NCBI GenBank assembly: GCA_030835135.1 | Contig: JAUQWO010000046.1 | Coordinates: 62,001 to 126,000, forward strand | Length of the DNA stretch: 64,000 nucleotides | From: Bacteroidota bacterium | GTDB lineage: Bacteria > Bacteroidota > Ignavibacteria > UBA10030 > UBA6906 | Direction: 5' to 3' | Part shown: in pieces, positions 1-64,000 of the stretch | Position numbering within the stretch: position 1 is the stretch's first letter | How the letters are laid out: each line of letters opens with the position of its first letter | Made by a program: the position numbers and the translations under genes | The notes under the pieces: generated by a model | Told to the model about the DNA's origin: nothing | Databases searched by the model: none | What the model saw: the letters and a program-made list of their open reading frames with translations, nothing else

Positions 1-1
1 C

Positions 2-73
2 TATCAGAAGAGCGTCCTGGCGAGCAATGGCCCCATCCATGAGGCCATGCTCAAGGTCGTCACAGCGAAGTGA
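2..73 (+). CDS. C-terminal end of an unidentified gene (cut by window edge)
   Basis: An open frame enters from the left edge and ends in TGA after 23 residues, finishing KVVTAK. It is convergent with the CBS-domain gene that ends 10 bases further on, a normal place for a gene end. The fragment is too short to recognise a family and could be a chance frame. Confidence 0.4.
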   Translation, partial: YQKSVLASNGPIHEAMLKVVTAK

Positions 74-83
74 CCCCCGTCCA

Positions 84-530
84 TCAACCGCCCGTTTCGG
101 CGGGCGGGAGATGGAACATGTAGTTCTGCAGGAACTCGATCTTCCCCTCCGTCTCCGCCACGACCACCTGGAGCAGGTCGCGCAGTGAGAGCATGCCGAG
201 CAGGATCTCGCCATCCACCACCGGCAGGTGCCGGCACTTCGCGGTCTTCATCTTGCGCAGCGACGATTCCACGGTGTCGGCCGCCAGGGCGATCACGATA
301 TTCCTCGTCATCACCGATCCGACACTCGTCTTCACCGGATCGAGCTGCCTGCTCACGACCCTGCTGATCACATCCCGTTCTGAGAAGATCCCGACCAACA
401 GCCCTTCCTCGATCACCGCCAGCGCGCCGACATTCTCACGTGCCATGATCTCGGCAGCCGTCTGCACCGTTGCCGCCTTACCGACGGTAACGACCTTGTG
501 TCCCTTCACCAGATCCCGCACCTGCATCAT
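84..530 (-). CDS. CBS-domain pair protein
   Basis: A 148-residue stand-alone protein made of two CBS motifs. The first follows the start (VRDLVKGHKVVTVG, then GALAVIEEGLLVGIFSERDV) and the second begins near VMTRNIVIA and ends HLPVVDGEILLGMLSLRDLL. Such Bateman modules bind adenine nucleotides and act as energy or redox sensors; the ligand here is not known. The chosen start is the first of two adjacent ATGs, preceded by a GAGGAG ribosome site about nine bases upstream; a longer in-frame extension would run into the preceding phosphorylase gene and lacks family similarity. It is the last gene of the minus-strand operon, 19 bases behind the phosphorylase. Confidence 0.88.
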   Translation of the reverse strand: MMQVRDLVKGHKVVTVGKAATVQTAAEIMARENVGALAVIEEGLLVGIFSERDVISRVVSRQLDPVKTSVGSVMTRNIVIALAADTVESSLRKMKTAKCRHLPVVDGEILLGMLSLRDLLQVVVAETEGKIEFLQNYMFHLPPAETGG

Positions 531-549
531 GGATGGGTCTCCTCGTTGA

Positions 550-1889
<1,340 letters not shown>

Positions 1890-1893
<4 letters not shown>

Positions 1894-2585
1894 GATGCCT
1901 GTCGTTCGTGTGGGGTGTCATACGTCATGCGCGGCTCGCCGGTCTGCGCGATCTGCAGCACCCCGGTGATACTGTCGAGCATGTGGTCGGGCCGGAACGC
2001 CATCAACGCGTCACGCGAAAGCGATCCGTAGGTCACGGCGCAGGTCGCAATGCCCGCGGCACGGCCTGCAAGGATGTCCGCATCGGTGTCGCCGACCATC
2101 AGGGTCTCTGCCGGTGACCAGTCCAGCGACCGCAGGACCGCCAGCACGACATCGGGTGCGGGCTTGAACGGGATGTTCTCGCTTCCCTGTAACCGATCGA
2201 ACATACCGGTGATGCCGAAGTGCTCCGTCGCCCGCAGGATCCCCTGGCCCTTCTTCGTGGATGCGACCGCGAGACGGTGTCCGCGCTCGCGGAGCGTTGC
2301 CAGCGTGGCCCCGACACCGGGAAACAACGTCGTTGTCGTCAATGCGCGGGGCGGATAGTAGTCCGCGTAGTGCGCGATCGCTTCCGGGATACGGTGATGT
2401 GCCGATGGCGGCAGGACGCGCGCGAAGGTCTCATGGAGCGACTTTCCGATCAGCGGATAGAGGTCCTCCTCACGGAGTCCGTCCACTCCGATCTGCTGCA
2501 GGGACCAGAGTTGCGCGCCGGCAATGTCACGCCGGGAATCCGTCAGGGTCCCGTCAAAATCGAATATGATGTTCCGGTACGTCAT
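1890..2585 (-). CDS. HAD-family phosphatase (phosphoglycolate phosphatase/PpaX-like)
   Basis: A 231-residue HAD hydrolase with a small helical cap. Motif I is FDFDGTLTDS near residue 8, motif II is VASTKK near residue 107, and motif IV is GDTDADILAGRAAG near residue 164. The fold fits Gph/PpaX-type phosphomonoesterases acting on phosphoglycolate, sugar phosphates, pyrophosphate or nucleotides. The substrate cannot be read from sequence; its position before a nucleoside phosphorylase would suit a nucleotidase or a pentose-phosphate phosphatase. It ends in a four-base overlap with deoA and begins 12 bases after the NUDIX gene. Confidence 0.9.
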
Positions 2586-2597
2586 GCGGGAGCCCGA

Positions 2598-3134
2598 TCA
2601 CTGGAGCCGGGGCGCAGCCAGCAGCAGCCCGATGATGGTCTTGGCATCCTTGATGCGTCCGTCGTGCACCATCGCCAGCGCGTCGGCGAACGGGATCATA
2701 TGGACGTTCATGGTGAACTCGCCTTCTTCGCGCTTGTGGCCACCCGGTGCAGGCCGCAGGCCGCGCGCAAGATACACGTGCAGATCTTCATCACAGAATC
2801 CGGGCGTCGTATAGAATGAGCACAGATGGAGCGGCGCATCGGCAAGCCACCCGGTCTCTTCTTCGAGTTCACGCACCGCACAGAGGGCCGGATCCTCACC
2901 CGGGGAGAGTTTCCCGGCAGGCAATTCGAGGATATGCCGTTCGAGCGGATACCGCAGCTGATCGACCAGGATCACCCGTCCATCGTCCATCACCGGCACC
3001 ACCGCCGCACCACCGGGGTGATGCGCCACTTCACGCACCGACCGGTTGCCCGAGGGATACTGCACCTGGTCCACGAGCAGATCGATGATGCGTCCCTTGT
3101 ACAGGACCTCGCGGCTGAGTCGCGTCAGTTCCAT
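2598..3134 (-). CDS. NUDIX hydrolase, ADP-ribose pyrophosphatase type
   Basis: A 178-residue protein with a full Nudix box, GKLSPGEDPALCAVRELEEE, around residues 75-95, preceded by ELPA as in ADP-ribose pyrophosphatases (NudF type). These enzymes hydrolyse ADP-ribose and related nucleoside diphosphate sugars to AMP and a sugar phosphate, using Mg bound by the REXXEE glutamates. The N-terminal strand pattern (VLYKGRIIDLLVDQV) also suits that subfamily. It starts seven bases after pyrE in the same operon. Other NDP-sugar substrates remain possible. Confidence 0.9.
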   Translation of the reverse strand: MELTRLSREVLYKGRIIDLLVDQVQYPSGNRSVREVAHHPGGAAVVPVMDDGRVILVDQLRYPLERHILELPAGKLSPGEDPALCAVRELEEETGWLADAPLHLCSFYTTPGFCDEDLHVYLARGLRPAPGGHKREEGEFTMNVHMIPFADALAMVHDGRIKDAKTIIGLLLAAPRLQ

Positions 3135-3141
3135 AGGGCTG

Positions 3142-3726
3142 CTACTTGCTCCCCCGGCTGCCGGGTTTGACGGCGGCGGACCCCGCAGCGCACAGCGGAC
3201 ACTGGTCCGGTTGGTACGTCACCGCGGTCATCGTCAGGACCGCCGTGTGCTTGCCGGGATAGCCGGGAAACGTGACGGTGCCGCCACTCCGGTCCACGAT
3301 GCATGACACCCCGACCACCTCACCGCCTGCCTGCCGGACGAGGTCGATCACTTCATTCACCGAGCCGCCGGTCGTGACGACATCTTCACAGACAAGGACC
3401 CGTTCTCCGTGGCCGATCTCAAACCCGCGCCGGAGCTGCATGGTGCCATCCTTGCGTTCCGTGAACATCGTGCGCACACCCAATTGCCGCCCTACCTCCT
3501 GGCCGACCACGATGCCACCCAGCGCCGGCGCAACGACCGCCTGCACCGAGCGGCCGCGGGCATCGGTTGCGAGCACCGTGCACAGTGTCGCGCAATGGTC
3601 CGGATACTGCAGCACCTTCGCGCACTGAAAATACTGGTTACTATGCAGCCCGGAGGTCAATTGAAAATGGCCTTCCAGCAACGCGCCGGTCTGCTTGAAG
3701 ATGGAGAGAACATCCTGTGCATGCAT
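3142..3726 (-). CDS. pyrE: Orotate phosphoribosyltransferase
   Basis: A 194-residue type I phosphoribosyltransferase. The PRPP-binding motif VLVCEDVVTTGGSV lies near residue 110 and the N-terminal LTSGLHSNQYFQC near residue 22 is typical of OPRT substrate binding. The enzyme joins orotate to PRPP to give OMP in de novo pyrimidine synthesis. The C-terminus carries a CPLC pair followed by KPGSRG, a tail found in the short OPRT subfamily of thermophiles and some FCB bacteria rather than in the E. coli type. No pyrF or other pyr gene lies beside it here. It is 30 bases downstream of a barrel-protein gene in the operon. Confidence 0.94.
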   Translation of the reverse strand: MHAQDVLSIFKQTGALLEGHFQLTSGLHSNQYFQCAKVLQYPDHCATLCTVLATDARGRSVQAVVAPALGGIVVGQEVGRQLGVRTMFTERKDGTMQLRRGFEIGHGERVLVCEDVVTTGGSVNEVIDLVRQAGGEVVGVSCIVDRSGGTVTFPGYPGKHTAVLTMTAVTYQPDQCPLCAAGSAAVKPGSRGSK

Positions 3727-3756
3727 ATCGTCACATCCGGAAATGTCAGGGAACGA

Positions 3757-4422
3757 TCAGAGGGTGAATTTGAATCCGGCCCGCCCGCCGATGAAGAGAC
3801 TGAGATTGGGCTCGTTGTGAAGATAGGTCAGGTGTGCCTCGGCCTGCACGGCGACCCTGCGTGAGAGATAATGATCGATACCCACGGTTCCCGACGCCGT
3901 CAACCGGAGCGAACCGGGAACGTCGTAATACGTCACGCGCACGGCGTTCACGAACCCCTTATATTCAGCACCGGTGATGCGCGTGAATCCAACCTCCAGG
4001 CCGGCAAAGGGGGAGGTCTTGCTGGTGGGCTGGAAGTAGCGTCGCAAGGACAGAAAGACGTTGATGGTGACGAGGTCCTTGACCTGCACCGGGACGCCCG
4101 GATTCCACACCTGGAAATTGCCGGCCTTGAAACTGAAGAGCGTGGCCTCTGCGCCAAAGCCGATCTTCATATGATCGGAGGCGCGGAAGTGCATCGAGAA
4201 CCCTGCGGACGGACCCCGCATCCAGTAGCGCTTGAAGGCACGATGGTTGAATGGATGACCCATACCACCCCAGATCTCCAGCGTGCGCTCGCGCGGCATG
4301 TAGATCTGCCGGAGTTGCGCGCGCGCTGCGGACTGTTGTGTCGTCTGGGCGTGTACGCTCGCCGGGGGAGCGGTCACCACTATGGCACTCACCAGGAGGG
4401 CAGCCAGGATCGTCCTTACCAT
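3757..4422 (-). CDS. Putative outer-membrane beta-barrel protein
   Basis: A 221-residue protein with a hydrophobic signal peptide (ILAALLVSAIVVTAPPASVHA) and then alternating aromatic/hydrophobic strands (GFSMHFRASDHMKIGFGAE, PFAGLEVGFTRI), ending with the aromatic-containing GFKFTL. That pattern, with a terminal strand finishing in a hydrophobic residue, is typical of small outer-membrane barrels. The ATG is preceded by GGGAGAAG at good spacing and overlaps the end of the DinB-fold gene by seven bases. No family was recognised and no function is proposed. Its place in a nucleotide-metabolism operon is probably due to gene packing. Confidence 0.75.
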   Translation of the reverse strand: MVRTILAALLVSAIVVTAPPASVHAQTTQQSAARAQLRQIYMPRERTLEIWGGMGHPFNHRAFKRYWMRGPSAGFSMHFRASDHMKIGFGAEATLFSFKAGNFQVWNPGVPVQVKDLVTINVFLSLRRYFQPTSKTSPFAGLEVGFTRITGAEYKGFVNAVRVTYYDVPGSLRLTASGTVGIDHYLSRRVAVQAEAHLTYLHNEPNLSLFIGGRAGFKFTL

Positions 4423-4886
4423 TGATGCTTCTCCCGGAGCGAGCGGATGTGGCCACAGTGCTTGACGCCGTGCCCGGCATAGGTCGCCAGCATCGACATC
4501 AGCGTCACTTCTCCACGCTCCGGATGCAACGCACCGCGGGTCCACGCACTCTCCGGAAGCAGCTCCAGAAACGTCGCCCACCGCGCATGCAGTCCCATGA
4601 GAATGACCAGCGACGGTTCGATCGGTCCGGCGGCATCAGGCAAGGCGGCCCAGACATCCTGGTTGTAGGGCTGGATCGTGGGATGATCCTCGGTCACGAT
4701 CTTCCGCATCCGGATGTACGCCTGCATATGGGAATCCGCCATATGGTGCACAACCTGGCGCGCCGTCCATCCACCATCCCGGTACGGCGTATCCAGCTGC
4801 GCATCGCTCAGTCCCGCCACCACCTCCCGCAATGCGGACGGGAGTGCCTTCAACGCTTCGATCTGCTGCTTTTGAGTCTCAGTCAT
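4416..4886 (-). CDS. DinB/YfiT-like four-helix putative metal hydrolase
   Basis: This 156-residue protein matches the DinB superfamily layout. GWTARQVVHHMADSHMQAY holds the first metal-binding histidines near residue 45, and YAGHGVKHCGHI near the C-terminus supplies the others. Members bind Ni or Zn; the YfiT/BstA branch includes thiol transferases and putative hydrolases, but most are uncharacterised. The start at MTETQ is chosen because GGAGGCGAAAAGGG lies just upstream; an ATG nine codons earlier sits inside an AT-rich inverted repeat and is less likely. It overlaps the barrel gene downstream. Confidence 0.82.
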   Translation of the reverse strand: MTETQKQQIEALKALPSALREVVAGLSDAQLDTPYRDGGWTARQVVHHMADSHMQAYIRMRKIVTEDHPTIQPYNQDVWAALPDAAGPIEPSLVILMGLHARWATFLELLPESAWTRGALHPERGEVTLMSMLATYAGHGVKHCGHIRSLREKHQW

Positions 4887-4911
4887 ACCCTTTTCGCCTC
4901 CATTGTCCTTC

Positions 4912-4950
4912 AATTAGGAATGAAGAATTCTTAGTTCTTCATTCTTAATT
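4912..4950 (-). repeat. AT-rich inverted repeat between the radical SAM and DinB-fold genes
   Basis: Two 16-base arms (4912-4927 and 4935-4950) pair at every position but one around a seven-base loop. The element is very AT-rich in otherwise GC-rich DNA. It covers the stop codon of the radical SAM gene and the leader of the DinB-fold gene, and supplies the last residues (ELRMKN) of the former. It could be an mRNA hairpin or a small dispersed repeat; a second copy was not found in this window. Confidence 0.75.
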
Positions 4951-5992
4951 CATTGTTCCGGAACGGATCGACCCGATCCTCAAATGCCGGCCGGTAGTTT
5001 TCCGGTGCATCCTGTTCCTGGACCCAGCCGTTGTGCAATCCCAGTTCATCGAGCACGGCAAGGACCCGTTCGTATTCGCTCGCCCGGATCTTCCGGTCCA
5101 GGAGCGGCATCGTGGCCGCCCGGTGCACCGGGTAGTACTGCGCCATCACACTCACCGTCACATCCCGTCCAAGCGCATCGCGGATCCAGGTGAGCGACGC
5201 GCGGCTCCCGGCCAGATCGTTCGGAAGGACCAGATGACGGATGATGAGCCCGCGCTGCACGAGCCCCGCCGCATCGGTCACCAGTGCCGACCCCACCTGC
5301 CGATGCATCTCAGCGATGGCTGCCCGGGCGTGGCCGGGATAGTCGTCGATCTTCGAGTACTGCAGCGCCAGATCGCTCTCCGCATACTTCAGGTCCGGCA
5401 GATAGATGTCCACGATCCCCTCCAGAAGGCGGAGGACGTCGGGTGCGTCATAGGCATTGGTATTATAAATGAGGGGAAGCCGGAGCCCCCGATCGACGGC
5501 GATGGCGAGCGCACGCACGATGGCCGGGACCACGTGGCTGGGAGAAACGAGCCCGATGGCATGCGCCCCCTGCTCCTGCAACGCAACCATGATCGCCGCC
5601 AGATCCTCGAACGACGTCTCGCGGACGCGCTCCTCGCGGTGGTTCTGACTGATGGCGTGGTTCTGACAGTACACACACCGGAGGTTGCAGTTCCCGAAGA
5701 AGATATTCCCGACACCCCGTTCACCACCCAGTGCCGGTTCCTCGCCGAAATGCAGGGTCCACGACGAGACCACCGGAAGATACCCGGTGTAGCATCGCGC
5801 CTGCTCATTGGCGATGCGGTCGACCCCGCACACAAGCGGGCACACGGTGCACCGGCGGAGCATCCCCTCGAGGAGGTCCGCCCGCCGATGGAGTTCACCG
5901 GTCCGGTGCAGGGCGATATATGAAGGAACGAAGTCCACAGAGAGTACGACAATATAGTGAAGTTCAGACGAGTGGTGCAACCCCGGACCCAT
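4931..5992 (-). CDS. Radical SAM protein, PflX-like (COG1313 type)
   Basis: A 353-residue protein with the radical SAM cluster motif CNLRCVYC near residue 103, preceded by the cysteine-rich CTVCPLVCGVDR that marks the PflX-like group related to pyruvate-formate-lyase activating enzymes. Family knowledge predicts a [4Fe-4S] cluster that cleaves S-adenosylmethionine; the target is not known and no glycyl-radical enzyme gene is nearby. The ATG used overlaps the end of murI by 29 bases; a GTG at 5938 just before FVPSYIALHR would also leave the whole family domain. The last residues come from an AT-rich inverted repeat and look like a late addition. Confidence 0.86.
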   Translation of the reverse strand: MGPGLHHSSELHYIVVLSVDFVPSYIALHRTGELHRRADLLEGMLRRCTVCPLVCGVDRIANEQARCYTGYLPVVSSWTLHFGEEPALGGERGVGNIFFGNCNLRCVYCQNHAISQNHREERVRETSFEDLAAIMVALQEQGAHAIGLVSPSHVVPAIVRALAIAVDRGLRLPLIYNTNAYDAPDVLRLLEGIVDIYLPDLKYAESDLALQYSKIDDYPGHARAAIAEMHRQVGSALVTDAAGLVQRGLIIRHLVLPNDLAGSRASLTWIRDALGRDVTVSVMAQYYPVHRAATMPLLDRKIRASEYERVLAVLDELGLHNGWVQEQDAPENYRPAFEDRVDPFRNNELRMKN

Positions 5993-6806
5993 CGACCGTC
6001 GCGCGACGGACGCGCCCCATGCTCTGACCGAGGAAGAGTTCCCCTATCCCTGCGAATTTCGCCGGAATATCGCTCACATAGAACTGGAGGTGCGGCCGTT
6101 CGGTGCTCGTATTCCTCAGTCCGTTCTCATCGAGCTGTCGCTCCACGTCCGCCGCTGCCGCTTCGCCGGAATCGATGAGCGTGACGCCCGCCCCTACGGC
6201 ACCGGCGATCGCGGACGCAAGAAGCGGGTAATGCGTGCACCCGAGGATCAACGTGTCGATCTTCTCGAGGGTCAACGGGAAGAGGTACTCCCTGGCGATC
6301 AGCCGCGTCGCCTGATGGTCCATCCACCCCTCCTCCGCCAGCGGTACGAAGAGCGGACAAGCGGCGGAGACCGTTTGCACATCCGGGGCCACGGACCGGA
6401 TCGCGTGCACGTATGCCCCGCTGTTCACCGTCGCCTGGGTCCCGATGATGCCAATGCGCCGGCGGACGGACACCCGTGCCGCGGCAGCCGCACCGGGCAG
6501 GATCACGCCCACGACCGGGACGCGTGCGTGTTTCTGGACCACATCCAGCGCGACCGCGGAGACGGTGTTGCACGCGATCACGACCATCTTCACGCGATGA
6601 CTCATGAGGAACGCAACGTCCTGCGCCGTGTATTCACGCACGACCTGCGGCGACTTCGGTCCGTAGGGAACGCGCGCCGTGTCCCCGAAATACACGATAT
6701 TCTCATGGGGCAGTCGTGCCGAAAGCGCCCGTACGACCGTGAGGCCGCCGATGCCGCTATCGAACACGCCGATGGGTTGTGCCTGCCGGGCCTGTGTGGC
6801 TGTCAT
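5964..6806 (-). CDS. murI: Glutamate racemase
   Basis: A 280-residue protein that begins IGVFDSGIGGLTVVRAL and carries both catalytic cysteine contexts, ACNTVSA near residue 79 and LGCTHYP near residue 190. It interconverts L- and D-glutamate in the cytosol to supply D-glutamate for peptidoglycan. Length and motifs are complete. The ATG overlaps the glnD stop by four bases, so the two are probably translationally coupled. The end overlaps the beginning of the radical SAM gene. Confidence 0.96.
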   Translation of the reverse strand: MTATQARQAQPIGVFDSGIGGLTVVRALSARLPHENIVYFGDTARVPYGPKSPQVVREYTAQDVAFLMSHRVKMVVIACNTVSAVALDVVQKHARVPVVGVILPGAAAAARVSVRRRIGIIGTQATVNSGAYVHAIRSVAPDVQTVSAACPLFVPLAEEGWMDHQATRLIAREYLFPLTLEKIDTLILGCTHYPLLASAIAGAVGAGVTLIDSGEAAAADVERQLDENGLRNTSTERPHLQFYVSDIPAKFAGIGELFLGQSMGRVRRATVDGSGVAPLV

Positions 6807-9448
6807 GCTGGTCCAAGTTCGGTGGTACTCTGAAGTGTCGCCAGGATCCGGCGCCGGATATCCTCCCGCCGTGTATCATCGCCCACCGGCGAGCCGGATC
6901 GCTCGAGCACGTAGAACGAATCCACGATGCCATCCACACGCGTGGCGATCTTCGCGAACACGATATTCAGGCCGAGTCGCGAGATCGCCTCCGTGATGCG
7001 GTAGAGGAAGCCGACGGAATCCGGTGCGTACACATCGATGATGGTATACCCCGGCGTCGCCTCGAATTCCACGTCCGTGCGGATGTTCGGATTCGCTCCG
7101 GCGCGCGCCCGGCGCTTCCACTTCCGGTGATGCTCACGGAAGAGCCCCTCCACATTGGTGCGCCCGGCCATCAGGTCCTCCATCTCGCGCGCGATCCGGT
7201 CACACGCCGGCTGGTCCAGCTGCTGGTGCGTCACCGCACCACTCACCCGGAACCGGTCAATGATCAGGCCGTCCGACCGCGTGAAGATGTTCGCGTCAAA
7301 GATATTGGCATCGTGCGCCGTCAGGACCGCGCAGAAACGCGACAGGGCAAAGGGCGCATCCCGTGCGACGACGGTGACATCGGTGAAGGAGCCGCGGTGG
7401 ACGAACAGGGTGCTCACGTCTTTCTGTTGTCTGCCCAGCTCGATGTGCCGCACGATCTCCTCCGGCGTGAACACCGCCTGATACGCATCGGTGTTCATCC
7501 CGCGCAAATGACTGGCCACTTCATCCGCCGGCAGGGAATCCGCCAGCGATGCCGCGAGCGCCGTCTCCGCTTCCTGACGTTGGCTGGCGTGATAGTCATC
7601 GATCTCGGATCCGCGCAGGTTCCGCTGCAGCACATCAGCGACGCGGCGGTACAGATCGTACAACATCGCCGCCTTCCATTCCGTCCAGACCGACGTGTTG
7701 ACCGCCGAGAGGTCGGCGTAGGTCAGCACATAGAGGTAATCCAGCAATGCGGGCGAGGTGAACCGCGCCGCGAACTCGCGGATCGTGGCCGGATCGTGCA
7801 CGTTGCGCCGGAACGCCGTCTGCTCCATCGCCAGGTGGTGGCGCACCAGGAACCCGACCTGGGGTGCGAGGTCTGACAGGCCCAGATCGGTGAGCACGCG
7901 TTCCGCCACCGCCACGCCGGTGATCTCATGGTCCGCCACCCCGAGCGGCTTCGCGATATCGTGCAGCAACGTCGCCAGAATGATCACTTCACGGTCCGGC
8001 AGCTCACAGAATACCTCACCGAGCGGACTGTTCATCGTCGCGAGCCGCTCCGCGTTCGCGATGGCGATGAGCGTATGCTCATCAGCCGTGAAATAGTGAT
8101 AGACATTGTGCTGAAAGAACGAGACGAGCTCTCCGAACGCGGGGATGTACCAGCCCAGGACGCCGAGGTCGTTCGCCACACGCAGGACCTCGCCCGCACG
8201 GCCCGAGCGGAGGATGCGACGGAACGCAGCGGCGACCGCCGGCGATCGTCGATCATCGTCGCGCAGTCTCGCCAGTCCCCGCTCGATCGCTGCCTGGACG
8301 CGGAAGTCCAGGGCAAGTCCCGCTTCCGCCGCGAGCGCAAAGCACTCGAACATGGCGGCCGCATCCTCCAGGATCCGCACGCCGGGCGCAAGGAAGATCG
8401 TGTTCTCGGAGATCCTGATCACGGGTGAGCCGTTCGCGGGAGTCTTCATGGACCGCGCGGCCGGCTCGATGATATCGCGGAACCGTTCACTCAACCGCCG
8501 GTGCAGCCGGTGCACCAGGCGCGCGTGACGGTAATAGCTTGCCATGAACACCTCCACCGACCGGAGTTCCGCCTGGGCACCGAAGCCGAGGGCCGTGGCC
8601 ACGTCACGCTGGAGTGCATACTCCAACGTATCGTTCTCCACTTCGCGCTGGAAGTGCATCTCATGCCGTGTCCGGAAGAGGAAACCGAGCGCCTCGCGGA
8701 TCTCTGCAACCTCATCTGCATCCAGGTCACCCTTCTGCTGCAGGATGTCCAGAAAGGTCGCCGTGGCAGGACGTCCATCCTCGAGCGGGAACAGGTATGC
8801 CGGGTCCACACCACGGTGGAGCCAGAAGACCATGTGCACGTCGCGCAGGCCACCGGCGCTCTTCTTGATGTTCGGTTCGAGCAGTTTGACGGACGACCCG
8901 AACCGTTCATGCCGTGCCTGCATGTCACCGAACACCCCGTGCAGATACCACGTGTCCGGCGTCCCCTGCACCTTTCCGCGCACGGCCTCACCGAGACGGC
9001 GCGCCAGGGCCTCGTTCCCCGAGAGAAATCTGGACTCCAGGACGGTGGTCCAGGCGTCGTGCGAGTGCCCGTGCAGGGCGAGCGCGTCCTTCTGGGTCCG
9101 CACACTGTGACCGACATCCAGACCGGCGTCCCAGAGCATGTGCAGCAGGCGTTTCACCTCCCCATTGATCTTCTCCATGTCCCCAGTGCTGTCGATGAGG
9201 ACCATGATGTCGACGTCGGAATGCGGGCACAGCTCATTCCTCCCGTAGCCTCCGATCGCCATGAGGGCGCACCGGGAGTGGAGGGCGGGGTCGACGCTGA
9301 GTTCGAAGGCGCGGCGCAGCACATCATCCATGGCACGCGTGAGCGCCTGACACGTCGCCCAGCCGTCAGCACCGGCCCGGTGGGCCTGACGGACCTCGTC
9401 GCGGCGTGTCTGGAGCATGGAGCGGAGGGAATCGATCTCTGGGAGCAT
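6803..9448 (-). CDS. glnD: [Protein-PII] uridylyltransferase / uridylyl-removing enzyme
   Basis: The 881-residue protein has the GlnD domain order. A nucleotidyltransferase domain shows AIGGYGRNELCPHSDVDIMV near residue 67; an HD domain shows LATLLHDIAKPLG near residue 490; two ACT domains fill the C-terminal part (FTDVTVVARDAPFALSRFCA, then GYTIIDVYAPDSVGFLYRI). GlnD senses glutamine and adds or removes UMP on PII proteins. No glnB, glnA or amt gene lies in this window. It is the first gene of the long minus-strand operon, placing nitrogen sensing at the head of cell-wall and nucleotide genes. Confidence 0.95.
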   Translation of the reverse strand: MLPEIDSLRSMLQTRRDEVRQAHRAGADGWATCQALTRAMDDVLRRAFELSVDPALHSRCALMAIGGYGRNELCPHSDVDIMVLIDSTGDMEKINGEVKRLLHMLWDAGLDVGHSVRTQKDALALHGHSHDAWTTVLESRFLSGNEALARRLGEAVRGKVQGTPDTWYLHGVFGDMQARHERFGSSVKLLEPNIKKSAGGLRDVHMVFWLHRGVDPAYLFPLEDGRPATATFLDILQQKGDLDADEVAEIREALGFLFRTRHEMHFQREVENDTLEYALQRDVATALGFGAQAELRSVEVFMASYYRHARLVHRLHRRLSERFRDIIEPAARSMKTPANGSPVIRISENTIFLAPGVRILEDAAAMFECFALAAEAGLALDFRVQAAIERGLARLRDDDRRSPAVAAAFRRILRSGRAGEVLRVANDLGVLGWYIPAFGELVSFFQHNVYHYFTADEHTLIAIANAERLATMNSPLGEVFCELPDREVIILATLLHDIAKPLGVADHEITGVAVAERVLTDLGLSDLAPQVGFLVRHHLAMEQTAFRRNVHDPATIREFAARFTSPALLDYLYVLTYADLSAVNTSVWTEWKAAMLYDLYRRVADVLQRNLRGSEIDDYHASQRQEAETALAASLADSLPADEVASHLRGMNTDAYQAVFTPEEIVRHIELGRQQKDVSTLFVHRGSFTDVTVVARDAPFALSRFCAVLTAHDANIFDANIFTRSDGLIIDRFRVSGAVTHQQLDQPACDRIAREMEDLMAGRTNVEGLFREHHRKWKRRARAGANPNIRTDVEFEATPGYTIIDVYAPDSVGFLYRITEAISRLGLNIVFAKIATRVDGIVDSFYVLERSGSPVGDDTRREDIRRRILATLQSTTELGPA

Positions 9449-9453
9449 GGGAA

Positions 9454-9482
9454 AAGATACCGATTGACGGGGGGAGATTCAA
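9454..9482 (-). promoter_or_regulatory. Possible sigma70-like promoter of the glnD operon
   Basis: On the minus strand TTGAAT and TATCTT are separated by exactly 17 bases. The -10 element ends six bases before the glnD ATG, so the transcript would be nearly leaderless. The -10 resembles that of the ECF sigma gene, but a promoter further upstream is also possible. Confidence 0.35.
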
Positions 9483-9492
9483 CAAGGAAGAG

Positions 9493-9521
9493 TTGCGAAT
9501 CGGGCAGGGATTCCGTACACT
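9493..9521 (+). promoter_or_regulatory. Sigma70-like promoter of the small membrane-protein gene
   Basis: TTGCGA and TACACT are spaced by 17 bases and lie about 40 bases upstream of the ATG at 9563. It is the best promoter-like pair in the 114-base divergent gap. Confidence 0.45.
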
Positions 9522-9562
9522 CTGAAACATTCCCCCCTTCCCATTACCACAACGAGGCCGCC

Positions 9563-9826
9563 ATGAACGAACAATTTCCCGGGATGCAGCCAGGCTCGGA
9601 ACCTCTGAGCGTCAAGGACTGGTTTGTCACGTTGTTCATCACGTACATTCCTCTCGTCGGACTCATCATGTTGCTGGTCTGGGCATTCGACAGCAGCACG
9701 AACCTCAACAAGAAGAACTTCGCCAAGGCCTCGCTGATCTGGATGCTCATCGGCATCGCCCTGGCGATCGTGTTCATGGTCGCGTTCGCAGGGCTGATCA
9801 TGAGTCTGGGAGAGTCGTACAACTAA
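9563..9826 (+). CDS. Small two-span membrane protein
   Basis: An 87-residue protein with two hydrophobic segments, DWFVTLFITYIPLVGLIMLL and a second covering IWMLIGIALAIVFMVAFAGL, separated by a polar loop rich in Asn and Lys. The soluble N-terminus contains PLSVKDWFVT. It resembles the many short membrane proteins seen in Bacteroidota-like genomes, with no assigned function. The ATG fits the hydrophobicity pattern; the ribosome site (AACGAGG) is modest. It is monocistronic, with a promoter-like pair upstream and a long inverted repeat downstream. Confidence 0.8.
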   Translation: MNEQFPGMQPGSEPLSVKDWFVTLFITYIPLVGLIMLLVWAFDSSTNLNKKNFAKASLIWMLIGIALAIVFMVAFAGLIMSLGESYN

Positions 9827-9853
9827 GCCCTACCCCACAGGAAGAAGGGAGAG

Positions 9854-9915
9854 AGAAGAGAGAAGAATTCCCGTGCGGTGCACCGGTCACTTCTCAGCTC
9901 ATTCTTCTCTCTTCT
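9854..9915. terminator. Purine/pyrimidine inverted repeat between convergent genes
   Basis: A 15-base purine-rich arm (9854-9868) pairs perfectly with a pyrimidine-rich arm (9901-9915) across a 32-base loop. It lies between the ends of the convergent membrane-protein and protease genes and probably works as a bidirectional terminator. No clean T-run follows. Confidence 0.5.
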
Positions 9916-9942
9916 TTCATCTTTCTTCTCGCTCATTCTCTT

Positions 9943-10587
9943 TCACTTCGGGAACCCGAAGATCACCAGCAGTCCTTCCGTCAACCACCGCACGGCCTTC
10001 CCGATCGGGAGGATATCCACGCGCATCACCTGCTCCGCCACGATGATCCCGAACAGCAGCAACGCACCATACTTCATGAAGGTGCCTGCATGCGGCGTGT
10101 TGCGCAGGTCCAACGCGCTCATCAGCACGTGCGAACCGTCCAGCGGGGGCAGCGGGATGGCATTGAAGATGAACAATCCGAGATTCACCTGGATCCCCGC
10201 GATGATGAGCCGGATCACCCATCCATAGAGTTCCTCGCCCCGGTACGGGATGACCGTCATGATCACGGACAGCAGAGCGGCGCCTGTGATCGCCACCAGC
10301 AGATTGGAGATCGGCCCTGCCGCCGCAATGATCGCGTCGTCACGCCGGGGATGTCGCAACTTCGTCGGATCGATGATCACCGGCTTCGCCCAACCGAACC
10401 CCAGCAGGACCAGGAACAGGAAACCGAACAGATCGATGTGCACCAGAGGATTGAGCGACGTCCTCCCCATCGCCCGGGCGGTGTCATCACCCAGGCGTGA
10501 CGCCACCGCCGCGTGGGCGTACTCGTGCACGGTGAGCCCGATGATCACACCGGGGAGAAAATAGATGATCGCTTCGAGACTGAACAT
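9943..10587 (-). CDS. Site-2-type intramembrane zinc metalloprotease (M50)
   Basis: A 214-residue polytopic membrane protein. The HExxH zinc site is HEYAH at residues 21-25 in the first helix, and the second ligand region is NAIPLPPLDGSHVL near residue 150. Length and compactness match the short, PDZ-less M50 family found in many bacteria. Family members cleave transmembrane substrates within the membrane; no anti-sigma factor or other substrate candidate is adjacent. The ATG chosen starts directly at the first helix, and a longer upstream frame lies antisense-like inside the rhamnosidase gene. It follows that gene by 17 bases and may be co-transcribed with it. Confidence 0.88.
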   Translation of the reverse strand: MFSLEAIIYFLPGVIIGLTVHEYAHAAVASRLGDDTARAMGRTSLNPLVHIDLFGFLFLVLLGFGWAKPVIIDPTKLRHPRRDDAIIAAAGPISNLLVAITGAALLSVIMTVIPYRGEELYGWVIRLIIAGIQVNLGLFIFNAIPLPPLDGSHVLMSALDLRNTPHAGTFMKYGALLLFGIIVAEQVMRVDILPIGKAVRWLTEGLLVIFGFPK

Positions 10588-10604
10588 GGAGGTGGCTTCC
10601 GTCC

Positions 10605-12986
10605 TTAGTGGATGTTCACACGGTACGTGACCCGGCCCGGCGCCACGACATGCCGCACACCATTCGGAAGGATGGCTTCGGTCTTCACGCCGCGCGGCGA
10701 GACGATCGTGATCTCGAAGGTCGTTCCCTGCTGCGTCCAATCCACGGCGAACGTACCCGTGGGTGCTTCGAACGTCGACCGCGCGGACCCCAGCGCTCCG
10801 GGGTTCGGCGCGATCAGGACGTTGCGCCACCCCGTGCTGCCGGGCTTCTGACGGATGCCGGCCACGTACGCGAACTGCCATTCCATCAGGTGCCCCAGCA
10901 TGAAATGATTCATGCTGTTCCCCGTTCCCGGCCGCGCATCCCAGCTCTCCGGCAACGAGGTGAACCCCTGGTTCACCATGAACCCGTAGCTGCCCCGGTC
11001 CTCGCGCGCGTAGACCCGGTGAAGGACGTCGTTCCTCCCCATCTCCGCCAGCGCACGCACGAAGAAGATCTGCATCACCTCGCCGACCGTCTGTTGCCAG
11101 TTCCGCTTCGAGAGGTCGTCGATGATCCCCTGCAACACCGCCGCACGGTCGGCCTCCGGCACCAACCCCACGCACAATGCCACGCTGTGCCCGGCCTGAC
11201 ACGAACCGTTGTTCTTCAGGGTCTTCGTCTTCGCATCATAGAAATGCCGCTGGAAGTCGGCGCGGATCTGCCGGTACAGGGCATCGTACTCCTTCTGGTC
11301 TGCGGAAAGCTTCAGCACCGCGGCCGCCCGCGCCACGGTCTGCGCCCCGAGCGCCCAGATCGCCGTTGCACTCAACTCGTTCGGCGTCCATTGCGACGGG
11401 CCATCGCCCTTGCCGTGGCCGTAGTCGTACCAGTCGCCCAGATTGCTGGTGATGATCCCGTCCGCTGCCTGCGACGACAGATAGTCGACGAATGCTCTCA
11501 TGCTCGCAAAGTTGGAGCGCAGCACCGATGCGTCACCGTACCATTCATAGACGTGCCACGGCACCAGCACGCTGGAGATGCCCCACTCCGGCGCTTCGTT
11601 CCAGTACCCGTGCGGAGGGATGGCGACCAGGTAGTTCGGACAGTTCGTCGGCACATGACCGTCCGGTAACTGCGTATCGCGCAGGTCGCGCGCGATCTTG
11701 ACGAACCACGACCGGATATCGAACTTATAGCTCATCGCGCGCGCCATGTGCCAGTTCTCTTCCTGCCAGCCGTTCTTCTCGCGGTGCGGACAGTCGGTGG
11801 CCACATAGCTCATGTTCGAGCGGATCGACCAATCGATCATGTGATGGGCACGGTTCTGGATCTCGTCCGAACACGTGAAGGTACCGGCAACGGCATTGGC
11901 GGTCCGTACGTGCACGAGTTCCATCGACCGGATGACGGGAAGGTTCCCGGGATTCGGACGGCCCGCCGGCACGGCCCCGGTCACGCCCACATACTGCGCA
12001 CCTTCATAACAGAACAGGATCTGATGCGTCTCCGGTCCGCCGCCACGCAACGTGTAGTCGTGCCAGATGTCCTTCTTCGTCCCCCAGGTGTACGTGAATT
12101 TCACCGCACCGGTGGAGTCCATGTATTCGCAGGGCTTCATCCGCACCGTTCGGCCGGCATCACCCTCGATGGTGAAACGGATCAGGGACGAGGCGTTCTG
12201 CGCGAACACATAGGTGTACTCGCCGGGCCGGGGATTCCGGATGTCCGTGGGCGCGAAGACCTCGAACGCCTGGAACGCCGGACCGGAGTACCGGTCGATC
12301 GCCGCACCGGGAGGCGTCACCACCTCCACCGGCTTCCACCCCGATGCATTGAAGCCGGGTGCATCCCAGCCGGGCTGCTCGCGGCGTGCATCGTAATCCT
12401 CGCCCGCATAGATGTGCGAGAACGTCAACGGTCCATCGCTCCACCGCCAGCCGGCATCCGACCGGATCTCCTGCACGCTGCCATTGTCCATCGTGATCGC
12501 GCCATCGAGCCAGAGGAGATACGGCACCCCGCCGGAAAAGTCGGGCATGGCATCGGTCTTGACGAAACGACCCGGGTCGTTGGCCGGACCCACGTGCCAG
12601 AACGCGTTGCCCAACTGTGCACCGATGACATTCTCCCCTTCCGTGAGCAGACCCGTGAGATCGAACTCCTGCCAGTAGATGGTCTTGTTGTATTGCGACC
12701 AGGGCTGGTTGATGATGGAATTCCCGGCGGGTCTGCCATTCACCGACAGCGCAAAGTGGCCGAGACCGATCACCCGCACGACGCCCCCCACCGGTGGGTG
12801 AGGAAGGACGAACGATGTGCGCACCACCGGACACGGGGTGGCAGGACCGTTCTTGTCGGCCCGGAACGGAGCGATCCACGACGGGGGCTTCGTGCGGGAG
12901 AGGCGGGGGAGCACGCCGGCCGTGACGCACGTTGAGAGGAGGAACGCTGCAGCGAGGACGCCGCAGACAAGGGATGCTCGCATCAT
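10605..12986 (-). CDS. Alpha-L-rhamnosidase, glycoside hydrolase family 78
   Basis: A protein of about 793 residues with an N-terminal secretion signal (LVCGVLAAAFLLSTC), beta-sandwich domains, then the (alpha/alpha)6 catalytic barrel. The GH78 hallmark is TDCPHREKNGWQEENW near residue 400, whose acidic residues include the general-acid region, with PESWDA and NHFMLGH further on. The enzyme would release terminal L-rhamnose from polysaccharides or glycosides in the periplasm or at the surface. LLSTC could be a lipobox but has Thr at -1, so a plain signal peptide is as likely. Two adjacent ATGs are possible starts. A promoter and palindrome lie just upstream; no transporter or other glycosidase is adjacent. 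Confidence 0.88.
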   Translation of the reverse strand: MMRASLVCGVLAAAFLLSTCVTAGVLPRLSRTKPPSWIAPFRADKNGPATPCPVVRTSFVLPHPPVGGVVRVIGLGHFALSVNGRPAGNSIINQPWSQYNKTIYWQEFDLTGLLTEGENVIGAQLGNAFWHVGPANDPGRFVKTDAMPDFSGGVPYLLWLDGAITMDNGSVQEIRSDAGWRWSDGPLTFSHIYAGEDYDARREQPGWDAPGFNASGWKPVEVVTPPGAAIDRYSGPAFQAFEVFAPTDIRNPRPGEYTYVFAQNASSLIRFTIEGDAGRTVRMKPCEYMDSTGAVKFTYTWGTKKDIWHDYTLRGGGPETHQILFCYEGAQYVGVTGAVPAGRPNPGNLPVIRSMELVHVRTANAVAGTFTCSDEIQNRAHHMIDWSIRSNMSYVATDCPHREKNGWQEENWHMARAMSYKFDIRSWFVKIARDLRDTQLPDGHVPTNCPNYLVAIPPHGYWNEAPEWGISSVLVPWHVYEWYGDASVLRSNFASMRAFVDYLSSQAADGIITSNLGDWYDYGHGKGDGPSQWTPNELSATAIWALGAQTVARAAAVLKLSADQKEYDALYRQIRADFQRHFYDAKTKTLKNNGSCQAGHSVALCVGLVPEADRAAVLQGIIDDLSKRNWQQTVGEVMQIFFVRALAEMGRNDVLHRVYAREDRGSYGFMVNQGFTSLPESWDARPGTGNSMNHFMLGHLMEWQFAYVAGIRQKPGSTGWRNVLIAPNPGALGSARSTFEAPTGTFAVDWTQQGTTFEITIVSPRGVKTEAILPNGVRHVVAPGRVTYRVNIH

Positions 12987-13024
12987 GACCGGTCTTTCGC
13001 AAGATTGGGCGCCGCGGTGGGCTG

Positions 13025-13039
13025 CATTGCGCTGCAATG
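13025..13039. promoter_or_regulatory. Operator-like palindrome at the rhamnosidase promoter
   Basis: CATTGC and GCAATG flank a three-base centre. The palindrome overlaps the proposed -10 element of the rhamnosidase gene, a typical repressor position. Confidence 0.4.
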
Positions 13040-13064
13040 TAGCAAGCACAGCATGGGAAAGCAA
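13036..13064 (-). promoter_or_regulatory. Sigma70-like promoter of the rhamnosidase gene
   Basis: On the minus strand TTGCTT and TACATT are spaced by 17 bases, about 50 bases before the start codon. Confidence 0.45.
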
Positions 13065-13115
13065 CCCCATCCCGCCGATGGAACCTCGCCTGGAACCATG
13101 CCTGCCCAGACCGGT

Positions 13116-13130
13116 GTTCTTTAGAAGAAC
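13116..13130. repeat. Short inverted repeat in the pirin leader
   Basis: GTTCTT and AAGAAC face each other across TAG, ending 10 bases before the pirin ATG. It could be an operator or a small hairpin over the ribosome site. Confidence 0.35.
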
Positions 13131-13140
13131 AAGAGAAAGC

Positions 13141-14043
13141 ATGACCATGTCGATCCGCCCTGTACGCAAAGTGTCCCTCTCCCAGCCCACGCTCGAGGGT
13201 GCCGGTGTGCATCTTCGCCGGGCCTTCGGCTTCGGCCGCACGGAGGATTTCGATCCGTTCCTGCTGCTGGATGATTTCCGGAATGACGATCCCGCGGCGT
13301 ATCGCGCCGGTTTCCCCTGGCATCCCCACCGGGGGATCGAGACCATCACCTACGTCCTTGCCGGCACGGTCGCGCATGGCGACAGTCTCGGCAATCACGG
13401 TTCGCTTGGCGCGGGCGATGTGCAGTGGATGACCGCCGGGAGCGGGATCGTGCACCAGGAGATGCCCGCCGGTGACGCGCAGGGAAGGATGCACGGGTTC
13501 CAGCTCTGGGCAAACCTCCCGGCCAAACATAAGATGACCACGCCCCGCTATCAGGACATGCAGGCGAAGGACATCCCGGTCGTCACCGACGATGATGGAA
13601 CGTCGGTGCGCATCATCATCGGTGAATTCTGGGGGAAGCGCGGACCCGTCGAGGGCATTGCCGCCGATCCGCGGTATCTGGATGTGTATGTCCCGCCCGG
13701 GGTGAAGAAGACCTTGAAGGTGGATACGCGTCAGCAGGCGTTCGCGTATGTGTTCGAGGGGGAAGGAGCGTTCCGCGATGCGTCGGACCCGCAACCGGTG
13801 CAGACGGAATTCGCAGGCGCGCCGCAGGCCATCCCCTCGATGTCCGCCAACCGGTCGTTGATCCTGTTCGGGTCAGGCGACGAGGTCGTCGTGCGGGCGG
13901 GAGATCAGGGTGTGCGCTTCATCCTGGTGTCAGGCAAGCCGCTGCAGGAACCCGTCGCATGGCAGGGACCGATCGTGATGAACACGCAGGAGGAACTGCG
14001 GCAGGCATTCGCTGAACTGCACGCCGGGACCTTCATCAAATAG
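13141..14043 (+). CDS. Pirin family protein (bicupin)
   Basis: A 300-residue protein with pirin signatures: DPFLLLDDF near residue 38, PWHPHRGIETITYVLAG near residue 58 with the metal-binding histidines, and MTAGSGIVHQEMP near residue 98. Pirins are Fe-binding bicupins; bacterial members include quercetin dioxygenases and regulators, and the role here is not determined. A second ATG two codons downstream (MSIRP) could be the true start. It is divergent from the rhamnosidase and followed by two hairpins, so it is probably monocistronic. Confidence 0.93.
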   Translation: MTMSIRPVRKVSLSQPTLEGAGVHLRRAFGFGRTEDFDPFLLLDDFRNDDPAAYRAGFPWHPHRGIETITYVLAGTVAHGDSLGNHGSLGAGDVQWMTAGSGIVHQEMPAGDAQGRMHGFQLWANLPAKHKMTTPRYQDMQAKDIPVVTDDDGTSVRIIIGEFWGKRGPVEGIAADPRYLDVYVPPGVKKTLKVDTRQQAFAYVFEGEGAFRDASDPQPVQTEFAGAPQAIPSMSANRSLILFGSGDEVVVRAGDQGVRFILVSGKPLQEPVAWQGPIVMNTQEELRQAFAELHAGTFIK

Positions 14044-14063
14044 CTGACCATCCGTGGCAGGAC

Positions 14064-14082
14064 CGGACGGGAACCCCGTCCG
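14064..14082 (+). other. Hairpin downstream of pirin
   Basis: CGGACGGG and CCCGTCCG pair perfectly around a three-base loop, 20 bases after the stop codon. It has no T-run and is followed by a better terminator. Confidence 0.5.
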
Positions 14083-14127
14083 CACACCGGGCCATGGACG
14101 CAGCACGATCATCCACGCACATCGCAG

Positions 14128-14154
14128 GACCCCGGCGGCACACCGGGGTCTTTT
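14128..14154 (+). terminator. Rho-independent terminator of pirin
   Basis: An eight-base GC-rich stem (GACCCCGG/CCGGGGTC) with a seven-base loop is followed directly by TTTT. Confidence 0.8.
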
Positions 14155-14181
14155 GCGTTCAAGCGTGAATTTTCCTATGTT
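14153..14181 (+). promoter_or_regulatory. Possible promoter of the hypothetical gene-hypA-hypB unit
   Basis: TTGCGT and TATGTT are spaced by 17 bases. The -10 ends five bases before the proposed ATG at 14187, implying a nearly leaderless mRNA. The pair overlaps the pirin terminator tail. Confidence 0.35.
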
Positions 14182-14186
14182 TGTGC

Positions 14187-14636
14187 ATGGATCAGACGCA
14201 ACGCCAGATACTGACCCTCCTGCTGTGCCTGCGCACATTGCCCGGCATCGGGTTCACGCAGACGCGTGACGGTTTCCTCGGCCACCACTGGGGAACGCCG
14301 GTTGCGACCCTCGCCCAGAGCGTGGAACTGCGTACGCCGCGCGCCGATGGCGACGTGATCCTGTACGATACGGCCGTGACCGAGGTGGACCATGTGGCCG
14401 TCCAGCACTGCGAGCTCGAATTCGTGGGCGGGCGGCTGGCAGGGGTGATCGTCACCGTGCAGGGAGAGGAGAACTCGAACAAGTTCCTTGCGCTGCTCCA
14501 GAAAGACTACGGCGAAGGACAGAGCGGTCATCCCCGGGCCCACCGGTGGACGACACCGAACACACGGGTGTCGTTCGATCTGGATACGTACGGGGACGCC
14601 TATGTCTACTGGTATTCAACGCTCCTCCAGCACTGA
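14187..14636 (+). CDS. Hypothetical secreted protein upstream of hypA
   Basis: A 149-residue protein with an N-terminal hydrophobic stretch (ILTLLLCLRTLPGIGFTQ) that looks like a signal peptide. Next comes GFLGHHWGTPVATLA, a motif shape common in small secreted FCB proteins that begin with G-F-x-G-x-x-W-G-T. The remainder is mixed strands with VIVTVQGEENSNKFLALLQK and aromatic-rich YGDAYVYWYSTLL at the end. No known family was recognised. It lies four bases before hypA on the same strand and probably shares its transcript, although an exported protein has no obvious part in nickel delivery. A TTG six bases upstream is an alternative start. Confidence 0.7.
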   Translation: MDQTQRQILTLLLCLRTLPGIGFTQTRDGFLGHHWGTPVATLAQSVELRTPRADGDVILYDTAVTEVDHVAVQHCELEFVGGRLAGVIVTVQGEENSNKFLALLQKDYGEGQSGHPRAHRWTTPNTRVSFDLDTYGDAYVYWYSTLLQH

Positions 14637-14639
14637 CCG

Positions 14640-15002
14640 ATGCACGAACTCTCGATCGCACAGGGGATCGTGGACATTGTCGGACACTACGTTCCGCGCG
14701 CACGCTTTGACACGGTCCGGTGCGTCCGGGTCCGCGTCGGCGACCTCGCGGGCGTGGTCCCCGACTCCCTTGCCTTCTGCTTCACCGCCGTCACCGCCGG
14801 CACGCCCATGGCGGAGGCACTGCTCGAGATCGAACGCGTGCCGTACACGATACGCTGCACCGACTGCACCAGCGAATCAACCACCGAGCCCGGACTTGCC
14901 CTGTGTCCCCGGTGCGGGTCGATAGCGACGACGATCATCGCCGGCACGGAACTGCAGGTGATGACGATCGATGTGGACGAAGAGACTCCGGAGCACTCAT
15001 GA
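14640..15002 (+). CDS. hypA: Hydrogenase nickel-insertion protein HypA
   Basis: A 120-residue protein starting MHELSIAQGIVDIV, with the invariant N-terminal MHE in which His2 binds nickel. The zinc domain has CTDC near residue 74 and CPRC near residue 92. With HypB it delivers Ni to the large subunit after the Fe(CN)2CO centre is in place. It overlaps hypB by four bases (ATGA). hypA and hypB are separated from the rest of the hyp genes by the hox structural genes, whose own promoter lies between. Confidence 0.96.
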   Translation: MHELSIAQGIVDIVGHYVPRARFDTVRCVRVRVGDLAGVVPDSLAFCFTAVTAGTPMAEALLEIERVPYTIRCTDCTSESTTEPGLALCPRCGSIATTIIAGTELQVMTIDVDEETPEHS

Positions 15003-15661
15003 GTGTGATCACGATCGAACGGAAGGTCCTCGAGAAGAACGATGAGATCGCGCGCGAGAACCGCGCACTCTTCGCGGACCACGGTGTGTACGTCATCAAC
15101 ATGGTGAGTTCACCCGGTGCCGGGAAGACGAGCATCCTCGAGCGGACACTGGAGCGGCTGCGCACGACGCTGCGCATCGCGGTGATCGAAGGTGATGTAC
15201 AGACGGACCTGGATGCCCGGCGCGTGGCGAAGTACAATGTTCCCGCCGTGCAGATCGTCACCCGCGGGGGATGCCACCTCGAAGCGAATCTGATCCGTGA
15301 CGCCATCGGCAACCTCGACCTGAAGGCGTGCGACCTGCTCGTCATCGAAAATGTCGGCAACCTGGTGTGCCCTTCCAACTATGACCTGGGCGAGGCCGTC
15401 AAGGTCGTGGTAGCATCGACGACTGAAGGCGACGACAAACCGTTGAAATATCCATCAATGTTCCGCAATGCATCGGTCCTGATCATCAACAAGATCGATC
15501 TCCTCCCCTACCTGCAGAGTAATGTGGCGGTGCTGCGGGAAAACGCATTGAAGATCAACCCTTCGTTGACGGTGTTTGAGACCTCCTGCACGACCGGTGC
15601 GGGCATGGATGCGTGGTGCTCCTGGCTCACCGAGAACGCGCGACAGAAGACCGCATCCTGA
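14999..15661 (+). CDS. hypB: Hydrogenase nickel-incorporation GTPase HypB
   Basis: This 220-residue GTPase has the P-loop SSPGAGKTSILE near residue 38, the Ni/Zn site GGCHLEANLI near residue 97, and NKID near residue 166. It hydrolyses GTP while passing nickel with HypA to the hydrogenase large subunit. The histidine-rich nickel-storage N-terminus and the CxxCGC motif of some homologues are absent, so it is the minimal form. The start overlaps hypA, showing coupled translation. The stop is followed by the regulatory region of the hox operon. Confidence 0.96.
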   Translation: MSVITIERKVLEKNDEIARENRALFADHGVYVINMVSSPGAGKTSILERTLERLRTTLRIAVIEGDVQTDLDARRVAKYNVPAVQIVTRGGCHLEANLIRDAIGNLDLKACDLLVIENVGNLVCPSNYDLGEAVKVVVASTTEGDDKPLKYPSMFRNASVLIINKIDLLPYLQSNVAVLRENALKINPSLTVFETSCTTGAGMDAWCSWLTENARQKTAS

Positions 15662-15682
15662 CCTTCCGGCGGTGGAATTCCG

Positions 15683-15698
15683 TTCCCAAGAATGGGAA
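15683..15698. promoter_or_regulatory. Palindrome upstream of the hox promoter (candidate activator site)
   Basis: TTCCCA and TGGGAA are arranged symmetrically around AAGA/AGAA-type centre bases, giving a perfect palindrome apart from the four-base centre. It is centred about 70 bases upstream of the -24 element, the distance expected for a sigma54 enhancer-binding protein. Flanking GGTGGA and TCCACC form a second, slightly offset pair. Function is inference. Confidence 0.45.
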
Positions 15699-15756
15699 AA
15701 TCCACCCCCACCGTCGGCGTAACTGCCCATTCTCCCCTGTTTCCACGGCCTGTCCG

Positions 15757-15772
15757 TGGCATGCCTGTTGCA
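15757..15772 (+). promoter_or_regulatory. Sigma54-type (-24/-12) promoter of the hydrogenase operon
   Basis: TGGCAT, five bases, TTGCA places GG and GC exactly ten bases apart, matching the sigma54 consensus TGGCAC-N5-TTGCA at all but one position. The predicted start lies near 15783, about 150 bases before hoxE. An inverted repeat (CCACGG at 15743-15748, CCGTGG at 15754-15759) overlaps the -24 box. Confidence 0.72.
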
Positions 15773-15933
15773 CTATATATAGAGAAGAGGCGAATGGCCG
15801 GAGCGGGAGGGTTTTCGGGTCACGAGAGCGATCAGAAAGACCGTTCGCCTCAGTACGCCCGCCACCTTCCCACCGCGTCACACCCTCCCTGACACTACGA
15901 TCCTGAACACCAACTTACGACAGCAACCGACAC

Positions 15934-16455
15934 ATGCCTCCAACCACAACGACACCCAAGCCACATCCGAGTGGTGACAACCGGTTCAAGTTGCTGGACC
16001 GGGCGATCACCAAGCACCAGTCGCGCGGTGACGCGCTGATCGAGGTGCTCCATGCCGCACAGGGTATCTTCGGCTATCTCGAGAACGACCTGCTCGTGTA
16101 CATCGCGCGTGCGCTGAAACTTCCGCTCAGCCGCGTGTATGGCGTAGCCACCTTCTACCATTTCTTCACCCTCAAACCGAAGGGCAAACACACCTTCGTC
16201 CTCTGCACCGGCACCGCCTGCTACGTGAAAGGCGCGAACAAGATCCAGCATGCCGCCGAGGAATGCTGCAAGGTCAAGTTCGGACAGACAACGCCGGACG
16301 ATAAGATCTCACTCGTGCAGGCGCGGTGCGTCGGCTCGTGCGGCATCGCACCGGTCGCTGTGCTGGATGACAAGGTTGCCGGCAAGCTCACCCCGGAAGG
16401 GGCGGTCGAACGGCTCATGGCCTGGAAGAACGAAAAAGACGAGGTGACCGCATGA
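15934..16455 (+). CDS. hoxE: Bidirectional [NiFe] hydrogenase diaphorase subunit HoxE
   Basis: A 173-residue NuoE-like protein with a thioredoxin-fold [2Fe-2S] site: CTGTAC near residue 90 and CVGSC near residue 131 give the C-x4-C and C-x3-C ligands. In the HoxEFUYH complex it helps carry electrons between the NAD(P)H diaphorase module and the hydrogenase. The first 15 residues are Thr/Pro-rich and not conserved. No strong Shine-Dalgarno precedes the ATG. It is the first gene after the sigma54-type promoter and overlaps hoxF by four bases. Confidence 0.93.
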
Positions 16456-18101
16456 CCGTCGAAGATCTGCAGGAACTCGCCGAACAGGAACAGCAGCGTC
16501 AGGAGAAGTTCACGAACCGCCTGATGTACTGCGCCGCCGCCGGATGCGTCTCGTGCGGCAGCATCAATGTGCGTGACATGCTGAAGAAGGCCCTTGCCGA
16601 GAAGAACCTGGCCGCCACCGTCGAAGTGGTGGGCACGGGGTGCATGGGCCTGTGTGGTGAAGGTCCACTCGTGAAGGTGCTCCCGGAGGGGACGCTCTAC
16701 CAGCGCGTGGATGAGACCGTCGCACGCAAGATCGTTGAGGAACACCTCGTCACAAAGACGCCGGTGAAGGACAACGAGATCGATACGTCGCATCCGTTCT
16801 TCGCCGAACAGATGAAGATCGTCCTTGAGAACTGCGGCCGCATCGATGCCGAGAAGATCGAGGAGTACATCGCGGTGGAAGGCTATGCGGCGCTCGCCAG
16901 GGTCGTCACCGAGATGCAGCCCGCTGAGGTGGTGGAAGAAGTGCGCAAGAGCGGTCTCCGCGGCCGTGGTGGGGCCGGCTACTCCACCGGATTGAAATGG
17001 GGCATCGTGCGCAAGGTGCAGAGCGACACGAAGTACGTGGTGTGCAACGCGGACGAAGGCGATCCGGGTGCATTCATGGACCGCAGCGTGCTGGAAGGCG
17101 ATCCGCACCGTATCCTCGAAGGCATGGCCATCGCCGGCTACGCGGTGGGTGCCCAGCAGGGCTACATCTACGTGCGCGCCGAGTATCCGCTCGCCATCGA
17201 GCGGCTCCGTCTCGCGATCAAGCAGGCGGAACGCCTCGGCCTCCTCGGCAACCGGATCTTCGACTCGCAATTCAACTTCCGGATCGACCTGCGCATCGGG
17301 GCCGGCGCATTCGTCTGCGGCGAAGAGACCGCCCTCATCCGCTCCATCGAGGGTCGCCGCGGCCGTCCGCGCCCCCGCCCGCCGTATCCCTCCGAAAAGG
17401 GATTGTGGGGCATGCCGACACTGCTGAACAACGTCGAGACCTATGCGAACATCGCGCCCATCATCCGCAAGGGCAGCACGTGGTTCGCCGCGATCGGCAC
17501 ACCTAAGAGCACGGGCACGAAGGTCTTCGCGCTCGCGGGCAAGATCAGGAACACCGGTCTCATCGAGGTACCGATGGGCATCTCCCTCCGGAAGATCGTC
17601 TTCGACATCGGTGGCGGTACGCCCGAGGGCACGGAGTTCAAGGCGGCACAGACCGGCGGACCCTCCGGCGGCTGCATCCCCGCGGCACACCTCGACGTCC
17701 CGGTCGACTATGAATCGTTGTCCTCCGTGGGCTCCATCATGGGCAGCGGCGGCATGATCGTCATGGACTCCACGTCCAACATGGTGGACGTGGCGAAGTA
17801 CTTCATGGATTTCTGCAAGGATGAATCGTGCGGTAAGTGCATCCCGTGCCGCGTCGGGACGGTGCATATTCATGGCCTGCTCGAGAGGATCGCGCAGGGG
17901 AAGGCCACGACGAATGACCTGCCGTTGCTGGAAGAACTCTGTATGATGGTCAAAGAGACCAGTCTCTGCGGCCTCGGCCAGAGCGCACCGAATCCGGTGC
18001 TCTCCACGCTGCGCTTCTTCCGGAACGAGTACGAGGAGCTCCTGCAGGAGCCGGCAACCTTCGTACCGTCGGGTACCGACACTCCACCCACAACGCACTA
18101 G
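16452..18101 (+). CDS. hoxF: Bidirectional [NiFe] hydrogenase NAD(P)H-binding subunit HoxF
   Basis: A 549-residue NuoF-like flavoprotein. An N-terminal thioredoxin-like [2Fe-2S] domain carries the cysteines of CAAAGCVSC and GCMGLC (residues 19-66). The glycine-rich [13 protein letters not shown] near residue 172 and [14 protein letters not shown] near 198 form the NAD and FMN sites. [12 protein letters not shown] near residue 459 plus a later Cys (SLCGLGQ) bind the [4Fe-4S] cluster. It is the diaphorase that exchanges electrons with NAD(P)H. Length and motifs are complete. It overlaps hoxE and is followed by hoxU after 13 bases. Confidence 0.95.
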
Positions 18102-18114
18102 CAGGACGACACTC

Positions 18115-18849
18115 ATGGCTATCGTCACCTTAACTATCGACGGCGAGCAGCTCAGTGCACAGGACAATGAGTCCCTGCTTGAGATCGCCCGCCAGCACAA
18201 GATCGAGATCCCGACCCTCTGCCACCTGGACGGACTGTCCGATGTGGGTGCCTGCCGTCTCTGCCTCCTGGAGATCGAAGGCTCCAACAAGCTCGCCCCG
18301 GCCTGCACCACCCGGCCGATGGAAGGCATGGTCGTCCACACCAATACCGAGAAACTGAAGAAGTACCGTCGCATGATCGTGGCGCTCCTCGCGTCCGAAG
18401 GCAACCATCAGTGCTCGGTCTGCATGGTCAACAACCACTGCGAACTCCAGAACCTCGCGTACGACACCGGGTTGCTCTATGTCCGGGTACCGTATCTGTA
18501 TCCGAACAAGGTCACCGACGCGTCGCATGAGAGCTTCATCATCGACCGCGACCGGTGCGTGCTCTGCACCCGCTGCGTCCGTGTCTGTCATGAGGTGGAG
18601 GGCGCGCACGTGTGGGACATCGCGGGCCGCGGCATCGACTGCACGATCGTTGCCGACCTCAACGTCCCGTGGGGGAGCGCGGAAAGCTGTACCTCGTGCG
18701 GCAAATGTGTGCTCGTCTGTCCCACCGGCGCCCTCGTCAAGAAGGGCGAAAGCGTCGCGGAGATGGAGAAGCATACGGACTTCCTGAAGTACATCGTCAC
18801 TGCCCGCCGTAAGGGCGAGTGGATCAGCATCGAGAACGAAGAAGAATAA
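18115..18849 (+). CDS. hoxU: Bidirectional [NiFe] hydrogenase electron-transfer subunit HoxU
   Basis: A 244-residue protein matching the N-terminal part of NuoG. A [2Fe-2S] ferredoxin domain has CHLDGLSDVGACRLC and a later Cys (PACTT). A His-Cys [4Fe-4S] site has HQCSVCMVNNHCEL near residue 101. Two ferredoxin-type [4Fe-4S] motifs follow, CVLCTRCVRVC near 147 and CTSCGKCVLVCP near 190. It wires HoxF to the HoxYH hydrogenase module. All expected ligands are present, and the size is typical. It lies between hoxF and hoxY with gaps of 13 and 16 bases. Confidence 0.95.
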   Translation: MAIVTLTIDGEQLSAQDNESLLEIARQHKIEIPTLCHLDGLSDVGACRLCLLEIEGSNKLAPACTTRPMEGMVVHTNTEKLKKYRRMIVALLASEGNHQCSVCMVNNHCELQNLAYDTGLLYVRVPYLYPNKVTDASHESFIIDRDRCVLCTRCVRVCHEVEGAHVWDIAGRGIDCTIVADLNVPWGSAESCTSCGKCVLVCPTGALVKKGESVAEMEKHTDFLKYIVTARRKGEWISIENEEE

Positions 18850-18865
18850 CGGACCCTGACTACAC

Positions 18866-19402
18866 ATGAAACCTAAAGTCGCAACGATATGGCTCGGTGG
18901 CTGTTCCGGGTGCCATATGTCGTTCCTGGACCTCGATGAACGCCTCATCGACCTGGCGGACAAGATCGACCTTGTCTACTCACCCATCGCCGATGTGAAG
19001 GAATTCCCGCGCGATGTGGATGTGACCCTCGTCGAAGGCGCCATCGCGAGCTTTGAACACGAAGAACTCGCCCGCCTCATCCGGCGGAACTCACGCTTTG
19101 TGGTATCGTTCGGCGATTGCGCGGTGACCGGGAATGTGACGGCCATGCGGAACTCGCTGGACCTGGATGACGTGCTGCACCGTTCGTACGTCGAACTCGC
19201 CGACACCACACCCCGCGTTCCCCGGGACTACCCGACGATCGCGGAGCTGATGAAACAGGCGCGTCCGCTGCACGAGTACATCACCGTGGATGCGTTCATC
19301 CACGGTTGCCCGCCCACCGCCGATCAGATCTGGTCCGCGGTCACCGAGCTCCTGGCGGGCAAAAAACCGGAACTCACACACGTCTTCCTGCGGTACGGAT
19401 AA
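18866..19402 (+). CDS. hoxY: Bidirectional [NiFe] hydrogenase small subunit HoxY
   Basis: A 178-residue small subunit carrying only the proximal [4Fe-4S] cluster. The ligands are in [10 protein letters not shown] (Cys near residues 14 and 17), FGDCAVTGN near residue 85 and GCPPTADQ near residue 150. The medial and distal clusters and the Tat signal of membrane-bound uptake hydrogenases are missing, as expected for cytosolic group 3d enzymes. It pairs with HoxH and receives electrons from HoxU. The gene is complete, with hoxH following after 13 bases. Confidence 0.95.
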
Positions 19403-19415
19403 GAGGAACATGACC

Positions 19416-20846
19416 ATGCCTACAAGCACTATCACCATCAATCCCGTGACGCGTATCGAGGGACACGCGAAGATCACGATCCAGCTGGACGAGAAGGGCA
19501 TCGCCCAGGATGCACGGTTCCATGTGAACGAGTTCCGCGGCTTCGAAAAGTTCTGCGAAGGACGCGTGCTGTGGGAGATGGGCGGCATCACGTCGCGCAT
19601 CTGCGGCATCTGCCCCACCAGCCACCTCGTCACGTCGGCCAAAGCCGGCGATGCCATCCTGTCCGTGACCATCCCGGAAACGGCACAGGCACTCCGGCGT
19701 ATTATCACCCTCGCCCAGTGGCTGCAGTCGCATGCCCTGAGCTTCTTCCACCTGTCGTCGCCCGATTTCCTGCTCGGGTTCGATTCCGACCCGGCGAAGC
19801 GGAACATCTTCGGCCTCATCGCGAGCGACAAGGAGTTCGCGAAACGCGGCATCCGCCTCCGGAAGTTCGGCCAGGAGATCATCGAGGTCCTCGGCAGCCG
19901 CCGCATCCACACCCCCTGGGCCGTGGCCGGCGGCGTCCGCGAACCCCTCGAACCGGCGAAGCGGGACTATCTGCTCAACTGGATCCCCGAAGCGAAAGAG
20001 ACCGCACGGCTGGCACTCGACACGCTGAAGAAGATCCATGTGAAGTTCGAGAAGGACATCCCGAACTACGGGAACTTCCGTTCGTTGTACGTCGGTCTCG
20101 TCGCCCCCGACGGCGCGCTGGAATACTACGACGGCACGCTGCGCGTGATGGACGGCGACGGCAATATCATCGCCGACAAGGTGAACCCGTCCGATTTCCA
20201 TGAGTACTTCGGCGAGGCCACGGAAGAGTGGTCCTATCTCAAGTTCCCGTACTACAAGCCGCTCGGCTACGCCAAGGGGATGTACCGCGTGGGCCCACTC
20301 GCCCGCGTGAACATCTGCGATTACATCGACACCCCCCTGGCCGAAGCGGAACGGAAGCAGTTCAAGGCGCTGGCGGGCGGCGCCAGTGTGGTGAACAATT
20401 CGTTCTACTATCACTACGCACGGCTGATCGAGATCCTCTTCTCCGTGGAAAAGATCGAACAGCTGCTGCAGGACCCGGTCACGATGGGGCAGAACATACG
20501 CGCCAAAGCCATGATCAATCAGCTCCATGGCATCGGCGCAAGCGAAGCCCCCCGCGGCACACTGTTCCATGACTACACGGTCACCGAGGACGCCCTGCTC
20601 AGCCGGGTCGACCTCGTGATCGCCACCGCCCAGAACAACCTCGCGATGAACCGGACCGTCCGGCAACTCGCGCTGCAGTACCTGGACGGCGCGAAGGTCA
20701 CCGAAGGACTGCTGAACAGGATCGAGGCGGGCATCCGCTGCTTCGATCCCTGCCTGTCGTGCTCGACGCATGCCATCGGCATGATGCCGCTGCACGTGCA
20801 GGTGGTCGGTCCGGAGAACAACGTGCTGTGTGACGTGCGCCGATGA
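19416..20846 (+). CDS. hoxH: Bidirectional [NiFe] hydrogenase large subunit HoxH
   Basis: A 476-residue catalytic subunit. The two cysteine pairs that hold the NiFe centre are RICGIC near residues 62-67 and DPCLSCSTH near residues 444-452. The 24-residue tail after that His is the part removed by the maturation protease. NPVTRIEGH near residue 9 is the usual large-subunit start motif. The second of two nearby ATGs was chosen because AGAGGA is eight bases upstream; starting at 19410 would add two residues. The next gene, the protease, overlaps its stop by four bases. Together with HoxEFUY it interconverts H2 and NAD(P)H. Confidence 0.96.
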
Positions 20847-21280
20847 GATCGACGCTGGTGATCGGCATCGGGAACACCATCCGCGGGGACGACGGCGCGG
20901 GCATCCGCGTCGCCGAACGGATCGCTGCCCGGCACACGGACGTGGACGTCCTGTGTGTGCAGCAACTCTCCCCCGAACATGCCGACACCATCGCGCGGTA
21001 CGACCGTCTGATCGTCGTGGATGCGAGTGTCACCGCGGACGCCGTCCGGGTGACACCGCTCCACGCGGCAGAGGGCATGCACATGCCACGCACCCACACG
21101 GTCACCCCGGAAGGGGTCCTGACATTGACATCCACGCTGTATGACCATGTGCCGTCGGAAGCGATGCTCGTCGAAATCCCGGCATCGCAGTGCGGATTCA
21201 CCGAAGAACTCTCTCCCTCTACCGCGGCATTCGCTGCCACCGCCCTCGGCATCATCTCCCGGCACGTCACGGAGAACTGA
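20843..21280 (+). CDS. hoxW: Hydrogenase maturation endopeptidase (HoxW/HycI type, M52)
   Basis: A 145-residue protein starting with [21 protein letters not shown], the M52 family motif with metal-binding acidic residues, followed by IVVDASV near residue 55. It cleaves the C-terminal tail of the large subunit once the NiFe centre has been inserted. It overlaps the hoxH stop, which supports HoxH as its substrate. Length is normal for the family. The symbol is assigned by context. Confidence 0.92.
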
Positions 21281-21282
21281 TC

Positions 21283-23595
21283 GTGACACAGCGCCTGCAC
21301 GGTGTCATCCGCGGGGCTGTCCAGGGTGTCGGGTTCCGACCCTTCGTCTTCCGTCTCGCCACGGACCTCGGCCTCACGGGCTGGGTGCTGAACTCATCAC
21401 AGGGCGTCTTCCTCGAAGCAGAAGGTCCGCAGGAACGGCTGGAGGAGCTCATGCTCCGCCTCGCGCGCGAGGCCCCTCCCCGCGCATGGATCCAGAGCGC
21501 CGAATTCTCCTGGCGCGATCCCGCGGGCTATGCAGCGTTCGAGATCCGTGCCAGTGATGATGCGGGTCCGAAGACCGCACTGGTCCTGCCCGATTGCGCC
21601 ACCTGCCCCGACTGTCTGCGCGAGATCCTCAACCCTCAGGACCGCCGCTACCGCTACCCCTTCACCAACTGCACCAATTGCGGCCCGCGGTATTCGATCC
21701 TCGAGCAGCTCCCGTACGACCGGCCCAACACCACCATGCGCGGGTTCACGATGTGCCCCGCATGCCAGGCGGAATACCACGACCCGGCCAACCGCCGCTT
21801 CCATGCCCAACCGAATGCCTGCCCGGTGTGCGGCCCGCAACTCGCGCTGCTCGATGCGACCGGTGCACGGACCGCCACCGGTGATGCCGCACTCCGTCAG
21901 GCCGTACACGCCATCCGCGCCGGCCGCATCGTCGCCGTGAAGGGCATCGGTGGTTTTCACCTGATGGCCGACGCAGGGAACGACGACACGGTCCGGCTCC
22001 TCCGCGAGCGCAAGAATCGCGAGGAGAAACCGTTCGCGGTGATGTGCCCTGACCTCGCGACCATCCGGGCGCTCTGCACGCTCGCACCGCTCGAAGAACG
22101 CCTCCTCACATCACCGGAGGCCCCGATCGTGCTGCTCTCGCGCCGGCCGGAAGGAAACACACTCGTCTGCACGGGGGTCGCACCGGGAAACCCGGCACTC
22201 GGTGTGATGCTGCCGTCTACCCCGCTGCACCATCTTCTCCTGCGCGATGCGGGGATCCCGCTCATCGCCACGAGTGGCAACCGGAGCGATGAACCGATCT
22301 GCATGGATGAACGGAGCGTCCGCCAGACCCTCGGACATATCGCCGACCTGTTCCTTGTCCACGACCGCCCCATCGCCCGGCACGTGGACGACTCCATCGT
22401 CCGGTTGATGGCCGGCCGGGAGATCGTGCTCCGCCGCGCACGGGGATACGCTCCGCTGCCCGTGATGCTGGATCGTCCGGCACCCGACCTCCTCGCCGTG
22501 GGCGCGCATCTCAAGAGCACCGTCGCCCTCTCCCGCGGGAACGCCATTTTCATCAGTCAGCATCTCGGCGACCTCGAAACACCGGAAGCCTTTGAGGCAT
22601 TCCGCCACGAGAGCCGCCGGATCCAGGAGCTGTTCGCCGGCGGGCCGGTGGCGGTTGTATCTGACCTCCATCCCGATTATCTTTCCAGCAGGTACGCGCG
22701 CTCGCGTCCGGAACCGGTCATCACCGTGCAGCATCATGTGGCACACGTCGCGGCCTGCATGGCGGAGAACGGGATCACGGGCCCCGCGCTCGGCGTGGCA
22801 TGGGATGGCACCGGACTGGGCACCGACCGGACGATCTGGGGCGGTGAGTGGTTCGCTGCTGGAGACGATGGATACCGGCGCGTGGCGCACCTCCGCACCT
22901 TCCCGTTGCCCGGGGGCGACCACGCCGCCCGGGAACCGCGCCGGAGCGCGTTCGGGCTTCTCCATGAGATCTGCGGCGCAGCAATGGACACCATGACCGA
23001 TCTCGCGCCGGTGCAGTGCTGGAAGCCCGCGGAACGTGCCGCGTTGATGCAGATGATCGGACGCGGTGTGAACACCCCGCGCACATCGAGTGCCGGGCGA
23101 CTGTTCGACGCGGTCAGCGCGATCATCGGACTGCGGCTCATCACGACCTTTGAGGGACAGACGGCGATGGAGCTGGAGTGGAAGGCGGAAGGCATCGCCG
23201 GTCCTCCCTATCCGTTCCTCTGCCGTCGTCCGGCACAGGACGGGCAGCCGGTCGTCGTGGACTGGGAGCCGATGATCATGGCGATCATCGCCGACATCCG
23301 GCGCGGTGCGCCGGCCGCCGCGATGGCACAACGCGCGCATGGCACCTTTGCCTCGATGATCGTGGAGGTGGCGGCGCTGTGCGGGCGGGAACGGGTCGTC
23401 CTGAGCGGCGGCTGCTTCCAGAACAGGATCCTGACGGAGGCAACCATCACCCGCCTGCGCGAACGCGGGCTGCAGCCCTACTGGCACCAGCGCATCCCGC
23501 CGAATGATGGGGGGATCGCAGTGGGACAGATCGTTGTCGCTGCAGCAGAAATGACGAAGGAACAGGAAAGAAGGAAGACAACGTATCCTGAATGA
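21283..23595 (+). CDS. hypF: Carbamoyltransferase HypF
   Basis: The 770-residue protein has the full HypF order. An acylphosphatase domain (GVIRGAVQGVGFRPFVFRLA) is followed by two zinc-finger pairs (CATCPDC, CTNCGPR, CPACQAE and CPVCGP, residues 105-185), a YrdC-like domain (AVKGIGGFHLM near 220) and a Kae1-like domain with HHVAHVAACMAE near 486. It activates carbamoyl phosphate and transfers carbamoyl to the HypE cysteine, the first step of cyanide ligand synthesis. The start is GTG with GGAG eight bases upstream, three bases after the protease gene. The last dozen residues are charged and poorly conserved. Confidence 0.95.
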   Translation: MTQRLHGVIRGAVQGVGFRPFVFRLATDLGLTGWVLNSSQGVFLEAEGPQERLEELMLRLAREAPPRAWIQSAEFSWRDPAGYAAFEIRASDDAGPKTALVLPDCATCPDCLREILNPQDRRYRYPFTNCTNCGPRYSILEQLPYDRPNTTMRGFTMCPACQAEYHDPANRRFHAQPNACPVCGPQLALLDATGARTATGDAALRQAVHAIRAGRIVAVKGIGGFHLMADAGNDDTVRLLRERKNREEKPFAVMCPDLATIRALCTLAPLEERLLTSPEAPIVLLSRRPEGNTLVCTGVAPGNPALGVMLPSTPLHHLLLRDAGIPLIATSGNRSDEPICMDERSVRQTLGHIADLFLVHDRPIARHVDDSIVRLMAGREIVLRRARGYAPLPVMLDRPAPDLLAVGAHLKSTVALSRGNAIFISQHLGDLETPEAFEAFRHESRRIQELFAGGPVAVVSDLHPDYLSSRYARSRPEPVITVQHHVAHVAACMAENGITGPALGVAWDGTGLGTDRTIWGGEWFAAGDDGYRRVAHLRTFPLPGGDHAAREPRRSAFGLLHEICGAAMDTMTDLAPVQCWKPAERAALMQMIGRGVNTPRTSSAGRLFDAVSAIIGLRLITTFEGQTAMELEWKAEGIAGPPYPFLCRRPAQDGQPVVVDWEPMIMAIIADIRRGAPAAAMAQRAHGTFASMIVEVAALCGRERVVLSGGCFQNRILTEATITRLRERGLQPYWHQRIPPNDGGIAVGQIVVAAAEMTKEQERRKTTYPE

Positions 23596-23613
23596 AGCGA
23601 TGGAGGTGCACCC

Positions 23614-23856
23614 GTGTGTCTCGCCGTTCCCGGTAAAGTGCTGTCGATCAACCGCGCCACGGAACCCATCATGGGCACCGTGAGCTTCGCGGGCGTGCAG
23701 AAAGAGATCTGCCTGGAATGGGTCCCGGAGGTCCAGGTGGGCAACTACGTGCTGGTGCATGTCGGGTTCGCACTCAACACGATCGATGACCAGGAGGCAG
23801 AAGAGACCCTGCGCCTCCTCCGCGAGATGGGCGAGTTCGACGATGAAGTTCGTTGA
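23614..23856 (+). CDS. hypC: Hydrogenase assembly chaperone HypC
   Basis: An 80-residue protein starting [12 protein letters not shown], where Cys2 is the invariant residue that holds the Fe(CN)2CO unit and contacts the large subunit. The start is GTG preceded by GGAGG at correct spacing. It works with HypD in assembling the iron centre. The gene overlaps hypD by 14 bases. Confidence 0.95.
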
Positions 23857-24940
23857 CGAATACCGCGACCGCGCCACGGTCGAGACGCTCACCACCGCGA
23901 TCCGTTCCGCGGTGAGCCGGCCATGGACGATCATGGAGATCTGCGGCGGACAGACCCACGCGATCGTGAAGCACGGGATCGACCGTCTCCTGCCGGAGGA
24001 GATCACGCTCGTGCACGGCCCCGGCTGCCCGGTCTGCGTGACCTCCGTGGAACTCATCGACAGGGCCGTCGCGATCGCCGCTCGGAAGGGCGTGATCTTC
24101 ACCTCGTTCGGCGACATGCTCCGCGTACCCGGCTCCTCGCGCGACCTGCTCGGCGTCAAGGCCACCGGGGGCGACGTCCGCATCGTCTACTCGCCGCTCG
24201 ACGCCGTAGCGCTGGCCGCGAAGAACCCGGACCGTTCGGTGGTCTTTTTCGCCGTTGGGTTCGAGACCACCGCTCCCGCCAACGCCATGGCCGCGGTCCA
24301 GGCCAGGAAGCTGGGACTCACGAATTTCTTCCTCCTCACGGCACACGTCCTCGTCCCTCCCGCGATCGCCGCGATCCTGGGCTCGCCGTCGAACCGCGTG
24401 CAGGCATTCCTTGCCGCCGGACACGTGTGCACCGTGATGGGCTATGAGGAGTATCTCCCGCTGGCCGAACGGTTCCGCACACCGATCGTCGTCACCGGCT
24501 TCGAGCCCGTGGATATCCTGCATGGCATCCTCCTTGCCGTGCGACAGCTCGAAGAGGGGCGCGCCGACGTGGAGAACCAGTACGCCCGCGTCGTACGCCG
24601 GGAAGGGAACGCCGGCGCACGTGCGGTGATCGCGCAGGTCTTCGAACCGTCCGACCGGACCTGGCGGGGGATCGGCACGATCCCCATGAGCGGCTACCGG
24701 CTCCGGCCGGCATTTGCCTCCATGGATGCCGAACAACACTTCGACGTCGGGCACCTTGAGGCCCGCGAGTCGCCGCTGTGCATCGCCGGCAGCGTACTGC
24801 AGGGGATCCGGAAGCCCCATGAATGTCCGGCCTTTGGACGTGAATGCACGCCGGAACGCCCTCTCGGCGCACCGATGGTCTCGTCCGAAGGTGCATGCGC
24901 CGCATACTACCGTTACGGAGCGCTGAACCATGGCCGATGA
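23843..24940 (+). CDS. hypD: Hydrogenase Fe-cofactor scaffold HypD
   Basis: A 365-residue protein with the three HypD signatures: [12 protein letters not shown] near residue 34, [10 protein letters not shown] near residue 61, and [10 protein letters not shown] near residue 89. The C-terminal [10 protein letters not shown] supplies cysteines of the [4Fe-4S] cluster. It is the redox scaffold on which CN and CO ligands are added to iron with HypC and HypE. The ATG lies inside the end of hypC, which is the usual coupling of these two genes. The stop overlaps the start of hypE by 11 bases. Confidence 0.96.
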
Positions 24941-25991
24941 GACGCCGTCCTTCGACGGGTTCTCCTGTCCCCTGCCCATCGACCGCTATCCGCACGTCCT
25001 CCTGGCACACGGCGGCGGCGGCAAGCTCACGCACGAACTGATCGAACGGGTGTTCGTCCCCGCGTTCCGCAACGACGACCTCGCACCGATGCACGACGGC
25101 GCGGTCCTTTCGCCCGGCACCGGCAGACTCGCCTTCACCACCGATGCGTATGTCGTACACCCGCTCTTCTTTCCCGGCGGATCCATCGGCGACCTCGCTG
25201 TATGCGGCACGGTGAATGACCTGGCGATGTGCGGGGCAACGCCACGGTATCTGTCGGCTGCGTTCGTGATCGAAGAGGGACTCGCCATGGCGGACCTCCA
25301 GCGGATCGCCGCCGACATGCGCAGGGCCGCCGACAGGGCCGGCGTGACGATCGTGACGGGCGATACCAAAGTGGTGGACCGCGGCAAGGGCGACGGGGTG
25401 TTCATCACCACCTCGGGCATCGGCGTGATCCCCGCGGGCGTGGACATCCGTCCGACGAACATGATCCCCGGCGATGTCCTGATCGTGAACGGCCCCATCG
25501 CCCAACACGGCATCGCGATCATGTCCGTGCGCGAGGGCCTCTCCTTCGACACACAGATCGTCAGCGACACCGCTCCGCTGAACTCCCTCGTTGCGGCGAT
25601 GCTCGCTGCGTGTCCCGCGCTGCATGTCCTGCGCGATCCGACACGCGGCGGCGTGGCAAGCACGCTGAACGAGCTCGCCGCGCAATCGGGGACCGGCATC
25701 GAGCTGGAAGAAACATCGATCCCGGTCGACGATGAGGTACGGGGCGCCTGCGAGATCCTCGGGTTCGACCCGCTCTATGTCGCGAACGAAGGAAAGCTCA
25801 TCGCCGCCGTGCCGGCGCCATCGGCCGACGCGGTCCTCGCGGCCATGCGCGCCCATCCGCTCGGTGCACAGGCCGCGGTCATCGGCCGGGTCGTAAGCGA
25901 CCATCCGTCCGTCGTCACCCTGCGGAGCAGTATCGGCAGCATGCGTATCGTCGATATGCTGTCCGGCGAGCAACTTCCACGGATATGCTAG
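24930..25991 (+). CDS. hypE: Carbamoyl-dehydrating enzyme HypE
   Basis: A 353-residue member of the PurM/ThiL-like ATP-binding family. [14 protein letters not shown] near residue 26 is the HypE N-terminal motif, and [16 protein letters not shown] near residue 139 is part of the nucleotide site. It ends PRIC, the conserved C-terminal cysteine that takes carbamoyl from HypF and is dehydrated to thiocyanate. All features needed for activity are present. With hypA, hypB, hypF, hypC and hypD it completes the pleiotropic maturation set. Butyrate kinase starts seven bases later, without a terminator. Confidence 0.96.
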
Positions 25992-25998
25992 GCATGCC

Positions 25999-27066
25999 AT
26001 GACCGCCCGGAACCCGTTCACCATCCTTGTCGTCAATCCCGGATCCACCTCCACCAAGATGGCGCTGTACGAGGACGACCGCCTGCTGCACTCCCACGTC
26101 CTCCGCCACGACCCCGTGATGCTCCGGAAGTTCGGAGGGATCTGGCGGCAGTATGAGTTCCGTCTCCATCAGATCCGGGAATGGACACACGCATCGGTCC
26201 AGCACCTCTCGGCGGTCGTGGGCATCGGCGGACTCTTCCGGCCGATCCCCGGCGGTACCTACCGGGTCAACAACCGCATGCTCGATGACGCCCACGGCAA
26301 TCTGCAGGGCGAACATGCATCCAATCTCGGCTGCGCCATGGCTGACGCGCTTGCCCGGGAATACGGATGCGAGGCATTCGTCGTGGACCCCGTCTCCGTG
26401 GATGAACTCGAACCGCTCGCGCGCTACAGCGGTCACCCGCTCATCCAGCGCTCCAGTCTCTCGCATGCACTGAACATCCATGCGGCCGCCCGGCGCGCCG
26501 CGGACGAGTTGCAGCTGCCTCTGGAACGGTCCTCGCTCCTCGTTGCACACCTGGGCGGCGGTATCTCGGTGGCCCCCGTGCGCGGAGGCCGCATCATCGA
26601 CATCAATGATGCCTCCAGTGACGGACCGTTCTCCCCCGAACGCACGGGCGGGCTCCCGCTGCAGCAGTTCATCACGCTGTGCTTCTCCGGCACGTACACC
26701 GAGCAGGACGTCCGCACACTGGTGCGCGGGGGCGGCGGACTGATGGCATATCTTGGCACCACATCGGCAATGGAAGTGGAGGAGCGCATCAGGAACGGCG
26801 ATCCCCGCGCAGAAGAGGTCTACCACGCAATGGCCTACCAGATCGCAAAGGAGATCGGCTCCATGGCCGTCGTGCTCGGCGGGATCATCGATGCCATCGT
26901 GCTGACCGGCGGACTGGCCACGTCGGCGATGCTCGTCGGGTGGGTCACCGAACGCGTCAGCTTTCTCGGACGGGTGCTCGTGTATCCCGGCGAAGACGAG
27001 ATGCGCACCCTCGCCGCGGAAACACTCGCGGTCCTCCAGAACCGTTCCACACCACGCGATTACTGA
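25999..27066 (+). CDS. buk: Butyrate kinase
   Basis: A 355-residue acetate/butyrate kinase-family protein of exactly the usual butyrate kinase length. VVNPGSTSTKMALYEDD near residue 12 is the N-terminal phosphate-binding motif, HLGGGISV near residue 184 the second, and IVLTGGLA near residue 299 the adenosine motif. It makes ATP from butyryl (or branched-chain acyl) phosphate. The neighbour phosphotransacylase supports that role rather than acetate kinase. It follows hypE by seven bases and so is probably part of the hydrogenase transcript, an unusual linkage. Confidence 0.92.
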   Translation: MTARNPFTILVVNPGSTSTKMALYEDDRLLHSHVLRHDPVMLRKFGGIWRQYEFRLHQIREWTHASVQHLSAVVGIGGLFRPIPGGTYRVNNRMLDDAHGNLQGEHASNLGCAMADALAREYGCEAFVVDPVSVDELEPLARYSGHPLIQRSSLSHALNIHAAARRAADELQLPLERSSLLVAHLGGGISVAPVRGGRIIDINDASSDGPFSPERTGGLPLQQFITLCFSGTYTEQDVRTLVRGGGGLMAYLGTTSAMEVEERIRNGDPRAEEVYHAMAYQIAKEIGSMAVVLGGIIDAIVLTGGLATSAMLVGWVTERVSFLGRVLVYPGEDEMRTLAAETLAVLQNRSTPRDY

Positions 27067-27075
27067 GCGAACCCC

Positions 27076-27966
27076 ATGATCACCTCATTTGAAGAGCTGC
27101 GCGCCGCTGCCCGGTCCCGGACGGGATGCCGGGTGGTGTTCGTGGCACCCCACAGCAGCGAGATCCTCCGTGCAGCCAGACAGGCGACCGCCGACCTGGG
27201 CGTGGAGTGCATCCTCGTCGGCGACCCCCGCACGATCCAGGCGGATCACGCGGCAGACGGCCTGCGGGTCGTTGAGGCCCCGACCCAGCACGAGGCACTG
27301 GTTACGGCACTGGCATTGATCAATGCCGGCACGGGTGACGTGCTCATGAAAGGAAGCGTCGATACTTCAACGCTGATGAAGGCGGTGCTGGATGAATCCA
27401 CCGGATTGCGCACGGGACGCGTGCTGTCGGATGTGGTCGCCCTGGAATACAGCGGAAGCAGTGGGAAACGGTTGGTGATGATCACCGATGGGGGCGTGGT
27501 GACCACCCCCGACCTCAAGACGAAGAAGGAGCTGATCATCAACGCGGTCGAGGTTGCCCATGCTCTCGGCAACCCGATGCCGAAGGTGGCGATCCTCTCG
27601 GCGACAGAATTCGTGAACCCCTCCCTGCAGTCCACGATGGACGCCGCCGTGTTGTCGAAGATGTGCGAACGTGGTCAGATCCCCGGGTGCCTCGTGGATG
27701 GCCCGCTGGCGCTCGATAACGCCCTCTCGCCCGAAGCCGCCGCGGAAAAGAAACTGACGTCGCCGGTGGCCGGCAATGCGGACATCCTGGTGGCGCATAC
27801 GATCGAGGTCGCGAACAGCCTGGCGAAGGGGGCGACCTACTTCGCGGGGCTCATGCTCGCGCACGTGATCGTGGGGGCAAAGGTACCGGTGATCATCTCA
27901 TCGCGGGCGGACAAGAGCGAAGCGAGGGTGCTGTCGGTGGGCATGGGGATGTTGATGAAACGATAG
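27076..27966 (+). CDS. ptb: Phosphate butyryltransferase
   Basis: A 296-residue phosphotransacylase of the Ptb type, about 300 residues long, shorter than most Pta proteins. Recognisable regions are DVLMKGSVDTSTLMKAVL near residue 91, MITDGGVVTTPDL near residue 135, and VDGPLALDNALS near residue 211. It converts butyryl-CoA or related acyl-CoA and phosphate to acyl phosphate for Buk. Gene order is buk-ptb, the reverse of clostridial ptb-buk. No butyryl-CoA synthesis genes lie in this window. About 115 bases separate it from the convergent hydroxylase gene; no convincing terminator hairpin was found there. Confidence 0.92.
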   Translation: MITSFEELRAAARSRTGCRVVFVAPHSSEILRAARQATADLGVECILVGDPRTIQADHAADGLRVVEAPTQHEALVTALALINAGTGDVLMKGSVDTSTLMKAVLDESTGLRTGRVLSDVVALEYSGSSGKRLVMITDGGVVTTPDLKTKKELIINAVEVAHALGNPMPKVAILSATEFVNPSLQSTMDAAVLSKMCERGQIPGCLVDGPLALDNALSPEAAAEKKLTSPVAGNADILVAHTIEVANSLAKGATYFAGLMLAHVIVGAKVPVIISSRADKSEARVLSVGMGMLMKR

Positions 27967-28081
27967 CACGAGGGGACAGGGAGAAGTGAGAGAGTCCTGA
28001 CAGACACCGCCGGGATCCGGCAGGCAACGGGTACCAGGCCGGCACCGCGGTTTCCGTCCCCCCTTTTCCGTTCCTTTTCTT

Positions 28082-28729
28082 CTACTGTCTCGCTTCCATT
28101 GTCTGCTTCGCTTCTGTCGGGTCCAGCGTGCCGAACACGACGTCCCACAACGGTGAACTGACCCCGAAGCCCTTTTCGGGATCGTGGTAGTGATGCAGGA
28201 CGTGATGGTGCTTCACCTTCTGCCACCAGCCGAACTTCATCGGGGCATGGTGCGTGGCATAGTGGATCTCGTCGTAGAAGATGTAGCCGAGCATGAAGCC
28301 GCCGAAGAACGGCCAGGTATACACCGGTCCGAGCACCAGCCAGTACAGGCCGAAGAAGAGCGAGGCCAGCGGGATGCTCACCGACGGCGGCATCACCAGA
28401 CGCTTGCTGTCGTTGGGATAGTCATGGTGTACGCCGTGCATCATGAAGTGCAGGTACTTCCCCAGGGCGCTCTTCGGTTCATAATGGAACACCCAGCGGT
28501 GCAGGGTGTACTCGGTGATCGTCCAGAACGCCAGACCGCCGATGAACAGCTCCACCGCGGTCGATGACGGCAATGACGGGATCTGCGACGTGGTGTACAC
28601 GGCGTAGGCAACGACGGGGAGATAGATGATGATGGGCACGCTCCAATGAACGTGCGTGAACAGTTCCAGAATATCGCTCTTGAAGAGACGGGCGGATTCA
28701 TCTTTATTGGATACGTACAACTTAGCCAT
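28082..28729 (-). CDS. Fatty acid hydroxylase superfamily membrane protein
   Basis: A 215-residue membrane protein with the eight-histidine pattern of the fatty acid hydroxylase/sterol desaturase superfamily: HRWVFHYE near residue 80, HFMMHGVHHDYP near 93, HYATHHAPM near 156, and HHHVLHHYHD near 173. Four hydrophobic segments surround these. The size and spacing are closest to the FA2H-like 2-hydroxylases, which use a di-iron centre and O2. Substrate could be a fatty acyl chain of a sphingolipid-like or other membrane lipid. GGAG precedes the ATG. An O2-using enzyme next to a hydrogenase locus suggests a facultative life style, but that is inference. Confidence 0.88.
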   Translation of the reverse strand: MAKLYVSNKDESARLFKSDILELFTHVHWSVPIIIYLPVVAYAVYTTSQIPSLPSSTAVELFIGGLAFWTITEYTLHRWVFHYEPKSALGKYLHFMMHGVHHDYPNDSKRLVMPPSVSIPLASLFFGLYWLVLGPVYTWPFFGGFMLGYIFYDEIHYATHHAPMKFGWWQKVKHHHVLHHYHDPEKGFGVSSPLWDVVFGTLDPTEAKQTMEARQ

Positions 28730-28812
28730 GGGACATCTCCGGATCTGGAGGATACGCGTGTGACTGAAAAAATACCGAGAAATCTCGAATCTGTCAAACA
28801 GGACACCCACCG

Positions 28813-29310
28813 ATGAGTACTGCACCCGTGATCCGCGCGGCCACACCGGCCGATGCCCCTGCCATTCTCTCGCTGGTCCTCGGCCTGGCAGCCTATGAAA
28901 AGCTCGCCCCCCCCGATGCCACCGCACAGGAACGCCTCATCCGCGATATGTTTTCAACACCGCCGCGCATCCAAGCGTTCCTGGCGGAGGTTGATGGCAC
29001 GCCGGCCGGGTATGCCTTCATTTTTGAGACCTATTCCAGTTTCCTCGCCCTGCCCACCCTGTATCTGGAAGACCTGTTCGTGCTTCCGGAATTCCGCAAC
29101 CGGAAGGCCGGCTACGCCCTCTTCACGCACGTCGTTGCGGAAGCCCACCGCCGCGGATGCGGCCGCATGGAATGGTCCGTGCTCACCTGGAACCGCCTGG
29201 CGATCGATTTTTACGTCCGCCTCGGTGCACAGCACCTGTCCGATTGGGCCGTGTACCGCCTCACCCGCCCCGACATGGAGAACATCCTCACGACGAAAGG
29301 CGCGCAGTGA
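28813..29310 (+). CDS. GNAT-family N-acetyltransferase
   Basis: A 165-residue GNAT protein similar in layout to the spermidine/diamine acetyltransferase group. IRAATPADAPAILSLV opens the fold, LYLEDLFVLPEFRNRKAGYA near residue 77 is the acetyl-CoA motif A region, and WNRLAIDFYVRLGAQ near residue 125 is motif B. It would acetylate an amine with acetyl-CoA in the cytosol; the acceptor is unknown. Its stop overlaps the GTG of the next gene by three bases. Confidence 0.92.
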   Translation: MSTAPVIRAATPADAPAILSLVLGLAAYEKLAPPDATAQERLIRDMFSTPPRIQAFLAEVDGTPAGYAFIFETYSSFLALPTLYLEDLFVLPEFRNRKAGYALFTHVVAEAHRRGCGRMEWSVLTWNRLAIDFYVRLGAQHLSDWAVYRLTRPDMENILTTKGAQ

Positions 29311-30152
29311 CGGCCGCATACGCACGCTCCTTCGCCCTTGCCGCGATCCTGCTCGGCGTGATGGCAGGGCCCGCGGTCACGATGCTCAGCGCCGGACAAC
29401 CGGGGGAACCACTCCGGTTCCGCGTGCTGCCGGAAGAACGGATCTTCCCCCGCATCCATGCGAGCGGACAGGCACATCAGCTTGGCATCAGCAAGGACCT
29501 GGACTCGCGACAGTGGTTCGGCGACATCGGGGGCGAACGCCCGCTCTTCGAACTCTCCGGCGGACCCGTGGAGATCCAGGCCGGGATCGGTGCAACGGTG
29601 CATGCGGGCATCCTCCGCACACCGCCTCTGCTCCAGGTGGTGACGGTGGATTTCGTCGTCGATTTCCCCATCGACATCCGCATCACCCGGGACGTCAGCA
29701 TCCGGACCGGATACGGACACTTCAGCGCACATATCGCCGATGATGGGATCGAGGTCCTGGCGTTGCACTCGATCAATTACGCCAAGGACTACGTGACCCT
29801 GCTGGGATCGATGCACTGGACGGAACATCATGCCATGGTGTATGCAGGCGGGCGGTACGACTTCCATACGCTGCCGGTCACGGACAAGCATCTGGTGGCG
29901 CAGGTAGGAGGCGAGATCCAGCCCGTGGAACTCTTTGCAGGGTGCCGGTTGTATGCCGCGGTGGACCTGCGGTTCAAAGAGGAGACGGCATGGCGCGCGA
30001 TCCAGAGTTATCAGGCGGGATGCATTCTTACCGGCCCCGCGGCCACCGCGGTCCGCGTCACGTACACGTACAGGACCGGGAGCGATGACCGCGGACAATT
30101 CTTCGACCGCACGCTGACGGCAAGCCTGTTCGGCGTCGCGATCGATCTCTGA
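29307..30152 (+). CDS. Putative outer-membrane protein (DUF1207-like)
   Basis: A 281-residue protein with an N-terminal hydrophobic signal (FALAAILLGVMAGPAVTML). The mature part begins RFRVLPEERIFPRIHASG and then shows many alternating beta strands with conserved Gly and aromatic residues (GIGATVHAGIL, RTGYGHFSAHIADDG). The overall shape recalls DUF1207 proteins, but this is a memory-based match without a search. The start is GTG overlapping the acetyltransferase stop (GTGA). The gene ends three bases from the convergent lamin-tail gene. Role unknown; probably a surface or membrane barrel. Confidence 0.68.
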   Translation: MTAAYARSFALAAILLGVMAGPAVTMLSAGQPGEPLRFRVLPEERIFPRIHASGQAHQLGISKDLDSRQWFGDIGGERPLFELSGGPVEIQAGIGATVHAGILRTPPLLQVVTVDFVVDFPIDIRITRDVSIRTGYGHFSAHIADDGIEVLALHSINYAKDYVTLLGSMHWTEHHAMVYAGGRYDFHTLPVTDKHLVAQVGGEIQPVELFAGCRLYAAVDLRFKEETAWRAIQSYQAGCILTGPAATAVRVTYTYRTGSDDRGQFFDRTLTASLFGVAIDL

Positions 30153-30155
30153 CCA

Positions 30156-32396
30156 TCACAGCCGGCGCGCGAGGACGACAGCACAGGCGGCCGTCAGCAT
30201 CCGTCCACCTTCCTCGTCGATGCCTTCCAGATGGATGATGTAGATGCCTATGCGCAAGGGCGTCCTCCCTTCCCCCATCCCGTCCCACACGACCTCCCCG
30301 GTCATCGCTGCCGGTGCAGCATTCACGAGATCCCGCACCTGTCGTCCCCGGATATCATAGACGCGGATCCTGATCAGCGACGACCGCGCCGGGAGCCGGT
30401 ACCGCACCACGGTCACGTCGTCCCGGCCATCGGCATCGGGAGAGAAGGGATCCGGCGCGCACACGAGCGACGCGGCGGATACCGACGGAGTGATCAGGAT
30501 GCTGTTCGCGCGGCCCGCGGTACCGCCCGACGGGTCCACACACGTTCCCCAGTTCCGCGCGTCCCCGCTTGCCAGACGGGGGTCGTAGCGTTCGAGCGAC
30601 CGCCCGGCAGGATCATCGACCGTTGCCGAGTGCCAGCTGGGCGCATACGCGACGCTGTCGATCAGCACGCTGTCGGCACTGTACAGAAGCACCGTATCCC
30701 CGTCGTTGTTCAACCCGAGCCCGGTCCCGCTCACGGTCGTGCAGATCTCCGCTGCGAGGCGGGCGGCGATCCCCACGGTCGAATCCCCCGCAACCACATG
30801 CATCGCACTGCCCGGCAGCACCCTCCTGCGATCGGTGACGGTCCATCGGTGCATCGACGGCACACCCACGTGCCGGTCCGCGAGAAAGCATCCCTCCAAC
30901 GACACGGGCGATGACGACACATTGATGATCTCGATGAACTCGGCCGTGCCGCCCAGCGGCGCTGCCTGGATCTCGTTGATGCGCAGGATCCCGGCGGCCA
31001 CTGGCGTCACCACATCACCGATGATGAAATTGTTCTCCGGACGCTGGTCATTCTCCCACACGACGGCAGCGCGGATCCGCCACCGGCCCGGCAGCTGATC
31101 GCGCCAGGGACAGATCACATCGGTGGAGTCGCCGGCGGCAAGCGGCGCTTCCATCATGCCCGATGCCAACGGGTCCGCCTCCATCCCGGAGACGTCGGAG
31201 AAGACCTCGATCCTGCATGGCGGGGCCACCGCGCTCCCCGCATTGCGGACAGTCGCCAGAAATCCCGTCGTGCCCGTGCCCGGGTCGGTGTGCATCACCA
31301 CGCGTGCCATCCGCAGATCGAACGGCCGGATGATGATACTGTTCTCCCTGCCCGGCGTGGAGCCCATGGTGTCACGGCACCCTCCCCAATTCCCGGCGAT
31401 GGACGACGCACTTCGGGGATCGATCCGCTCGATGGACACGCCGGGACCGCCTCCCGATGCGTCATCATACCGCACGCTGTCCATCGTGGCACCTTCTTCA
31501 TCCTGCACCAGAACGAGATCCCCCGCATTATTGAGTGATGGAAATCCGGAGGTCTGCACGATCATCGCCGCGGGACCCACGGCAGCACGCACGGCTGCGG
31601 AGTCGGCGGCAAGCACGACCAGTGCGCCTGACGGGAGCGGCGCCGTTGCGGCACTGACCGCATGCGCCGTCCCTGTCGGGGAGTCGAGCACCCGCCATCC
31701 GGCGATCTCAACTTCCGCGCTGCCGGTGTTCATGAGTTCGATCCACTCCGGCTGTGCGGCCGGAGGCTGGCACTGTATCTCATTGATCACTACCATGCCG
31801 CGCGGGACCGGCGGGCGCGGACGGGTCAGGCGAACATCGTCGATCCGGACCGTCGCCGTTGTTCCCGTGGCCGCCGGCAGGAAGTGCCATCGCAGCACGA
31901 ACGAATCCGCTGCTGCGAGCGACGGCGGGAGAGGGAACTCGAGTTTCTCATAGACCGAAGAAGGGAATATGGAGGGGGCTTCGCCGATGACGACCCCGAA
32001 GGTTCGCCCCCCGTCCGTCGACGCCTCGACGATACAGCGGGCCGCAAATGTTGATGATCGGCGGAGGGAGAAACTCAAGAGAGCAGGAAAGACCGCACGC
32101 GGGTCGAAAGAGCGGGAAACAAGCCATTGTTCGACCGCTGCATTGGACCCGGCAATGGCCTGGGGCGGGCTGGCGGGAGAGGAAGCCGCGGTCACGAGAT
32201 CGGCCGTACCCGCCAAACGGGATGACGAGGACCACCAGCCAGGGGGGAGGGCCGGGGGCAGAACGGTATCGAATGTCTCCTCGTACAGGACCACCGATGC
32301 CTGTCCCCCGGAGGTCGCACCCCACCCATCGGCACCCTGCTGAAGGAGCGCCAGAAGAAGAAAGAAGACGAATCCCGATCGGTGCTGAATTTTCAT
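30156..32396 (-). CDS. Secreted lamin-tail-domain protein with C-terminal FlgD-like domain
   Basis: A 746-residue exported protein. A signal peptide (GFVFFLLLALLQQGADG) leads to a beta-rich N-terminal domain. Two lamin-tail-type domains follow, recognised by INEIQCQPPAAQPEWIELMN near residue 205 and INEIQAAPLGGTAEFIEIIN near residue 470. The C-terminus (YRLPARSSLIRIRVYDIRGR, then GIYIIHLEG) resembles the FlgD-like/sorting-type domain at the end of many secreted FCB proteins. It is probably surface-attached. The closing residues ARRL differ from the KxxK endings of classical type IX signals. It is divergent from a response regulator. Confidence 0.8.
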   Translation of the reverse strand: MKIQHRSGFVFFLLLALLQQGADGWGATSGGQASVVLYEETFDTVLPPALPPGWWSSSSRLAGTADLVTAASSPASPPQAIAGSNAAVEQWLVSRSFDPRAVFPALLSFSLRRSSTFAARCIVEASTDGGRTFGVVIGEAPSIFPSSVYEKLEFPLPPSLAAADSFVLRWHFLPAATGTTATVRIDDVRLTRPRPPVPRGMVVINEIQCQPPAAQPEWIELMNTGSAEVEIAGWRVLDSPTGTAHAVSAATAPLPSGALVVLAADSAAVRAAVGPAAMIVQTSGFPSLNNAGDLVLVQDEEGATMDSVRYDDASGGGPGVSIERIDPRSASSIAGNWGGCRDTMGSTPGRENSIIIRPFDLRMARVVMHTDPGTGTTGFLATVRNAGSAVAPPCRIEVFSDVSGMEADPLASGMMEAPLAAGDSTDVICPWRDQLPGRWRIRAAVVWENDQRPENNFIIGDVVTPVAAGILRINEIQAAPLGGTAEFIEIINVSSSPVSLEGCFLADRHVGVPSMHRWTVTDRRRVLPGSAMHVVAGDSTVGIAARLAAEICTTVSGTGLGLNNDGDTVLLYSADSVLIDSVAYAPSWHSATVDDPAGRSLERYDPRLASGDARNWGTCVDPSGGTAGRANSILITPSVSAASLVCAPDPFSPDADGRDDVTVVRYRLPARSSLIRIRVYDIRGRQVRDLVNAAPAAMTGEVVWDGMGEGRTPLRIGIYIIHLEGIDEEGGRMLTAACAVVLARRL

Positions 32397-32431
32397 GGAC
32401 GTGCGCCAGGTCACCCATACTACCCTGGAGT

Positions 32432-32460
32432 TTGCTATATTACGAGAGATTGGGTATATA
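32432..32460 (+). promoter_or_regulatory. Sigma70-like promoter of the response regulator gene
   Basis: TTGCTA and TATATA are spaced by 17 bases, 39 bases before the ATG. The 102-base gap also has to serve the divergent lamin-tail gene. Confidence 0.5.
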
Positions 32461-32498
32461 GGGAACATTCAACGAGTGCGTCACTCAGGACGGGGACC

Positions 32499-32873
32499 AT
32501 GGAACAGGCAAGAATACTCGTCGCAGACGATGAAGAAGGTATCCGCGAGTTGCTGCGCGAGCAACTGAATGCGGCGGGCTATATCACGGATGAAGCAACG
32601 GACGGCGCCGAAGCGATCGAGAAGCTCGACCAGGGCACCTATGACCTTGCGATCCTGGACATCAACATGCCGAAGAAGTCGGGGCTGGATGTGCTCAAAC
32701 ATATCCGCGACCGGAAGCTGACGATGGGGGTGATCATGCTGACCGGCCGTCTGGGCTTTTCCGTTGGCTCGGAGAGCATGTTACTGGGCGCCGACGAATA
32801 CATCACCAAGCCCTTCGACCTGGAATACCTGGAACTCACCATCAAGAAGGTGCTGGAAGGCGGAGCAAAGTAA
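32499..32873 (+). CDS. Single-domain response regulator
   Basis: A 124-residue CheY-like receiver with no output domain. It has the acidic pair in VADDEEG near residue 9, the phospho-acceptor Asp in LAILDINMP near residue 52, the conserved Thr in IMLTGR near residue 80 and the Lys in ITKPFD near residue 103. It would take phosphate from an unlinked histidine kinase; none is adjacent. A long insert after the Thr motif (LGFSVGSESMLLGAD) is unusual. A promoter-like pair lies upstream and the RNA methyltransferase gene follows after 29 bases. Confidence 0.92.
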   Translation: MEQARILVADDEEGIRELLREQLNAAGYITDEATDGAEAIEKLDQGTYDLAILDINMPKKSGLDVLKHIRDRKLTMGVIMLTGRLGFSVGSESMLLGADEYITKPFDLEYLELTIKKVLEGGAK

Positions 32874-32902
32874 CGAACGAAGGACGACCTCCTTCCCAGA
32901 CC

Positions 32903-34144
32903 ATGTCCTCCTTTTCGTCCCTCTTTCACGCCGCTATCCGCGATCAGGGCAAGCACCATCCCGCGCCCGCTCACGATACCTGCCGCACAGCGCAAGGCAC
33001 CCGTTGTCCGCTCTGTGCAGCCGGTGAAGTCCCGTACGACACCGAGGTCCGCCTCAAAGCACAGACACTCACGGAGTGGTGGCTCGCCACGTTGCCCGGC
33101 GTTCCTCTCGCTCCGCTCATCCATTCGCCACAACCCCGTCAGTACCGCACCGTTTCCAAACGCAAGGCCTTCCGCCGCGGCAGACGCCTGATGCTCGGGC
33201 TCATCGACCCGGATGCGGAGAGTGGCGATCACGCCGTGGAAGTGCTCCGTTGTGCGATCGAACCGTCATCGCATGCCGCGCTGTACGAGGACGTGGACCG
33301 ATGGCTTGGCACACCCGCGGCCGGACCGTTCCTCGAGGCACTCCAGTACGTGGTGATCAAAGGCGACGACCGCGAACGGATGGTGATCCTCACGGTACGA
33401 ACGATCAATGCGGGTGTCGTGCGCGCGGCCAACGCGCTCTCCAAGACGCTCACCGCCAGCGATCAGACGGTGCGGGGGATCTTCCTCTATGAGGATGCCT
33501 CGGAAGGCCGGTACTACATGGGGACCACGGCCTCGGGAGCGCCGGGAAAACTGCAGCGCGTGTTCGGTTCCACGACCCTCTCACACGTCACCGCCGGCAA
33601 ACGGTTCGTGTATCCCGTCCAGTCGTTCTCCCAGGTGAACCAGTCGATGCTCGATCCGATGGTGGAGCGGATCGGCGGACTGCTGCACCTCCCTGTCGCC
33701 GGCACGCTCTATGATCTGTATTGCGGGTATGGACTCTTCGGGATCTCGTTCGCCGGCAGCGCGAAGCGCGTGATCGGTGCGGACATCGCGCCGGCAGCGA
33801 TCGAAGCGGCCGGCAGGATCGCCACGCACCTGAAGATCACCAATGCACGGTTCACCCGCAGCGATCTGAACGAGACCTCACTGGTCAGTCTCATGCAACG
33901 CGCAGGGCCATCGGATGTCGCGATCCTGGACCCTCCGCGCAATGGCACGGCCCCCGGCGTGATCGAGGTCATCGCCGGACGGCGCTGTCACCGCGTTGTG
34001 CACCTGTTCTGCAACATCGAGGTCATGCCTGAGGAAGTGCAACGGTGGAAGAAGGCGGGATACACCATCGTCGAAGCGGTTCCGATGGACATGTTCCCCG
34101 GCACCGCGACCGTGGAGATCGCCGGAGTGTTCATCCCCTCCTGA
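32903..34144 (+). CDS. TrmA/RlmD-family RNA (uracil-C5) methyltransferase-like protein
   Basis: A 413-residue class I SAM methyltransferase of the RumA/TrmA group. QSFSQVNQSM near residue 236, LYCGYGLFGISFAG near residue 271 (SAM motif I), and DPPRNG near residue 344 are all present. The catalytic Cys would be Cys370 in HLFCNIE, where most relatives have a Ser-Cys-Asn-Pro context. There is no N-terminal TRAM domain; instead an early cysteine group (CRTAQGTRCPLC) recalls the iron-sulfur ligands of RlmD-type enzymes. It would methylate U in tRNA or rRNA, the site being unknown. Confidence 0.82.
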   Translation: MSSFSSLFHAAIRDQGKHHPAPAHDTCRTAQGTRCPLCAAGEVPYDTEVRLKAQTLTEWWLATLPGVPLAPLIHSPQPRQYRTVSKRKAFRRGRRLMLGLIDPDAESGDHAVEVLRCAIEPSSHAALYEDVDRWLGTPAAGPFLEALQYVVIKGDDRERMVILTVRTINAGVVRAANALSKTLTASDQTVRGIFLYEDASEGRYYMGTTASGAPGKLQRVFGSTTLSHVTAGKRFVYPVQSFSQVNQSMLDPMVERIGGLLHLPVAGTLYDLYCGYGLFGISFAGSAKRVIGADIAPAAIEAAGRIATHLKITNARFTRSDLNETSLVSLMQRAGPSDVAILDPPRNGTAPGVIEVIAGRRCHRVVHLFCNIEVMPEEVQRWKKAGYTIVEAVPMDMFPGTATVEIAGVFIPS

Positions 34145-34187
34145 AGCACGAACGGTCGTTCGGCCCCGGAGGTGTTCGTATCAACGC

Positions 34188-34865
34188 CTACGGCGGGGTC
34201 AACTTCTCGAAAGGGATATCGAGGATGGGATACTCGCGCCACGTGCGATGATCGAAATGCCACCACTCCCCCGGTTCCACACGGAACCCCTCCGCCTCCA
34301 TCGCCGACCGCAGCAACGCACGCATCTTTCGCTGCTCGTCCGTCCCCCCGGCATATGAACTCGAGGCCTTCGGGGTGAAATCGTCATACGGACTCGGCAT
34401 CACCACTTCCTTGCCGGTGCGCAGGTCGTAGAGCGACAGGTCCACCGCGGAGCCACGGTTGTGCTTGGAGCCTTTCTTCGGGTTCGCCACGAACGAACGC
34501 TTCGCCGGCGGCGTCTCATCCCAGAACTTCTTCGTCACCGCCCACGGCCGGTACCCGTCGAACACCAGCAACCCGTACCCTTTCGCATGCAGCGCGCGGT
34601 GCACGCGGACCACGGCCTCCGCCGCGGGGCGCTGCAGGAACGCCCGCGCCTGCGCGTACATCGGCCGGCCCATGAAATTGTGCGGCGTGGCGTAGCGGAT
34701 ATCGAGACGGATCGTCGAATCGAGTTGGACGAGTTCCACGAGGTCCTTCGCCGCGGCACGGTCCCGCACCTGAGCCGGTCCCGACACGACCGTAAGGCAC
34801 ACCAGCAGCACGCACAGTGCGACCATGCCGGATGCGCGGCAGTTCCGACGCCAGGGACGGGTCAT
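34188..34865 (-). CDS. ddpX: D-alanyl-D-alanine dipeptidase (M15D, VanX/DdpX-like)
   Basis: A 225-residue protein with a signal-like hydrophobic stretch (MVALCVLLVCLTVVSG) and the M15D zinc motifs SKHNRGSAVDLSL and EWWHF near the C-terminus. YDGYRPW-like FDGYRPWAV is also typical. It hydrolyses D-Ala-D-Ala; with a signal peptide it would act in the periplasm on peptidoglycan fragments. There are no vanA/vanH genes, so vancomycin resistance is not implied. The ATG overlaps the stop of the cyclase-like gene by four bases, so it is last in that operon. Confidence 0.9.
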   Translation of the reverse strand: MTRPWRRNCRASGMVALCVLLVCLTVVSGPAQVRDRAAAKDLVELVQLDSTIRLDIRYATPHNFMGRPMYAQARAFLQRPAAEAVVRVHRALHAKGYGLLVFDGYRPWAVTKKFWDETPPAKRSFVANPKKGSKHNRGSAVDLSLYDLRTGKEVVMPSPYDDFTPKASSSYAGGTDEQRKMRALLRSAMEAEGFRVEPGEWWHFDHRTWREYPILDIPFEKLTPP

Positions 34866-37648
34866 ATCTGCTGCTTTCCCCACTTCATGAGGGCAACCTC
34901 ACACTGAACGTAGAATTCCTTCGTGTCATAGGGGTGCAGACTGAGCGTCCGGCTCCGCATCGCGGTATTGAACCAGGGGAAAAAGAAGCGGCTGATCGTG
35001 GCGCCACTGTTGAGGCGGCAATGGATCGCCGCGGAACCGCTGCCTACCCCGAAGGTGTACGGCGGCAGGATGTTCCCGAGCACATCGCGTACCCAGGTCC
35101 GCACGGTCAGCCTCTCGGTCTCCTCCAGACGTCCGAACGGGTCGGCCAGACGGTAGAGCCACGGACGGAGCGCATTGGTCTTCGTATCCCACAACCGGAG
35201 CTGTTCGATCTCCGAAAAATGGATCGTGATGTTCGTCCCGTCCTTGAAGATGATCCGGATCCGGTCCTCCATCAGGTCGTACAGCTTCGGCGTACCCCGC
35301 AGGAACGGCACCACCCCGAGATACCAGAGCGATAGCGCGTACCAGACGAGGAGCAGGATCGCGACCCCGCCGACGACCAGCTGGGAGATCACATTCACGT
35401 TCTGGGATGTGCCCACGACGCGGATCAGGAAGAAGATCGGGAGGATCGGGATGAGCATCGCCACGAGCGGCAGGCTGATGGCCTTGAGCGTGCTGGCCAG
35501 GTCGGGTTTTACGCTGGCCGACTGGTACAGCTTTTTCACCGCGATCTCGCGGCGTTCGAAGAAGTTCTCCGACTCCTCCTTCGAATACATCTGCCGCACC
35601 TTATGGCCGGACCGGCTCAGATACTCCGCGGCCTTGTCCCACAACTCCGCCTTCTCGTAATGGAACGCAAGCAACTCATAGTACTCCACCAGCCGGTCCG
35701 CGTACAGGAGTTCGATCGCATGGGCGATCGATGCATGGAGTTCCTTCCGCTTGTTCACCAGCATGGTATTGTACGCGACCTCCTGGATCAGGAAGTGCTT
35801 GAACAGGTATTCGAATTCCCGCGCTTCATCGTTCTCGAGGATCAGTTCCAGCGAACGGAGTTCGTAGAGGCTGGGCACGAGATCCCCGTTCGTCCCGATC
35901 ACCTGTTCCAGCAGAGGTCGCGAGAACTCCCGGCCGATCACGGACGCGCCAAAGAGCACCTCCTTGATCGTATCGTGCAGCCGGTCGATCCGCGACATGA
36001 TGATCCCCTGGATCGTTCCCGGAACGCCGGCCTCGATGTTGTCCGTGAGGAGCTCCGCACGGCGCTTCCGCACCGCCACGATCTTCTTGTCCAGCAGCGT
36101 CTTGATGATCTCCTGGATGAAGAAGGGATTGCCCTCCGAACGGCGGAGCACGAACTCCTCCAGACCGTCGGGCACCGCATCTGCGTCGAGCCGGTAGAGG
36201 ATCAGGCGGCGGGCATCGTCCCGGTCGAGCCGGTTCAGATCGATGAGCTCGTGCGCCTCATCGACCACCCCCGCACACGGATATTCATCGCGGAAGGTGA
36301 GCACGAAGAGGGTCGGCACGGCATTGTTGTCCCGGAGCAGGACGTAGTCCAGCAGTTCCTGCGAGAACCGGTCGACCCAGTGCAGGTCCTCGAGGATGAA
36401 CAGCATCGGCCGTTCCACCGACGCCGTAGTGAGCAGCGAGCGCACGGCATAGAAGATCCGTTGCTTGCGCACCTTCTCATCCACCATCATGATCTCTTCG
36501 TACCGGACGGACAGGAGCGTTGCCAGGTACGGCTCGTGATCGGTCAGATGGAGATGGTCCAGCGCCGCGTGCAGCCGTTCGCGGATCAGCACCTCGGACG
36601 CATCGCTCCGGATGCGGAGGAAATTCTTCAGGAAGACGGACCACACATAGTAGGGCGTCGTGGTCTCAAAGCTCGAGCACGCCCCTTCCGCGGTGGCGAT
36701 GCCGAGGGCATACGCATGGCGGATCAATTCCGCCTTGAGGCGCGATTTCCCGACCCCGGCTTCGCCGCGCAGTCCGAGACGCACATGCACCTTCCCCCGG
36801 GCGGTCTCCAGGGCGCGGTCGATCCTGCCGAGTTCCCGGGCACGCCCCACGAACTGATCCTTGCCCAGGACCGAGGGTTTGCGGTCGGATTCGGCCTTCA
36901 GCGCGCGCAGACGGTAGACGTCCACCGTCTCCGACTTCCCGCGCAGGGCGGTGGTCGTGGGCCCTTCGGCGATGACCACATCGGCAACGAGTTTGTAGGT
37001 CTCGGAGGACAGGAAGATGTCGCCGCGGGGGGCGATCTCGACGAGCCGGGAAGCGAGGTTCACCGTATCGCCGATCACCGAATAGTTCATCCGGAGGTCG
37101 GTGCCGACATTGCCGGCGATGACCATGCCGGAATGCAGCCCGACATGCAGGCCGAGCGGCCCGGGCAATTCCTGCCCGCGGCGCTGATTGTACCGCTCGA
37201 TCTCCGTCATCATGTCCAATGCGCAGCGTATCGCTCGTTCCGGATCGTTCTCGTGCGCAAGCGGCGCACCGAAGATCGCCATGATGCCGTCGCCAATGAA
37301 CTTGTCGATGGTCCCTTCATAGCGCAGAACCACCGACACGAGACCGGAGAAGCAATCGTTGAGGACAGCGGTGACATCCTCGGGATCGAGGCGTTCAGAG
37401 AGGGCGGTGAAACCGGTCACATCGGCGAACACGACCGTCACCTGCCGCCGTTCGCTTTCGATCTGGCGGCCGGCGGTCAGGATGCGTTCAGCAAGGTCCC
37501 GGGGAATGTAGTTGCGGATGAGGGCGAAACCGTCAATGGTCGGCCTGATCGGCACGGGCGGCACCGGTGCAGGTCCGAGCGTCGTGCCGCAATGGAGACA
37601 GAACCGAGAATTCTCCGGGATGTCTTGAGCGCAGGCAGGACATTGCAT
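34862..37648 (-). CDS. Zinc-ribbon / class III cyclase / AAA ATPase / membrane fusion protein
   Basis: A 928-residue multidomain signalling protein. Residues 1-25 are a zinc ribbon (CPAC, CLHCG). A class III nucleotide cyclase domain follows, with metal-binding Asp76 in VVFADVTGF and Asp120 in KFIGDGIMAIFG. An AAA/NACHT-like ATPase module has GEAGVGKSRLKAE near residue 292, and a helical region follows to about 700. Two membrane spans lie around residues 718-765, then a roughly 150-residue cytosolic beta-rich tail (PH-like in appearance). Purine cyclase activity is likely but unproven. It sits seven bases behind a STAS gene and before ddpX. Confidence 0.85.
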   Translation of the reverse strand: MQCPACAQDIPENSRFCLHCGTTLGPAPVPPVPIRPTIDGFALIRNYIPRDLAERILTAGRQIESERRQVTVVFADVTGFTALSERLDPEDVTAVLNDCFSGLVSVVLRYEGTIDKFIGDGIMAIFGAPLAHENDPERAIRCALDMMTEIERYNQRRGQELPGPLGLHVGLHSGMVIAGNVGTDLRMNYSVIGDTVNLASRLVEIAPRGDIFLSSETYKLVADVVIAEGPTTTALRGKSETVDVYRLRALKAESDRKPSVLGKDQFVGRARELGRIDRALETARGKVHVRLGLRGEAGVGKSRLKAELIRHAYALGIATAEGACSSFETTTPYYVWSVFLKNFLRIRSDASEVLIRERLHAALDHLHLTDHEPYLATLLSVRYEEIMMVDEKVRKQRIFYAVRSLLTTASVERPMLFILEDLHWVDRFSQELLDYVLLRDNNAVPTLFVLTFRDEYPCAGVVDEAHELIDLNRLDRDDARRLILYRLDADAVPDGLEEFVLRRSEGNPFFIQEIIKTLLDKKIVAVRKRRAELLTDNIEAGVPGTIQGIIMSRIDRLHDTIKEVLFGASVIGREFSRPLLEQVIGTNGDLVPSLYELRSLELILENDEAREFEYLFKHFLIQEVAYNTMLVNKRKELHASIAHAIELLYADRLVEYYELLAFHYEKAELWDKAAEYLSRSGHKVRQMYSKEESENFFERREIAVKKLYQSASVKPDLASTLKAISLPLVAMLIPILPIFFLIRVVGTSQNVNVISQLVVGGVAILLLVWYALSLWYLGVVPFLRGTPKLYDLMEDRIRIIFKDGTNITIHFSEIEQLRLWDTKTNALRPWLYRLADPFGRLEETERLTVRTWVRDVLGNILPPYTFGVGSGSAAIHCRLNSGATISRFFFPWFNTAMRSRTLSLHPYDTKEFYVQCEVALMKWGKQQI

Positions 37649-37655
37649 ACGGGGC

Positions 37656-38000
37656 CTAGGTGAAGCTCTTGAGCGCCTCCTCGCGGGTATCGCGCACGTC
37701 GAACACGAGGGTCAGCTTCGTGATCACGAAGATGTTCTCGATGTTCTTGTTCAACCCGGTCAGCTTGATCTGCCACCCGTTGCGGGAATACGTGGTCTGG
37801 GCAGCGACCAACACACCGATCGCGGTACTATTGAGGTAGGTGACGTTGCTGAGGTCGATCAGCAGCTTCTGGTACTTGCGGTCCACGAATCCGGCGATCG
37901 CCTGGCGGACCTCGACGGTTTCGTCACCGCCGACCAGCGACCCGCTCACTTCAATGAGTCCGACGTTGGCGTCGGCGATGGTGGAGGATTTTACGCCCAT
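37656..38000 (-). CDS. STAS-domain anti-sigma-factor-antagonist-like protein
   Basis: A 114-residue STAS protein. The switch region VTYLNSTAIGVLVAA near residue 58 contains the Ser that is phosphorylated in SpoIIAA/RsbV proteins. LIEVSGSLVGGDE near residue 14 is the first strand pair. Relatives bind anti-sigma kinases or other partners; no kinase or sigma factor is adjacent. It is highly similar to the STAS protein at 56100-56453 and heads the cyclase operon, suggesting it regulates or reports to the cyclase. A consensus-like promoter lies 32 bases upstream of its ATG. Confidence 0.9.
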   Translation of the reverse strand: MGVKSSTIADANVGLIEVSGSLVGGDETVEVRQAIAGFVDRKYQKLLIDLSNVTYLNSTAIGVLVAAQTTYSRNGWQIKLTGLNKNIENIFVITKLTLVFDVRDTREEALKSFT

Positions 38001-38031
38001 TGCGGCTCCGTTGGTATGGAATGATCGATGC

Positions 38032-38060
38032 ATGATACACTGTTCAGGACACATTGTCAA
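38032..38060 (-). promoter_or_regulatory. Strong sigma70-like promoter of the STAS-cyclase operon
   Basis: On the minus strand TTGACA and TATCAT are separated by 17 bases. The -35 is a perfect consensus and the -10 matches at five positions. It is the best sigma70-type promoter seen in the window. Confidence 0.7.
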
Positions 38061-38136
38061 GGTAGCCCCGCCCGGCGGTTGTTTTTTTGGGGCAAAGGTC
38101 GGATATTCCAGTACCAACATCGAGCGGAGGACTGCA

Positions 38137-40392
38137 GTGCATCGCGTGGCAGATGAACCGACCCCGGCAGGGGACCGTGACCATGCGTCTGCACCCCAGG
38201 ATCCGCCTGCCGCCGCAGGACCGGAGGGCAAACTGCGGGGCGCAAAGACCCGGCGCAAGAAACGAACGTCCCTCAAGGACGAGTCAACGTCCAACACCCC
38301 CCCGGCCCTCGATCCCTCGCTCTATATCAATCGCGAGCTCAGCTGGCTGGAATTCAACCAGCGGGTCCTCGAAGAGGCCCGCGACCCGCGCCACCCGCTC
38401 CTCGAACGCGCAAAGTTCCTGTCGATCGTCAGCTCCAACCTGGACGAATTCTTCATGATCCGGGTCGCCGCCATCAAGGACCTGATCTCCGCCGGGGTCA
38501 CCGAACTCTCCCCCGACGGCCGCGCCCCCGTCCAGCAACTCACGGCGATCCACGACCGGGTCTCCACCATGCTGGCGGAAATGTCCGCGTGTTTCTGGCA
38601 AGAACTGCATCCGCAGCTCTCTGCCGCCGGCATCCATCTCATCCGGATGCAGGAGATCACGCCCGAAGAGCAGGATGCCATGCATGCCTACTTCGCACGC
38701 GAGGTCTTCCCCGTCCTCACACCGCTCGCGTTCGATCCCGGACACCCCTTCCCGTACATCTCAAACCTGAGCCTGAGCCTCGCGGTGGTCGTTGCCGGCC
38801 CCCAGGGCGAAGAACGCTTCGCGCGCGTGAAGGTCCCGGACGTCCTCCCCCGCCTCATCCCGCTCCCCGAACGCTCCGGCACCCCCGACGTCCTGCGCTT
38901 CATCTGGATGGAGGACCTGATCGCCCGGAACCTCGGGATGCTCTTCCCCGGGATGACCGTCAAGGAATCCTATGCCTTCCGTGTGACGCGGAACGCGGAC
39001 ATCGAGATCCAGGAGGATGAGGCGGACGATCTGCTGGCGTCCATCGAGGAATCCATCCGCCTCCGGCGCTTCGGGCCGGTGGTGCGCGTGGGCGTGGAGA
39101 GCTCGATGCCGGCTCGCATCCGCGAGATCCTGGCCGAGAACCTGGAGGCCGCGACCACCGATGTGTATGAGATCACGCCCCCGCTCGGATTGAGTCACGT
39201 GATGCAGCTTCTCCGGCTTGCACGGCCCGACCTGAAGGACGCCCCGCACCACCCGGCACCCCTTGGCGCTGAGGATGATGCGGAGGACATGTTCGCCATC
39301 ATCCGGCGTGGCGACGTCCTCCTCCATCACCCGTACGACTCGTTCCTGCCCGTCGTGCAGTTCATCCGCAATGCCGCGATGGACCCTGCCGTGCTCGCGA
39401 TCAAGCAGACCCTGTATCGCATCGGCAAGGAATCCCCGCTCGTCCCCCTGCTCATCCAGGCCGCCGAAAGCGGCAAACAGGTGGCGGTGCTGGTCGAACT
39501 GAAGGCACGGTTCGATGAGGAGAACAACATCGGCTGGGCGAAGCAACTCGAACGCGCCGGCGTCCATGTGGTGTACGGACTGGTCGGCCTGAAGACCCAC
39601 GCGAAGATGGCCCTGGTCGTCCGCAAGGAAGGCGATGGGCTCCGCCGCTACGTCCACCTCGGCACGGGCAACTACAACCCGGTGACCGCACGCATCTACA
39701 CGGACTGCAGCTACTTCACCTGCCGCGAACAGATCACGTCCGATGCCACCGAAGTGTTCAACTACCTCACGGGCTATTCGCGGCGCGACGGGTACAGCAA
39801 ACTGTGCGTGGCACCGGTGAACCTCCGCGAGACCATGACCCATCTCATCGAACGCGAGATGCAGCACGCCCGCTCGGGGAAAAACGGCCATCTCATGCTG
39901 AAGATGAACTCCCTCACCGACACGCGGATGATCGAGTTGTTGTACGCCGCCTCGCAGGCAGGCGTGAAGGTCGAATTGATCGTGCGCGGCATCTGCTGCC
40001 TGCGCCCCGGCGTGAAGGGGATCAGCGACAACATCCGGGTCATCAGTATCGTCGGCCGGTTTCTCGAACACAGCCGCGTCTTCTGGTTCGCTCATGATGG
40101 ACACCCGGAGCTTTTCCTGAGCAGCGCCGATATGATGGGGCGCAATCTGAACCGCCGCGTGGAACTGATGTTCCCGGTGGAAGACCCCGCCCTCATCGCG
40201 CGCGTCAAACAGGAGACCCTGGACGGCGCGCTGGCCGACCGCACCCGGGCACGCCAGCTCGGACCGGACGGGCTGTACACCCGCATCGTGCCGGGCACCG
40301 CCGGCGAGACCGCCGATAACCAGATGGATCTCGTCCGCGCACGCACACAGCACCTCCGCGCGATCCATATCGTTCCACGCGAAGCACCCTGA
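38137..40392 (+). CDS. ppk1: Polyphosphate kinase 1
   Basis: A 751-residue Ppk1. The core starts YINRELSWLEFNQRVLEEA near residue 63 and includes LDEFFMIRVA, the HPYDSF region near residue 401, KTHAKMALVVR near residue 488 with the autophosphorylated His context, and GTGNYNP near residue 508. It polymerises ATP gamma-phosphate into polyphosphate, reversibly, usually at the inner membrane. The GTG start is chosen for GGAGG six bases upstream. The first 60 residues are Pro/Ala/Lys-rich and probably disordered. It is divergent from the STAS-cyclase operon. Confidence 0.95.
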   Translation: MHRVADEPTPAGDRDHASAPQDPPAAAGPEGKLRGAKTRRKKRTSLKDESTSNTPPALDPSLYINRELSWLEFNQRVLEEARDPRHPLLERAKFLSIVSSNLDEFFMIRVAAIKDLISAGVTELSPDGRAPVQQLTAIHDRVSTMLAEMSACFWQELHPQLSAAGIHLIRMQEITPEEQDAMHAYFAREVFPVLTPLAFDPGHPFPYISNLSLSLAVVVAGPQGEERFARVKVPDVLPRLIPLPERSGTPDVLRFIWMEDLIARNLGMLFPGMTVKESYAFRVTRNADIEIQEDEADDLLASIEESIRLRRFGPVVRVGVESSMPARIREILAENLEAATTDVYEITPPLGLSHVMQLLRLARPDLKDAPHHPAPLGAEDDAEDMFAIIRRGDVLLHHPYDSFLPVVQFIRNAAMDPAVLAIKQTLYRIGKESPLVPLLIQAAESGKQVAVLVELKARFDEENNIGWAKQLERAGVHVVYGLVGLKTHAKMALVVRKEGDGLRRYVHLGTGNYNPVTARIYTDCSYFTCREQITSDATEVFNYLTGYSRRDGYSKLCVAPVNLRETMTHLIEREMQHARSGKNGHLMLKMNSLTDTRMIELLYAASQAGVKVELIVRGICCLRPGVKGISDNIRVISIVGRFLEHSRVFWFAHDGHPELFLSSADMMGRNLNRRVELMFPVEDPALIARVKQETLDGALADRTRARQLGPDGLYTRIVPGTAGETADNQMDLVRARTQHLRAIHIVPREAP

Positions 40393-40445
40393 CTCTCTCT
40401 CTGTCCCTTTCCATCACACCGTACCACGCACCAGGAGGTCTCACT

Positions 40446-43400
40446 ATGCTCCACGGCATCCGTTGTGCCGTTCTCTCCCTTCTGCTTCCGCTCGCCGCAC
40501 TGGCAGCGGACGAAGGGCGCTTCATGCGCCACCCCGACATCCATGGCTCGACGATGGTCTTCACCTATGAGGGCGATCTGTGGACCGCACCCACCACCGG
40601 CGGTGTCGCCACACGCCTGACCACCCACCCGGGCACCGAATACGCCGCCCGGTTCTCTCCCGATGGCTCACAGATCGCGTTCACGGCGTCCTACGACGGC
40701 AGCACATCGATCTACCGGATGCCGGCCGAAGGCGGCGCCCCCACACGCCTCACCTACATGCCTGGCGTCGGGAACTCCGTGTGCTGGACCCCGGACGGGA
40801 AGCGGGTCGTCTTCACGTCGACGTTCGAGAACGTGATCATGCGCGATCCGAACCTGTACTCCGTGGACACCGAGGGGAATGCCCCCGAACGGTTCCCGCT
40901 GGACCGCGGCGTCCGCTGCAGCTTCTCCCCTGACGGGAAGTCCATCCTCTATGTCCGGAAAGGGAGCGAGGACTACTACTGGAAACGCTACAAGGGCGGC
41001 CGCTACCCCGACATCTGGCGGTATGATTTCGCGACCAATGCCTTCACCCCGGTCACGAACTACGTCGGCAAGAACGCATATCCGATGTGGATCGGCAACA
41101 AGATGTACTTCGTGTCCGACCGCGACAATGGCATCAGTAACCTGTACGTCCAGGATCTCGCCTCCACGACGGTCACACGCCTTACCTCGTACGATGACTT
41201 CGACGTGATGTGGCCCTCCACCGATGGGACCACGATCATCTACGTCTACAAAGGCTCTCTCCACACGATGGACGTGGCAAGCGGGAAAGTGACACGCCGG
41301 AGCGTCACGGTCCCGTCCGACCGCTGGGCAACGCGCACCCGTGTGGTCGACGCGCGCGACTACCTCCACACCGCCGACGCATCCACCGATGGCAAAGGAC
41401 TCGTGCTCGAAGCCCGGGGCGATCTCTTCACGGTGAACGTCGAGAAGAAACTCGCGGTCAATCTGTCCATGACCCCCGGCGTTCGCGAGATGCACCCCGC
41501 ACTCTCGCCGGATGGCAAGACCGTGGCGTTCTTCGCGGACAACACCGGCAGCTATCAGCTCTATACACAACCGGTGAGCGGCGGTCCGCGCACCCAGCTC
41601 ACCACCGCGCTGGACCGCACCGTCTACCGGCTCGTCTGGTCGCCCGATGGCAGGAAGATCCTCTTCGGGAACAAGGACCTCGCGCTGTTCGTCCTGGACA
41701 TCGCCACGCGCACCCTGACACAGATCGACCAGTCGCATCAGCTGAAGAACGACGAATTCTACTGGGAGATCGCCGACTACGGGTGGTCGCCCGACAGCAA
41801 ATGGGTCACCTATTCGTTCGTGCAGTTCAACCGCAACAGTCAGATCTTCCTCTATTCGCTCGAACAGAAGAAGCGGTTCGCGGTGACGGACGATTTCTTC
41901 GACAACCTTTCGCCCCGGTTCGATGCGGGCGGGAAGTATCTGTACTATCTCTCCAGCCGGAACTTCAGCGTACAGATGGACTTCTATGAGGACAACCATG
42001 TGCTCGACGCACCCTATCAGGTGATGGCCGTGCAGCTCGCCGCAGGCGAGCAGCCCCCGTTCACGGAACCCGTCACGACCGACAAGAAATCGCCCGAGCC
42101 GTTCCGGATCGATACCGACGGTCTTGCGCAGCGGACCATACCGCTCCCCGTGCCCGCGGGGAACTACTTCTTCCTGCAGGCTGGCAAGGGGAAGGTGGCG
42201 TGGTGCTCGGTGGACAAATTCACCGAGGACGAATACGAAGAGATCTTCAAGCCGGGTGCAGCAACGAAGTGGGAGCTGCATATCTTCGACATGGAGAGCA
42301 AGAAGGAGGTCACACTGCCGGACAAGATCCGCGAATTCCGGATCTCGGCCACCGGCGAGCAGATCCTGACCCGGCGCGACAACGATCTGTATCTGTGCGG
42401 ACTAGACAAGGCGTTCTCCTCCAAGACCCCCGGCGAGAAGGTCTCGACGGGCATCCTCGCCTATACGCTCGATACCCGCGCCGAGTGGACGCAGATCTTC
42501 AACGATGCCTGGCGCTGGTACAACGAGTTCTTCTACGATGAAGGGATGCACGGCCGCGATTGGCAGAAGCTCGGGGAGACCTACCGCTCATTTATACCGT
42601 CGCTCTCCTCGCGCGACGACCTCAACTGGGTGTTGAGCCAGATGGTGGGCGAGTTGTGCGTGTCGCACACCTACATCGGCGGCGGCGACATGGGGCCCGT
42701 CGCGACCCCGCGGTCACCGGTCTCGACGGGATGGCTGGGCGCGGACCTGACCGCGGACACGAAGGCCGGCTACTACATCTTCTCGCGCATCTATGGACCG
42801 ACGACCTACAATCTGAGCCTGAAGGCGCCGCTCTCCCGGCCGGACGTCAATGTGCAGGAAGGCCAGTACCTCATCGCCATCAACGGCGTGGAAGTGAAAC
42901 CGCCGGCTGACTATCACCGCATGCTGCAGATGACCGCCGGACAGAAATTCTCCATCACGGTGAACAGCTCCCCTTCACGCCAGGGTGCGCGGACCTACGA
43001 GATCGTGCCGGTCCGGTACGATCCCCAGCTCCGGTATTTCCGGTGGCTCTCGGACAATGTCGATCGCGTGCTGAAGGCGTCCGGAGGGAAGATCGGTTAC
43101 ATGCACATCAACGCCATGGGATCGGGCGGTATCGGCGAGTTCGACAAGTTCTGGCGTGCCTTCCGGTACAAGGAGGGACTCATCATCGACGTCCGGCGGA
43201 ATTCCGGAGGCTGGACGGAGTATTTCATGATCGACAAACTCGAACGGCGGATGACCTCCTACAACGTGCTGCGCAACAAGGAACCGTTCCGCTACCCGGG
43301 AACGGCGTCGTCGGCGCATTACGTCGCCCTCTCGAATGAGTATAACGGGTCCGACGGTGAGGCTTTCATTGAGCACTTCAAGGCGGATAAGCTCGGACCT

Positions 43401-43685
43401 GTCATCGGTGTCCCGTCATGGGGCGGATTAGTAGGTATTTTGAATGGTCAGGCCACTGTCGATAATGGGAACGTGCAGCAATCCAATAATGCCTTCTGGG
43501 GTGAGGACGGGAAATGGCTTGTCGAGAATCATGGAGCTGACCCGGACATCCTCCTGGACAATGATCCGGCCTCGGCGTCAGCGGGGAAGGATGCGCAACT
43601 TGAACGGGCCATTCAGGAGCTCCTGAAAAAGATCAAGGACGAGCCATTCAAGTTCGCCCCTCGGCCCGCCTATCCGAAGAGATAG
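40446..43685 (+). CDS. Tricorn-type S41 protease
   Basis: A 1079-residue exported protease with a signal peptide (CAVLSLLLPLAALA). Residues about 25-690 are WD40/TolB-like propeller repeats (AARFSPDGSQIAF and similar). The catalytic half has His702 in GMHGRDW, a PDZ domain around 770-860 (GQYLIAINGVEV), and the S41 core with the nucleophile Ser969 in NGSDGEAF and VPSWGGLVGI after it. Archaeal tricorn degrades peptides from the proteasome; bacterial forms with signal peptides act in the periplasm. AGGAGG precedes the ATG. All catalytic elements appear intact. Confidence 0.92.
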   Translation: MLHGIRCAVLSLLLPLAALAADEGRFMRHPDIHGSTMVFTYEGDLWTAPTTGGVATRLTTHPGTEYAARFSPDGSQIAFTASYDGSTSIYRMPAEGGAPTRLTYMPGVGNSVCWTPDGKRVVFTSTFENVIMRDPNLYSVDTEGNAPERFPLDRGVRCSFSPDGKSILYVRKGSEDYYWKRYKGGRYPDIWRYDFATNAFTPVTNYVGKNAYPMWIGNKMYFVSDRDNGISNLYVQDLASTTVTRLTSYDDFDVMWPSTDGTTIIYVYKGSLHTMDVASGKVTRRSVTVPSDRWATRTRVVDARDYLHTADASTDGKGLVLEARGDLFTVNVEKKLAVNLSMTPGVREMHPALSPDGKTVAFFADNTGSYQLYTQPVSGGPRTQLTTALDRTVYRLVWSPDGRKILFGNKDLALFVLDIATRTLTQIDQSHQLKNDEFYWEIADYGWSPDSKWVTYSFVQFNRNSQIFLYSLEQKKRFAVTDDFFDNLSPRFDAGGKYLYYLSSRNFSVQMDFYEDNHVLDAPYQVMAVQLAAGEQPPFTEPVTTDKKSPEPFRIDTDGLAQRTIPLPVPAGNYFFLQAGKGKVAWCSVDKFTEDEYEEIFKPGAATKWELHIFDMESKKEVTLPDKIREFRISATGEQILTRRDNDLYLCGLDKAFSSKTPGEKVSTGILAYTLDTRAEWTQIFNDAWRWYNEFFYDEGMHGRDWQKLGETYRSFIPSLSSRDDLNWVLSQMVGELCVSHTYIGGGDMGPVATPRSPVSTGWLGADLTADTKAGYYIFSRIYGPTTYNLSLKAPLSRPDVNVQEGQYLIAINGVEVKPPADYHRMLQMTAGQKFSITVNSSPSRQGARTYEIVPVRYDPQLRYFRWLSDNVDRVLKASGGKIGYMHINAMGSGGIGEFDKFWRAFRYKEGLIIDVRRNSGGWTEYFMIDKLERRMTSYNVLRNKEPFRYPGTASSAHYVALSNEYNGSDGEAFIEHFKADKLGPVIGVPSWGGLVGILNGQATVDNGNVQQSNNAFWGEDGKWLVENHGADPDILLDNDPASASAGKDAQLERAIQELLKKIKDEPFKFAPRPAYPKR

Positions 43686-43705
43686 CATGGGTGAGCGGTG
43701 AAATC

Positions 43706-43732
43706 GAAAGTGCTTGTTTTTTCAACACTTTC
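43706..43732 (+). other. Hairpin after the tricorn-type protease gene
   Basis: GAAAGTG and CACTTTC pair around a T-rich 13-base loop, 20 bases after the stop. It may help end transcription, though the T-run is in the loop and not behind the stem. Confidence 0.35.
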
Positions 43733-43744
43733 TCTGTAAGTTCC

Positions 43745-43789
43745 TGCGTGCTGCACGACCCGCCTGCGAGGATCGCCGTGCAGCACGCA
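43745..43789 (+). repeat. Nested inverted repeat in the citrate synthase leader
   Basis: Two perfect 13-base arms (43745-43757 and 43777-43789) are separated by 19 bases. Each arm itself contains a near-palindromic GTGC-N-GCAC core, so the site could be two operator half-sites or an RNA hairpin. Confidence 0.6.
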
Positions 43790-43873
43790 CATGTTATTTG
43801 ACGTACTCCTTCCTTTGAGCGCGAGCTTTGTTCCTTGTCAGATGACCGTTCATTTACCTAAGGAGAACCCACA

Positions 43874-45181
43874 ATGCAATCCCAGGGTGAGGCAAAGAAA
43901 CCCACGCTCACGATCACGGACAATCGTACGGGGAAGTCGTACGAAGTGCCGATAGAGAACGAGACGATCAAGGCGACCGACCTGCGCCAGATCAAAGAGC
44001 ACGCTGAAGACTTCGGCATCATGACGTATGATCCGGCGTTCATGAACACGGCGTCCTGCAAGAGCACGATCACGTACATCGATGGCGACAAGGGGATCCT
44101 GCGCTACCGCGGCTACCCCATCGAGCAGCTGGCGGAACGCTGTTCGTATCTCGAGGTCGCCTACCTGCTGATCCATGGTGAGCTGCCGACGAAGGCGCAG
44201 CTTGCCGACTGGTCCACCAACATCACCGCGCATACGTTCGTGCATGAGAACATCAAGAAGCTGATGGACGGCTTCCATCACGATGCGCACCCCATGGGCA
44301 TGCTGGTCAGCACCATCGGCGCACTCTCCACGTTCTACCCGTCCGCGAAGCACATCGCCGACAAGGCCGAACGTCAGCGCACGTTCTACCGCCTGATCGG
44401 GAAGACGCCCACGGCCGCCGCGTATGCGTACCGGCACAGCATGGGGTTCCCGTACGTGCATCCGGACAACGACCTGTCGTACGCGGGCAATTTCCTGAGC
44501 ATGATGTTCCGCATGGCGGAGCCGAAGTACCACCCGCATCCGGTCCTGGAGAAGGCACTGGACGTACTCTTCATCCTCCACGCGGACCACGAGCAGAACT
44601 GCAGCACGAGCGCGATGCGCAGTGTCGGCAGTTCGCAGGTGGACCCGTACAGCGCGGCCGCGGCGGCATCCGCTGCCCTCTACGGTCCGCTCCATGGCGG
44701 TGCCAATGAGGCAGTGCTCCGTATGCTGGACGAGATCGGCACGAAGGACGCTATCCCCGCTTTCATCAAGGCTGTCAAAGAGGGCCACGGACGCCTCATG
44801 GGCTTCGGGCACCGTGTGTACAAGAACTACGACCCGCGCGCGAACATCATCAAGCGCCTCGCGGACCAGGTCTTCGAGGTCACCGGACGCAATCCGAAAC
44901 TCGATATCGCCCTCGAGCTCGAGCGCATCGCGTTGCAGGACGAATACTTCATCAAGCGGAAGCTGTATCCGAACGTCGACTTCTACTCGGGCCTCATCTA
45001 TCAGGCCATGAAGTTCCCGGTGGATATGTTCCCGGTGCTGTTCGCGATCGGACGCATGTCGGGCTGGCTCGCCCAGTGGGCGGAAATGGTGGACGATGCC
45101 GATCAAAAGATCGCCCGTCCGCGCCAGATCTATCTCGGCCACGACAAACGCGACGTACCGAGCGCAGCACAGCGCGGCTAA
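43874..45181 (+). CDS. gltA: Citrate synthase
   Basis: A 435-residue citrate synthase of the large bacterial type. Catalytic histidines occur in LHADHEQNCST near residue 235 and GPLHGGANEAV near residue 273, and the Asp/Arg region is MGFGHRVYKNYDPR near residue 310. It condenses acetyl-CoA and oxaloacetate to citrate as entry to the TCA cycle. AAGGAG is nine bases before the ATG. A 188-base leader contains two inverted repeats. The length and N-terminal domain resemble the hexameric, NADH-sensitive Gram-negative form, but allostery cannot be read here. Confidence 0.96.
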   Translation: MQSQGEAKKPTLTITDNRTGKSYEVPIENETIKATDLRQIKEHAEDFGIMTYDPAFMNTASCKSTITYIDGDKGILRYRGYPIEQLAERCSYLEVAYLLIHGELPTKAQLADWSTNITAHTFVHENIKKLMDGFHHDAHPMGMLVSTIGALSTFYPSAKHIADKAERQRTFYRLIGKTPTAAAYAYRHSMGFPYVHPDNDLSYAGNFLSMMFRMAEPKYHPHPVLEKALDVLFILHADHEQNCSTSAMRSVGSSQVDPYSAAAAASAALYGPLHGGANEAVLRMLDEIGTKDAIPAFIKAVKEGHGRLMGFGHRVYKNYDPRANIIKRLADQVFEVTGRNPKLDIALELERIALQDEYFIKRKLYPNVDFYSGLIYQAMKFPVDMFPVLFAIGRMSGWLAQWAEMVDDADQKIARPRQIYLGHDKRDVPSAAQRG

Positions 45182-45226
45182 CGCGGACCACGAAGCAGAC
45201 GGCGGCATCGGAAGGGACAGCATCCC

Positions 45227-46387
45227 ATGCCGGTGCCGCCGCACCATTGCAGGACCATGGCTCCACCATTGAAGATACTACAGACCTGTTTCTCCGTGTC
45301 CTGGGGCGGACTCGAAATGCAGGCCATCGAACTCTCCCGGCAGCTCCACGCCCACGGCCACGAGGTGTGGCTCGCCGCCCCGACGGACTCCCGCCTCGCA
45401 CAGAAGGCCGCCGGCCACCCTTTCTCCCTGCTGCCTCTGCCCATACGCGGCTACGTCCACCCGCTCCTCGCGTGGCGGCTTGCACGGTTCATCCGCCGGC
45501 AACGGATCGATGTGATCCATTGCCAGCACTCGCGCGATCTCGCGACGGTCATCCCGGCCCGGCAACTCGCCGGTGGCACCGTGCCCGCCCTCCTGAGCAA
45601 ACGCATGGGCTCATACGTGCAGAAGAAGGACCCGTTCCACCGTTATACCTACGGCCATCTGCGGTACGTTCTCGCGATCTCCAATGTCATCCAGCGGAAC
45701 GTGCTCGACACGACCCCGATGACCCCGGACCGCGTGCTCACACTGCACGATGCCGTTGATCTGACACTCTTCGATCCGAAGAAGGTCGACCGACCCGCAA
45801 CCCGCGCGTCGTTCGGCATCCACGACGCGACGCCGGTGATCGGATTCGTGGGCCGGTTCTCTCCCGGCAAAGGGCATGAGGAGATCCTCGATGCGGCCAA
45901 GATCCTGAGCGACCGTGGACTCGATTTCCGTCTCGTGATCGTCGGCGAGGCGAGCCACGGAGAGGAAGCCTATGCAGCGGCCATCAGGGCGAAAGCGGCA
46001 ACGTTGGCCCTCGGCGAGAAGGTGCACTTCGCCGGCTACCGGGCGGATGTGCCCGCGGTGATGGCCGCCTTCGACCTGTTCGCGTTCCCCTCCCATGCGG
46101 AATCGTTCGGCGTGGTCCTCATCGAGGCGATGGCGATGCGGCGGGCGGTGGTGGCGACGAACTGCGACGGCGTGGTGGATATCGTGGTGGACCGGCTGAC
46201 GGGGCTCATGGTGCCGCCCCGCCAGGCGGTGCCGCTCGCCGACGCGCTCGGCCGGCTGGTGCGCGATCCCGCGATGGCCGTGCGGATGGGAGAAGCGGGG
46301 CGCCAGCGCGTGGAAGACCTGTTTGATCAGAAGAAGCAGATCGACCGTTTGGAGACCATCTATCGCGATGTGATCGCGGAACGGTAA
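45227..46387 (+). CDS. Glycosyltransferase family 4
   Basis: A 386-residue GT-B glycosyltransferase. The N-terminal acceptor domain starts KILQTCFSVSWGGLEMQAIE, and the donor domain starts VIGFVGRFSPGKGHEEILDA near residue 202. The GT4 E-x7-E motif is HAESFGVVLIEAMA near residue 290. It transfers a sugar from a nucleotide donor to a lipid or polysaccharide acceptor; neither substrate can be named. The first ATG has AGGGA eight bases upstream; a second ATG ten codons later (MAPPLKIL) is nearer the family start. It is 45 bases after citrate synthase and convergent with the carboxypeptidase. Confidence 0.9.
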   Translation: MPVPPHHCRTMAPPLKILQTCFSVSWGGLEMQAIELSRQLHAHGHEVWLAAPTDSRLAQKAAGHPFSLLPLPIRGYVHPLLAWRLARFIRRQRIDVIHCQHSRDLATVIPARQLAGGTVPALLSKRMGSYVQKKDPFHRYTYGHLRYVLAISNVIQRNVLDTTPMTPDRVLTLHDAVDLTLFDPKKVDRPATRASFGIHDATPVIGFVGRFSPGKGHEEILDAAKILSDRGLDFRLVIVGEASHGEEAYAAAIRAKAATLALGEKVHFAGYRADVPAVMAAFDLFAFPSHAESFGVVLIEAMAMRRAVVATNCDGVVDIVVDRLTGLMVPPRQAVPLADALGRLVRDPAMAVRMGEAGRQRVEDLFDQKKQIDRLETIYRDVIAER

Positions 46388-46401
46388 GCCCCCTCGCCGT
46401 C

Positions 46402-48171
46402 CTACTGGAGGTGCAACCCCTTCAGCACCCCGGCGTCGATCCTCCCTACCGGGTACATATTCCACCGCTCATCCGCCCACCGCGAGCGGTTGTACAGCCA
46501 GTTGAGACGGGCGTTCGGGTCGCGCGCGAACACGGAATCGGCGGCGACCTTCGCAGCGAACGCAGCACGCAAGGCCGGATCCGCGTCGAGCATGGCCTTC
46601 CCCTCCTTCTCCATCACGTAGTCCTCCGCGTACTCCTTCTGTTCGAAGATCGCGTTGAAGAACCCCCACGCAACGAAGGAATCGCCGCTCTGCGGTTCGA
46701 GCAGGTGCGCCGCTACGTGCGATGCGCGTTGCGCGACGGACACGACGATGCTTCCTGCGGGATAGGCACGGCGCATGGTCACCGGGTCGGCCGCGTACGT
46801 CACCGTCTGCCGCCCTTCGTACGGCCGTGCAGCGAAACGGACCTTCTCGAAACGGTTCGTCGCCACGGTGAGCGTCTCCGGTTGCACAGTCCTCCGGAAC
46901 GCCACACCATGGAGCGCGAGGATCTCCGGTACGAACCCCCACTCCGCCGGAATGATGTATGCCGCGGGCATCGTTGCCGCATCCGCCGTGAGAATGCGAT
47001 CGAAGAACGGCACCGTGACGTCATACGGCTCGCCCGTATAGACAAGTTTCCGTCCGCCGGAGATCTCGCTCTGTTCCGTGCGGAGCCGGATCCCCTTGAA
47101 CGGCATCCTGGTCGCTTCCTTGCCCAACTCGAATTTCATCGGGACTGAACGGTCGGCCACGGCCACGCGGCGTGCATCGGCATCACGGACCGTGCGCCGG
47201 AGCGCGGAGGCGCTCCGGGCTACCGTCGCCAGCGTGCCGCGCAGGAATGATGCCGTCGCTTCGACCCGGGTCCTGTACGGCTTCAACATGTGGGTCTCGA
47301 TCAGGATCGAGGGGCGGTTCTGCAGTGCTGCATACCCGGTGGAGAACCGCGGGGGGGCCGCACCGCCACCCATCCCTTTGCTCAGGTCGGTCTCTTCACG
47401 CGGGAAGACGTACCAGAAGATGGGATGGCCGTCCCGCTCCACCCGGTCCAGCACCGGGGGGAGCAGCGTCGATCGGAGGTACGTCACGATCGCAGGATCG
47501 ATGTTCGGGCCGAGCTCGGTGGCGTACGTGATATCGTACTGCATGTCGATGCCGTCGGTCACATGACAATCGATGTACAGCTCCGGCAGCCACTGCTGGA
47601 AGAGCGTGAGCATCGCCCGCATCTCGGGCGCATCGGCCTTCATGTAGTCGCGGTTCAGATTCAGGTTCCGCGCGGTGGTCCGCCAGCCCATCTCGACCGG
47701 ACCGTTCTGATTGATGCGGTTGAACGCACTGAAGCGTTCGTGGCCATCCACGCTGAAGATCGGAACGAACAGGATGATCACGCTGTCGAGAACACCCGCG
47801 CCCCGGCGTTCCACGAGCATCTCGCGGAGGATCGAGAACATCGCGTCCTTGCCGTCGATCTCGCCGGCATGGATGCCGGCCTGGATGAGGACCACGGCCT
47901 GGTGGGTGCGCGCCGCCGCCTCGGGCGTGAACGCACGCTCTTTGGATATGATGAGGAGCGGGAGGGCGCGGCCTTGGGGACTGATACCGAATGTCGTGTA
48001 GTGCGCCCACGGCGAATGGGCGGCGAGGCGCTGGCAGTAGGCGACCGTTTCCTCGTACCGGGGAGTGCGTGTGCCGCCGCTGCGGTCGTAGGTCGTGGCC
48101 CACTCCTGTTGCGCGCGCGCGGCGGTCAGAGAGAGGAGAAGAAGGACAGCAAGGGTCCGCAGATGTGCCAT
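46402..48171 (-). CDS. Secreted M14 zinc carboxypeptidase
   Basis: A 589-residue protein with a signal peptide (LRTLAVLLLLSLTAARAQ). The M14 zinc ligands are His101 and Glu104 in HAGEIDGKDA and His203 in DCHVTDG. A Glu is expected later (SILIETHM near residue 340). The catalytic domain spans about residues 35-360 and is followed by a C-terminal beta-rich region of about 200 residues. It would remove residues from peptides outside the cytoplasm. It is convergent with the glycosyltransferase, with a 14-base gap, and follows the Smr gene by 13 bases. Confidence 0.9.
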   Translation of the reverse strand: MAHLRTLAVLLLLSLTAARAQQEWATTYDRSGGTRTPRYEETVAYCQRLAAHSPWAHYTTFGISPQGRALPLLIISKERAFTPEAAARTHQAVVLIQAGIHAGEIDGKDAMFSILREMLVERRGAGVLDSVIILFVPIFSVDGHERFSAFNRINQNGPVEMGWRTTARNLNLNRDYMKADAPEMRAMLTLFQQWLPELYIDCHVTDGIDMQYDITYATELGPNIDPAIVTYLRSTLLPPVLDRVERDGHPIFWYVFPREETDLSKGMGGGAAPPRFSTGYAALQNRPSILIETHMLKPYRTRVEATASFLRGTLATVARSASALRRTVRDADARRVAVADRSVPMKFELGKEATRMPFKGIRLRTEQSEISGGRKLVYTGEPYDVTVPFFDRILTADAATMPAAYIIPAEWGFVPEILALHGVAFRRTVQPETLTVATNRFEKVRFAARPYEGRQTVTYAADPVTMRRAYPAGSIVVSVAQRASHVAAHLLEPQSGDSFVAWGFFNAIFEQKEYAEDYVMEKEGKAMLDADPALRAAFAAKVAADSVFARDPNARLNWLYNRSRWADERWNMYPVGRIDAGVLKGLHLQ

Positions 48172-48184
48172 GGTGTACCGGTGC

Positions 48185-48526
48185 TTAGTGGATCCAGATG
48201 ATGAGAATCCCGGGATTGCCTCCGCCGAGGTCCGCGTCGGAGTAGTCGCCAACGGCCTTCCGCAGGTCCTGCGTGCGGGCCTCCTGCAGGGAGTAGTCTT
48301 CGCCATCGATCACCGCACGGAAATGTCGGCGGCGTTCCCAGGCCCAGTTCCGCGTGGTCGCGCGGATGGAACCCGGACCGCCGGCACTGCCATAGCCGTG
48401 GATCACCTTGAGCACGCGGATGTGCTTCGTGCGCCGGACATGGTCCCAGGCGTCGTCGAGCTGGCGTTCGACCGCGGATGATGGGCGGGGTGGATGGGCG
48501 ACGTCGATCGTATACAGAGGTGTCAC
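48185..48526 (-). CDS. Stand-alone Smr-domain protein
   Basis: A 113-residue protein consisting of one Smr domain. VLKVIHGYGSAGGPGSIRA near residue 38 is the HGxG nucleic-acid-binding loop, and IDVAHPP near the N-terminus corresponds to the LDLHG strand, altered here. Smr domains act as endonucleases or RNA-binding modules in MutS2 and SmrB. The LDxH motif used for ribosome-rescue cleavage is not conserved, so nuclease activity is uncertain. It lies between the copper-chaperone-like gene and the carboxypeptidase. Confidence 0.82.
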   Translation of the reverse strand: MTPLYTIDVAHPPRPSSAVERQLDDAWDHVRRTKHIRVLKVIHGYGSAGGPGSIRATTRNWAWERRRHFRAVIDGEDYSLQEARTQDLRKAVGDYSDADLGGGNPGILIIWIH

Positions 48527-48556
48527 TGTCTGTCGGCGGACGTCAACGGGAACCGG

Positions 48557-48760
48557 TCATGCAACGGGCTTGTACCCGGCGGCCGTGATGGCCTGCCGTA
48601 CGCGCTTCTCGGCGCGCTCTACATCGTCGGTGCTGAACACGACCGCACCGATGCGGACCACCTTCACGCTGATGCCCGGCACTTCATTCAGCGCCTTCTG
48701 CACCGACATCACACAGTGCTGGCATGTCATTCCTTCAACACGGATCTCTTGCTCGTGCAT
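48557..48760 (-). CDS. Heavy-metal-associated domain protein (CopZ-like)
   Basis: A 67-residue HMA domain with the metal site GMTCQHC, Cys13 and Cys16. The fold and size match CopZ-type copper chaperones or soluble mercury/copper carriers. No P-type ATPase is adjacent, so the partner is elsewhere. The start is set at MHEQEIRVEG, the family beginning; a longer frame would run through the proposed promoter. Confidence 0.9.
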   Translation of the reverse strand: MHEQEIRVEGMTCQHCVMSVQKALNEVPGISVKVVRIGAVVFSTDDVERAEKRVRQAITAAGYKPVA

Positions 48761-48802
48761 ACGGCCTCGGTCATTGTGGAGCACGCTGCGTTCTTGTACT
48801 CT

Positions 48803-48832
48803 AATATAAGAAACACCCCCCTCAAGAAGCAA
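48803..48832 (-). promoter_or_regulatory. Sigma70-like promoter of the HMA-domain gene
   Basis: On the minus strand TTGCTT and TATATT are spaced by 18 bases, about 43 bases before the ATG, inside the 116-base divergent gap. Confidence 0.5.
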
Positions 48833-48876
48833 TCCACCCCTGTTGGAGATACCCGCCGGTATCCGTATCTTGATGC

Positions 48877-49464
48877 ATGTCCCCTCCGCTTCTCACACCG
48901 GCCCTGATCCGCACGGCCGTCGCCAACCATGCGCGGCGGTCTGCCATCGATGATGGCAGTGGGGATCCCCTGCTCTCCGCCGCCGTCCTTGTCCCCATCG
49001 TTCAGGAGTATCAGGGGCTATCGCTCCTGCTGACGCGGCGGACGGATACGGTGGAGACGCATAAAGGCCAGATCGCATTCCCGGGCGGGATGGTGGATGA
49101 GACCGACAGGGACCGCGTGCATACCGCGGTCAGGGAAGCAGAGGAGGAACTCGGGATACCACCGGAGGCGGTGGAAATGCTCGGGGTGCTGGATGATCTG
49201 ACGACGCCGACGGGTTTCTGTATCACGCCGGTGGTCGGGTTGCTCTCGCACCTCCCTGATCTCCGGCTGAGCCCCGGTGAAGTGGCCGAGGCGTTCACCG
49301 TGCCTCTGGCGTTCTTCGCCGACCCGGGGCATGCCGAAATGGAACACCGGACCGTGCGCGGTGAGGTGCGCGAGATCTGGACCTACCGGTACGGGCCGTA
49401 CGTGATCTGGGGAGCCACCGGAACGATCATCCATCGCTTCATGGATATCCTCGGGGCCCCCTGA
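48877..49464 (+). CDS. NUDIX hydrolase, CoA pyrophosphatase (NudL-like)
   Basis: A 195-residue NUDIX protein. KGQIAFPGGMVDETDRD followed by AVREAEEELGI forms the box near residues 64-95; the preceding LLLTRRTDTVETHKGQ matches the NudL/CoA-diphosphatase subfamily (LxxTxRxxxxxxHxGQxxFPGG). It would hydrolyse CoA or acyl-CoA to phosphopantetheine and adenosine 3',5'-bisphosphate. It is convergent with the ECF sigma gene, 14 bases apart. Confidence 0.93.
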   Translation: MSPPLLTPALIRTAVANHARRSAIDDGSGDPLLSAAVLVPIVQEYQGLSLLLTRRTDTVETHKGQIAFPGGMVDETDRDRVHTAVREAEEELGIPPEAVEMLGVLDDLTTPTGFCITPVVGLLSHLPDLRLSPGEVAEAFTVPLAFFADPGHAEMEHRTVRGEVREIWTYRYGPYVIWGATGTIIHRFMDILGAP

Positions 49465-49478
49465 GATCTCCCGCCGCC

Positions 49479-50099
49479 TCAGGAGGCGAGGGCAAGGTCG
49501 GCAGGCAGGAACCGGTCGCCCACCGTATACCCCTTCTCCCGGGCGTACGTCTTCAGTTTATCGAACAACAGAGCGCGGGCCCGGTGCAGGCGCGAACGCA
49601 CGGTGCCGATAGGGATCTCCAGCACCTCCGCGATCTCCTCATAGGGCAACTCTTCCAGGTCCCGCAGCACGATCACGCTCTTGAACTTCTCCGGCAGACC
49701 GGCGAGCGCCCCGGCGATATCATCATCGAACATCTGCGTATCGAGCATGTTCCGCAGATCATTGTCATCCCGTCCGCTGGCCGACATCTGATACGGCGAT
49801 ATCTGCTCATCGTACTCTACGATCTCCGGCAGACGGTGGGTGCGCCGGTACTCGTTGATATACGTGTTCTTCATGATGCGGTACAACCATGCCTTGGCGT
49901 TCGTGCCGGTCTCGAACTTGTCGAAGAACCGGTAGGCCTTCATGTACGTATCCTGCAGCAGGTCGCTCGCCTGCTCACGGTCGCCGGAAAGGTACGTGGC
50001 ATAGTTGAACAGCTGATCCATGTACGGCATCATCTCCTTCTCGAAACGGCGATGCCTGACGCTGGTCTTCTCTCCGTTTATCTTCAGGGTGCCCTGCAT
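49479..50099 (-). CDS. ECF-type RNA polymerase sigma factor
   Basis: A 206-residue sigma factor with region 2 (DLLQDTYMKAYRFFDKF near residue 44 and AWLYRIMKNTYINEYR near residue 69) and region 4 (LEELPYEEIAEVLEIPIGTV near residue 150). It would direct RNA polymerase to a stress-type promoter set. No zinc anti-sigma gene follows, so its control is not evident. The ATG has GAGGAT upstream; another in-frame ATG four codons earlier is less well placed. A good sigma70-type promoter lies about 60 bases upstream. Confidence 0.93.
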   Translation of the reverse strand: MQGTLKINGEKTSVRHRRFEKEMMPYMDQLFNYATYLSGDREQASDLLQDTYMKAYRFFDKFETGTNAKAWLYRIMKNTYINEYRRTHRLPEIVEYDEQISPYQMSASGRDDNDLRNMLDTQMFDDDIAGALAGLPEKFKSVIVLRDLEELPYEEIAEVLEIPIGTVRSRLHRARALLFDKLKTYAREKGYTVGDRFLPADLALAS

Positions 50100-50123
50100 G
50101 GGTATCCTCAATGGTCAGTAGTA

Positions 50124-50159
50124 CGATTTAGACGATTTGGGTGATTTAAATGATGTAAC
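50124..50159. repeat. Four 9-base tandem repeats in the ECF sigma leader
   Basis: Four units of exactly nine bases start at 50124, 50133, 50142 and 50151, with the shared core YGATTT (TGATGT in the last). They are AT-rich and lie between the promoter and the start codon of the sigma gene. Confidence 0.6.
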
Positions 50160-50160
50160 G

Positions 50161-50189
50161 AAGATACATGATTTTTTGTTCCCGGTCAA
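50161..50189 (-). promoter_or_regulatory. Sigma70-like promoter of the ECF sigma gene
   Basis: On the minus strand TTGACC and TATCTT are spaced by 17 bases. Five of six -35 bases match the consensus. The predicted start is near 50154, giving a leader of about 55 bases. Confidence 0.62.
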
Positions 50190-50265
50190 GTGGATCGTTC
50201 CCGACACGGTCACCACATCCCGCTAATCGCATATACGACAACAGATTAACGGGTTATCACAAAAG

Positions 50266-50296
50266 AAAAGAGCCGGTCCCATTCCCGGACCGGCTC
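50266..50296 (-). terminator. Rho-independent terminator of the ExbB-TonB-TPR operon
   Basis: A perfect ten-base stem (GAGCCGGTCC/GGACCGGCTC) with a seven-base loop is followed on the minus strand by TTTTCTTTTG. It lies about 100 bases after the TPR stop codon. The other side is also T/C-rich, so some plus-strand activity is possible. Confidence 0.85.
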
Positions 50297-50398
50297 CTCT
50301 GTCTTTGTCTCTTCCCCTCCCCGGACTCGCGCCCGGGGCTGGTTCCTGTACCGCACGAACTCTACTGCTTCAATGCTTATTCCCCTCTGCCCTGCCCC

Positions 50399-52222
50399 CT
50401 ATTTGCACCCGATCCGGTCCATCGCCTTCTTCGCATCTTCATTCCTCGGCTCGAGCTTCAGGGTTTTCCGGAACTCCCCGCACGCCTCTTCCTGGAGCTC
50501 CTTGTTCCGCTTGTCATCGCCTTCCTTACGCGCCTGGATCAACCCCTGGCCGAGCCACAGATGCCCCTGGGCGTTGCCGGGATCGAGCTCGATCACACGA
50601 CGGAAGAGACGGATCGCGTCGGCGATCTTCCTGTCGTTGTCCGTCGGATCCGATGCTGTGCGGTCCAGCGTCTGCAACACCGCCTGGCCCCACGTCAGCC
50701 GGAGGCTGGGATCTTCGTAACCGAGCGCCGAGGCCTTCCGGAACGACTCCACGGTCGCGCCGAAGGCCTGCTTGCGGAAGTAGTACATCCCCAGGAGGTA
50801 ATGCGCTTCGGCCGCTTCCTTCTTGTACCTGTCGGTGTTCGAACCGATCTGCTGCAGCACCGAGTCGTACTCCGCCTTCGCGTTGTCCAGCGAATCCACC
50901 TGGGCGTAGTACCGGGCCAGCCAGAGCCGCGCCTGCAGGAAGTCCGGCTTCACCTCGATCGCACGCACGAGGAGTTCGCGCGTCCGGGGATAGTTCTTCG
51001 TCTGCATGTGCGATGCCGCACCGTTCAGATACGCCGCCAGCGAGATGGACTTCGGGTCGCACTCGATGCGCTTGTCGAACATCTCGCCGGCCATCGCGTA
51101 GTCGCGTTTCTTCATATAGATGCTGCCGAGGCTGAAGTAGGCATCGCAGTTCATGGAATCCGTCGCCACGGCCTCGAGCAGCGACTTCAGAGCATCCTCG
51201 TCACGGCCCGTGCGGAAGAGTGCGAGACCGAACTGCCCCTGGTCCTCCGGTCCGAAGGCGTTCCGGCGCTTCAGTGCCTCGTACGACACCAGGGCATCCT
51301 GGAACTGACGGGTCTCCACCTGCGCCTGTGCGAGCAGACGCCAGACATCGGCATTGGAGGAGTCCATCGTGAGCGACCGCTTCGCCTCTTTCACCGTCTC
51401 TTCGAAATCATTCGCGCCGCTGAGGGCCTTCACATAGAGCACCGACCCTTCCACCGACTTCGGCTGGAGGCCGGTATAGGTGCGCAGGGGGGTGATCGCC
51501 GAGCGGAACATCTTCGCGCGGACATAGATATTGCCCTTCTGCCGGTAGGCATCGGCGTTCGTCGAGTCGCGTTTGATGATCTCGTCGAACTCCTTCACCG
51601 CTTCCGTATACTGCCGGTTCTTCTCGAACACGTTCGCCAGCTTGATGCGGCGCACCGTGCTCGCCGGATCGCATTCGATCGCCTTCTGGTAATTCATGAT
51701 CACCATCGGCACGACGTTGTGCTTCGCGAACGCATCGCCGAGGCCTTCGTAGATCGTCGGGTCCTCCGGCAGGTATTCCTTCGCACGGGTCAGTTCGCGG
51801 ATCGCCGCATCCGTCGAATCCGCCGCGAGCAGCGCCTTGCCATACGATGCCGCCACGGAGCCATTCTTCGGGGCGAGCTTCACGGCGCGTTTGAACTGGG
51901 CAATGGCACCGGGGAGGTTCTTCGTCTTCACGTATGCCTCGCCGAGCATGCGCACGGCATCCACGATCTCGTCGTCGATGCGGACAGCTTCCTCGAGGTG
52001 CTTCACGGCATCGGCAACCTGTCCGCGCGCGAGCGCGATGGCACCGAGGTGGGCATGTGTCTCGGCCGGCTTCTGGTTGATCTTCAGGGCCTGCTCAAAC
52101 GCCGCGATCGCGGCCGTCGTGTCCTTCGACGCGAGGGCAGCTTTCCCCTTCACCAGGAACTCCTGGCCGAATCCGAACTCCACCATACAGCCGAGCAACA
52201 CAAGCACTAGTGCGCGTTTCAT
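50399..52222 (-). CDS. Secreted TPR protein of the TonB cluster
   Basis: A 607-residue protein with a signal peptide (LVLVLLGCMVEFGFG) followed by about 14 tetratricopeptide repeats in tandem from residue 25 to the end (examples: AAIAAFEQALKINQKPAETH, AITPLRTYTGLQPKSVEG). TPR arrays bind other proteins; in this position, after a PstS-like protein, it would act in the periplasm. The family and placement recur in Bacteroidota TonB clusters, by general knowledge. It follows pstS by 10 bases and ends the operon, with a clear terminator beyond it. Confidence 0.9.
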   Translation of the reverse strand: MKRALVLVLLGCMVEFGFGQEFLVKGKAALASKDTTAAIAAFEQALKINQKPAETHAHLGAIALARGQVADAVKHLEEAVRIDDEIVDAVRMLGEAYVKTKNLPGAIAQFKRAVKLAPKNGSVAASYGKALLAADSTDAAIRELTRAKEYLPEDPTIYEGLGDAFAKHNVVPMVIMNYQKAIECDPASTVRRIKLANVFEKNRQYTEAVKEFDEIIKRDSTNADAYRQKGNIYVRAKMFRSAITPLRTYTGLQPKSVEGSVLYVKALSGANDFEETVKEAKRSLTMDSSNADVWRLLAQAQVETRQFQDALVSYEALKRRNAFGPEDQGQFGLALFRTGRDEDALKSLLEAVATDSMNCDAYFSLGSIYMKKRDYAMAGEMFDKRIECDPKSISLAAYLNGAASHMQTKNYPRTRELLVRAIEVKPDFLQARLWLARYYAQVDSLDNAKAEYDSVLQQIGSNTDRYKKEAAEAHYLLGMYYFRKQAFGATVESFRKASALGYEDPSLRLTWGQAVLQTLDRTASDPTDNDRKIADAIRLFRRVIELDPGNAQGHLWLGQGLIQARKEGDDKRNKELQEEACGEFRKTLKLEPRNEDAKKAMDRIGCK

Positions 52223-52232
52223 CGTCGTTCAC

Positions 52233-53150
52233 CTATTCCGATGTAAGTTGAATGAGTCGAACGGGCATGGTCACCGGCACCAACCCGTTGTTGAGGAACA
52301 CCTTCTGCCCGAATGGACCCGTGGCGAAGGATATGAATCCGAGACTGACCGTCCGGTCGAGGTCCCGGGTGTACATGGTGACCGGCGTTGCCGCCGGGTA
52401 GTATCCTTTGTACACGTACGCCTGGTGCGGCGTGTACGCCTTGCCCACCGGTTGGGAGGAATCCGCTGCCACGCCGGGGCGCGACAGCGCAACGGGCTTC
52501 ACATCACTCTCCACCCCTTTGAGCCAGCCCACGCCCACGATGCCCACGGCACCGGGTGTCTTCGCCACGTACTCCACGATATCGGAGGAGCTTGCCATCG
52601 GGGTGGCCGACCGTGCGAACGGTTTGCCGTGCAGGATCAGGCGCCGGAACACCTCATTCGTGCTGGCATCCACGCTCCCCGTCACGAGGTCCACCACGCC
52701 TCCGCCCCGCCAGTTCGGCCATGCGGTCATCTGACCGCTGAACATGCTGTCCACCTGTCCCAGGCGCAATGCCTTCACGGGGTTCGCCGGGTTGACGATC
52801 ACGGCGACCGCGGATTGTGCCACATGATACTCTTCGAACCAGGTCTTCGTTGCCGTCAGGGCGTTCCGCTCTTCGTCATTGAGCGGTCGCGAGCACACGA
52901 TGACCTTCACACTGTCGTTCACAAAATTCGCCGTCGCGGCACGTGCCTCGACGCAGCGGACTTCGATGCGGGCGTCGGGGTACTGCTGGCGGAATTCGGC
53001 GGCGAGCGCATTCATGACCGGGAACACGGCCTCATCGCACTCGACGGCGAGGGTGCCCGTGGTCAGTTTCGTGGAGCCCGGCTCGCGGCTGCATCCCGCG
53101 AGCAGGAGGACGATGGCGATGAGACTGCCGAACACTACGTGCCTGGTCAT
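52233..53150 (-). CDS. PstS-like substrate-binding lipoprotein
   Basis: A 305-residue lipoprotein with the lipobox LLLAGC near residue 19. It belongs to the PBP type II/PstS family: it has TGTLAVECDEAVFPVMNALA near the N-terminus, VIVCSRPLNDEE near residue 85, VIVNPANPVKALRLG near residue 117, and GVGWLKGVESDVKPVALS near residue 215. Phosphate or another anion is the likely ligand. No pstC, pstA or pstB lies beside it; instead it is in a TonB operon and overlaps the start of a small membrane gene by four bases. A transporter role is therefore doubtful. Confidence 0.88.
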   Translation of the reverse strand: MTRHVVFGSLIAIVLLLAGCSREPGSTKLTTGTLAVECDEAVFPVMNALAAEFRQQYPDARIEVRCVEARAATANFVNDSVKVIVCSRPLNDEERNALTATKTWFEEYHVAQSAVAVIVNPANPVKALRLGQVDSMFSGQMTAWPNWRGGGVVDLVTGSVDASTNEVFRRLILHGKPFARSATPMASSSDIVEYVAKTPGAVGIVGVGWLKGVESDVKPVALSRPGVAADSSQPVGKAYTPHQAYVYKGYYPAATPVTMYTRDLDRTVSLGFISFATGPFGQKVFLNNGLVPVTMPVRLIQLTSE

Positions 53151-53350
53151 GTCCTGGTCCGCCTGAAGTAACTGATCAGAAACCGGTACAACCCGTACAG
53201 CGCGATCACGGCACCGATGACATACCGCATCTCATCGGAGAACTCACCCCGGGCCGGGACGAACACCCCGGCGATCACCAGCACACCGAAGACCACGGCC
53301 GCTGCGGACAGCGTCAGGATCACGTACCGGATCACGTCCATCGTCTTCAT
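53147..53350 (-). CDS. Small two-span membrane protein of the TonB cluster
   Basis: A 67-residue protein with two hydrophobic helices (VIRYVILTLSAAAVVFGVLV and MRYVIGAVIALYGLYRFLIS) joined by a short polar loop and ending RRTRT. It has no recognised family. It lies between tonB and pstS and overlaps pstS by four bases, so it is likely expressed with the PstS-like protein. A stable hairpin stands in the gap to tonB. Confidence 0.78.
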   Translation of the reverse strand: MKTMDVIRYVILTLSAAAVVFGVLVIAGVFVPARGEFSDEMRYVIGAVIALYGLYRFLISYFRRTRT

Positions 53351-53373
53351 CCGATCTCCGATCGGTCCCGGGG

Positions 53374-53401
53374 GCGTGAGGGCGGGACACCGCCCTCACG
53401 C
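53374..53401 (-). other. Very stable intercistronic hairpin between tonB and the small membrane gene
   Basis: A perfect 12-base GC-rich stem (53374-53385 with 53390-53401) closes a four-base loop. No T-run follows, so it looks more like an RNA stability or processing element than a terminator. Confidence 0.75.
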
Positions 53402-53429
53402 TCCGTGGCCGTACACCACACCACTGCTG

Positions 53430-54176
53430 TTACTTGCGGTCCGCCAGCTTGAAGCGGAACGGGATCGACACCCACACAGCGACCGGTCCGTTGTTCATGT
53501 AGGCGGGCGTGAACACCCACTGCTTCGCTGCTTCGACGGCCGGTTCGTTGAAGATCTCCGCGTCGCTCTTCAGGATGACGACCTGCTTCGGCTTGCCTTC
53601 CTTGTCGACCCAGATCTTCACCCAGACCTTGCCTTCCAGGCCCGCACGCATCGCGAGTTCCGGATACTTCGGCTCGACCTTCTTCACCGCCTGGGGTTCC
53701 TTTTCCACCGGCACGAAATCCGCCGGCGGTGCATCCTCATCGATCCGGATGTCCTGCTCGATCTCCACCGGACCACCCGCATCCACGTCCACCACCGGAG
53801 CGACCTGATTGCTCATTTCGGTCTGGGTGGCCATGGTCTGCTCCGCACTTACCTCCGCATCGGGCACCGGGACGGGCGCGCCGACGGTCGGCTTGGCGGA
53901 TGGCGCCGCCACCGAGATCGGGGGCGGGGTGTTCGCTGTATTGATCGACGGCGGCGGACCGAGGTCGGAGTACTTCATGATGCGGACCGTCATCACCGGC
54001 GGTTCCTCTTCATTCAAGAGGCCGACGAGATAATACGATCCAACGATGAGCAGATGCAGCGTTACCGCGATCCCGAGGCCCGTCAGCCAATACTTCTGGT
54101 AGACGGCCTTGAGCTCCTGCGCACCGTACTGAGCTCCCTTGTAGGAGGCTGTTGCAGCTGTTGCTGCCATGGTCAT
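53430..54176 (-). CDS. tonB: Energy transducer TonB
   Basis: A 248-residue TonB protein. One N-terminal membrane span (WLTGLGIAVTLHLLIVGSYY) is followed by a Pro-rich linker (PPSINTANTPPPISVAAPSA) and the C-terminal TonB domain beginning EPKYPELAMRAGLEGKVWVK near residue 165 with WVFTPAYMNNGPVAVWV close to the end. With ExbB and ExbD it passes proton-motive energy to outer-membrane receptors. No TonB-dependent receptor is in this window. It follows exbD by 13 bases. Confidence 0.95.
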   Translation of the reverse strand: MTMAATAATASYKGAQYGAQELKAVYQKYWLTGLGIAVTLHLLIVGSYYLVGLLNEEEPPVMTVRIMKYSDLGPPPSINTANTPPPISVAAPSAKPTVGAPVPVPDAEVSAEQTMATQTEMSNQVAPVVDVDAGGPVEIEQDIRIDEDAPPADFVPVEKEPQAVKKVEPKYPELAMRAGLEGKVWVKIWVDKEGKPKQVVILKSDAEIFNEPAVEAAKQWVFTPAYMNNGPVAVWVSIPFRFKLADRK

Positions 54177-54189
54177 TCTCCTCCTTCCC

Positions 54190-54687
54190 TTATGATTGCA
54201 CGCGCGCGATCAACGCCTTATCGGTGTCGAGCAGCGGCGCGATGCTGAATCGCTGAATCTGGGCAAGGTTCAGCTCATCGATGATATTCACGAGCATGAC
54301 GTATTTCCCGTCACGGTCCACCTTCACGAGCGTCGTCAGCTTCGGATTCCCCGCGGACTTCTCCCGGAGAAACTTGCGCAGCTCCGCCGGATCCAGACGC
54401 TTCGGCGATTCGATGCCCATGTTCCAGAATATCTCACCCTTCGGGTTGATCCGCAGCGTCAGGAGGTTCGATTCCGCAACCTCGACCTTCTGCTCCTGAT
54501 TCGGCGGAAGGTTGATCTCCATCGTCTGTGGACGGGACATGCTCGTCGTGAACATAAAGAACGTCAGCAACAGAAAGGCGACGTCCACCAGCGGCGTCAT
54601 ATCGATACGGATGCCGAGGCGGCGGCCTTTTTTCCGCTTTTTGCCCTTCTTGCCTTCGCGTGGGGCAGCTACATCTCCACCTGCCAT
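54190..54687 (-). CDS. exbD: Biopolymer transporter ExbD (second copy in the operon)
   Basis: A 165-residue ExbD with one membrane span that includes the conserved Asp in IDMTPLVDVAFLLLTFFMF near residue 28. The N-terminus is Lys/Arg-rich (KKGKKRKKGRR) and cytosolic. The periplasmic part contains LTTLVKVDRDGKYVMLVNII. It works with ExbB and TonB as a proton-driven motor. It is more basic at the N-terminus than the neighbouring ExbD and so may not be interchangeable with it. Gap to the first exbD is 10 bases. Confidence 0.93.
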   Translation of the reverse strand: MAGGDVAAPREGKKGKKRKKGRRLGIRIDMTPLVDVAFLLLTFFMFTTSMSRPQTMEINLPPNQEQKVEVAESNLLTLRINPKGEIFWNMGIESPKRLDPAELRKFLREKSAGNPKLTTLVKVDRDGKYVMLVNIIDELNLAQIQRFSIAPLLDTDKALIARVQS

Positions 54688-54697
54688 GGTCGGCCTC

Positions 54698-55255
54698 CTA
54701 TTCCGTAGGTTCCGGCCTGGCGAAATCCGTCACCAGACTGAAACGTGTGATTTGTGTTTTCTGCAGGATATCCATCACGTCCTCGGCAACCCCATAATCC
54801 GCTTCGCGGTCACCCTTGACCACGGTGCGGAGCTTGGGATTGGCGGTCCGTGCCTGGACCAGATAGTTCGCAAGCTGGTTTTTCGGCACAGGATAGCTGA
54901 TCTCGAGGTAGTAGTTCTCCTTGTACTCCTTCGGGAGTTCCTTCCCCTCGACCTGAACCGATTTGTTCTTGTACTCCGAGAACAGACGCTTGCGCAGGAT
55001 CTGCGAATCCAGCGACAACCAGATATGAGTTGTATCGTTGCCAATGAAAGTGGCTTCTTTCGCGATGGTGATCATCATCACGTCCGACTCCGGCAGTTTG
55101 AACTCCGAATGGGAAGAGGGCAACACGATCGAGACCTCCTCCTGCGGCTTGAACTGCGTCGTCAACATGAAGAACGTCAGCAGCAGAAAGGCCACGTCCA
55201 CCAGCGGCGTCATATCGATCCTGACGCCCTGTCGGTGCGGCTTGAATTTTGGCAT
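54698..55255 (-). CDS. exbD: Biopolymer transporter ExbD (first copy in the operon)
   Basis: A 185-residue ExbD with the same membrane motif, RIDMTPLVDVAFLLLTFFML near residue 13. The periplasmic domain is about 20 residues longer than in the second copy and includes LRTVVKGDREADYGVAEDVM near residue 143. Tandem ExbD genes of different length are typical of FCB-group TonB loci, which may form mixed ExbD dimers. It follows exbB by 18 bases. Confidence 0.93.
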   Translation of the reverse strand: MPKFKPHRQGVRIDMTPLVDVAFLLLTFFMLTTQFKPQEEVSIVLPSSHSEFKLPESDVMMITIAKEATFIGNDTTHIWLSLDSQILRKRLFSEYKNKSVQVEGKELPKEYKENYYLEISYPVPKNQLANYLVQARTANPKLRTVVKGDREADYGVAEDVMDILQKTQITRFSLVTDFARPEPTE

Positions 55256-55273
55256 ACCAGTCCGCCTCCGGCG

Positions 55274-56053
55274 TTAGTCGTTGGACCGCGTGCTGAGGAT
55301 CTGCACCACGTTGTAGCTGGCTTCGTCGATCATGTAGGTGAAGTTGTCAACCTTCGTGACGAAGAAGTTGTACGCGATGATGCCGATGATGGCGGCGAGC
55401 AGACCGAGTGCCGTATTGATAAGGGCTTCCGAGATACCGATCGACAGCTGGATGGCGTCCGGTGCACCGGCCTTGGCCAGCGCGGTGAAGGCGCGGATCA
55501 TACCGACCGTCGTGCCGAGCAGACCGGCCATGGTGGCGATCGAGGCGATCGTCGACAGCGCGATCAGGTTGCGCTCGAGCAGCGGGGTCTCCAGGCTGGT
55601 AGCTTCTTCGATCGCACGCTGGGTCTCCTGCATGCGCTTCTCGCTGTCCAGCTTCTTCTCCGCAGCCACGACCTTGTACCTCTCCAGGCCGGTGCGGATG
55701 ATGTTCGCAGCGGAACCACGCTGCGCATCGCATTCCTTGATGGCCTCGTCGATCTTGCCCGCCATCAGGTTCTGCTGGACGGACTTCAGGAAGGTCGGCA
55801 TCGAACGCTTGCCGTTCGCCTTGCGCAACGAGAACATGCGCTCAAAGACCAGCGTGAGATCCATCAGGGTCAGCGTGATCAGGAACGGCACGACGATACC
55901 ACCGGTATACACGGTTCCGAGAAGATTGTCAGGCACGGTGCGGACTTCGCCGTTCCGGAAGTTGGCCGGGTTGCCCAGGATGAACTGGTAGATCAGGATG
56001 GCCACGATGGCGGTGACCACGATCACCACCGACAGAAAGATGGACTGCTTCAT
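55274..56053 (-). CDS. exbB: MotA/TolQ/ExbB proton-channel protein
   Basis: A 259-residue polytopic protein with three membrane segments: near residues 5-25 (IFLSVVIVVTAIVAILIYQF), 50-70 (GGIVVPFLITLTLMDLTLVF), and two close spans around 165-235 (IASIATMAGLLGTTVGMIRA, LGLLAAIIGIIAYNFFV). The GLLGTTVGMI motif is the ExbB/TolQ signature. It forms the proton channel for the two ExbD proteins and TonB. AGGAG is eight bases before the ATG. It follows the STAS gene by 46 bases. Confidence 0.94.
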   Translation of the reverse strand: MKQSIFLSVVIVVTAIVAILIYQFILGNPANFRNGEVRTVPDNLLGTVYTGGIVVPFLITLTLMDLTLVFERMFSLRKANGKRSMPTFLKSVQQNLMAGKIDEAIKECDAQRGSAANIIRTGLERYKVVAAEKKLDSEKRMQETQRAIEEATSLETPLLERNLIALSTIASIATMAGLLGTTVGMIRAFTALAKAGAPDAIQLSIGISEALINTALGLLAAIIGIIAYNFFVTKVDNFTYMIDEASYNVVQILSTRSND

Positions 56054-56099
56054 TGATGTGCACTCCTTTGGTATATGGTACTGTGAGCTATGGTACGAA

Positions 56100-56453
56100 C
56101 TATTCGTTGCCGCCGAACGTCTTGACCGCATCCTCACGCGTCTCCGCCACATCGAAGACCATCGTGAGCTTGGTGATCACAAAGATATTGTTGATGTTCT
56201 TGTTGATGCCGCACAGCTTGACATGCCCTTTGTTCTTCGAGAACGTCGTGTGCGCCGAAACCAGCACACCGATCGCCGTGCTGTTCAGGTAGGTGACCTT
56301 GCCGAGATCGATGATGAGCTTCTTCGTGCCCTGCTCAACGAAATCCGCCACTGCACTCCGCAGTTCGTCGGTCTCTTCCCCTCCCACAAGCGATCCCTTG
56401 ACCTCGATGACGCCGATCTTGCCGCTCTGTAACGTGGTGGTCTTGACAGCCAT
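56100..56453 (-). CDS. STAS-domain protein heading the TonB operon
   Basis: A 117-residue STAS protein with VTYLNSTAIGVLVSA near residue 60, including the regulatory Ser, and VIEVKGSLVGGEE near residue 15. It is a close paralogue of the STAS protein at 37656-38000; the shared stretches LNSTAIGVLV and NIFVITKLT are identical. It would bind a partner kinase or an anti-sigma factor, which is not found nearby. It is first in a run of same-strand genes from exbB to the TPR gene; cotranscription is inferred from short gaps. Confidence 0.9.
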   Translation of the reverse strand: MAVKTTTLQSGKIGVIEVKGSLVGGEETDELRSAVADFVEQGTKKLIIDLGKVTYLNSTAIGVLVSAHTTFSKNKGHVKLCGINKNINNIFVITKLTMVFDVAETREDAVKTFGGNE

Positions 56454-56624
56454 GGTACCTCCGGTTGACTGAAGGAAAAGGAGATGTGGAATGTTCTGAG
56501 GGGATGAAACGCAAATAGGGTGCCATACATCACCCGCAACGGGCCACCGCCGAATCCTTGGGAAACAAGGGTTTAGAGGAGACGTCTCAACTATATAATG
56601 AGGAACACACACCGGAAAACGTGC

Positions 56625-56654
56625 ATTATGCAATGCAGGATGTAGCGTAAACAA
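56625..56654 (-). promoter_or_regulatory. Possible promoter of the STAS-ExbB-TonB operon
   Basis: On the minus strand TTGTTT and CATAAT are separated by 18 bases, giving a leader of about 165 bases. TATATA further on, near 56591, is another candidate -10. Choice between them is not certain. Confidence 0.35.
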
Positions 56655-56691
56655 GACAACATCGAGAACACCCAACACAACCACTACTTAG

Positions 56692-56716
56692 GGCATCGTG
56701 CAAAATGCACGATGCC
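56692..56716 (-). terminator. Hairpin after the metallophosphoesterase gene
   Basis: A perfect ten-base stem (GGCATCGTGC/GCACGATGCC) with loop AAAAT lies about 70 bases after the metallophosphoesterase stop. The minus-strand continuation is only weakly T-rich, so it may need Rho or may be a processing site. Confidence 0.55.
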
Positions 56717-56783
56717 GGGGTAAACTTGACCTCCAAAATCACTCGAAAACCAATGATCCCTCCAGCGCCCCACACCCCACAAC

Positions 56784-58298
56784 CTACCTGCACACTGCCG
56801 TGTACACCCTCCCGAACCCGTCCGTCGCCTCGATCCGGATCTCGTTCGTTGCCGGCGTGATCGCCGCCCGGAACAGATGATCCGTCTGCCACGGGTCCGC
56901 CCATGGATGCTTGCGCGGGATCTCCGGTCCACGATATAACTGCGACGCCAGCGGATCAAATCCCCGCCGCTGCTCCATCTTCCCCTTCCTGATCCCGTCC
57001 TCGTACCACATCACCGTCCACGCCGGATCCCAATCCCAGACGTTCGCAATGACTTCCGACAATGCCGCGGGGTCCGTGCCCCGGTCGTATGCCCTGATCT
57101 GCAGATCGGCCGGCTCACCCGTTGCCTTGTACCGCCACGAGATCTCCTCACCGTTCACTTCATACACCGCGTACCCGTTCGGTGTCCCATCCGCACACAC
57201 CGGTCCCGTCCACCACGCCCCGCACACTGCTCCGGCCACATGCGACGGAATGCCGCCATCCACAAGGTGCTCGCTTTCGTGCTGGTGCCCGGCAATGATG
57301 TGCGCCTTGTACGGCGCAAGGATATCATAGAGCGCCTGACGGTTGTTCACCACCATGCTCTTCTCCGGCTTCTTGTTCCCCCACCGGAGGTGCGTGGTAC
57401 AATACACCGGAATGTGTACGAAGACCACCACGCGCCGCCCCTTCTCCAGCACCTGCAGGTCCGCCCTGAGCCAGTCCAGCTGCTCCTGCGACAGATACCC
57501 GATGTACCCGTCATCGATCCAGAACACATCGTCCAGGACCACATAATGGATGTCACCACGATTGAAGGAGTAGTTGGCCGGACCGAACGTGCGCAGGAAC
57601 GTGGCCGCCGACATCTCATCGGTACGCACACGGTCCGCATCATGGTTCCCGAGCACCTGGACGAACGGCAGCCCCATCTGCTGCACGGCCTTCTCGTACT
57701 CGGGGAACAACTCGAGGTTGTCGAACATCAGGTCGCCGCACCCCACGCCGAAGAGTCGCGTCCCGCCCATCGCTTTCACCGTGGCCCGAACATCCGGTAC
57801 GGTCGTCGCGTTCAACACGCCGATATCCTCCATGTCCAGCGTCTGCGGGTCGGCCAGCACCAGGAATCCGTGCGTGTGGTCGTTCCCCGCCGCGCGTGCG
57901 AGATCGAACACCACCGACGCCTCACCGCCCGCATCGGCCACGATCGGCTGGTACATCGCCGCGGAACCGCGCGGCGTCACGGGGAATTCCGCCGTCGACG
58001 GCAGCGACACGAACACATGAGGATGACGTGAATCCGAGACCAGCGTGAACGTCCCATCGGCTCCCGTCACTGCCACCGAGCGCCCATCGGAGACCGCGAC
58101 CCTTCCCGCGCCGGCACCCGCGATACGGACCGCACCACGCACACGCACCGGCGTCCATGCCGCCTGCTCCGCACCGGGGAAGGAGGTGCCGAACACCCTG
58201 TCGCTGATCGACCCGGCCGCAACGGTGGCGCCGAGGGTCCTGAGGAAAGTCCGGCGGTTCACACGGCCGAAAAGATCGCTGCTCATACGCTGTCCCAT
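56784..58298 (-). CDS. Tat-exported calcineurin-like metallophosphoesterase
   Basis: A 504-residue protein with a Tat-type signal (VNRRTFLRTLGATVAAGS, twin Arg near residues 14-15). An Ig-like N-terminal domain of about 90 residues precedes the phosphoesterase domain, where metal ligands occur in GVGCGDLMFDN, VLGNHDADR, VVFVHIPVY and IIAGHQHESEH. A C-terminal beta domain ends the protein. It would act in the periplasm or at the surface on a phosphomonoester or diester; the substrate is unknown. Two ATGs four codons apart are possible starts. It is three to four bases from none of its neighbours; the nearest, the NtrC-family gene, begins upstream with an 80-base gap. Confidence 0.86.
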   Translation of the reverse strand: MGQRMSSDLFGRVNRRTFLRTLGATVAAGSISDRVFGTSFPGAEQAAWTPVRVRGAVRIAGAGAGRVAVSDGRSVAVTGADGTFTLVSDSRHPHVFVSLPSTAEFPVTPRGSAAMYQPIVADAGGEASVVFDLARAAGNDHTHGFLVLADPQTLDMEDIGVLNATTVPDVRATVKAMGGTRLFGVGCGDLMFDNLELFPEYEKAVQQMGLPFVQVLGNHDADRVRTDEMSAATFLRTFGPANYSFNRGDIHYVVLDDVFWIDDGYIGYLSQEQLDWLRADLQVLEKGRRVVVFVHIPVYCTTHLRWGNKKPEKSMVVNNRQALYDILAPYKAHIIAGHQHESEHLVDGGIPSHVAGAVCGAWWTGPVCADGTPNGYAVYEVNGEEISWRYKATGEPADLQIRAYDRGTDPAALSEVIANVWDWDPAWTVMWYEDGIRKGKMEQRRGFDPLASQLYRGPEIPRKHPWADPWQTDHLFRAAITPATNEIRIEATDGFGRVYTAVCR

Positions 58299-58378
58299 GA
58301 TGGTGAACGTGGCCCCGGCGGACGCCGGGCAATGGTTTCGGAACACGGCCGCACCGGAGAAGTTCCCGGCGCGGGGGA

Positions 58379-59692
58379 TCACAACCCGTATTTCTTCCGC
58401 TTCCGGTAGAGCGTGGCCGGATCGATCCCGAGGATCGTCGCGGCCTCGTCCAGATCCTTCGCGAGCCGCAACACTTTGATGATGTGCTGTTGCTCCACCT
58501 CTTCCAGCGACATCGGCCGCGAGGCAGGCGTCGCAAGTGCCTGGAACTCCTCCGGCAGATGGTACAACTGAATGGGTTCACCCCGGGCAAGGATCACCGC
58601 ACGCTCCATCACATTCTCGAGCTCGCGCACGTTCCCCTTCCACCCGTACCCTCCCAGCGCAGCCATCACCTGCGGCGCCACGTCGGTGTTCGCGCCGAGC
58701 TTGGTCAGAAAATGCTGCGCGAGGAGCGGGATGTCCTCCTGCCGGTCACGGAGGGGCGGCAGTTTCACCTTCACGGCGTTCAACCGGTAGTACAGGTCCT
58801 CACGGAACTGCCCGTTGCCCACGGCCGCCTGCAGATCGCGGTTCGTCGCAGCGATGACGCGCACGTCCACCTTGCTTGTCGTCGTTTCGCCCACCCGTTC
58901 GAATTCCCTGTGCTGGAGGAAGCGGAGCAGCTTCACCTGCGTGGGCGGCGGGATCTCGCCGATCTCATCCAGAAAGACCGTACCGCCGTCGGCCGCTTCG
59001 AAACGCCCCTGACGGTCGCGCACCGCCCCGGTGAACGACCCCTTCACGTGCCCGAAGAGTTCACTCTCGAGCAGATTCTCCGCCAGCGCGGAGCAGTTCA
59101 CGGTCACGAACGGACGGTCCTTCCGCGGACTGTTGTCATGGATCAAATGCGCCAGGAGTTCCTTGCCGGTGCCGCTCTCCCCTTCCACCAGCACCGAGAT
59201 GCTGCTGTCGGCCACCTGCAGCGCCAGTGCGATGATGCTCTTCATGCGCTCGCTGCGGGTGACGAGCGAGCCGGCGCCACCGCGGCGTGCGAGCTCCTCC
59301 TTCAACTGCCGGAGCTCCGATTTCATGTGGTGGTGCGATGCCACCTTGTCGATGAAGAGCTGCAGCTCGGAGAACTCGAACGGCTTCTGCAGATAATCGT
59401 ATGCCCCGAGCTTCATCGCTTCGACCGCCGAGTCGATGCTGCCGTGTGCGGTCATGAGCACGACGGTCATCTCGGGCGCAAGGGTGCGCGCTTCGCGCAG
59501 CAGATCGATGCCGCTGAGCGGTTCCATCTTGAGGTCGAAGAGCCCGATGTCGAAATGGTCCGCACGCACCGCCTCGAGCGCCTGCAGCGGATGCTGGAAG
59601 GAGGTGACGGCATATCCGGAAGCGCCCAACGCGATACCGACGGTCTTGAGGATGTTCTGCTCGTCGTCCACGAGCAGGATCGAGGCCTTCAT
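58379..59692 (-). CDS. NtrC-family sigma54-dependent response regulator
   Basis: A 437-residue regulator. A receiver domain with Asp53 in LFDLKMEP spans residues 1-120. The AAA+ domain has GESGTGKELLAHLIH near residue 172, GSFTGAV near residue 219 and FLDEIGEIP near residue 240. A Fis-type HTH ends the protein (DLDEAATILGIDPATLYRKR). It would activate sigma54 promoters when phosphorylated by the kinase upstream. GSFTGA replaces the canonical GAFTGA in the loop that contacts sigma54, an accepted but less common variant. It overlaps the kinase stop by four bases. Confidence 0.95.
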   Translation of the reverse strand: MKASILLVDDEQNILKTVGIALGASGYAVTSFQHPLQALEAVRADHFDIGLFDLKMEPLSGIDLLREARTLAPEMTVVLMTAHGSIDSAVEAMKLGAYDYLQKPFEFSELQLFIDKVASHHHMKSELRQLKEELARRGGAGSLVTRSERMKSIIALALQVADSSISVLVEGESGTGKELLAHLIHDNSPRKDRPFVTVNCSALAENLLESELFGHVKGSFTGAVRDRQGRFEAADGGTVFLDEIGEIPPPTQVKLLRFLQHREFERVGETTTSKVDVRVIAATNRDLQAAVGNGQFREDLYYRLNAVKVKLPPLRDRQEDIPLLAQHFLTKLGANTDVAPQVMAALGGYGWKGNVRELENVMERAVILARGEPIQLYHLPEEFQALATPASRPMSLEEVEQQHIIKVLRLAKDLDEAATILGIDPATLYRKRKKYGL

Positions 59693-61599
59693 GATCGCTC
59701 TCCCTGTGTCTGCGCGGCCGTCACCGGCCTTCTGGTGGGCAGCACGAAGGCGAACGTGCTCCCCAGTCCGACCTCACTCTCCGCCCAGATCCTCCCGCCA
59801 TACATCTCCACGATCTCCTTGGCGATGGCGAGACCCAGACCCACGCTCCCGGGCGTGCTGCCCGCGGGGTTCCGCACCTGCACGAATTTGTCGAAGATCC
59901 TGTCGATGTGCTCGCGGGCGATGCCCACCCCGGTATCCCGCACCTCGAGACGGATCTCCCCGGGTGCGGCACTCCCCAGCACGGAGACGGTTCCGCCGGC
60001 CCCGGTGTACTTCAGGGCATTCGTCACCAGATTGCTGATGACCCACGACAGCTGCTGTTCATCCGCAACGATCATCGGCAACGACGGCGGCACGGAGGAT
60101 TCGAGCACCACCTTCTTCTCCTGGAACTGGATGCGCAGCGGACGCAGCGTTGCTTCGACCACCTCGTTCATGTTCAGAGGTTCGTCGCGTACCTGCACGC
60201 GGCCCGATTCCAGTTTCGAGAGCTGGAGCAGCTCCCGCGCGAGTTTCGTGAGACGGTAGCAGTCTTCCTTGGCGGACGTGACCAGCTCTTTCTGCTTCGG
60301 GGTGAGCGGACCCAGCAATTGCTGATCGAGGATGTCCACGCTCATATTGATGGAGGTCACCGGCGTGCGGAACTCGTGCGACACGGTGGCGATGAAATCG
60401 GACTTCATGCGGTCCAGTTCCTTAAACTGGGTGATGTCCTGCATGAGGAGGAGCACGCCGTACAGATCGCCATCGGGCGCCTGGAGCACCGTCACCTTCG
60501 GCCGGAAGTACGACGACAGCCCGTCCCTGTCGAACTGGAGAAAGGACAAACGCCGGTCGTCCACCACGGCCGCCGCATCCAGTGGTCCGCGCAGCAGCGT
60601 GAGGAGCCGGTCATCGTGCACCATGGCCGTCACCGGTCTGCCGATCGCCGTCGCCTCATCGAACCCGAACAGGTCCGCCACCCGCTTGTTCACATGCAGG
60701 ATCGTGGATGACGCATCGATCATGATCAGACCGTCCGTGATGCTGTCCACGATGGTCTCGGATTTCCGCTTCTCGGACAGGAGGGTATCGATGTTGATCT
60801 GATCGTACTGCCGGAGACGCTCGGTCATCTTGTTGAACTCACGGCTGAGCTGCCCCACCTCATCGTCCGAGAGCACGTCGATCTTCAGGTCGATGTTCCC
60901 TGCCCCGATCTGTTTCACGCGTTCGGTGAGGAGTTCCGCCGGCGTGATGAACGAGCGTATCAGCCATGCGGTGGCGATGATGCTGAGCACGAGCATGACG
61001 ATCGCGGCCATCATGCCCCCGAACGCCGTCTTGTTCGCGATCGAATGGGTCTCCGGCATCGCATTGTACAGATCGTTCTGGTTGATCTCGAACAGCGTGA
61101 AGCACTGGTTCCGGAGCTGATCGGAGATGGGGCGGATCCGCTCGTAGTAGTATTCCTTTGCCCCCTCGAACGCACCCTGCTTGACGCGGGCATTCATGGA
61201 ATCGCCCAGGAGGACATACTGCCGGTAGGTGGCCTGGATCGAATCGCGCAGCGGGACCTGATCGGGCAATGCGCCCGCGCGCATGCCCTGTTCGAACCAG
61301 TAGAAGAACAGATCACGGTTCTCGGTCCACTTGAGGAACAGGTCACGGCTTTCGGTGAGATTGCCCCCCGGTGTCGCCGGCTCCCCCTCGCTGGCCACCA
61401 GCAACGCGTTGTCCTGCCGCTCGAGCGATTTCATCATGTTCTCGGCGGCGAGCACGTTCAGGTAATTCTCCTGAATGATGGTCGCAACGCTCGTGGCGAT
61501 GGAGTAAAAATTATAGATGGACCAGTACGTGGCGGCAAGGTTCAGCAGCACCAGAACAGCGAAGGTCCCGACGATGCGCGCACGGATGCTCTTGAACAT
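59689..61599 (-). CDS. Sensor histidine kinase (HAMP-PAS-HisKA-HATPase)
   Basis: A 636-residue sensor kinase. Two membrane spans (near residues 8-28 and 197-220) enclose a periplasmic helical sensor. A HAMP domain follows (ELLTERVKQIGAGNIDLKID near residue 223), then a PAS domain around 280-390, HisKA with His408 in VSHEFRTPVTS, and a HATPase domain with NLVTNALKYTG and GVGLGLAIAKEIV. It autophosphorylates and passes phosphate to the NtrC-type partner. The signal is not known; the four-helix-like periplasmic region suits a small-molecule or envelope cue. The genes overlap by four bases. Confidence 0.95.
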   Translation of the reverse strand: MFKSIRARIVGTFAVLVLLNLAATYWSIYNFYSIATSVATIIQENYLNVLAAENMMKSLERQDNALLVASEGEPATPGGNLTESRDLFLKWTENRDLFFYWFEQGMRAGALPDQVPLRDSIQATYRQYVLLGDSMNARVKQGAFEGAKEYYYERIRPISDQLRNQCFTLFEINQNDLYNAMPETHSIANKTAFGGMMAAIVMLVLSIIATAWLIRSFITPAELLTERVKQIGAGNIDLKIDVLSDDEVGQLSREFNKMTERLRQYDQINIDTLLSEKRKSETIVDSITDGLIMIDASSTILHVNKRVADLFGFDEATAIGRPVTAMVHDDRLLTLLRGPLDAAAVVDDRRLSFLQFDRDGLSSYFRPKVTVLQAPDGDLYGVLLLMQDITQFKELDRMKSDFIATVSHEFRTPVTSINMSVDILDQQLLGPLTPKQKELVTSAKEDCYRLTKLARELLQLSKLESGRVQVRDEPLNMNEVVEATLRPLRIQFQEKKVVLESSVPPSLPMIVADEQQLSWVISNLVTNALKYTGAGGTVSVLGSAAPGEIRLEVRDTGVGIAREHIDRIFDKFVQVRNPAGSTPGSVGLGLAIAKEIVEMYGGRIWAESEVGLGSTFAFVLPTRRPVTAAQTQGERS

Positions 61600-61612
61600 G
61601 GCCGCGGGCCTC

Positions 61613-62320
61613 TCAGAACATCACGCCCAGGTACGGGCCATGATGGATCGACGTGTACGTGAACCGTTCATCGGACATATCCCACCGCTGCGCACGCAGG
61701 CGGTACCCCACCACGATGCCGTCACCGATGTGTACGGACCGGAACAGGAACCGGGCATCGCAGTCCAGGGCCCGGGACGACCCGCTCCCCGTGCCGAGCC
61801 CTTCAAATGCAAAATGGAAGATGCCGAGGGCAGACACCCCGGCATCGAACGACGGGGTCCGGTAGTGGTACCGCAGGCCGGCGCCGACACCGATGCTGGC
61901 GATATTGAAATTGTCGCGCTGGGGACCCGACGCTTCCGCCTTGGTGAAGTCCGCCGCGATGCAGATCGGGAGGGAGAAGCTATGGGCCGCGCGCACCGAG
62001 AGTCCGAGATCGTTCGTGAGGACCGTCCCGAAGTGCACCGCCTCCTTGCTCTGTCCACCACGGGTATACCGTGTGTAGCCAAAGGAGACCGTGACCGGTC
62101 CCTGGTGAAAACTGAGCATCGGCATCCAGGCGCGGTACCCGATGGCGGCGGAATCGCCGAGGGGATTGCCGTTCCCCCGATGGAAATCACGGTCGAGGAC
62201 CCCGGCCGTAAGGTACCGGGCTTCGATCTGCGCGAAATCGCGCGGCTCGTCATATTGCGCCATCGCCAGGGATCCCGTGAGGAATACCAGAGCGGCCGTT
62301 GCGGTGCGTCGGACGATCAT
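61613..62320 (-). CDS. Putative outer-membrane protein upstream of the kinase
   Basis: A 235-residue protein with a signal peptide (ATAALVFLTGSLAMAQ) and then beta-strand rich sequence (PVTVSFGYTRYTRGGQ, GVGAGLRYHYRTPSFDAGVS) ending GPYLGVMF, a hydrophobic/aromatic terminus typical of outer-membrane barrels. It resembles PorV/PorQ-like barrels in general appearance but was not assigned to a family. GGGAG is six bases before the ATG. It sits 17 bases after the CNNM-type gene and 13 bases before the sensor kinase, so the three may be cotranscribed. Confidence 0.72.
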   Translation of the reverse strand: MIVRRTATAALVFLTGSLAMAQYDEPRDFAQIEARYLTAGVLDRDFHRGNGNPLGDSAAIGYRAWMPMLSFHQGPVTVSFGYTRYTRGGQSKEAVHFGTVLTNDLGLSVRAAHSFSLPICIAADFTKAEASGPQRDNFNIASIGVGAGLRYHYRTPSFDAGVSALGIFHFAFEGLGTGSGSSRALDCDARFLFRSVHIGDGIVVGYRLRAQRWDMSDERFTYTSIHHGPYLGVMF

Positions 62321-62337
62321 GATCCACTCCCCGTTGC

Positions 62338-63651
62338 TCATTCTGCTTCCTGCTCCTGCAGCTGCTTCTTCATCCGCACGGTCTTCACCTTGATGCCATC
62401 CACCGCTTCGATCGTCGCCTGCCACTCGCCGATGGGGACCGCCGCGCCACGCACCGGCACGGTCCCGATGAGATGGATCAGATACCCGCTCACGGTCACC
62501 ACGTCGCGCGAATCGGGGGTGACGGTGAACATCCGCGAGAAGTCCAGCAGGGGCATGGCGCCATCCACCAGGAACTCGGTGTCGCTTACCTTCTGCACGA
62601 GGATGGACTCGACATCGAACTCGTCGCGGATCTCTCCGACGAGCTCTTCGAGCACATTCTCGAGCGTCACCAGTCCCGCGGTCCCGCCATACTCATCCAC
62701 GGCGATCGCCATCAGCATCCGTTTTGCGAGGAAGAGGTTGAGGGTGCGTTCGAGCGACATCGTCTCCGGCACGAACAGCATTTCGCGCTTGATATCGAGC
62801 AGCCGCCCGCCCGGCCCCGTCTCGCTCTTCAGCTTGAACAGGTCCTTCAGGTGGATCATCCCCACGATGTTGTCCACGTCGCGCTCGCAGAGCGGGTACC
62901 GGGTGAACTGGTTCTCCAGGGCGATCGCGATATTGTCCTCGATCGTGCGCAGGGTCGAGAGCGACACCAGCCCGGTGCGCGGCACCATCACCTCCCGCAC
63001 CGTGCGGTCGCGCAGCTCCATGGCCCGCAGGGAGATGCTCTTGCCGGTGGACGTGATCGTGGTCCCTTTGCTCAACAGGAGGCGGAGTTCTTCTTCGGAA
63101 TGGGCGATCTCGCTTTCGGACGCGGGGGCGATGCCGATCAGCCGGAGGAAGAAGTTCGCCGTGCCGTTGAGCGCCCAGATGAACGGCCGGAACACCAGGA
63201 AGAAGATGTGCAGCGGCGATGCGACCCCCAGGGTCACCGCCTGGGCACGCTGGATGGCAAGCGACTTCGGGGCGAGCTCGCCCAGCACGATGTGCAGGAA
63301 CGTGATGATCCCGAAGCCGATGGCGAAGGAAAGCGTCGTGATAACGGTGGGGTTGGAGACTCCCAGGGAGGCGAGCAGCGGCTCCAGCATATGGGCCACG
63401 AAGGGTTCGCCCATCCACCCCAGGCCGAGACTGGTCAGCGTGATGCCGAGCTGGGTGGCCGAGAGGTAGGCATCGAGGTGCGTGATCACATCCTGCGCGA
63501 TCCGGGCCCGTTTCGAGCCCTTCTTCGCGAGGGGCTCGATCTGTGTGGTTCGGACCTTGACAATAGCGAATTCAGCGGCAACGAAGAAGCCGTTGAGAAA
63601 GACCAGGGCGAACACGGCGCCCAGTTGCAGGACGATCGAGAAGAATTCCAT
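62338..63651 (-). CDS. CNNM/CorC-family transporter (hemolysin C-type)
   Basis: A 437-residue membrane protein. A DUF21 domain with about four spans covers residues 1-200 (ALVFLNGFFVAAEFAIVKVR, AIGFGIITFLHIVLGELAPK). Two CBS motifs lie around 215-340 (VREVMVPRTGLVSLST, VDEYGGTAGLVTLENVLEEL). A CorC/HlyC domain ends the protein. Relatives move Mg or other divalent cations and are controlled by nucleotide binding to the CBS pair; the older name hemolysin is misleading. Complete, with normal length. Confidence 0.94.
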   Translation of the reverse strand: MEFFSIVLQLGAVFALVFLNGFFVAAEFAIVKVRTTQIEPLAKKGSKRARIAQDVITHLDAYLSATQLGITLTSLGLGWMGEPFVAHMLEPLLASLGVSNPTVITTLSFAIGFGIITFLHIVLGELAPKSLAIQRAQAVTLGVASPLHIFFLVFRPFIWALNGTANFFLRLIGIAPASESEIAHSEEELRLLLSKGTTITSTGKSISLRAMELRDRTVREVMVPRTGLVSLSTLRTIEDNIAIALENQFTRYPLCERDVDNIVGMIHLKDLFKLKSETGPGGRLLDIKREMLFVPETMSLERTLNLFLAKRMLMAIAVDEYGGTAGLVTLENVLEELVGEIRDEFDVESILVQKVSDTEFLVDGAMPLLDFSRMFTVTPDSRDVVTVSGYLIHLIGTVPVRGAAVPIGEWQATIEAVDGIKVKTVRMKKQLQEQEAE

Positions 63652-63690
63652 AGGAACAAAAGGTACACCAAAAGGGCAGGGAAAGCAAAC

Positions 63691-64000
63691 TCACCTGCCG
63701 GTCACGAATACCCGGTACCCCAGCGGTTCCAGCAACAAACGCACCTCCCCGCCCTTCACCGGCACATCCCAATCCATGTTCATGAAGATCTCGTGGAACC
63801 GGCACGTGGGCCCCGCCGTGCCCGTCAGGGCAGGCATCTGCAACTTCACCCCGCGCTCCTCCTTCGAAAAGTTCAGGACCACCAGCACACGCGACGTCCC
63901 CGAGGTCCGCAGGTACGCATATACGTCCTTCTCCCGGTTCCCGGCGATCCGCACGAAGTCCCCCTCCACAAGCGCCGGGTTCGAACGGCGGAGCGCATAC
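63691..64000 (-). CDS. C-terminal part of an alpha-amylase-family glycosidase (cut by window edge)
   Basis: The frame runs out of the right edge; about 102 codons are inside the window. The visible start YALRRSNPALVEGDFV is the typical end of the GH13 barrel (Leu-Arg-x-x-x-Pro-Ala-Leu-x-x-Gly). It is followed by the C-terminal beta domain (VYAYLRTSGTSRVLVVLNFS, LEPLGYRVFV). The enzyme would act on alpha-glucans such as starch, maltodextrin or trehalose; the catalytic residues lie outside the window, so the subfamily cannot be given. Confidence 0.88.
   Translation of the reverse strand, partial: YALRRSNPALVEGDFVRIAGNREKDVYAYLRTSGTSRVLVVLNFSKEERGVKLQMPALTGTAGPTCRFHEIFMNMDWDVPVKGGEVRLLLEPLGYRVFVTGR

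Follow-up and report, generated by a model that had tools for sequence, protein, structure and literature searches.

The hoxEFUYH operons of cyanobacteria, which encode a bidirectional hydrogenase, are controlled by LexA and AbrB. The NAD-reducing soluble Hox hydrogenase (group 3d) of Cupriavidus necator (Ralstonia eutropha) is expressed from PSH, a promoter dependent on sigma54 and HoxA (PMC4377017). A sigma54 promoter is therefore not new for an NAD-linked Hox enzyme, and the framing of sigma54 control as typical of uptake hydrogenases, in the first-pass annotation of the locus described here, was off. HoxA is dedicated to the hydrogenase and is tied to H2 sensing (HoxJ, HoxBC). The nearest functional analogue of the present system is NmpRSTU of Myxococcus xanthus, an autoregulated system comprising an NtrC-type regulator, a haem kinase and sigma54, whose targets include hemN and an oxidase, with no hydrogenase reported among them, and whose sites are tandem palindromes (GCGCA-N5-TGCGC) lying 14-15 bp apart (PMC11841059). 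Extracytoplasmic CXXCH sensors are represented by the haem-c Cache/PAS-type domains of GSU0582 and GSU0935 and by sCache_heme (PMC3460858, PMC12889525); one preprint describes haem-c sensors fused to signalling modules as sensors of NO rather than O2 (PMC12889525). A survey of sigma54 regulons makes no mention of Ignavibacteria (PMC12316311), and we found no paper on a circuit of the kind proposed below for that group in the open-licence literature.

The locus lies in a 64-kb stretch of DNA, the whole of which was analysed and is referred to as the window. It resembles that of Cupriavidus in joining an operon for a soluble, presumably NAD-linked Hox enzyme to a sigma54 promoter and a putative NtrC-type response regulator. 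Unlike HoxA, the candidate regulator is encoded elsewhere in the genome, is paired with a predicted haem-c kinase, and seems to serve a wide low-oxygen regulon. Taken jointly, we hold with good confidence that the sigma54 promoter and an upstream activator site (UAS) drive hox, that this regulator, with its partner kinase on contig C28, is likely the activator, and that the operon belongs to a low-oxygen or fermentation regulon. The promoter, UAS, kinase and regulator provide the first concrete candidates for the switching on of H2 metabolism in this FCB group, and a larger low-oxygen programme is seemingly under the same candidates. They would also tie haem-c sensors, whose outputs are mostly obscure, to defined target genes.

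The hydrogenase locus and the gap ahead of hoxE

The genes and predicted regulatory features of the locus are as follows.

14640-15002, + strand: hypA (nickel chaperone); best NCBIfam model TIGR00100, 86.2 bits, just below the cut-off of 88.1
14999-15661, + strand: hypB, the gene upstream of the gap; TIGR00073 above cut-off
15683-15698, no strand assigned: predicted UAS palindrome TTCCCAAGAATGGGAA, starting 74 bp before the -24 box
15757-15772, + strand: predicted sigma54 -24/-12 promoter TGGCATG-CCTG-TTGCA, exact consensus, with a box in this gap retained by 17 of 28 genomes
15783, + strand: predicted transcription start, from sigma54 geometry, about 12 bp past the -12 GC
15934-16455, + strand: hoxE, which opens the structural operon; HoxE equivalog NF005747 above cut-off
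16452-18101, + strand: hoxF (NuoF-like diaphorase subunit); NuoF-family match over residues 132-529, under cut-off
18115-18849, + strand: hoxU; HoxU equivalog NF005745 above cut-off
18866-19402, + strand: hoxY (NiFe hydrogenase small subunit); solved relatives 7t2r_E and 5odc_E, then 5xf9_C
19401-20846, + strand: hoxH (NiFe hydrogenase large subunit); solved relatives 7t2r_D, then 5xf9_D
20843-21280, + strand: hydrogenase maturation protease; TIGR00072 above cut-off

HoxE and HoxU both match the family models of the bidirectional HoxEFUYH type (group 3d), and the HoxF-like subunit consists of a NuoF core (132-529 of 549 residues) without a long extension after it. In NCBIfam, HoxY and HoxH find Vhu-type models only, under cut-off. 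The NAD-reducing hydrogenase 5xf9 ranks second for HoxH and third for HoxY, the NiFe hydrogenase 7t2r (which we take to be HydL/HydS of an electron-bifurcating enzyme) scoring higher for both. The hyp genes are followed immediately, on their own strand, by a butyrate kinase gene (25999-27066, NCBIfam above cut-off).

The gap between the end of hypB (15661) and the start of hoxE (15934) measures 272 bp. Within it, a pattern search of the window located TGGCATGCCTGTTGCA on the + strand at 15757-15772, which fits TGGCAYRNNNNTTGCW exactly; no other site in the window comes within one mismatch, about 1.7 chance matches to the full consensus being expected per window at that tolerance. The spacing between the -24 GG and -12 GC within TGGCAYR-N4-TTGCW is exactly 10 bp; GG-N10-GC by itself carries no information, with 1030 matches in the window versus 1042 expected. 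The box precedes hoxE by 162-177 bp, in agreement with the first-pass annotation, which had placed a box with GG and GC ten bases apart some 160 bases before that gene, and the position of the -12 element places the predicted start near 15783. The rpoN gene presupposed by that reading is present (PF04552, E 4e-55, in an open frame of 515 aa). No sigma70-like promoter was found in the gap by a scan that covered promoters other than the Bacteroidota type; a search of Rfam for an RNA leader or riboswitch in the gap returned nothing credible, only a single sub-threshold lncRNA match. A sigma54 promoter ahead of hoxE is, in our judgement, very likely. That such a promoter drives the Hox operon, as originally proposed, is supported by rpoN, by the conservation of the boxes described below, and by the failure to find a sigma70-type promoter in the gap. 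Sigma54 promoters are silent without an activator, and under such control Hox would behave as an all-or-none switch, without the leakiness of a housekeeping operon.

The 4.9-Mb genome contains 10 matches to the perfect sigma54 pattern and a reversed control 11, an absence of enrichment that would be expected were the box a chance match; frequency alone thus proves nothing, and it is location and conservation that count. Against a chance origin, which we regard as scarcely credible, all 10 perfect matches fall in gaps upstream of genes, gene positions around these matches being taken from our own simple gene calling and the regulon lists from pattern searches. By arithmetic from the genome density, about 3e-4 matches would be expected on the correct strand within a gap of 272 bp.

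Conservation of the promoter among relatives

Orthologues of HoxE with at least 70% identity define 28 genomes of the order, our own included. When the 300 bp before hoxE were scored with dinucleotide shuffles as control, a box at or above the cut-off (18.7 of 21.7) was present in 18 of these genomes, versus 0.9 expected; one of the 18 falls within hypB and was discounted as chance, leaving 17 of 28 with a near-consensus box. The boxes of relatives read TGGCATGCGAGTTGCA in L003, TGGCACACACATTGCG in L006, L007 and L012, TGGCATGCTCATTGCA in L026, and TAGCACACTATTTGCT in L018 and L021. In the comparison with L003, which is of the same genus, 21 of 23 positions in the UAS and box are identical, versus 103 of 208 in the remainder of the gap, so that the -24/-12 boxes do form, as anticipated in the first-pass annotation, a conserved part of a diverged gap. 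Conservation across the order in practice refutes the chance reading.

Alternatively, most hox transcripts might be continuations of hypAB transcription, or might start at a housekeeping promoter that escaped recognition, leaving the sigma54 promoter an accessory role. We found no terminator between hypB and hoxE, and these genes form part of one gene run in several relatives, both of which are compatible with read-through. Weighing against it, in addition to the negative sigma70 scan (subject to its coverage of promoter types), is the arrangement in four relatives (L014, L016, L020, L024) where hypB abuts hoxE: there the sigma54 box and a UAS-like site precede hypA, which argues that sigma54 control was kept despite a changed architecture. 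We therefore consider read-through or a housekeeping promoter improbable as the main source of hox transcripts, and favor the sigma54 promoter in this role. In three further genomes that possess hoxE (L013, L015, L025), neither box nor UAS was found within 1.5 kb upstream.

Outside the group, among 80 named loci obtained from a HoxE search, a conserved box precedes hoxE only in three Ignavibacteriae loci; no clear sigma54 box was found before hoxE in cyanobacteria, Verrucomicrobia, Planctomycetes or others. By its named relatives, the window belongs to the Ignavibacteria branch of the FCB group. The cyanobacterial operons, which encode the same bidirectional enzyme type, differ in this respect from the locus described here. 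No close HoxE was found on plasmids, the plasmid-borne relatives being distant and all below 60% identity.

The predicted upstream activator site and its spacing

The palindrome at 15683-15698 is the single match to TTCYCANNNNTGRGAA in the window at one mismatch or fewer. It is 16 bp in length, the hox copy being TTCCCA-N4-TGGGAA and the consensus TTCYCA-N4-TGRGAA, a sequence distinct from the GCGCA-N5-TGCGC recognized by NmpR. Most relatives have a palindrome at the corresponding position before hoxE. The related pattern has 16 matches in our genome versus 2 in the control, and the palindrome at one mismatch or fewer has 26 versus 7 per strand. The earlier reading of this locus, while sound as to the promoter, missed both the palindrome and the wider regulon to which it points.

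A combined pattern, in which the UAS is followed after 40-70 bp by a sigma54 box, occurs at 26 places in 60 genomes and not once in the reversed control, which further argues against a chance origin of the box; at least one of the 26 pairs falls in coding sequence (L182). Spacings from UAS to -24 element cluster at 54, 64-66, 74-77, 85-86 and 94-97 bp, with a best period of 10.3 bp (Rayleigh R 0.88 for 33 non-hox pairs, rows from close relatives not being independent). Helical phasing of this kind is a requirement of an activator that acts by looping, and the palindrome at 15683-15698 behaves as a predicted activator site. The UAS of C38 is located about 290 bp from its own sigma54 box. Several relatives carry two UAS-like sites with starts about 30 bp apart (about 14 bp between them), a tandem arrangement like that of the NmpRSTU sites; the window has one clear site and no clear second. 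At the level of sequence, we document here the predicted promoter and UAS, the conservation and phased spacing of the two, and the recurrence of the pair before the operon of a regulator (below).

A candidate regulator and its predicted haem-c kinase

No activator gene of HoxA type was found in or beside the hydrogenase cluster in the 64-kb window. The window encodes a single sigma54 activator (58766-59263, minus strand), some 38 kb past the hydrogenase operon and unlike the candidate regulator at its DNA-binding end. This candidate is encoded with a kinase on contig C28 and is of NtrC type, with receiver, AAA and Fis domains. Orthologues, defined by more than 50% identity at full length or more than 60% over a partial sequence, occur in about 44 of the 60 genomes, and their DNA-binding (HTH) helix is nearly invariant. 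In most orthologues with readable upstream DNA, the kinase-regulator operon is itself preceded by a UAS-like site and a sigma54 box, an arrangement almost never seen upstream of the next-best paralogue group. In L227 and L228, of the same genus, no kinase gene lies directly upstream of the regulator and the UAS immediately precedes the regulator gene.

All 25 readable kinase sensors contain a CXXCH haem-c motif in a domain predicted to be extracytoplasmic. This distinguishes them from the cytoplasmic protoglobin of NmpRSTU, which acts through a multi-step relay, and likens them to GSU0582, GSU0935 and sCache_heme, from which they differ in carrying, in nearly all cases, a second conserved C-x4-CH. 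The sensor matches the haem-c sensor family PF21563 of Pfam (Mcp40H-20_sensor) above cut-off in L230 only, and weakly in others.

Two other candidates were considered and rejected: a GAF-type activator beside the C17 UAS, which is not conserved in relatives, and, as main candidate, a C11-type paralogue response regulator, whose operons almost never carry the UAS and sigma54 pair.

We consider it reasonably probable, from these sequence comparisons, that the C28 regulator is the activator acting at the UAS. Genomes with an orthologue of this regulator contain 95 palindromes versus 14 in controls, and those without a close orthologue contain 21 versus 5. This latter, modest excess suggests that the site may also serve another activator; palindrome-rich and palindrome-poor genomes are weakly distinguished by presence of the regulator, and for this reason the assignment of the activator is one that we infer. 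The promoter and UAS could then be real and yet be served by another of the roughly 20 strong sigma54 activator domains in the genome, or by a Crp/Fnr-type regulator sharing the palindrome. The genome has one Crp-family HTH gene, and a 16-bp palindrome with a 4-bp center resembles Crp/Fnr site geometry; moreover, in one relative (L257) a second response regulator has a UAS and sigma54 promoter upstream. Helical phasing between palindrome and box, on the other hand, is what a looping activator would need, and it is the C28-type operon that repeatedly carries the UAS, while the GAF-type alternative, as noted, fails on conservation. Assignment to another activator is accordingly a less likely account, though one of some weight, and the C28 regulator is retained as the preferred candidate.

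In the mechanism that we propose, the hoxEFUYH operon would be transcribed from the promoter at 15757-15772, with a start near 15783, the sigma54 holoenzyme remaining closed until an NtrC-type activator acts. A haem-c sensor would detect low oxygen or another change (possibly in oxygen, NO or redox state), and its kinase would phosphorylate the C28 regulator. The phosphorylated regulator may then assemble on the UAS (TTCCCA-N4-TGGGAA), about seven helical turns upstream, from which it would loop and remodel the holoenzyme with ATP, giving an open complex at the hox promoter. In this scheme we infer that the regulator binds the UAS and that the sensor carries haem, as well as the nature of the signal and the sign of the response. 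Hox would thus share a low-oxygen or fermentation regulon with other genes.

Other genes behind the same pair of sites

In relatives, the UAS and sigma54 pair precedes hox, hemN, nuoABC, multihaem cytochromes, a P-type ATPase and kinases, as named from our own reading of the protein sequences rather than by family search. In our genome, the UAS occurs before the hox operon (spacing 74 bp) and the kinase-regulator pair (54), and also before an ornithine carbamoyltransferase (OTC)/carbamate kinase operon (75), a PFOR-like gene (63), a psr-type operon (68), an Rrf2-cydAB operon (111) and cytochrome-related genes (74, 97 and 97). Pfam backs the OTC, Rrf2, NrfD, kinase and regulator assignments; PFOR, cydAB and CcmF-like were read from sequence. 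The -12 box is degenerate (TTGTA, TTGAA) at several of these targets, and spacings of 68 and 111 bp do not fit the phasing, from which it follows that individual targets vary in strength. The PFOR, cydAB and OTC/carbamate kinase operons are probably targets of the pair in this genome. Together with the psr-type operon and with hemN, nuoABC and the multihaem cytochromes of relatives, they share a single theme, and the Hox promoter probably belongs to a wider low-oxygen regulon in the group. In Melioribacter roseus, a cultured representative of the Ignavibacteriae, detection of [FeFe] hydrogenases and PFOR was confined to fermenting cells, and cytochrome bd was insensitive to condition (PMC5492636), data which fit a fermentation regulon in part.

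A broader and tentative reading, which we advance as somewhat less likely than its converse, is that the low-oxygen or fermentative response of Ignavibacteria-type organisms runs largely through a sigma54 circuit, with a haem-c two-component system and the UAS replacing Fnr/ArcA. Its contents might then include hydrogenase, PFOR, cytochrome bd, arginine-type fermentation and anaerobic haem synthesis.

Several arrangements seen in the course of these searches deserve mention in their own right. Two UAS-associated operons, at L187:4410-4841 and L192:4817-5287, begin with genes for Rrf2-family regulators, which suggests a second layer of control. At L280:2065-2080, a UAS-like site and sigma54 box lie between the gene for another NtrC-type regulator and a universal stress protein-like gene, perhaps constituting a cascade. 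Finally, a perfect sigma54 box at L058 (G000:C8:22370-22385) closely follows a sigma54 activator gene and precedes a type IV pilin-like gene, perhaps in an arrangement of the PilR type.
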